Assembly: GCA_937925595.1 (NCBI GenBank)
Contig: CALALQ010000024.1
Coordinates: forward strand, 1 to 24,854
DNA length: 24,854 nucleotides
From: an uncultured Demequina sp.
GTDB lineage: Bacteria > Actinomycetota > Actinomycetes > Actinomycetales > Demequinaceae
Reading direction: 5' to 3'
Numbering within the stretch: the first letter of the stretch is position 1; every line of letters starts with the position of its first letter. A program made the position numbers and the translations under genes. Of the stretch, positions 1 through 24,854 are shown piece by piece. A model generated the notes under the pieces. That model was given only the letters and a program-made list of their open reading frames with translations, was not told where the DNA came from and made no database searches.

Positions 1-1357
1 CCCCGCGATCAAGTACATGCTTGAGCGCCGTCGCGTGCTCGGCGGCTTTGTGCCGGAGCGCCGCTCGACGCACAAGCCGGTGCAGCTGCCTGACGAGAAG
101 GCCTACGAGCTGCTCGCGAAGGGCTCTGGCAAGCAGGAAGTCGCCACCACCATGGCCTTCGTGCGCCTGTTCAAGGACCTCGTCCGCGATCAGAGCTTTG
201 GCCACCGCCTGGTGCCGATCATCCCCGACGAGGCACGCACGTTCGGCCTCGACTCGATCTTCCCGAGCGCCAAGATCTTCAACACTCAGGGACAGAACTA
301 CCTGCCGGTTGACCGCGAGCTCATGCTCTCCTACAAGGAGTCTGAGGCCGGCCAGATCATGCACACCGGCATCAACGAGGCCGGTTCGGCCGCCGCATTC
401 CAGGCCGTTGGCACGTCCTACGCCACGCATGGCGAGGTGCTGGTGCCGTTCTACATCTTCTATTCGATGTTCGGCTTCCAGCGCACCGGCGACCAGTTCT
501 GGGCAGCTGGCGACCAGCTCACGCGCGGCTTCATCATCGGCGCCACGGCCGGTCGCACCACGCTGACCGGTGAGGGACTGCAGCACGCCGACGGCCACTC
601 GCCGCTCATTGCAGGCACCAACACGGCGGTGGTGCAGTACGACCCGGCGTTCGGCTACGAGATCCGCCACATCGTTCGCGACGGACTGCAGCGCATGTAC
701 GGCGACGACGGCCGCGACCCGAACGTCATGTACTACCTCACGGTGTACAACGAGCCGATCGTGCAGCCCGCTGAGCCGGAGGACGTCGACGTCGAAGGCA
801 TCCTCAAGGGGATCTACCGCTACGCCCCCGCTCCCGACGGCGACGGCCCGGAGGCGCAGATCCTCGCCTCTGGCGTGGCGCTGCCGTGGGCCCTCGAGGC
901 ACAGGAGCTGCTTGAGCACCACCACGGCGTGCGCGCCGCGGTGTGGTCGGTGACATCGTGGAACGAACTGCGCCGGGACGCGCTCGAGGCGGAGAAGGAA
1001 GCGTTCCTCAACCCCGAGAACCCTGCGCGCATGCCGTTCGTGACGCAGAAGCTCTCCGGCGCCAAGGGCCCGTTCATCGCCACGAGCGACTACGACCACC
1101 TGGTTCCCGACCAGATTCGCGCATGGGTTCCCGGCGAGTACGCGGTGCTCGGCGCCGACGGCTTCGGCTTCTCGGACACGCGTGCCGCCGCGCGTCGCTT
1201 CTTCCACATCGACGGACCGTCCACTGCGTGCCGCGTGCTCTTCTCGCTCGAGAAGCGCGGCGAGGTGCCTGCGGGCACCACGGCGGCCGCGATCGCGAAG
1301 TATGAGCTCCACGACGTGCGCAAGGGCACCTCTGGCAACGCGGGCGGCGACTCCTAA
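1..1357 (+). CDS. aceE: Pyruvate dehydrogenase E1 component, homodimeric type (3' part)
   Basis: This is the C-terminal half (about 450 residues) of the E1 subunit that decarboxylates pyruvate with thiamine diphosphate and passes the acetyl group to the E2 lipoyl domain, making acetyl-CoA. The reading frame is already open at base 2, so the start lies outside the window; family members are about 900 residues. The motif [12 protein letters not shown] near base 570 is the active-site loop typical of AceE, and the rest matches its middle and C-terminal transketolase-like domains. It ends with TAA at 1355-1357, interlocked with the TAG stop of the convergent gene. Acetyl-CoA from this enzyme is the precursor for the fatty acid genes downstream. 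Confidence 0.96.
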
Positions 1358-2499
1358 GCCTGGTTGTCGTCGCGAGGGGTCCCGTCTGGGTCCTCCTCAC
1401 TGCCCGACGCTGTCTCACCTTCCGTGGTCGGCAGCACCTCGGTCTCGGTTTCGGGCACGTCCTCACCTTCGCCGAGCGGCAGCGCCTCGGTTTCGGCGAC
1501 CGGCATCTGCTGCGTCTCGGCGACCTCCATCACGCGCGTCTCGGTGACCTGGTCGTGGTGCTCGTGCGTCACGTGCTTGGGCCGATCTGCTCGCGACGAG
1601 TCGTGCCGCTCCCGATCAGCGGACTCCTTGGGCGCGGTCTCCGTGGGCGTGGGCGTGAGCTGTGGCTCCCGCTCCTGTCGTCGCTCTGGTGAGGCCGAAT
1701 GCGGAGGCTCGACAGCGTCGGGCCGGCTCGCGAAGGTCTTGGACTCCTTGACGGAGCGCCCAACGGAACTGGCGATCCACACGATCATGACGACGAGCAG
1801 CGCCCCGGCGACCCACAGCGCGATCAGGAGCCCGGTGGCGAAGGGTCCCTCCGCCTGCACGCGCAGGTATCCGGCCATGTCGCACGTGCCCTCGTCCGCG
1901 TCGATGTAGCCGTAGACGTGGTAGGTGCCGCGCAGCTGCAGTCCCGTCTGCTCCTCGATGCGCTGCAGGTAGTCGGCGACCGTTTCCGTGCTTGACCACT
2001 GGGTGAACTGCTCGGCGTTGGGTCGCGTGGCGGTCCACAGCGGGATGGGAATGCCTCCCACTGTCATGCCCAGGCCGCTGTCCCAGTTGGTGAGCAGCTG
2101 GTCCGTGGTTGCCTCCCAGTCGATCGAATCGGTGGGGGACGTGTCGAGCGGATCAAACGCGCTCGTGTCGGTGGGACTGGCACTGCCAAATGCTGACGTG
2201 GCAGTGAGGCGGCAGCCGTCGCTCAGCGATCCCTTGTTGAGGACGGTCTCCGGTATCCCCGTGAGGGCCACACCGCCGAAGATGCCCGCGATCACCATGA
2301 CCGTGACAAAGCGACGCTTGCCGCGCCGAGTGGTCTGCGTGAGCAGCAGCTCTGTCAGCGCGATGCTCACCGCGAGGACGCCAAAGAGGATGAGTCGATC
2401 GGGAGGCGCGACGCCCAACTGCCACAGCAGCCCAACGATCACGATGCCCAGCAAGAGGCCCAGCAGCAGTCCAAGCAGGGGCTTTGGTCGTGGCTTCAT
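1354..2499 (-). CDS. Four-helix membrane protein with acidic cytoplasmic tail, unknown function
   Basis: I do not recognise a family. With the chosen ATG the protein has 381 residues. Three hydrophobic segments lie near residues 8-30, 35-56 and 65-85. A soluble loop of about 135 residues with two cysteines (about 96 and 206, possibly a disulfide outside the cell) follows, then a fourth segment near 222-244. The last 135 residues are Pro/Glu/Thr-rich and acidic, with degenerate AET and ETE repeats, and look disordered. The start at 2499 is preceded by GGAGG about 4 nt upstream; an in-frame ATG at 2511 has no room for a ribosome site, and longer starts would run into the fasR promoter. It is divergent from fasR and overlaps the aceE stop by 4 nt. 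Confidence 0.8.
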
Positions 2500-2560
2500 T
2501 TGCCCTCCCATCCTCCGTTCCACCGTATAACCCGTGCCTCGACACCGCGCGGGCAACCCG

Positions 2561-2566
2561 TATGCT
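2561..2566 (+). promoter_or_regulatory. -10 element of a leaderless fasR promoter
   Basis: TATGCT lies exactly 6 nt before the fasR ATG at 2573, so transcription would begin at or next to the start codon. TCGACA at 2539-2544, with a 16-nt spacer, is a plausible -35. There is no ribosome-binding site before the ATG, which fits a leaderless mRNA. Confidence 0.65.
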
Positions 2567-2572
2567 GGCGCC

Positions 2573-3742
2573 ATGGTCACCGCGGAGATGCGTGCTCAGA
2601 CGCTGCGCAAGCTGAGGGCCGGTTCCGGAAAGCTGACGACGGCGGCGCTTCGCAGCCTCGATGAGAACTATCGCTGGTTCTCGGAGCTACCTGCGCAAGA
2701 GCGCTCCTGGGTGGGCACTGTGGCCCAAGCGGGCATCGACGCGTTCATCGCCTGGTACGAGAACCCTGCGGCCCATACGCGCGGAGCCGCGGAAGTGTTC
2801 GCTGCCGCTCCCCCGGAGCTGACGCGCTCAATCTCGCTGCAGCACACTCTCGCGATTGTGCGCACGGTGGTGAGCATCGTCGAGGAGCAGTCCGACGAAT
2901 TCGCGACGCCTGGCTCTGAGCAGGCGCTTCGCGAGGCGATCCTCAAGTACTCGCGGGAGATTGCGTTCTCTGCCGCCGAGGTCTACGCGCGGGCCGCGGA
3001 GACTCGCGGAGCGTGGGACGCCCGGCTTGAGGCCCTCGTTGTCGACGCGCTGGTGCGTGGCGAGGTCGACGACGATCTCCCCTCGCGCGCCGCGGCCCTT
3101 GGCTGGAAGCCCGGTCCGACGCTCGTGATGGTTGGCAGCACCGACGGGCCGTTGGGTGAGGTCCAGTCCGCAGAGCTGCGGCGGTCGATTCGGCGCGCGG
3201 CGCCTGGAGCGCTCGTGGGCATCCACGGTGAGGATCTGGTGATCATCGCTCGCACGGACGGCTCCGTTCAGGAGCTCTCCAAGCAGCTCCTTCCGAGCTT
3301 TGGCGCCGGTCCCGTCGTGACTGGACCGCCTGCCGTGACGCTGCTCGAGGTGGCGCGCGCGACAAGAGCCGCGCTGGCAGGAGTCACGGCCGCTCCCGCG
3401 TGGGCGCTCGCGCCCCGGCCGGTCTCTGCTGATGATCTGCTGCCGGAGCGAGTCCTCATCGGTGACGCCGCGGCTCGCGACCGGCTCATCGCCGTCGCCT
3501 ACGACCCCATCGCCAAGGCGGGCGGCTCGCTCACGGAGACGGTGGCGACCTATCTGGACTGCGGTCGCTCACTTGAACTCGCCTCGCGGACGATGTTCGT
3601 TCATGCCAACACAGTCCGTTATAGGCTCAAGAAGGTCGCGGAGCTGACCGGCTGGGATGTGCTGTCTACGAGGGATGCGCATGTCCTGGAGACAGCTTTC
3701 GCGCTCGGAAGGCTCCGGGACTCATCCCGCACGTCTTTGTAG
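2573..3742 (+). CDS. fasR: PucR/CdaR-type transcriptional regulator, FasR-like activator of fatty acid synthesis
   Basis: The 389-residue protein ends in a PucR-type helix-turn-helix at about residues 322-362, including MFVHANTVRYRLKK and AELTGWD, the signature of the HTH_30 family. The N-terminal and middle parts resemble the regulatory region of PucR/CdaR proteins. In Streptomyces coelicolor the gene in this position, just before fabD, encodes FasR, which activates the fabD-fabH-acpP-fabF operon; assigning that role here rests on family plus identical gene order. The ATG at 2573 is preferred over an upstream GTG at 2534 because it sits 6 nt after a clear -10. The stop codon lies inside an inverted repeat that may be its own operator. 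Confidence 0.88.
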   Translation: MVTAEMRAQTLRKLRAGSGKLTTAALRSLDENYRWFSELPAQERSWVGTVAQAGIDAFIAWYENPAAHTRGAAEVFAAAPPELTRSISLQHTLAIVRTVVSIVEEQSDEFATPGSEQALREAILKYSREIAFSAAEVYARAAETRGAWDARLEALVVDALVRGEVDDDLPSRAAALGWKPGPTLVMVGSTDGPLGEVQSAELRRSIRRAAPGALVGIHGEDLVIIARTDGSVQELSKQLLPSFGAGPVVTGPPAVTLLEVARATRAALAGVTAAPAWALAPRPVSADDLLPERVLIGDAAARDRLIAVAYDPIAKAGGSLTETVATYLDCGRSLELASRTMFVHANTVRYRLKKVAELTGWDVLSTRDAHVLETAFALGRLRDSSRTSL

Positions 3743-3754
3743 ATAACCTACAAA
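3736..3754. promoter_or_regulatory. Perfect inverted repeat at the fasR/fabD junction, candidate operator
   Basis: TTTGTAG-ATAAC-CTACAAA is a perfect 7-bp inverted repeat with a 5-nt spacer. It is AT-rich in GC-rich surroundings, and its left arm contains the fasR stop codon (3740-3742). It lies about 70-85 nt before fabD. It is not GC-rich enough for a terminator, so a protein-binding site is more likely. FasR is the obvious candidate because its Streptomyces homologue acts on the fabD promoter region. TAACCT (3744-3749) inside it could be a -10. Confidence 0.5.
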
Positions 3755-3821
3755 TCGCGCACGGCACTTCGGTGCGGGTGGAATGCGCCAATCACCACGA
3801 AAGTGAGGCACGCTAGTAACC
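3755..3821 (+). promoter_or_regulatory. fabD upstream region with small hairpin and possible -10
   Basis: GCAC-TTCG-GTGC (3764-3775) can form a 4-bp stem closed by a stable UUCG tetraloop; CGCAC at 3758-3762 could pair with the same right arm instead. CACGCT at 3809-3814 sits 7 nt before the fabD ATG and resembles the -10 hexamers used elsewhere here for leaderless starts. The only purine-rich stretch (AAGTGAGG) is about 14 nt from the ATG, far for a ribosome site. The exact promoter cannot be fixed from sequence. Confidence 0.35.
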
Positions 3822-4742
3822 ATGCTTGCCGTTCTGTGCCCTGGTCAGGGCGCCCAAACTCCGGGCATGTTGGCACCTTGGCTTGAAATCGAGCCGGTCG
3901 CCGCACACCTTGAGAAATTGTCGGAAGCCACCAATGTCGACCTCACGGCGCACGGCACCACCTCTGACGCTGACACGATCCGCGACACCGCGATCGCGCA
4001 GCCGCTGCTCGTCGCCTCTGCCCTGATGAGCGCGCGTGCGCTGCTCGGCGACGCCCTGCCTGAGGGCGCCGTGGTCGCGGGCCACTCCGTTGGTGAGTTC
4101 GGCGCCTCGGCGCTCGCCGGAGTGCTGACCGACGCCCAGGCGCTGTCGCTCGTCACTGCTCGCGGCTCCGCGATGGCCGCCGCAGCTGCGGCCTCGGAGC
4201 CGACATCCATGGCAGCGGTCCTCGGCGGCGAGGCCGAGGCGGTCGACGCCGCCCTCGCTGCGCTCAACCTGACGCCCGCAAACGTCAACGGCGGCGGCCA
4301 GGTCGTCGCCGCCGGCTCCAAGGCCGCCATCCGCGAGCTCGTCGCGAACCCGCCGGAGCGCGCTCGCGTCATCGAGTTGCAGGTGGCGGGCGCCTTCCAC
4401 ACGAGCTATATGGCCCCTGCCGTCGACGCCCTCGCCGAGGCAGCGTCGGGCATCTCCCCCGCCGACCCCACGACCACCCTGCTGTCGAACGCAGACGGCA
4501 AGGCGATCACGAGCGGCGTCGACGCTGTGGCGCGCCTCGTGCGCCAGGTCGCCAACCCCGTGCGTTGGGATCTGTGCATGGAGACGATGCTCGAATTGGG
4601 CGTCACCGGCATCATCGAGGTGGCCCCCGGAGGAGTCCTCACGGGACTTGCCAAGCGCGTTATGAAGGGCGTCCCCTCCGTGGCGCTCAAGACCCCGGAC
4701 GACCTCGACGGCGCCCGCGAACTGCTGAAGGAGCACGCGTGA
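3822..4742 (+). CDS. fabD: Malonyl-CoA:ACP transacylase
   Basis: FabD moves the malonyl group from CoA to acyl carrier protein, supplying the extender unit of type II fatty acid synthesis in the cytosol. The 306-residue length is normal. The N-terminal PGQGAQ motif (7-12) forms part of the oxyanion hole, GHSVGE carries the nucleophile Ser89, TARG gives Arg114 for the malonyl carboxylate, and AFHT gives the catalytic His193. It is the first gene of a fabD-fabH-acpP-fabF operon and overlaps fabH by 4 nt (GTGA), so the two are probably translationally coupled. Control by the adjacent FasR-like protein is inferred from gene order. Confidence 0.96.
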   Translation: MLAVLCPGQGAQTPGMLAPWLEIEPVAAHLEKLSEATNVDLTAHGTTSDADTIRDTAIAQPLLVASALMSARALLGDALPEGAVVAGHSVGEFGASALAGVLTDAQALSLVTARGSAMAAAAAASEPTSMAAVLGGEAEAVDAALAALNLTPANVNGGGQVVAAGSKAAIRELVANPPERARVIELQVAGAFHTSYMAPAVDALAEAASGISPADPTTTLLSNADGKAITSGVDAVARLVRQVANPVRWDLCMETMLELGVTGIIEVAPGGVLTGLAKRVMKGVPSVALKTPDDLDGARELLKEHA

Positions 4743-5740
4743 GCCAGATTTCCATCAAGCGCGGACCCGAGTTCTCTCGCATCCTTGGCCTTGGCGTCGC
4801 GCGCGGAGAGAACCTCGTCACGAACGACGAGATTGCCGGTCCCATTGAGTCCTCCGACGAATGGATCCGCCAGCGCACGGGCATCGTGACTCGCGTTCGC
4901 GCGAACGCAGACACGTCCGTCATCGACCTCGCAGAGCGCGCGTCTCGCGACGCGATCGCCGCGTCGGGCATCGCGGCGGATGAGATCGACACCGTCATCT
5001 TGTCCACCATCACGTTTCCGCACATCACGCCGGGAGGCGCCCCCACCCTCGCCGACCGCCTTGGCGCGTCGCCTGCCGCCGCGTGGGACATCTCGGCAGC
5101 ATGTGCCGGCTACTGCTACGCGATCGGCCAGGCTGACGCCCTGGTGCGCTCCGGCCAGAGCCGCAACGTGCTCGTCGTCGGCGCAGAGAAGATGAGCGAC
5201 TACGTGGACCCCACGGACCGCTCCATCTCCTTCCTGCTCGGTGATGGCGCCGGCGCCGTTGTCATCGGCGCTTCGGACCACGCCGCCATTGGCCCCACGG
5301 TGTGGGGATCCGACGGCTCTGGCGCGGGCCTCATCGGCCAGACCAACTCGTGGCTTGACCTGCGCGAGAACCCCGAGCTGCCCTTCCCCACGCTGCGTCA
5401 GGAGGGCCAGTCGGTGTTCAAGTGGGCGTCGTTCAAGATGGCGCCCGTCGCATCGGCCGCGATCGAGGCCGCCGGGCTCACTCCCGACGACATCCAGGCC
5501 TTCATCCCCCACCAGGCGAACGTGCGCATCGTCGACCAGATGGTGAAGCAGATCGGCCTGCCGGAGACGGTCGCGGTGGCGCGAGACATCGCCGACAGCG
5601 GCAACACGTCCGCCGCGTCGATTCCGCTCGCCACCGAGCGCCTCTACCGTGACGGCGCGGTGAAGAGCGGCGACCTGGCGCTGCAGATCGGCTTCGGCGC
5701 TGGACTCGTCTACGCCGCGCAGGTGATCGAACTCCCGTGA
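4739..5740 (+). CDS. fabH: Beta-ketoacyl-ACP synthase III
   Basis: FabH condenses a short acyl-CoA primer with malonyl-ACP, the committing first condensation of fatty acid synthesis. In actinobacteria it often prefers branched primers, but substrate choice cannot be read here. The protein has 333 residues with the full Cys-His-Asn triad: Cys122 in SAACAGYC, His258 in IPHQAN and Asn289 in SGNTSAAS. The GTG at 4739 is chosen because it overlaps the fabD stop as GTGA and gives the usual family length; the frame is open farther upstream, but that would read through fabD. The next gene, acpP, follows after 83 nt. Confidence 0.96.
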   Translation: MSQISIKRGPEFSRILGLGVARGENLVTNDEIAGPIESSDEWIRQRTGIVTRVRANADTSVIDLAERASRDAIAASGIAADEIDTVILSTITFPHITPGGAPTLADRLGASPAAAWDISAACAGYCYAIGQADALVRSGQSRNVLVVGAEKMSDYVDPTDRSISFLLGDGAGAVVIGASDHAAIGPTVWGSDGSGAGLIGQTNSWLDLRENPELPFPTLRQEGQSVFKWASFKMAPVASAAIEAAGLTPDDIQAFIPHQANVRIVDQMVKQIGLPETVAVARDIADSGNTSAASIPLATERLYRDGAVKSGDLALQIGFGAGLVYAAQVIELP

Positions 5741-5757
5741 TCCAGCCGCTCACGCAC

Positions 5758-5799
5758 TAGATTCGTACACGTTCACAACGAACCCGATGCGTCCGCATC
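5758..5799 (+). promoter_or_regulatory. acpP leader: possible internal promoter and hairpin
   Basis: TAGATT (5758-5763) fits a TAnnnT -10, which would allow acpP and fabF to be transcribed apart from fabD-fabH. GATGCGTCCGCATC (5786-5799) is a perfect palindrome able to form a 5-bp stem with a 4-nt loop, ending 24 nt before acpP. TTCGT (5762-5766) and ACGAA (5778-5782) form another inverted pair. ACP is needed in excess of the enzymes, so extra transcription or an mRNA-stabilising hairpin would make sense, but this is inference. Confidence 0.35.
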
Positions 5800-5823
5800 A
5801 CCCAACCTGAGAAGGAGCACAGC

Positions 5824-6069
5824 ATGGCACTGCCCGAGAACGAGGTCCTCGAAGCCCTCGCCGAGATCGTTGCCGAAGAGACCGGCATCGACGCAGCAGA
5901 GGTTCAGCTTGAGAAGTCGTTCACCGACGACCTCGACATCGACTCGCTGTCCATGATGACGATCGTCACGCTTGCGGAGGAGAAGTTCGACGTCCGCATC
6001 CCCGACGAAGAGGTCAAGAACCTCGTCACCGTTGGTGACGCCGTGAAGTTCATCGCCAACCAGGCGTAA
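5824..6069 (+). CDS. acpP: Acyl carrier protein
   Basis: This small acidic protein (81 residues) carries the growing acyl chain on a 4'-phosphopantetheine arm. The attachment site is Ser41 in DLDIDSLSM, the standard ACP motif. Length and charge are typical. A strong ribosome site (AGAAGGAG, 6 nt before the ATG) fits high expression. It lies between fabH and fabF, which both act on its acyl forms; the downstream gap to fabF is 45 nt. Confidence 0.97.
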   Translation: MALPENEVLEALAEIVAEETGIDAAEVQLEKSFTDDLDIDSLSMMTIVTLAEEKFDVRIPDEEVKNLVTVGDAVKFIANQA

Positions 6070-6114
6070 TTCACTCCCCCGCTGTCCAACCCCCATACAC
6101 CCCGGAGGTTTCCC

Positions 6115-7350
6115 ATGAATGTTGTCGTCACAGGCCTTGGCACCACCAGCCCTATCGGCGGAGACGTCCCCACCACATGGGAAGCCGCGCTCGCTGGAAA
6201 GTCCGGAGTGCGTCGCATCGAGCACGAGTGGGTTGAGCAGTACAACGTGCCGGTGACCATCGCGGGTCAGCTCGCGGTGACGCCGGACCAGGTGCTCTCG
6301 CGTCCCGAGACCAAGCGCATGGACCCCAGCGCGCAGTACGCCCTCGTGGCGACGCGCGAGGCGTGGGCCGACGCTGGCTCGCCTGAGGTCGACCCGTACC
6401 GCCTTGGCGTCGTGGTCTCCTCCGGCATCGGTGGTGTGTGGACCCTGCTCGATGCGTGGGACACGGTTCGTGACCGTGGTGCCGAGCGGGTGCTCCCGCT
6501 CACTGTGCCCATGCTGATGCCGAACTCGCCGGCTGCGTACGTCGAGCTCGAACTTGGCGCCAAGGCGGGCGCGCACGCGGTGGTCTCTGCGTGCGCGTCC
6601 GGCGCCGAGGCGATTGCCGTCGCCTACGACATGATCCAGTCCGGTCGCGCGGACATCGTGGTTGCCGGTGGCACTGAGGCGGCGATTCACGCGCTGCCGA
6701 TCTCCGCCTTCGCGGCGATGAAGACGCTGTCCAAGCGTCTCGATGAGCCGGAGAAGGCTTCGCGCCCCTACGACGTCGATCGCGACGGCTTTGTGCTTGG
6801 CGAGGGCGCCGCCATCGTCGTTCTTGAGTCCGAGCAGTTCGCTAAAGCGCGTGGCGCCCGCATCCGCGCGCGCCTGCTCGGCACCGGTCGCACCGCGGAC
6901 GGCTACCACATCGCCGCCCCCGAGCCCACGGGCGACGGCCAGAAGCGAGCCATGACGGCCGCGGTGGAGCAGGGCGGACTGACGCTTGGCGACCTCAGCC
7001 ACATCAACGCCCACGCGACCTCCACTCCCGTCGGCGACCCGATCGAGGCGCGAGGGATTCGCGACCTGCTTGGCGACCACACGGACAACGTCCTGGTCTC
7101 CGCGACCAAGTCCATGACGGGTCACCTGCTTGGTGGTGCTGGCGCTCTCGAGTCGGTCTTCACGATCAAGGCTCTTGAGGACCGCGTGGCACCTCCCACG
7201 ATCAACGTGGACAACCCGGATCCGGACCTGGCGATCAACCTGGTGCGCAATGCGCCCGCGGCGCTTCCCGCGTCCGGCGACATCGCCGCGATCAATAACT
7301 CGTTCGGCTTTGGCGGCCACAACGTGGCCCTGCTCTTCGCCTCCGCGTAG
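6115..7350 (+). CDS. fabF: Beta-ketoacyl-ACP synthase II
   Basis: FabF performs the repeated condensation of acyl-ACP with malonyl-ACP during chain elongation. The 411-residue protein has the Cys-His-His set: Cys160 in VVSACASG, His300 in INAHATSTP and His337 in KSMTGHLLGG, with Lys332 just before it. The end NNSFGFGGHN is also diagnostic. GGAGG lies 7 nt before the ATG. It closes the fab operon. No reductase or dehydratase genes follow, as is usual for this actinobacterial cluster. A stem-loop is present 11 nt after the stop. Confidence 0.97.
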   Translation: MNVVVTGLGTTSPIGGDVPTTWEAALAGKSGVRRIEHEWVEQYNVPVTIAGQLAVTPDQVLSRPETKRMDPSAQYALVATREAWADAGSPEVDPYRLGVVVSSGIGGVWTLLDAWDTVRDRGAERVLPLTVPMLMPNSPAAYVELELGAKAGAHAVVSACASGAEAIAVAYDMIQSGRADIVVAGGTEAAIHALPISAFAAMKTLSKRLDEPEKASRPYDVDRDGFVLGEGAAIVVLESEQFAKARGARIRARLLGTGRTADGYHIAAPEPTGDGQKRAMTAAVEQGGLTLGDLSHINAHATSTPVGDPIEARGIRDLLGDHTDNVLVSATKSMTGHLLGGAGALESVFTIKALEDRVAPPTINVDNPDPDLAINLVRNAPAALPASGDIAAINNSFGFGGHNVALLFASA

Positions 7351-7360
7351 AGCGGCGTCA

Positions 7361-7376
7361 CCGCGCTACAGCGCGG
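7361..7376. terminator. Stem-loop between convergent fabF and DUF4440-like gene
   Basis: CCGCGC-TACA-GCGCGG gives a perfect 6-bp GC stem with a 4-nt loop. The TAG stop of the convergent minus-strand gene (7366-7368) lies at the loop. There is no T-run on either side, so it may be a weak bidirectional terminator or an mRNA end-stabiliser. Confidence 0.35.
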
Positions 7377-7731
7377 ACGGCGTGCCCTGGTGGTACCTCA
7401 TGAGCCAGCGCGTGCCGTCGGCAACCCACAGCGAACAGCGGTGTGCGGCGCCGTGCAGCGAGTCCACAGGAATGGTCTGGTAGCTGACGAGGGCCACTCC
7501 CTCTGCGATCTCGGCGACGGTGAAGGTCTCTCGCGGGATGTCCACGCGGATCTCCACGTGCGGCATGTCGAGCACCTCGTCGCGAGAGAACAGTCGACCG
7601 GAGCGGCCCACCTCGGTGAAGTCGGGGTGCAGCACCGCATCCATGTACGCGCGGTCAAAACGCGTCTCCGAGCGCCACATCGACTCCTCAAGCGCCTGCA
7701 GCGTGAGCGTCGCGGTCGCGTCGAGGGCCAT
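7366..7731 (-). CDS. NTF2-like / DUF4440 family protein
   Basis: The 121-residue protein has the pattern of the NTF2-like DUF4440 fold: an N-terminal helix (LQALEESMW), then MDAVLHPDFTEVGRSGRLFSRDE, written here as the pieces AVLHPDFTEVG and SRDEVLD, then alternating strands ending in SLWVADGTRWLMRYHQGT. Members are small cone-shaped proteins with varied or unknown activities; no specific substrate can be inferred. The ATG at 7731 overlaps the stop of the upstream DUF3145 gene as TAATG, implying translational coupling. It is convergent with fabF. Confidence 0.8.
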   Translation of the reverse strand: MALDATATLTLQALEESMWRSETRFDRAYMDAVLHPDFTEVGRSGRLFSRDEVLDMPHVEIRVDIPRETFTVAEIAEGVALVSYQTIPVDSLHGAAHRCSLWVADGTRWLMRYHQGTPSAL

Positions 7732-8228
7732 TACCCCACCCTGTGGAGCCAGCGCACGGGCGCGCCATGTCCCGCGTAGCGGAACGGCTCCAGCTCGTCG
7801 TCCCAAGCGGTGCCAAGAGCAAGGTTCATCGCGCGCTGCATCTCGACGAGGGAACCCCCGGCGTCGAGAGCGGCGCGAATGCGGTCCTCTGGCACCACGA
7901 TGTTGCCGTGCACATCAGTCACGGCATGGAAGATACCGAGCGAAGGCGTGTGTGACCAGCGTCCGCCGTCAGCACCAAATGAGGGGTCCTCTGTGACCTC
8001 GTAGCGCACGTGCTCCCAACCGCGCAGTGCGGAGGCAAGCTGCGCCCCAGTGCCCTGGGGTCCCTGCCACGCCACCTCGGCGCGCAGCAGTCCCGTGCCG
8101 GCAGGCTGATCCGTCCAGTCGAAGGAGGCGCGCTTGCCCAGCACGTTGCCCACTGCCCACTCGATGTGGGGGCACATCGCGCGCGTGGCGGAGTGCACGA
8201 AAATGACACCGCGGGTGATGGCTGCCAT
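7731..8228 (-). CDS. DUF3145 family protein
   Basis: The 165-residue protein matches the actinobacterial DUF3145 family, recognised from GVIFVHSATRAMCPHIEWA near the N-terminus, the ratio of Trp/Glu-rich strands (EVAWQG, WEHVRYEVTED) and the C-terminal WDDELEPFRYAG. Its biochemical role is unknown. A homologue sits next to fabF in many actinobacteria, so a link with lipid metabolism is possible but only by position. AAGGAAGG lies about 4 nt before the ATG. It is the first gene of a two-gene minus-strand unit with the DUF4440-like gene. Confidence 0.88.
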   Translation of the reverse strand: MAAITRGVIFVHSATRAMCPHIEWAVGNVLGKRASFDWTDQPAGTGLLRAEVAWQGPQGTGAQLASALRGWEHVRYEVTEDPSFGADGGRWSHTPSLGIFHAVTDVHGNIVVPEDRIRAALDAGGSLVEMQRAMNLALGTAWDDELEPFRYAGHGAPVRWLHRVG

Positions 8229-8283
8229 AACCCTTCCTTCCTCTGAGATGCGTCTTCCCCAACGACCTCGAAGGATGTGCATG

Positions 8284-8346
8284 GCACACGGTGTGCTCCT
8301 ATGGTGCCTCACGCGAGTGCAAAACGGAAGTTCCGCCACGCGTGGC
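8284..8346. promoter_or_regulatory. Three palindromes upstream of nnrE
   Basis: The gap between the divergent DUF3145 gene and nnrE holds GCACAC-G-GTGTGC (8284-8296), CGGAA-G-TTCCG (8325-8335) and the 12-bp GCCACGCGTGGC (8335-8346), the last two sharing one base. TATGGT (8300-8305) is a possible -10 between them. The symmetric sites look like protein operators; no specific regulator is implied. Confidence 0.4.
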
Positions 8347-8351
8347 ATCGT
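8346..8351 (+). promoter_or_regulatory. Possible -10 of a leaderless nnrE transcript
   Basis: CATCGT lies exactly 6 nt before the ATG at 8358, the same spacing as the clearer TAnnnT elements in this window. It overlaps the end of the 12-bp palindrome, so a protein bound there would block it. The first base departs from the consensus T. Confidence 0.35.
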
Positions 8352-8357
8352 GGGGAG

Positions 8358-8984
8358 ATGGCAGTGACGCACACCCCCATGACGGCCGCCGCACTGCGCG
8401 AAGCGGAGCGCCTCACGATGCTCCACACCCCGGAAGCGACGCTCATGGATCGCGCCTCCTTGGCGATCGCCGCCGAGTGCAAGGGCCTGTCCCCCGTCGC
8501 ACTGCTCGTGGGCAGCGGGAACAACGGCGGGGATGCCCTGCTCGCTGGCGCGCTGCTCGCACGGGCCGGCGCAGGGGTCACCGCGGTGCTCTTCACGCCC
8601 GACGCTCACCCCAGGGGCCTCGCCCACCTCACCGACGCAGGTGGTCGCGTCCTCGCGTGGCAGCAGGACCCGCAGGGCGCCCGATCGGCGCTGCGCGCCG
8701 CGGCCGCGGTGATCGACGGGATCGTGGGCATTGGCGGAAAGCCGGGGCTGAGGCCGGCCGCTCAGGAGGCTGTAGCGGAGATCGCGGCGACGGCCCTGGT
8801 AGTCGCGGTCGACCTGCCGAGCGGCCTCGACCCTGATTCAGGGGATGCGAGCGCTCCGCACGTGACGGCGGACGTCACCGTGACCTTCACCGCTCCCAAG
8901 GCGTGCCTTGTGGACCAGCCAGCCGCAGCGTCGGCCGGGAAGGTGGTGCTGGCGGACGTTGGTGTGGGCCTACTTCTCGAGTGA
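8358..8984 (+). CDS. nnrE: NAD(P)H-hydrate epimerase (stand-alone YjeF N-terminal domain)
   Basis: The 208-residue protein matches the YjeF_N domain, which interconverts R and S forms of hydrated NAD(P)H so that the dehydratase can repair them. Visible motifs are [15 protein letters not shown] (nucleotide-binding loop), [15 protein letters not shown], and [13 protein letters not shown] near the end. In many bacteria this domain is fused to the dehydratase; here it stands alone and the dehydratase gene (nnrD) lies 550 nt downstream beyond a minus-strand gene. ATG 8358 is chosen because of the -10 at 6-nt spacing; GTG 8364 is an alternative with GGGGAG 6 nt upstream. The 3' end overlaps the convergent deformylase by 15 nt. 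Confidence 0.85.
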
Positions 8985-9464
8985 TTCGCGCAGCTCGCGC
9001 ATGGCCTGCTTGCGCACGTCCTTGGCGAGGCGGTCGAGGTAGAGGTGACCGTCGAGGTGGTCCACCTCGTGGTTGATGAGGCGAGCCCAGATCTCCTCGC
9101 CCTCCACGACCACGGGGTTGCCGTCGAGGTCGGTGCCCTCTGCACGAGAGTATGCGGGGCGCTCGCAGGGGTACCACAGGCCGGGAACGGACAGGCAGCC
9201 TTCGTCGCCGAGTTCCTGCAGCTCCTCGGAGCGCTCGGTGATGACGGGGTTGAGGATGTAGCCGATGTCGCCATCGATGTTCCAGGAGAATGCGCGCAGG
9301 CTCACGCCGATCTGGTTCGCGGCAAGGCCGGCGCGGCCTTCGTAGTCGACGGTCTCGACGAGGTCCTCCACGAGCTGACGAACGGAGTCGTCGATGGTCT
9401 CGATGGGCGCGCAGGGGGTGCGCAGCACAGGGTCGCCGATGGTGCGGATGTCACGGAAGGCCAT
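8970..9464 (-). CDS. def: Peptide deformylase
   Basis: The enzyme removes the formyl group from the first methionine of new proteins using a bound divalent metal. All three motifs are present in the 164-residue protein: GLAANQ (46-51; usual form GxGLAAxQ), EGCLSVP with ligand Cys90, and NHEVDHLDG with ligands His132 and His136 and catalytic Glu133. ATG 9464 is preferred because GGGAG lies 10 nt upstream; the in-frame ATG at 9473 has only 1 nt between it and that site. It is divergent from nnrD (68 nt) and overlaps the nnrE 3' end. Confidence 0.95.
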
Positions 9465-9520
9465 GCGTGACATTCTCCCACGGCCGCGCGGCGCGGCGGG
9501 TCCGCGTGGGCGGCCTGTGC

Positions 9521-9526
9521 CAGGCT
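9521..9526 (+). promoter_or_regulatory. Possible -10 of a leaderless nnrD transcript
   Basis: CAGGCT lies exactly 6 nt before the GTG of nnrD, and no ribosome site precedes that codon. It differs from TAGGCT, used in two other places in this window, only in the first base. Confidence 0.45.
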
Positions 9527-9532
9527 TGAATC

Positions 9533-10384
9533 GTGAGTGAGCTCGAGTGGAGCGCCGACGACGTCTCTCAGCGCTGGCCTCTGCCCTCAGCGAGCGATGA
9601 CAAGTACTCTCGCGGCGTTGTTGGCGTGATCGCCGGCTCGGAGGCCTATCCGGGGGCCGCGGCATTGGTCGTCTCCGCTGCCGCTCGCGCAGGGGCCGGC
9701 ATGGTGCGCTACGTGGGCCCGCGCCGCGCTCAGGACCTGGTGCTCGCGCAGCGCCCGGAGACGGTGGTGCACGGCAGCGCCGACGCTGCGGAGACTCTGC
9801 CCTCGGCCGCGGCCTGGGTGGTGGGGCCAGGGGTTGCCGACTATCCCGAGCAGGACGCGGCGATCGGCACCGTCGTGGCCTCTGGACTGCCGATGGTCGT
9901 CGACGCTGGCGCGCTCGAGGCGGTGGCGAGGTCCCGCGCCGCTGGCGCGCGTGAGGCGTCGGCTGATCGCGTGCTGCTGACCCCGCACGCTCGAGAGCTC
10001 ATTCGCACGCTTGGTGCGCTGCGCCACGACGTCACGCCCACCGACGTGGAGCGCGACCGGGCAGGACACGCCCGACTGCTTGCCGAGGCGAGCCGGGCCA
10101 CCGTGCTGCTGAAGGGATCGGTGACCGTGATCGCGTCGCCAGGTGGCGCGATCGTCTGGCTGCCCGAGGCTCCGCCGTGGCTCGCGACCGCCGGCAGTGG
10201 CGACGTGCTTGCCGGAATAGCAGGCACTCTGCTCGCTTCTGGGCTCCCTGCTGCCGAGGCTGGAGCCTGCGCTGCGTGGATCCACGCACAAGCCGCTCGG
10301 AGGGCATCGGAGGGCGGACCCATCACCGCGCTCGACATCGCCGATCACCTTCCCGCTGCTATCGCCGATGTTCTTGGTCGCTAG
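9533..10384 (+). CDS. nnrD: ADP/ATP-dependent NAD(P)H-hydrate dehydratase
   Basis: This enzyme uses ADP (or ATP) to dehydrate S-NAD(P)HX back to NAD(P)H, completing the repair begun by NnrE. The 283-residue protein has the ribokinase-like fold signature of the YjeF C-terminal (carbohydrate-kinase) family: [12 protein letters not shown] near residue 35, WVVGPGV (95-101), MVVDAGAL (121-128), LLTPHARE (148-155), LLKGSVTVI (192-200) and the catalytic/nucleotide-binding [12 protein letters not shown] (217-228) with Asp224 as likely base. GTG 9533 is the start because it follows a -10 by 6 nt. It is divergent from def and 73 nt from the next regulator gene. Confidence 0.92.
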
Positions 10385-10400
10385 CGCTCCACCGCGGTTG

Positions 10401-10406
10401 TACGCT
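10401..10406 (+). promoter_or_regulatory. Possible -10 of the LAL regulator gene
   Basis: TACGCT fits TAnnnT and lies about 52 nt before the GTG at 10458. A transcript from here would carry a leader with the GAGGAG ribosome site. No good -35 is visible. Confidence 0.3.
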
Positions 10407-10457
10407 TTCGCTACTCGCTCGGCTTAAGGGGGCCCGGGCGCGCTGAGGAGTGTGGGC

Positions 10458-13217
10458 GTGCTGGACAGACAGGACCAGCGGGGGCGATTCCTGGCGGCGA
10501 TGGACGCGCCGGCACAGGAGCGCACACCCCTGCTCGCCATCGTGGGAGTTCCCGGGGCCGGCAAGACGAGCCTGCTCAGGGATGCGCTCGCCCGCGACAG
10601 GGACGCGATCCAGTTCACGGCACGTGCCACCCAGCTTGCCCAAGAGGTGCCTTTCGGTGTGCTCACTCAGCTGCTCGGCGAGTTGGCCGTGCGCGAGGAC
10701 AGCGCGGACGGTCCCTTTGGCGGGCCCGGCAGCGTGGTTCGCGACCTGGTGCTGCGCGGCGAGACCCAGGCGGACTTCGCGGCCCTCGTCTACGGTCTGC
10801 GCTGGGTGCTGGCACGGGCAAGCACGGGCTCGGGGGCGATTGTTGCGGTCGACGACATCCAATGGATCGACGAGCCGACGCTGCGGCTGCTCACCAACGT
10901 CGTGCCACTGACGGGCGGGCACGATGTCCGCTACGTCATCGCCGCCCGCGCAGGTGCCTCCAAGACCAATCCCATGCTCATGACCCTTGCGCCTCTCACG
11001 ACGACGTTCGAACTCGGCGCCTTCTCGCTTGACGAGGTCGCTCAGCTGATCGGCGATCGCGCACTCAACCCCAACGAGGTGCTCGCGATCACGGGAGGTG
11101 TCCCGTTCTACGTGGATTCGGTCATCGAGCAGTACGACCGCGGCGACAGTGGTGCGGGCCGTGCCGTGGCGTTCTCCGTGTCACAGCGCATGGTGGATCT
11201 GTCGAACGAGCACGTGCAGGTGGCGCAGGCCGTCGCTGTGCTCGATCAGAACGCGTCGCTCGCGGCTGTGCACCTCATGACGGGCATCGAGGCGGCGCGC
11301 CTTCCGGCGATGATCGACGATCTTGAGACCGCCGCCATCCTCACGTCCTCTCCCCGCCTCGACATCCTTCACCCGATCATCGCTGCGGCGATCATCGAGT
11401 CGATGAGCACCAGCCAGCTGGAGCACATGCACGACGCCGCCGCGGCGGCCCTGGCTCAAGCCGGACTTCCGGCACTTGCGCGGGCGCCCCACGTGTTGCG
11501 CGGCACGCCCTCGCGAGATGCCGCGCGCGTTGACGAGCTCATTGTCTTCGGCAACCAGATCGCTGCGGGTGCGTCCGCAGGGGACGCGCTCCCCTACCTG
11601 CAGGCGGCTCTCGACGAGATGTCCGCGACCGACCCTCGCCGACCGCACGTGCTCACGAGCCTCGCCCAAGCCGCGTACTCCGCGGGCGACCTCGAGGCTG
11701 CGGCACAGACCTACGCGGTCCTTGCCGACCTCCACACGGATGCGGTCGAGATCGCCAGAGCTCACGCCGCGGAGGGCAACGCGCTGGTGCCGCTCGGACG
11801 CCATCAGGAGGCGCAGCGTCGGTACGACGAGGGTCTGACGGTGCTTGAGGACCTCGACACTCCGGAAGCCAATGCGGTGCGCAACGAGACGCTCGCGACC
11901 ATGGTTGCCGCCCAGCTCAACACCACCCCGCTGTCCTCTCGTCACCTCGAGATGGCCTTCGCGCGGCTCGCAGCCAGCGAGGGCCCCGTGTCCGTCGCGG
12001 AGGCTCGTCTCATCGTCTCGCTGGGCGTGGGCCACACGCTCGCGGGGCAAGGCAGGCAGTGGCCCATTGACCGCCTCGTCACCGAGGCCCTCGCCGCATG
12101 GCCGCGCCACAGCACCGGAGTCGCCGACGACCCCACGACCTACATGCTCACCGGAGTCCTCAATCACCTCGACAGGTTCGATGAGGGTGTTGCGCTGTGC
12201 GATGACGCCATCGCTGACGCTCGCAATTGCCGTCACGTGCTGAGCGAGGCGACGGCCGTGTACTGCAGGGGTGCGCTGCACTTCGCAGCAGGCAGGATCC
12301 AACTCGCTCGCGTTGACCAGCAGAGCGCGGTGGGTGCGGTGCCGTTCGGCTGGAACCATTACCGCGAGGCCGCAGAGGTGCTTCTGGTGCGCTCCCACAT
12401 CGCGGCGGGAGACCTCGCGGGCGCGCGCGAAGTCGTTGACTCGCTGAGTGACGACGACAGCGTGGGGCCGCTCCTGCTCTCGACTCGCTTGCTTGCGAAG
12501 TCCGCATTCGCCACCGCCACTGGCGACCCTGCCCGAGGACTCGAGTTCGCCTATGCGGCCAAAGACCTCGTGCCCATGGGAGCAGAGGCGACAGGCATGT
12601 CGTGGCACGTGGAGGCGTTCGAGGCGCTCATGGCTGCCGGCGACATCGAGGCTGCCGCGAGACTCGCCGCGGAGGAGCTTGCGACGGTCACCTCGCTTGG
12701 GGCCGCCCCGCGCGCCGCCGCGTGCGCCGAGCTGCGCATCGCCAGGGCCAGCGCCGGAAGCGACACTGCCATCTCCGCAGCGCGGCGCGCGCTCGAGCTC
12801 AACGGCCCCCAGCGGGCTCTCGACCACGCCGTGGCCAAGGAGACGCTCGCCATGGCGCTGCTCGCCTCTCAAGGGGCCGACGATCGCTCCGAGGCCCGCG
12901 AGCTCCTCACCGACGCCCTGACCTACGCGAGAGAGCAGCGACTGGGTCCCATGGTCGACCGTCTCACTCGCGTTCTCAGCGGCCTTGGCGTCGTGGTCGC
13001 AGCGAGCACTCGACAGCAGCGCCTGGCCTCGCTGTCCAGCTCCGAGTACCGCGTCGCGGCCCTCGCCGCGAGCGGACTGTCCAACCGCGAGATCGCCGCC
13101 AAGCTCTTCGTGACGGTCAAGACCGTCGAGTTCCACCTCTCACGCAGCTTCAAGAAGCTGGGTATCGACTCACGCAGCCAACTGGCAGACACCCTCGAAC
13201 TCTCCCAACCGGTTTAG
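10458..13217 (+). CDS. LuxR-family regulator with large ATP-binding domain (LAL type)
   Basis: The 919-residue protein is a DNA-binding regulator with an N-terminal P-loop ATPase: Walker A GVPGAGKT (30-37) and a Walker B-like AIVAVDDIQW near residue 135. A long alpha-helical middle of roughly 500 residues, rich in Ala and Leu, resembles TPR-type repeats (for example AAQTYAVLADLHTD and EAQRRYDEGLTVLEDL). A LuxR helix-turn-helix occupies the last 60 residues (ASGLSNREIAAKLFVTVKTV, then FHLSRSFKKLGI). This is the LAL layout. Such proteins often control catabolic or secondary-metabolism genes, but no target is evident nearby. GTG 10458 has GAGGAG 7 nt upstream; GTG 10452 is too close to it. Confidence 0.9.
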   Translation: MLDRQDQRGRFLAAMDAPAQERTPLLAIVGVPGAGKTSLLRDALARDRDAIQFTARATQLAQEVPFGVLTQLLGELAVREDSADGPFGGPGSVVRDLVLRGETQADFAALVYGLRWVLARASTGSGAIVAVDDIQWIDEPTLRLLTNVVPLTGGHDVRYVIAARAGASKTNPMLMTLAPLTTTFELGAFSLDEVAQLIGDRALNPNEVLAITGGVPFYVDSVIEQYDRGDSGAGRAVAFSVSQRMVDLSNEHVQVAQAVAVLDQNASLAAVHLMTGIEAARLPAMIDDLETAAILTSSPRLDILHPIIAAAIIESMSTSQLEHMHDAAAAALAQAGLPALARAPHVLRGTPSRDAARVDELIVFGNQIAAGASAGDALPYLQAALDEMSATDPRRPHVLTSLAQAAYSAGDLEAAAQTYAVLADLHTDAVEIARAHAAEGNALVPLGRHQEAQRRYDEGLTVLEDLDTPEANAVRNETLATMVAAQLNTTPLSSRHLEMAFARLAASEGPVSVAEARLIVSLGVGHTLAGQGRQWPIDRLVTEALAAWPRHSTGVADDPTTYMLTGVLNHLDRFDEGVALCDDAIADARNCRHVLSEATAVYCRGALHFAAGRIQLARVDQQSAVGAVPFGWNHYREAAEVLLVRSHIAAGDLAGAREVVDSLSDDDSVGPLLLSTRLLAKSAFATATGDPARGLEFAYAAKDLVPMGAEATGMSWHVEAFEALMAAGDIEAAARLAAEELATVTSLGAAPRAAACAELRIARASAGSDTAISAARRALELNGPQRALDHAVAKETLAMALLASQGADDRSEARELLTDALTYAREQRLGPMVDRLTRVLSGLGVVVAASTRQQRLASLSSSEYRVAALAASGLSNREIAAKLFVTVKTVEFHLSRSFKKLGIDSRSQLADTLELSQPV

Positions 13218-13275
13218 GCAACTCCCTGGCACCTTTCGGCCTCAAACGCCCCGGTTTAGGCAGCTCACTTGCACC
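13208..13275 (+). repeat. 42-bp-period tandem duplication at the 3' end of the LAL gene
   Basis: A 26-bp sequence starting CCGGTTTAGGCA occurs at 13208-13233 and again at 13250-13275 with 3 mismatches, a period of 42 bp. The first copy contains the TAG stop of the regulator gene (13215-13217), so the duplication spans the stop. The second copy is outside the gene. Confidence 0.75.
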
Positions 13276-13277
13276 TC

Positions 13278-13295
13278 GCCCCGCATAAAGGCGGG
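13278..13295. terminator. GC stem-loop between LAL regulator and convergent lipoprotein gene
   Basis: CCCCGC-ATAAAG-GCGGGG forms a perfect 6-bp stem with a 6-nt loop in the 121-nt gap between convergent genes. Neither side has a T-run, so it would be a weak, possibly bidirectional terminator. A CGGCCGGCCG palindrome follows at 13306-13315. Confidence 0.4.
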
Positions 13296-13338
13296 GAGTC
13301 CCGCGGCGGCCGGCCGAGGTGAAGCGAGCGACCCGGAG

Positions 13339-14364
13339 TCAGCCCACCTTCACCCGCTCGGGCTCGGCATCACCGATGCCGATGAGATTGCCAATGACGT
13401 CGTAGTCGGCGGAGTCAGCGATGGTGACGCCGCAGTAGAGGATGCTCAGGCCCTCCTCACCCCAGCCGCTTCCACCGGGGTCGCCCACACCCCTGTACTT
13501 CGTCGGGTCGGACGCTCCCGTGGCCCACGGCACGATCGCCTCGCAGATCTCGTCGAGTCGGTAGTAGTCGTCCTCGTTAAGAGATCCGTCCGCCTTGCGC
13601 TTGATGCCGTCAAGGTCCTCACCAAGCAGCGCAGCCGCGTCAATCGCGAGCACCCACTGCGCCCAGTGCGGCTCCTCGCATGCGACGCTGCTCCACGTCT
13701 CGTAGTTCCAGCACTTGCGCAGCTCGGAAGGCCAGTTCGACGTAATGACGTCGGCCGCAACGACTCCCGAGCCAAGGGTCACCTTCGTGGGCACCTCGTC
13801 GGCGCTGCTGAAGCCCACGGAGCACACCACCTGGTGGTAGCCGGCAGCCCACTGTTCCGGGTTCGCGATGCTCGCGTCGGGGAAGGTGAATCCATCCAGA
13901 CGCTCCGCGACGTCGAGCGCGTTGACGCCGCCCTCGAACGTCACCGTGTCAAGCCCGATCGAGTAGAACAGGTCGAGATCGCAACGGGTCGAGCGCCACT
14001 CCTGGTAGTAGACGTTCTCCGACGTGTCCGATGACTGGATGGTGATGTAGTCCTTGGAGGGATCGTCCGTGAGGATGTCTTCGGGAATGTCGACAACGGC
14101 ATACACCAGGTACAACGCGGGCTCGCTGCAGTCGACGACGCTCGTCAGATCCGCGTCGATCTTGCCCGTGACAGGGTTCTCGGTTGACGCCGCCAAGCAG
14201 TCGCCCGGCTTGGGCATCGTCACCGCGGGAGCGGCAGCCGACTCCGACGGCGTAGGCTCCGACGACTTCACTGGCTCTGGCGTATCCGATGTGCAGGCGG
14301 CCAACGTCACCGCAAGCCCGAGCGCGCCTGCGAGCGCCACGGTGCGGGTAAGTGCTGCATTCAT
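13339..14364 (-). CDS. Secreted lipoprotein with septum-formation-like repeats
   Basis: The 341-residue protein begins with a lipoprotein signal peptide: a positively charged Arg7, a hydrophobic core and lipobox LAAC with Cys24 as the lipid attachment site, so it should be anchored on the outer face of the membrane. A Ser/Pro/Glu-rich linker follows. The body holds two segments resembling the actinobacterial septum-formation domain: PKPGDCL with VVDCSEPA, and RKCWNYETW with ACEEPHWAQ. Several paired cysteines suggest disulfides. The resemblance is by pattern only. GGAGGAG lies 7 nt before ATG 14364, which also starts the signal peptide; longer starts add non-signal sequence. Confidence 0.82.
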   Translation of the reverse strand: MNAALTRTVALAGALGLAVTLAACTSDTPEPVKSSEPTPSESAAAPAVTMPKPGDCLAASTENPVTGKIDADLTSVVDCSEPALYLVYAVVDIPEDILTDDPSKDYITIQSSDTSENVYYQEWRSTRCDLDLFYSIGLDTVTFEGGVNALDVAERLDGFTFPDASIANPEQWAAGYHQVVCSVGFSSADEVPTKVTLGSGVVAADVITSNWPSELRKCWNYETWSSVACEEPHWAQWVLAIDAAALLGEDLDGIKRKADGSLNEDDYYRLDEICEAIVPWATGASDPTKYRGVGDPGGSGWGEEGLSILYCGVTIADSADYDVIGNLIGIGDAEPERVKVG

Positions 14365-14565
14365 TGCTGTTCTCCTCCGGGTCTGTCTCAGCAACCGCTC
14401 GCTCAGTCCAGGAGGCACAGACACACATCCACTCGCGCCCCTCAGCACGTACCGCCAGCGGTTGCGTTCAGTGTGTTTCGCGAGTGCCACGCGCTCCAAG
14501 CCGCCACGACCCCAGTTCTCGAAGACTAGGGTGCCCTGCCGCATCGAATAGGCGGCCCGACGCTG

Positions 14566-14571
14566 GGGTAA
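14566..14571 (+). promoter_or_regulatory. Possible stress-sigma -10 before the CsbD-like gene
   Basis: GGGTAA, 37 nt before the ATG, resembles the -10 (GGGTAA/T) of SigB-type stress sigma factors, and CsbD of Bacillus is a SigB-dependent protein. No matching GTTT -35 is visible, so this is weak. The 244-nt gap 14365-14608 otherwise holds the lipoprotein ribosome site and a distant 9-bp inverted pair (GCAACCGCT 14391-14399, AGCGGTTGC 14457-14465); I see no gene in it. Confidence 0.25.
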
Positions 14572-14608
14572 CGCCTGATTAACGACTCACCACAGGAGGT
14601 GGAACAGC

Positions 14609-14836
14609 ATGGGTGCATCAGACCGCATTCAGAACGCAGCCGAGGACCTCAAGGGCAAGACCAAGGAGGGAATCGGCGACGCGACTGACAATGAGCAACT
14701 CGAGGCCGAAGGCAAGATGGATCAGTTCAAGGCGGGTGCCAAGGACAAGGTTGAAGATGCCAAGGACGCCGTCGCTGAGAAGTTCAACGACCTCACGGAC
14801 CGCAACCGCGACGACTCGACTGAGGACGTCCGCTAG
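14609..14836 (+). CDS. CsbD-like stress-response protein
   Basis: The 75-residue highly charged protein fits the CsbD family: AAEDLKGKTKEGIGDATDNE, then KMDQFKAGAKDKVEDAKDAV, an amphipathic Lys/Asp/Glu-rich helical protein with no hydrophobic core segment. CsbD proteins are abundant under general stress in several bacteria but their molecular role is unclear. CAGGAGG lies about 10 nt before the ATG. It stands alone, ending before a bidirectional terminator that separates it from the tRNA gene on the other strand. Confidence 0.9.
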   Translation: MGASDRIQNAAEDLKGKTKEGIGDATDNEQLEAEGKMDQFKAGAKDKVEDAKDAVAEKFNDLTDRNRDDSTEDVR

Positions 14837-14859
14837 AGCGGAACCGACGCTAAGCGAAC

Positions 14860-14885
14860 AGGCCCGGCGCATGAGCGTCGGGCCT
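14860..14885. terminator. Bidirectional intrinsic terminator
   Basis: AGGCCCGGCGC (14860-14870), loop ATGA, GCGTCGGGCCT (14875-14885) form an 11-bp stem with one G-T wobble. The plus-strand tail is GATTGCTGTT; the minus-strand tail is GTTCGCTT. It separates the CsbD gene from the convergent tRNA gene and can serve both. Confidence 0.8.
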
Positions 14886-14897
14886 GATTGCTGTTCG

Positions 14898-14971
14898 TGG
14901 GCCGGGCGGGACTTGAACCCGCGACCGATGGATTATGAGTCCACTGCTCTAACCGGCTGAGCTACCGGCCC
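14898..14971 (-). tRNA. tRNA with CAU anticodon (probable Ile2, possibly elongator Met)
   Basis: A complete cloverleaf folds from 74 nt: acceptor GGGCCGG pairs with CCGGCCC, T8-A9, D-stem GCTC/GAGC, anticodon stem GTGGA/TCCAT (one G-U) around loop CTCATAA with anticodon CAU, variable CGGTC, T-arm GCGGG-TTCAAGT-CCCGC, discriminator A. The 3' CCA is not encoded. It is not the initiator: pair 1-72 is G-C and the anticodon stem lacks three G-C pairs. Pairs C4-G69 and C5-G68 match those recognised by TilS in E. coli tRNA-Ile2, which favours Ile (AUA, via lysidine); elongator Met remains possible. Confidence 0.95.
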
Positions 14972-14998
14972 CGCAACCCGCGAGGCGGGCCGCCCGAC

Positions 14999-15004
14999 AG
15001 TCTA
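14999..15004 (-). promoter_or_regulatory. Possible -10 of the CAU tRNA gene
   Basis: On the minus strand TAGACT lies 27 nt upstream of the tRNA 5' end and fits TAnnnT. No convincing -35 is visible. Confidence 0.35.
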
Positions 15005-15057
15005 GCGAGCGGCGCAGATCACCCCGCCACGTGTCTTTGAGGCGCGTCGGTATCGGG

Positions 15058-15063
15058 TACAGT
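15058..15063 (+). promoter_or_regulatory. -10 of the tRNA-Asn gene
   Basis: TACAGT lies 12 nt before the tRNA 5' end, fitting a start of transcription about 5 nt before the mature end. TTGAGG at 15037-15042 is a possible -35 with a short 15-nt spacer. Confidence 0.5.
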
Positions 15064-15075
15064 ATTCGAGCGCGA

Positions 15076-15148
15076 TCCCCCGTAGCTCAATTGGCAGAGC
15101 GTCCGACTGTTAATCGGCAGGTTACTGGTTCGAGTCCAGTCGGGGGAG
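15076..15148 (+). tRNA. tRNA-Asn (GTT)
   Basis: A full 73-nt cloverleaf: acceptor TCCCCCG/CGGGGGA, D-stem GCTC/GAGC, anticodon stem TCCGA/TCGGC (one mismatch or non-standard pair at the top), loop CTGTTAA with anticodon GUU, variable AGGTT, T-arm ACTGG-TTCGAGT-CCAGT, discriminator G. CCA is not encoded. The stop of a convergent lysin-like gene is only 4 nt downstream. Confidence 0.97.
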
Positions 15149-15152
15149 CTTT

Positions 15153-15776
15153 TCATGTCTTGCGCTTGAGGTACTCCCTCGCGTAGTAGATCCCGGCCTT
15201 GGTGCGGCCCCATTCGCGGCCGCCGCCCTTCTCCCAGCGCTCGATCGTCACAGTTGTCCCGCGCTTCTTGCGATCCACGATGCGAGCCGTGAGCGACGGA
15301 CCTGCGCGGCCGCGAAGGACGCTTGCCGTGACGGTGTGCGGGCCCGGCTTGAGGGCCTTCGCTTTGTCGCGGCGCGCGTGGTACTCCCAGTGGACCGGGT
15401 CGCGGCGTAGGAGCGGCTGCTTCCAGCCGTAATCGCCGCCATGGGCCTTGAGCCATTTGGCGACCGGCCTGTTGACTGAGGTGTCGAGTGCGAGGCCAAG
15501 GTTGTGCTTCGAGGTTCCCGGAACCGAAACGGGAAATCCGCGCATGCGCTTATACCAAACACCCTGGTATTTGCGAACATCTCCGAACGGGCCGCGATCG
15601 AGCCAGTGGTTCTTCGTGGGCACGTAGCGGCTGAGAAAGATTCTGCGCTGGCCCTCCGTGGACCGCCACGCTGAGTTGATGCCGCCAGCCGGAAGGCTGT
15701 CGGCGCGCATGCGAAGGTACGACGCGGCCGCATCGGATGCGAGTCTGTGGAGTCCTGATACCCGAATGGTGCGCAT
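15153..15776 (-). CDS. M15-family peptidase, phage-lysin-like (VanY/endolysin type)
   Basis: The 207-residue protein carries the M15 metallopeptidase motif SKHNLGLALD (89-98; zinc ligands His91 and Asp98) and DPVHWEY with His129 as third ligand and Asp126 in the place of the usual catalytic Glu. M15 enzymes cut D-Ala-D-Ala or the L-Ala-D-Glu bond of peptidoglycan. The absence of a signal peptide, the N-terminal helix ASDAAASYLRMRAD followed by NSAWRS, and a short basic beta-rich C-terminal region (about 143-207) resemble phage endolysins. ATG 15776 follows GGGGG by 4 nt; the frame is open upstream through the palindromic repeats, which is not credible coding. The stop is 4 nt from tRNA-Asn. 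Confidence 0.82.
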   Translation of the reverse strand: MRTIRVSGLHRLASDAAASYLRMRADSLPAGGINSAWRSTEGQRRIFLSRYVPTKNHWLDRGPFGDVRKYQGVWYKRMRGFPVSVPGTSKHNLGLALDTSVNRPVAKWLKAHGGDYGWKQPLLRRDPVHWEYHARRDKAKALKPGPHTVTASVLRGRAGPSLTARIVDRKKRGTTVTIERWEKGGGREWGRTKAGIYYAREYLKRKT

Positions 15777-15779
15777 TTC

Positions 15780-15794
15780 GCCCCCTTTGGGGGC
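15780..15794 (-). promoter_or_regulatory. Hairpin covering the ribosome site of the lysin-like gene
   Basis: On the minus strand GCCCCC-AAA-GGGGGC forms a perfect 6-bp stem ending 3 nt before the ATG. The 3' arm is the only Shine-Dalgarno-like sequence, so folding would hide it and limit translation. Confidence 0.45.
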
Positions 15795-15904
15795 ATTGTG
15801 GCCCTGCGCGGTCAGGGCCGCAACGGGAACGGGCGCGGCTCCCCCGCCTCCGCCGTTGCACTCCCACCTCGCCCGCGCCCTGCACCACCCTCCGCCCCAA
15901 CATC

Positions 15905-15960
15905 CTGTCGGTACGTGGGAGTCGTTTCCCGCGCGCGAAGCGACGCGGGTGTACCGACAG
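15905..15960. repeat. 56-nt palindromic element, copy A1
   Basis: Outer stem CTGTCGGTAC/GTACCGACAG (10 bp), 6-nt sides GTGGGA and GCGGGT that do not pair, and an inner 24-nt hairpin bounded by GTCGTTT and GAAGCGAC. In this copy the outer pairing extends 4 bp farther (CATC/GATG), making a 14-bp perfect terminal inverted repeat at 15901-15964. It lies in the 366-nt gap 15777-16142 between the lysin and VOC genes, which contains no gene I can support. Confidence 0.9.
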
Positions 15961-15993
15961 GATGCGGACGTGCACGTCCTCCAGGTGCGCACG

Positions 15994-16049
15994 CTGTCGG
16001 TACGTGGAGGTCGTTCCCCGCGCGCGAAGCGACGCGGGTGTACCGACAG
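15994..16049. repeat. 56-nt palindromic element, copy A2
   Basis: It has the same layout as copy A1: identical 10-bp outer arms, sides GTGGAG and GCGGGT, and an inner hairpin differing from A1 at one base. It starts 89 nt after A1 starts, in the same orientation. Its right half and flank (16029-16065) are repeated immediately downstream. Confidence 0.9.
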
Positions 16050-16070
16050 GATGCGGACGCGCGTGTACTG

Positions 16071-16107
16071 GCGACGCGGGTGTACCGACAGGATGCGGAC
16101 GCGCGTG
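16071..16107. repeat. Half copy A3 of the palindromic element (right arm only)
   Basis: These 37 bases are a perfect direct repeat of 16029-16065, at a 42-bp period, and comprise the right inner arm, the GCGGGT side, the outer arm GTACCGACAG and the flank GATGCGGACGCGCGTG. No left arm is present, so it cannot form the full hairpin by itself. It looks like a tandem duplication of the end of A2. Confidence 0.88.
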
Positions 16108-16142
16108 CGCGAGGTTGCGAGAAGGCGCGCGCGCCGTTGGTC

Positions 16143-16592
16143 TCAGGCGACGGAGTCCGTCAGGTCCACGTTGCCCCACTCGTCGAGGCCCCAGAACGGG
16201 TTCATCGCGAGTTCCCACACGTGCCCATCCGGATCGGCGAAGTAGCCGCTGTACCCGCCCCAGCTGGTCTCCACGGGGCGCTTGAGCATGGTTGCCCCGG
16301 CGATGATCGCCGCGCGGAAGCGCTCGTCGACTTCGGCGACGGTTCCGTAGTTCTGGGCGAGCGCGATGGCGCCAGAGCCCAGCACAGCGTCGGGCCGACC
16401 TTGATCCGCCGCGAGGTCGTCGCGGCCGAACAGCGCAATCACCATGCCATTGCCGCGAAAGAACACGATGCGGTCGGTGACCTCTTCCGGCTTCCAGCCC
16501 CATGCCTCATAGAACTCGCGAGAGTGTTCAAGGTCCGCCACTCCCAGCGTGATCACCGATACCCGCTGCCTGCGCCCACCCGGCATCGTCAT
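16143..16592 (-). CDS. VOC family protein (glyoxalase/bleomycin-resistance fold)
   Basis: The 149-residue protein has the paired beta-alpha-beta-beta-beta pattern of the vicinal-oxygen-chelate fold: VSVITLGVADLEHSREFYE near the N-terminus, FRGNGMVIALFGRDDL in the middle, and GYSGYFADPDGHVWELAMNP at the end, where the Glu of HVWEL is the usual metal ligand. Substrates of this superfamily range widely and cannot be predicted. Its ATG overlaps the dnaG stop as ATGA, so it is probably translated with primase from the dnaG promoter. A functional link to primase is unlikely. Confidence 0.9.
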   Translation of the reverse strand: MTMPGGRRQRVSVITLGVADLEHSREFYEAWGWKPEEVTDRIVFFRGNGMVIALFGRDDLAADQGRPDAVLGSGAIALAQNYGTVAEVDERFRAAIIAGATMLKRPVETSWGGYSGYFADPDGHVWELAMNPFWGLDEWGNVDLTDSVA

Positions 16593-18481
16593 CCCTCCCT
16601 TAGCGCGCGCCTGCGCGTCTCGAGCTGGATCAGTTCAGCAAAAGCGGCCTGCGCCTCTTCGCTTCCCTCCCCCGCACGCTGCATTGCGCCCCTCAGTTCG
16701 CCGATCTGGCGAGTGAGGTCAAGGTCAAGCATGCGCGAAAGAACCGATCGCGCATAGTCCCCCAGCTGATCTGGACGATCGGTGGGCAGGGGCGTCACCG
16801 CAAGCTGCGAGACCGTCCCCGCAAGCCCTTCCCCCGCCTGAGCCACGACATCTCCCACCCAGTCGGCTCCTGCGCTAGCAGGACCGCCAGCGGCGCGCAC
16901 CGCGTCGAACACCGCGCGATACTGCGGCACGGTGAACGCGTCGGGCGAGATCGCCTCGTACAGCGCGAGGCTTGACGGGTCCTTGGCGATATCCCCCGCG
17001 GCCTGCAGCAGCACGCCCAGAGCCAGAGCCTGGGCGCGCACCACGGGATCCTTGGCATGGGGACGGGCCGACGCTGGGGCCGGCTCTGTAGCTCTCGTCG
17101 CCGGAGGTGCGGCCTGAGTGCGCGATGGGGAGGGACGGCCAGTCTTCACGGCATCGGCCACGGCGCGAAGCACGGGATCTGGGTCCATGCCGAGCCAGCC
17201 TGCGAGTCTGCGCGCATATTCGGGGCGGAGTGCCTCGTCGCGAATGTTCGCGATGATGGGTGCGGCGGCTCGCAGGCCCGCGATGCGTCCCTCCGCGGTT
17301 GCGAGGTCCTGCGGAGCGATGGATGCCTTGATGACGAACTCGAACAGCGGCACAGGGTTGGCCATGAGCGCCGCCACGGCCGCGTCTCCGTGGCGCTGGC
17401 GGATCTCGCACGGGTCCTCGCCGTTGGGGTCCACGGCGACGAAGGTCTGCGCCAGGAACTGCTGATCGAGCGCAAAGGACTTGAGTGCGGCGTTCTGGCC
17501 CGCCTCATCTCCATCGAACGTGAAGATCACGCGAGCGCCCGTGGCGCCCACCTTGAGCTGAGTGGTGTCGCCCATGAGGCGGCGGACCATCTTGGCGTGG
17601 TCCTCGCCAAACGCTGTGCCACACGTCGCAACCGCGTTGGTCACGCCCGCGAGATGGCAGGCCATGACATCCGTGTAGCCCTCGACCACCACGGCGGTGC
17701 GCTCCGCGCGGATCGAGTTCTTCGCAAGGTCCAGCCCGTAGAGCACCTGCGCCTTCTTGTACAGCGGCGTCTCAGGCGTGTTGAGGTACTTGGGACCCTG
17801 ATCGTCGTCGTAGAGCCGGCGAGCGCCGAACCCGATGACATCGCCCGTGACATCGCGAATGGGCCACACGAGTCGGCCGCGGAAACGGTCGTAGATCCCG
17901 CGCTGGCCCTCACTGACCAGTCCCGAGAGCTTGAGTTCGTCCTCCGTGAAGCCGTTCTTGCGCAGGTGATCCGTGAGCGACGACCAGCCCTTGGGCGCGT
18001 AGCCCACACCAAAGTGCTCGGCGGCCGCGCGATCGAATCCGCGCTCGCGCAGGAAGTCGCGACCCGTGCGCGCCTCGTCACTCGCCAAAGCAGCCGCGTA
18101 GAACGACTGAGCCACACGATGAGCGTCGATGAGCCGCTTGCGCTGCCCCAGCGTCGGGCCGGTGCGCCCCCCACCCGACTCATAGCGGAGCGTGACGCCC
18201 GCCTTGTCCGCGAGATACTCGACGGCCTCCGCAAACGGCAGGCCATCCATGCGCATCACGAACTCGATGACGTCGCCGCCCTCGCCACAGCCAAAGCAAT
18301 GCCAGCGGCCCACCGCGGGGCGCACCGTGAAGGAGGGGCTGCGCTCGTCGTGGAAGGGGCACAGGCCCTTGAGAGAGCCCACCCCCGCTGACTTGAGCGC
18401 AACGTGCTGCCCAATGATCTCCTCGATGGGCGCGCGCTCGCGGACGGCCGCGATGTCTTCGCGGTTGATCGTCCCTGCCAC
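16589..18481 (-). CDS. dnaG: DNA primase
   Basis: DnaG makes the RNA primers for chromosome replication at the fork together with the DnaB helicase. The 630-residue protein has an N-terminal CHC2 zinc finger (Cys41, His44 in CPFH; Cys62, Cys65 in CFGC), the catalytic core with RGRLVWPIRD, and the Toprim domain: Glu267 in VVVEGYTD with Asp271, and FTFDGDEAGQ with Asp323 and Asp325. After a Pro/Ala-rich linker near 447-475 the C-terminal helicase-binding region follows. The GTG at 18481 lies 6 nt after TAGAGT, a leaderless arrangement. The downstream VOC gene overlaps by 4 nt. Confidence 0.97.
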   Translation of the reverse strand: MAGTINREDIAAVRERAPIEEIIGQHVALKSAGVGSLKGLCPFHDERSPSFTVRPAVGRWHCFGCGEGGDVIEFVMRMDGLPFAEAVEYLADKAGVTLRYESGGGRTGPTLGQRKRLIDAHRVAQSFYAAALASDEARTGRDFLRERGFDRAAAEHFGVGYAPKGWSSLTDHLRKNGFTEDELKLSGLVSEGQRGIYDRFRGRLVWPIRDVTGDVIGFGARRLYDDDQGPKYLNTPETPLYKKAQVLYGLDLAKNSIRAERTAVVVEGYTDVMACHLAGVTNAVATCGTAFGEDHAKMVRRLMGDTTQLKVGATGARVIFTFDGDEAGQNAALKSFALDQQFLAQTFVAVDPNGEDPCEIRQRHGDAAVAALMANPVPLFEFVIKASIAPQDLATAEGRIAGLRAAAPIIANIRDEALRPEYARRLAGWLGMDPDPVLRAVADAVKTGRPSPSRTQAAPPATRATEPAPASARPHAKDPVVRAQALALGVLLQAAGDIAKDPSSLALYEAISPDAFTVPQYRAVFDAVRAAGGPASAGADWVGDVVAQAGEGLAGTVSQLAVTPLPTDRPDQLGDYARSVLSRMLDLDLTRQIGELRGAMQRAGEGSEEAQAAFAELIQLETRRRALREG

Positions 18482-18487
18482 GTGCTC

Positions 18488-18493
18488 ACTCTA
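18488..18493 (-). promoter_or_regulatory. -10 of a leaderless dnaG promoter
   Basis: On the minus strand TAGAGT lies exactly 6 nt before the dnaG GTG, with no ribosome site. It is only 13 bp from the divergent -10 at 18507-18512, so polymerase could not occupy both promoters at once. Confidence 0.65.
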
Positions 18494-18506
18494 GTTGGCG
18501 GGCAGA

Positions 18507-18512
18507 TAGGCT
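18507..18512 (+). promoter_or_regulatory. -10 of the DUF6941-like gene trio
   Basis: TAGGCT fits TAnnnT. A start near 18519 would give a short leader of about 22 nt containing GGAAAGGA before the GTG at 18541. Unlike dnaG on the other side, this gene therefore seems to have a normal leadered mRNA. Confidence 0.5.
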
Positions 18513-18540
18513 GGGTGCCAGTCGTGGAAAGGAAAACCCC

Positions 18541-18990
18541 GTGCGAGTAGACGCCTTCCTCGCGGACACCGCAGAGGTCGTCAATGGCAAGATCTACGCC
18601 CTTGGCGCCGGCTGGAACACAATCTTCGTGCGCCAGTTCCCCGCCCAGCACCGCCGCCTCGCGGTGGCGGCCACCGTGCACGTGCCCTTCAACGAGACCA
18701 ACATCTCCCACAACTTCGAGCTCAAGCTCGTGACCGAAGACGGCGAGACCTACCCCATTGGCATTCGCCCTGATGAGGAAGGCAATCCGCAGCCAGTGCG
18801 CGCCATGGGAGGCGAGTTCAAGCTGGGCCGCCCCGCTCACCTCGCCGACGGCTTCGAGCAGGTTGCGTGCTTCGCCTTCACGTTCGACGGCCTGCGCTTC
18901 GACAAGCCGCGAATGCTCTCGTGGGTCATCTCTATCGACGGTGAGGAGCTCACGCGCCTGCCCATGCGAGTCCAGAACGCCCAGCAGTGA
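18541..18990 (+). CDS. DUF6941-like conserved protein, unknown function
   Basis: The 149-residue protein begins with RVDAFLADTAEVVNGKIYAL and GAGWNTIFV, continues with strands such as AVAATVHVPFNETN and FELKLVTEDGETY, and ends with a beta-rich region. This pattern recalls small actinobacterial proteins grouped as DUF6941, but I assign the family only tentatively. There is no signal peptide or membrane segment, so it is cytosolic. The GTG at 18541 follows AAAGGA by about 6-8 nt. Its stop overlaps the GTG of the next gene (GTGA), so it heads a coupled three-gene unit with two membrane proteins. Confidence 0.75.
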   Translation: MRVDAFLADTAEVVNGKIYALGAGWNTIFVRQFPAQHRRLAVAATVHVPFNETNISHNFELKLVTEDGETYPIGIRPDEEGNPQPVRAMGGEFKLGRPAHLADGFEQVACFAFTFDGLRFDKPRMLSWVISIDGEELTRLPMRVQNAQQ

Positions 18991-19409
18991 CCTTCTACAC
19001 CTCGTTCGTCTATCCGGCGGTGCTCGTCGCTTGCGCGATGCTCGTCATCGTCGGCACGCTCGTCGTCATCACGGCCCGCATCCACCGCGTGCTGCAGTGG
19101 GTGGTTTCGGGAACCTACGTGATCGCCGCGCTGCAGGGAATCATGGTCATTGTGGGGCTGGTCACGAGCCAGATGTCGTCCCTTCCCGTGGCGCTCGGCT
19201 ATCTCATCGCGACCCTTGCGCTGCTGCCCCTCCTTGGTATCGCCCGCCTTGGCACGCCCGACGCCGCGGCCGCCTCTGGTGACCCCAACCACCCGGTCTT
19301 GGCTCCCGATCAGATCGCTCGCGTCGACGGTGGCGCGGCGATCATCGTCGGCATCGCCATGGCGGTCGCCTCGTGGCGCATCACCGAGCTCATCGTGGTG
19401 GCGTCGTGA
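18987..19409 (+). CDS. Small four-helix membrane protein, unknown function
   Basis: The 140-residue protein has hydrophobic segments near residues 7-29, 34-58, 65-87 and 114-130, joined by short loops; the longest loop (about 88-113) is polar and Asp/Pro-rich. I recognise no family. The GTG start overlaps the previous stop and its own stop overlaps the next GTG, both as GTGA, so the three genes are very likely translated together. This suggests the two membrane proteins may act together, perhaps as a heteromer (inference). Confidence 0.78.
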   Translation: MTFYTSFVYPAVLVACAMLVIVGTLVVITARIHRVLQWVVSGTYVIAALQGIMVIVGLVTSQMSSLPVALGYLIATLALLPLLGIARLGTPDAAAASGDPNHPVLAPDQIARVDGGAAIIVGIAMAVASWRITELIVVAS

Positions 19410-19795
19410 ACCCGATCGCGCGACTGCTGCTGGTGGTGGTCTATTCCGTGCTTGGCCTCGCATCTGCCGGGCGCGCGACGGTGCAGATCGCCGAGAAGTT
19501 CCATGAGGCTCCCGTCGCCTATACCGTGTCCGCCGTCTCCGCCGTGCTGTACATCGTCATCGCGTTCGCGCTGTGGCGCAGGTGGGAGAAGGTCGCTCTC
19601 GTTGGTTCCGCGTTTGAGCTCGCTGGCGTGCTCATCGTCGGCACGCTCGGCTACGTGAACTCGGAGCTGTGGCCAGACGAGACCGTGTGGACCGGCTACG
19701 GCTCGGGCTATGGATGGGTGCCGCTCGTGCTGCCCATTGCCGCCCTGTTCTTCCTCGTGAAGGGGCGTCAGCGTCGGGCCACGACGAACCGGTGA
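19406..19795 (+). CDS. Small four-helix membrane protein, unknown function
   Basis: With the GTG at 19406 the protein has 129 residues and hydrophobic segments near 5-22, 37-57, 63-84 and 103-118, ending in a basic tail (KGRQRRATTNR). The motif GRATVQIAEKFHEAPVAY between the first two segments is polar and probably exposed. The start is set by its GTGA overlap with the preceding gene; a longer open frame upstream would lie inside that gene. The last 28 nt overlap the 3' end of the convergent dgt gene. The function is not recognised. Confidence 0.76.
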   Translation: MNPIARLLLVVVYSVLGLASAGRATVQIAEKFHEAPVAYTVSAVSAVLYIVIAFALWRRWEKVALVGSAFELAGVLIVGTLGYVNSELWPDETVWTGYGSGYGWVPLVLPIAALFFLVKGRQRRATTNR

Positions 19796-21033
19796 TACCA
19801 GTCGTGAGCCGACTTGTCAGTGAGCGAAGCGACCTGATCCACCGCGACGCGCTTGCGCTCGGCATCGCTTGACGCATCGTTGAACAGCGCCGCGAAATGC
19901 GGCTCGAGCGCATCCGCTCCCCGATCGATGAGGGCCAATACCAGGGCCGACAGTCGCTCGCGCTGCTGGCGGTAGCTCGCCCGCTTCTCTCGCGGCGCCA
20001 TGAGGAAGTGCACTGCGATGCCCTTGAGGATGAGCATCTCGGACTCGACTTCAGGACTGATGACCAGGTCCGCACCATGACGCGTGAGCGGGCCGTCACC
20101 GTGGCGCGCACGCGTATCCGCGATGACCGAGTCGCAGAGCCGACCGATGAGCTGGCTCGTCATGTCCTTGAGGCCCGCGAGCGCACGATGGGAGCCGTCG
20201 TAGTCGTCCATCCACCACGGCTCCGCACGCAGGCGGTCGAGGGCTTCGATGAGCGCGGTCTCGTCTCCCCTGCCATACCACTCGCGAACATGCTGAGCCA
20301 CGGCGCGCACCTGGCCCTCGTCACGCAGCACTGACAGCGAGACGTCGTTGTGGACCACCGAGTCCTCGACGTCGTGCACCGAGTACGCCACATCGTCGGC
20401 GAAGTCCATGATCTGGGCCTCGAAGCTGCGCGAGCCGTGAGGTGCTCCTTGGCGCACCCAATCGAAGACCTGCTCGTCATCGTCGTAGTAGCCGAACTTC
20501 CTCGTGGGAGTGCCGTCTGGACGATGCGGCGCCTGTGGCTCTGGCCACGGGTACTTCAGCGAGGCATCGAGGGACGCTCTGGTGAGATTGAGGCCAACTG
20601 AGGCACCGGTGTGCGGGTCGATGGACTTGGGTTCGAGCCGGGTCAGCAGCCGGAACGTCTGGGCATTTCCCTCGAAACCGCCGATGTCGCGCGAGACCTC
20701 ATCGAGGGCGCGCTCTCCGTTGTGACCAAAGGGAGGGTGGCCAAGGTCGTGGGCGAGGCAGGCGGCGTCGACAACGTCCTCATCGCTGCCGAGCACCTTC
20801 GCGAGTCCCCTGCCCACTTGCGCGACCTCGAGAGTGTGGGTGAGGCGCGTGCGCACGAAGTCTCCCGTGCCTGCGCCAAGTACCTGGGTCTTCGCACCAA
20901 GTCGGCGCAGCGCGCTCGAGTGCACGATGCGCGCACGGTCGCGTTCGAAGGCGGTTCGAGACGATCGCTTCGGGGGTTCCGGGGCGAAGCGCTCGACATC
21001 GGCGTCCGAGTATCCGATCGGCAGCTCGCTCAC
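19768..21033 (-). CDS. dgt: dGTPase-like HD-domain deoxynucleoside triphosphate triphosphohydrolase
   Basis: The enzyme hydrolyses dNTPs to nucleoside and triphosphate, trimming nucleotide pools. The 421-residue protein shows the HD metal-binding pattern: RLTHTLEV with His66, and CLAHDLGHPPFGHNGE with His95-Asp96. Other signatures are RTAFERDRARI with SALRRLGAKTQV near the start and DFADDVAYSVHDVED later. In actinobacteria dgt commonly lies close to dnaG, as here. The GTG at 21033 sits 6 nt after TAAAGT. Specificity for dGTP over other dNTPs cannot be judged; the length and sequence fit the dGTPase-like type 2 group. Confidence 0.93.
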   Translation of the reverse strand: MSELPIGYSDADVERFAPEPPKRSSRTAFERDRARIVHSSALRRLGAKTQVLGAGTGDFVRTRLTHTLEVAQVGRGLAKVLGSDEDVVDAACLAHDLGHPPFGHNGERALDEVSRDIGGFEGNAQTFRLLTRLEPKSIDPHTGASVGLNLTRASLDASLKYPWPEPQAPHRPDGTPTRKFGYYDDDEQVFDWVRQGAPHGSRSFEAQIMDFADDVAYSVHDVEDSVVHNDVSLSVLRDEGQVRAVAQHVREWYGRGDETALIEALDRLRAEPWWMDDYDGSHRALAGLKDMTSQLIGRLCDSVIADTRARHGDGPLTRHGADLVISPEVESEMLILKGIAVHFLMAPREKRASYRQQRERLSALVLALIDRGADALEPHFAALFNDASSDAERKRVAVDQVASLTDKSAHDWYHRFVVARR

Positions 21034-21039
21034 GGTTCG

Positions 21040-21045
21040 ACTTTA
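21040..21045 (-). promoter_or_regulatory. -10 of a leaderless dgt promoter
   Basis: On the minus strand TAAAGT lies exactly 6 nt before the dgt GTG, with no ribosome-binding sequence. Confidence 0.6.
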
Positions 21046-21088
21046 GCGGCCACGCGCCTACTCCCCTGCTAACCCCGCCCTCTCGCAT

Positions 21089-21117
21089 CGTGTCGGTACG
21101 CAGGTGTCGTTTCGCGG
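21089..21117. repeat. Half copy B1 of the palindromic element (left arm only)
   Basis: These 29 bases are identical to 21168-21196 (offset 79) and comprise the outer arm TGTCGGTAC, the GCAGGT side and the left inner arm GTCGTTTCGCGG. The matching right half is absent. It lies in the 307-nt divergent gap 21034-21340 between dgt and the AbiEi-like gene; besides B1, B2 and the two -10 elements I see nothing in that gap. Confidence 0.85.
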
Positions 21118-21168
21118 GTATCGCTACGGTGCACTCCCGCCGCCATGCGGCCCTCACCCCTTCGCACC

Positions 21169-21224
21169 GTGTCGGTACGCAGGTGTCGTTTCGCGGCAGC
21201 GAAACGACACTGCTGTACCGACAC
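21169..21224. repeat. 56-nt palindromic element, copy B2
   Basis: The 10-6-24-6-10 layout matches copies A1, A2 and C, with GTGTCGGTAC/GTACCGACAC as outer stem. The terminal pair is G-C where the other copies have C-G, a compensated change. The inner hairpin GTCGTTTCGC/GCGAAACGAC is a perfect 10-bp stem, the best-paired of all copies. The 6-nt sides are GCAGGT and ACTGCT. Confidence 0.9.
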
Positions 21225-21328
21225 CGGGCCAGGCGGGGGGCGGGGCGAGGATCGTCCACAGGCGCGCGGGTACCGGCGGTAATCCCCAGATCTCCTGGAC
21301 GCCCCCACCACTCTTGTGCGCGCTCCCG

Positions 21329-21334
21329 CACACT
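21329..21334 (+). promoter_or_regulatory. Possible -10 of a leaderless AbiEi-like gene
   Basis: CACACT lies exactly 6 nt before the ATG at 21341, and there is no ribosome site. The first base departs from TAnnnT. Confidence 0.4.
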
Positions 21335-21340
21335 CACGCC

Positions 21341-22288
21341 ATGCCCCGCATAGCTCGTACTGCCTCGCTGCTCGCGTCCGTCGCCGAGCCAGGCTCCTCC
21401 GGGCAGCATGGAGAACTCGTCGCGACCCACGGCCGAGCCGCGCTCGAGCATGCGAGAGCCACGGGCAAGGCGCATCGCATCTTGCCGCGCCTCTATGTGC
21501 ACGCGGACAACAGTGAGGACTTCTCCACTCGAGCCAGAGCCGCACTGCGTTGGCTCCCCATCAATGTGCTCTTGACGGGACTTGCCGCCTGCGCGGTATA
21601 CGGCCTGATAGATACGCCACCGGAACTGATCAGGGCTACCGCGCCTTCACCCCTGCACGTGCGCTCGCCTTCCTGGCTGCGACTGCGGCGATGCGTTGCC
21701 GCTACCGAGCCCTCCCGGTTCGCGGGAGTTCGGATCGCTCCCGTTGCTCACGCGATCGTCCACGCATGGGAGGAGTCGCACGAAGGCGCGCGTGCGGCCA
21801 TCTTTACCGCGCTGCGCGAAGGCAAGACCACCGTGGCGAGCCTGCGACAAGCCCTCGACCATTACCCGCGCGTCAAGAAACGCCGAACGCTTGAGGCCTT
21901 CCTGTCGCACCTGCTCGACGGAATGCACAGTTTTCTCGAGTACGAAGGCGCGAGGAAGGTGCTCAACACCCCGGATCTCGCAGGAATGACGTACCAGGAA
22001 CCGTTCTTGATCGAGGGCCATCGGTTCTATGCCGATCGCTACGATCCCACGACTCGCACGTCGGTGGAGTTCGACGGCCGTGAGTTCCACGGCTCACCGG
22101 AAGGTCAGGCTCGTGATGCGTGGCGCGACTCTCTTTTCCGCTCCATTGACGTTCTGCCTATTCACATCCCTTACGCGGACGTCATGGCCAGGCCCGCGTG
22201 GTGCCGGGACCAGGTGCGACGCGCTATCGCCTCGCGGCGATCCAGTCCTGACGCCGCCGCTGCGCGCCCGCCGCAAGAGCCCCCCTAG
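21341..22288 (+). CDS. AbiEi-antitoxin-like / DUF559-type protein, orphan
   Basis: The 315-residue protein has an N-terminal region like the AbiEi winged-helix antitoxin domain (ATGKAHRILPRLYVHADNS, then a cluster of hydrophobics including LLTGLAACAVYGL). The C-terminal region, about 230-290, resembles DUF559/Vsr-type endonuclease folds: RTSVEFDGREFHG, RDAWRDSLFRSI. The Glu/Asp pair in VEFDG and the following His could belong to a PD-(D/E)XK-like site. Such two-part proteins are common single genes in actinobacteria, with unknown role. No AbiEii nucleotidyltransferase toxin lies beside it. ATG 21341 follows a -10 by 6 nt; upstream in-frame sequence is palindromic repeat and not credible coding. 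Confidence 0.75.
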   Translation: MPRIARTASLLASVAEPGSSGQHGELVATHGRAALEHARATGKAHRILPRLYVHADNSEDFSTRARAALRWLPINVLLTGLAACAVYGLIDTPPELIRATAPSPLHVRSPSWLRLRRCVAATEPSRFAGVRIAPVAHAIVHAWEESHEGARAAIFTALREGKTTVASLRQALDHYPRVKKRRTLEAFLSHLLDGMHSFLEYEGARKVLNTPDLAGMTYQEPFLIEGHRFYADRYDPTTRTSVEFDGREFHGSPEGQARDAWRDSLFRSIDVLPIHIPYADVMARPAWCRDQVRRAIASRRSSPDAAAARPPQEPP

Positions 22289-22291
22289 GCT
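22286..22291 (+). promoter_or_regulatory. -10 of the dihydrofolate-reductase-family gene, made from the upstream stop codon
   Basis: TAGGCT begins with the TAG stop of the preceding gene (22286-22288) and lies exactly 6 nt before the ATG at 22298. A GGAGG also sits between them, but only 1 nt from the ATG. Confidence 0.55.
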
Positions 22292-22297
22292 GGAGGC

Positions 22298-22873
22298 ATG
22301 AGCATGATTCGCGGATACCTCGCCATGTCGCTCGACGGCTTCATCGCGGGCCCCAACGACGAAGTTGCATGGCTCGAGGAAGAGCGAGAGACGGGGTTGC
22401 CGCTCGCTGCCGACGAATGGGCGCGGCGGCCCTCAGCCGGCCTCGAGTTTGATGCGTTTCTTGAGCGAGTGGGCGCGATCGTCATGGGACGCCGCACCTA
22501 TGACGTCGTGTGCGGCCTCGGCGATGCGTGGTTCTACGGCGATATCCCCATGCTCATCGTTACGTCTAGCGACCTTCCGAGGGCTCGGGAATCGGTGACG
22601 GCGTTCCATGGCTCGGTCGCGGACGCGATTGCTGCGGCGCAGGATCTCGCCGGCGATAAGGACGTGTACGTCGATGGCGGCCGGACGGTCCGCACCGCAC
22701 TCGATGCGCGTTTACTGGACCATCTCGTCATCACCGTGATACCCACGGCGCTTGGCGACGGGATTCCGCTCTTCGCGGGCCTCGACGAGCGCGCGGATTT
22801 CGCGGTTGAGCGCGTCGAGAAGTGGGGTCCGGGCGCGGTTCAGCTCCACCTCACCACGCGCAGGGAGATCTAG
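22298..22873 (+). CDS. Dihydrofolate reductase family protein (RibD C-terminal-like)
   Basis: The 191-residue protein has the layout of the RibD_C/DHFR-like family, small NADPH-binding reductases of unknown substrate: IRGYLAMSLDGFIAGPND at the start, AIVMGRRTYDVV in the middle, MLIVTSSDLP, KDVYVDGGRTVRTAL (nucleotide-binding Gly-Gly), and LDHLVITVIPTALGDGIPLF. It is 9 nt after the AbiEi-like gene but has its own -10, so it may be transcribed both alone and with it. It is not a true FolA: length and motifs fit the RibD-type group. It is convergent with dusB. Confidence 0.9.
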   Translation: MSMIRGYLAMSLDGFIAGPNDEVAWLEEERETGLPLAADEWARRPSAGLEFDAFLERVGAIVMGRRTYDVVCGLGDAWFYGDIPMLIVTSSDLPRARESVTAFHGSVADAIAAAQDLAGDKDVYVDGGRTVRTALDARLLDHLVITVIPTALGDGIPLFAGLDERADFAVERVEKWGPGAVQLHLTTRREI

Positions 22874-22886
22874 AGCCGACGCTCCG

Positions 22887-22918
22887 CCCCGAGACGCTCA
22901 GCCCCCCGAGACGCTCAG
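22887..22918. repeat. 17-bp-period direct repeat spanning the dusB stop
   Basis: The 15-base sequence CCCCGAGACGCTCAG occurs at 22887-22901 and 22904-22918. The dusB stop codon (22898-22900 on the minus strand) lies in the first copy, so the end of the gene was probably formed by a small tandem duplication. Confidence 0.75.
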
Positions 22919-24079
22919 TTCGGCCTCGCGCAGCCGCTCCTCAAGATCCGGAGTGATGTCACGAGTGTCGAGCCAGCCTTCAGGGCACGACGGTCGCTTG
23001 GGCGTTCCTTGGCGGCCTCGAGCACCTTCCGCGTCGGCGCCCGGGTACGGCGAGTCGCCCAGGGAATCCAACAGGCCACGCAACTCGGCTAGCGATGAGA
23101 CCAGGCCAAGAGAGCGTCGGGCCTCACCACCCACCGGGTAACCCTTGAAATACCAGGCCATATGCTTGCGAATCTCTTGCATGGCCTTGTGCTCGTCGCC
23201 GCCAAAATGCTTCACCATAAGCTCACCGTGGCGATACACGGTGTTCGCCACGGCCGCGAGCGACGGGCGCACGCGCTCAGGACGCCCCTCGAATGCCGCC
23301 TGCAGATCCGCGAAGAGCCACGGGCGACCCATGCATCCGCGCCCCACCACGACGCCATCGCAACCGGTCTCGCGGACCATGCGCACAGCGTCCTCCGCAG
23401 CCCAAATGTCGCCATTGCCAAGCACAGGAATGGTCTTCACGGCATCGCGCAGGCGAGCGATCGCCTCCCAGTCAGCCGTACCCGAGTAGTAGTCCGCCGC
23501 CGTCCGGGCGTGCAGCGCTACGGCCGCCGCGCCCTCGCGCTCAGCCATCACGCCAGCGTCGAGGTACGTGAGGTGCTCGTCATCGATGCCTTTGCGCATC
23601 TTGACGGTCACAGGGATGTCGAAACGGGACGCTTCGCGCACCGCCGCCCGCACGATGTCGCGGAACAGATCGCGCTTCCATGGGAGCACCGCGCCGCCGC
23701 CCTTGCGCGTCACCTTGGGCACGGGGCAGCCGAAGTTCATGTCGATGTGGTCGGCGCGGTCTTCCTCGACGATCATCTTCACGGCCGCGCCGATCGTCGC
23801 CGGATCGACTCCGTAAACCTGCACACTACGAGGCGTTTCGTCCGGGTCGTGACGGATGATGCGCAGCGACTCTGGCGTGCGCTCAACGAGCGCGCGCGAG
23901 GTCACCATCTCCGCGACGTACAGGCCGCCGCCGTGTTCGCGGCATAGCCGCCGGAACGCCGCATTCGTAATGCCTGCCATGGGCGCGAGCACCACTGGGG
24001 TCTCCACAGTGAGTGGTCCCAGGGTCAGCGGCGGCAGCAAGGCCGACGCTGAGGTCGCGGCAGCAGTCATAGTCACCAT
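22898..24079 (-). CDS. dusB: tRNA-dihydrouridine synthase
   Basis: The FMN enzyme reduces uridines in the tRNA D-loop. The 393-residue protein shows the TIM-barrel signatures LAPMAGITNAAFR (31-43), DMNFGCPVPKV with catalytic Cys118, VTVKMRKG, ALHARTAADYYSG and GNGDIWAAEDA with VVVGRGCMGRPWLF. The C-terminal helical tRNA-binding region follows (KAMQEIRKHMAWYFKG). The symbol is given by similarity to actinobacterial DusB. Start ATG 24079 is the first of the frame; ATG 24070 is also possible since no ribosome site decides. It lies between dgt and glyS on the same strand but is separated from both by inserted genes or a repeat. Confidence 0.93.
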   Translation of the reverse strand: MVTMTAAATSASALLPPLTLGPLTVETPVVLAPMAGITNAAFRRLCREHGGGLYVAEMVTSRALVERTPESLRIIRHDPDETPRSVQVYGVDPATIGAAVKMIVEEDRADHIDMNFGCPVPKVTRKGGGAVLPWKRDLFRDIVRAAVREASRFDIPVTVKMRKGIDDEHLTYLDAGVMAEREGAAAVALHARTAADYYSGTADWEAIARLRDAVKTIPVLGNGDIWAAEDAVRMVRETGCDGVVVGRGCMGRPWLFADLQAAFEGRPERVRPSLAAVANTVYRHGELMVKHFGGDEHKAMQEIRKHMAWYFKGYPVGGEARRSLGLVSSLAELRGLLDSLGDSPYPGADAEGARGRQGTPKRPSCPEGWLDTRDITPDLEERLREAELSVSGG

Positions 24080-24118
24080 TGTCTCAGGCCTGGCGTGCGT
24101 CTACCCCGCGCTCTCACT

Positions 24119-24174
24119 CTGTCGGTACGTGGAGGTCGTTTTCGCGCGGTGATACGACGCGCGTGTACCGACAG
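24119..24174. repeat. 56-nt palindromic element, copy C
   Basis: It has the same layout as the other copies: outer stem CTGTCGGTAC/GTACCGACAG, sides GTGGAG and GCGCGT, inner 24-nt hairpin GTCGTTTTCG...GATACGAC with weaker pairing in the middle. It lies in the 152-nt gap between the glyS stop and the dusB start. Confidence 0.9.
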
Positions 24175-24231
24175 CGAGCAAGTGGGCAAGCCGGGACGGC
24201 ACCCGGCCAACGTTCGAGGTTGGAAGCGCTT

Positions 24232-24854
24232 CTACGCGCCGATCAAGCGCTCCGCAAGGTAGCTCTTCACCTGGGACAGAGCCACGCGCTCCTGCGTCAT
24301 GGTGTCGCGGTCGCGAATCGTGACGGCCTGGTCCTCGAGAGTGTCGAAGTCCACCGTGATGCAGTACGGCGTGCCGATCTCATCCTGGCGGCGGTAGCGC
24401 TTGCCGATCGACTGGGTCTCGTCGTAGTCGATGGTCCAGAACTGGCGCAGCTCCTTGGCGAGTTCCTGGGCGGTGGGCTTGAGGGCGTCGGTCTTGGAAA
24501 GGGGCAGCACCGCGGCCTTGACGGGAGAAAGGCGCGGGTCGAGGCGCAGCACCTGTCGCTTCTCGACGCCACCGGACGCGGTGGGCGCCTCCTCCTCTGC
24601 GTACGCTTCGACGAGGAACGCCATGAGGGAGCGCGTGAGGCCCGCAGCGGGCTCGATCACGTAGGGGATGTAGCGCTCGTTGGCTGCCTGGTCGAAGTAC
24701 GACAAGTCCTTGCCCGAGTGCTCGGAGTGCGTCTTGAGGTCGAAGTCGGTGCGATTCGCGATGCCCTCGAGTTCTCCCCACTCGCTACCCTGGAAGCCGA
24801 AGCGGTACTCGATGTCGACGGTGCGCTTCGAGTAGTGCGACAGCTTCTCCTTGG
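24232..24854 (-). CDS. glyS: Glycyl-tRNA synthetase, alpha2 type (3' part)
   Basis: These 206 C-terminal residues belong to the class II enzyme that charges tRNA-Gly. The visible part starts with [35 protein letters not shown] (glycine-recognition region), then class II motif 3 region [12 protein letters not shown], and the anticodon-binding domain with [31 protein letters not shown] and [20 protein letters not shown]. The frame remains open at the right edge of the window, so the start lies outside. It is the single-chain alpha2 form, not the alpha/beta form of enterobacteria. Confidence 0.95.

Follow-up and report, generated by a model that had tools for sequence, protein, structure and literature searches.

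Four palindromes of an actinobacterial contig look like a local form of a widespread, apparently undescribed hairpin family

The four palindromes of the window, i.e. the whole stretch of 24.9 kb of DNA that was analyzed here, seem to be one local version of a palindrome family that is widespread in related soil actinobacteria and apparently undescribed. Such palindromes are present in two or more families of the order as well as in the lineage of the window itself. A chance origin was rejected by shuffled sequences, by a reversed-pattern control and by the ranking of the window copies in a reciprocal covariance model. With respect to function, we rank a role of the RNA at gene ends as most likely and a mobile element with positional tolerance next; both may hold together.

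Within the window four full and two half copies were found, none of which has an assigned strand; the half copies had escaped the first-pass annotation. The full copies, which it had described as 56-nt palindromes, are copy A (15905..15960, with its apex at 15921-15944), copy B (15994..16049, apex at 16010-16033), copy C (21169..21224, apex at 21185-21208) and copy D (24119..24174, apex at 24135-24158). These places were confirmed by the exact pattern TGTCGGTAC-N36-GTACCGACA (15906-15959, 15995-16048, 21170-21223 and 24120-24173), which occurred in none of 100 shuffles. The search pattern suggested originally, with a spacing of N38, matched nothing, whereas N36 matched all four copies. The palindrome of copy A runs 4 nt further on each side (CATC/GATG). 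The right-half copy (16071..16091, 21 nt) is followed by the same downstream sequence as copy B. The left-half copy (21090..21117, 28 nt) shows no difference from the left half of copy C and was matched by model R1 (21090-21127, E 0.18).

All four full copies lie outside recognised genes. Copies A, B and D are located in spacers of co-directional genes, 58-183 nt from the upstream stop codon, a distance larger than usual in the relatives. The upstream ORF of copy D (to 24232, minus strand) is presumably glyS, and on its other side copy D is bordered by a Dus gene (minus strand). Copy C occupies the divergent spacer between a minus-strand HD gene resembling dgt and a plus-strand ORF that has no Pfam match.

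The RNA folds of the plus strands ranged from -28.8 to -42.9 kcal/mol (z -3.2 to -8.3) and were less stable than those of the relatives (median about -50 kcal/mol). Nine of the ten outer-stem pairs were invariant, and the terminal pair was C-G in three copies and G-C in one. This compensated change, from which selection for pairing had been deduced, is present but alone not significant (125 of 500 shuffles do as well), and four sequences are too few to judge covariation within the window. In the inner hairpin the first four pairs were constant and the fifth was U-A or U-G. Above the first 4-5 of these pairs copies A, B and D paired poorly and alternative folds were equally good. The non-pairing 6/6 internal loop could not be upheld as a feature of the family: copy C partly pairs there with a one-base shift, and in the relatives this part is stem. 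The proposed 10-6-24-6-10 architecture is valid as the local form of the window, whereas the plan of the family is a stem of ~30 bp with a loop of 5-6 nt.

The first family of relatives represents, as we infer, the Micrococcaceae, since the same elements are found on Arthrobacter and Paenarthrobacter plasmids and since the plasmid AceA shares 87-98% identity with full-length matches in first-family genomes. R1, a covariance model trained solely on the four window copies, found matches in 21 of 395 Micrococcaceae genomes at E<=0.01 (best 5.5e-6); because about four such matches are expected by chance, the weakest were not trusted singly. The apex GTCGTT...CGAC, enclosed by other, likewise palindromic arms, was found in 14 of 15 fetched R1 loci and was absent in L080. 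The exact core GTCGTTTTN{5,13}AAAACGAC was present in 55 of the 395 genomes with up to 32 occurrences per genome, and the reversed pattern used as control in 7 genomes, once each. Among the matches listed, all cores were 24 nt long except one of 25 nt. Model R2, the training set of which includes the four window copies, yielded between 84 and at least 150 matches, both strands counted, in each of 8 rich genomes. Three random 20-kb stretches sampled from G605 contained no copy. The search for further copies by covariance models, suggested in the first pass, was thus answered by tens of copies in each of these 8 relatives.

Reciprocally, model R3 was built from 40 first-family copies without any window copy. 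Over the whole window it reported only copies C, A and D (E 1.1e-8, 1.7e-6 and 0.018, respectively). Without filters (15700-24854) the four copies were the top four sites, including copy B with an E-value of 0.045 seen only in this mode, and the next site had an E-value of 0.51. Given these E-values, the R3 support for copies B and D is weak on its own.

A DnaG tree placed the window outside eight Micrococcaceae rows with G250 as nearest genome, on long branches, which call for caution; a DusB tree gave no resolution of its position. In the family of G250, here referred to as the second family, 31 of 165 genomes had an R2 match at E<=0.001, the best at 9.9e-13; G250 itself had none, and R1 matched some of the copies as well (best 4e-5). 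The hairpins of the relatives measured 65-66 nt, those of the second family mostly 65 nt. The arms of the latter differ (e.g. GCCGTCGAGCACGACGTTGCT, or CCTTTGAACGTACGCCCCACT in G911) and the apex reads GTCGTT[CA]T. Common to the window, the first and the second family is an apex GTCG(TT)...(AA)CGAC of 23-24 nt located at the hairpin tip. In a scan across the order the exact core was found in 4 genomes and its reversed control in 2, each out of 238; this is no proof of absence since the exact pattern misses the second family with its core GTCGTTCT or GTCGTTAT.

Pairing was analyzed in 40 first-family copies chosen for the core and for at most 8 arm mismatches. The alignments (A2 and A3) omit 11 of the 51 core matches, five of them genomic and six viral, whose arm mismatches exceed 8, and additionally the single 25-nt core. 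In total 90.2% of the cells were paired vs. 73.9% in shuffled and 32-47% in slid controls, and 20 of 30 pairs had changed on both sides (covariation 0.401 vs. 0.130). With the window copies added the values were 89.2%, 23 of 30 pairs and 0.447, respectively. For the second family 29 distinct sequences out of 48 copies were used, of which 90.7% of the cells were paired and 119 cells changed on both sides. One apex pair was C-G in 14 and A-T in 13 of them; the GTCG...CGAC pairs are constant by construction since the scan required them.

The cleanest test of pairing was provided by the fixed site between aceA and aceB, as its 14 orthologues were selected by place with little regard to the arms. 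Here, 12 two-sided cells were found vs. 4.9 in shuffled sequences (reached in 0 of 500), 5 pairs had changed on both sides (reached in 38 of 500 shuffles) and 88.3% of the cells were paired vs. 86.1% shuffled; columns 5-9 at the outer end were often unpaired. The genomes G665 and G605 carried GTAGCGC vs. GTAGCAG in most others, and the partner arm was changed too, fully in G665 and with one G-U pair in G605. In G483 a paired change occurred inside the apex itself. The covariation that the first-pass annotation wished to see is therefore present in both relative families and at the fixed site, and its claim that pairing is maintained is borne out by these two-sided changes.

The intergenic location noted for the window copies applied to the relatives as well. 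Among the 84 of 89 first-family copies in which 17 or more of the 21 arm pairs were formed, 52 were located in tandem, 28 in convergent and 4 in divergent spacers and none inside a gene; under another gene model the numbers were 51, 29, 4 and 0, respectively. For the second family (codon model with GC3 0.95) 46 of 48 copies were placed, many of them mutual orthologues, with 23 tandem, 20 convergent, 3 divergent and none inside a gene. Compared to the other spacers of the same loci, divergent spacers were depleted (p 2e-8; 0.001) and convergent spacers enriched (p 3e-6; 0.0006), where the p-values treat copies and spacers as independent, which is not fully true. This comparison recovered 14 of the 15 given loci (L135 was missed).

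Gene ends were found close to the element. From 108 ends facing it, 74 were located at a distance of 0-30 nt, 11 at 31-100 nt and 4 beyond; 19 lay inside the element, which thus supplies the stop codon there. Both genes lay within 42 nt of the element in 23 of 28 convergent spacers, and in the second family 52 of 63 gene ends were 0-50 nt away from it. The view that the palindromes are not simply terminators fits the window, where copy C is divergent; in the relatives, however, stop codons are directly followed by the elements, and convergent spacers are enriched in them. The flanks were C-rich on the left and G-rich on the right, most strongly in the first 10-20 nt. No T-run or U-tract was present in the flanks of the relatives (T about 15% in both families). 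Insertion into pre-existing hairpins was rejected, because the complementarity of a copy's own flanks was no higher than that of swapped pairs (4.69 vs. 4.90; 74 of 83 copies, near-identical flanks removed).

Based on position and pairing we consider it reasonably probable that the copies are REP-like hairpins of gene 3' ends which function at the RNA level. The element would be transcribed and its RNA hairpin would act as a gene-end signal in both orientations, either as a terminator lacking a U-tract or as a stabiliser blocking the 3'-5' decay of the upstream mRNA. REPs between cistrons block such decay, and actinobacterial gene ends are often devoid of U-tracts. The constant apex would be the part recognised by a host factor, whereas the arms would need only to pair. 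Against a gene-end role stand the missing U-tract and the finding that element-bearing ends were not significantly poorer in U-tailed terminators (3/106 vs. 11/158, p 0.17; in another set 0/56 vs. 2/84, a neutral result). Additionally, one of the four window copies is divergent, copies A, B and D are more distant from stop codons than is usual in the relatives, and the window folds are weaker. If true, the gene-end reading would provide a concrete actinobacterial gene-end element with a recognisable tip, testable in laboratory strains.

An insertion tolerated nowhere but at gene ends would be expected to show the same position. A selfish MITE- or REP-like mobile element, moved by some enzyme and with genome-specific arms as traces of successive bursts, is possible, although we regard it as clearly less probable. 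It would be in agreement with the multiple copies, with arms that are alike within a genome and different between genomes, with the half copies in the window and in relatives and with the stop codons supplied at 19 of 108 gene ends. Furthermore, palindrome families replace each other at the aceA-aceB site. A survey of this site searched 45 genomes and returned 30 aceA loci. In 16 genomes an aceB start followed aceA, and these spacers held this element (13 genomes) or another palindrome (3 genomes), never neither. The remaining 14 loci had no aceB start within 150 nt; among them G683 carried another aceA gene, which is followed after 28 nt by a core match. The long hairpin in 16 of 16 slots argues for a function of the hairpin. 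The comparison with empty orthologous sites, as suggested earlier, yielded none among the 16 aceA-aceB spacers, the one site surveyed. From the REP/MITE-like mobile element proposed in the first pass the dispersed, intergenic, REP-like palindrome was supported, whereas mobility, with no empty case at that one site, is less probable. Orthologous copies that agree in flanks and loops are preserved in different genomes, no Y1 transposase was found in 24 genomes, and neither a target-site duplication nor copy-specific flank similarity was seen.

The arms are lineage-specific and alike among the sampled copies of one genome, a uniformity which is overstated since the samples are the top model or pattern matches. 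In G605 the arm CCCAACTAGGTAGCGCTAAGT was common to 20 sampled copies with 13 of 20 loops distinct, in G653 the arm CCCAACTGACTCGCAGTTGTT to 23 sampled copies with 14 of 23 loops distinct, and G640 showed mixed arm types. Equivalent places can hold the arm type of the respective genome, as in L203 and L148, which are both paired at 21 of 21 positions and show clear likeness in their right flanks only. Orthologues of one arm type often keep their loop. One continuous conversion tract would carry the loop along, which led to the idea of copying in two steps: one arm would take its sequence from another copy by conversion, and the opposite arm would then be rewritten to match it inside the hairpin, with the loop untouched. 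Concerted evolution of palindromes by gene conversion in REPs was reportedly raised as a question long ago, and arms that are exchanged at a fixed site while pairing is preserved represent a natural record of such evolution in short palindromes. The gene-end reading might be extended, rather speculatively, to a lineage-specific system of forming gene 3' ends in this actinobacterial order. In this system a host factor would recognise the GTCG apex and end or protect transcripts without a U-tract in both orientations, while hairpin-templated copying would rewrite dozens of copies together in their arms, and each species would consequently carry arms of its own kind at orthologous sites.

A target in double-stranded DNA, with the apex recognised by a dimeric nucleoid or boundary protein or by a cruciform-acting enzyme, seems improbable. 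The symmetry of the palindrome could equally suit such binding, the constant part forms an inverted repeat of its own around a variable centre, and copies are also present on Arthrobacter plasmids. However, the arms of ~20 bp keep pairing despite sequence change, which a duplex-binding site does not need, and the gene-end bias is strong. Integron attC-like sites, which share the hairpin behind stop codons, a structure conserved over sequence and, in the type II ends CCCAAC...GTTGGG, a resemblance to the core-site consensus YYYAAC...GTTRRR, are very improbable: ends are often CTTGGG or GATGGG, those of type I and of the window differ, and integrase TIGR02249 was above cut-off in none of 24 genomes (nor in control genomes, hence without positive control), with weaker tyrosine-recombinase matches in all of them. 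Mobilisation by a REP-associated transposase (RAYT), which the first-pass annotation had considered possible, is equally remote. The elements are palindromic, extragenic and multi-copy, but their stem greatly exceeds the 5-13 bp reported for tagged REPs in the available part of PMC3733652, and Y1_Tnp (PF01797) was found in none of 24 related Micrococcaceae genomes (12 element-rich, 12 others; control positive in 5 of 14), so that RAYT is contradicted in the relatives.

An identity with an Rfam family was rejected as well, since matches in the window (15500-24854, up to E 5) were all far below the gathering cut-off and seven relative loci gave none. In a collection of genome contigs the window arms at spacings of 28-46 matched 56 times in 52 stretches, none of these matches having the apex. 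The titles of these matches came from scattered phyla, including three Mycobacterium, one Bifidobacterium and many Variovorax. The window arms were also matched by one viral contig, without apex and among tRNA-like sequence; the core was matched by eight viral contigs, at least 6 of them with 11-20 arm mismatches. Plasmids gave nothing for the window stretch or the second family, but type II was present in 4 records and partial type I in 1; phages had no core match. No description of the family was found in the literature searched, most subscription journals being outside that search, which agrees with the first-pass statement. In the part of Di Nocera et al. 2013 that was available, Actinobacteria or Arthrobacter are not found (PMC3733652), and the available part of the RepRanger paper gives a count line for one Arthrobacter species (PMC12306157).

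Rho-independent terminators resemble the elements in being stable hairpins directly behind stop codons, also between convergent genes; in contrast, the elements have no U-tract, and apex and arm sequence are common to copies. MITEs are likewise small, non-coding, terminally inverted and multi-copy, whereas here neither a parent transposase nor a target duplication was seen and the arms vary by lineage with the position kept. The uptake-sequence terminators of Neisseria and Haemophilus consist of a fixed short word in inverted pairs that form hairpins at gene ends, which is similar, but number about a thousand, as opposed to tens of copies here. GTAG- and CGTC-tagged REPs are short, multi-copy, extragenic palindromes with a possible role in termination or mRNA stability, and the CGTC REP also lacks a dedicated transposase (PMC3733652, available part). 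According to the same part, tagged REPs have stems of 5-13 bp, the GTAG kind with an unpaired terminal tag, and the CGTC REP has a stem of 8-9 bp, a loop of 4-5 nt and a terminal CGTC (PMC3733652). The elements described here do not fit this plan of the CGTC REP; they form one hairpin of ~30 bp that is paired to its ends without an unpaired tag and carries its constant part at the tip. REPs in the wide sense have many extragenic copies per genome, as do the relatives.

Within the first-family loci (inferred Micrococcaceae), 19 of the 108 gene ends fell inside the hairpin element that is found at gene 3' ends, so that the stop codon is then supplied by the element itself. Gene ends at -9 and -13 were noted among these loci.

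The 6-nt loop of the element differed among the copies in the relatives' genomes G605, G653, G665, G645 and G640, its sequence being limited to roughly RRSSYY despite this variation. In many copies of the second family (loci L286-L325) one arm was flanked on its outer side by an additional ACGAC...GC module, which was single-sided as judged by eye.

In the aceA-aceB spacer of G655 (L242), G564 (L249) and G653 (L266) a different long palindrome, TTGCYCTATCAC...GTGATAGRGCAA, occupied the place held by the GTCG-apex element in other genomes. A further nested palindrome, TCGCTCTCTCACT...AGTGAGAGAGCGA, with a stem of about 45 including mismatches, was present in loci L209 and L218.

In the window, palindrome copy C is adjoined by an ORF of 315 aa (21341-22288, + strand) without a Pfam match. 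The genes for tRNA-Met (14897-14971, - strand) and tRNA-Asn (15076-15149, + strand) were located here as well.

Another palindrome, TGTCGGTAC...GTACCGACA, was recurrent in Variovorax and relatives. It lacked the GTCG apex in the loci listed for it (L003, L008-L010, L012-L014, L016, L023, L044, L048 and L052), and its length was mostly 51-52 nt.
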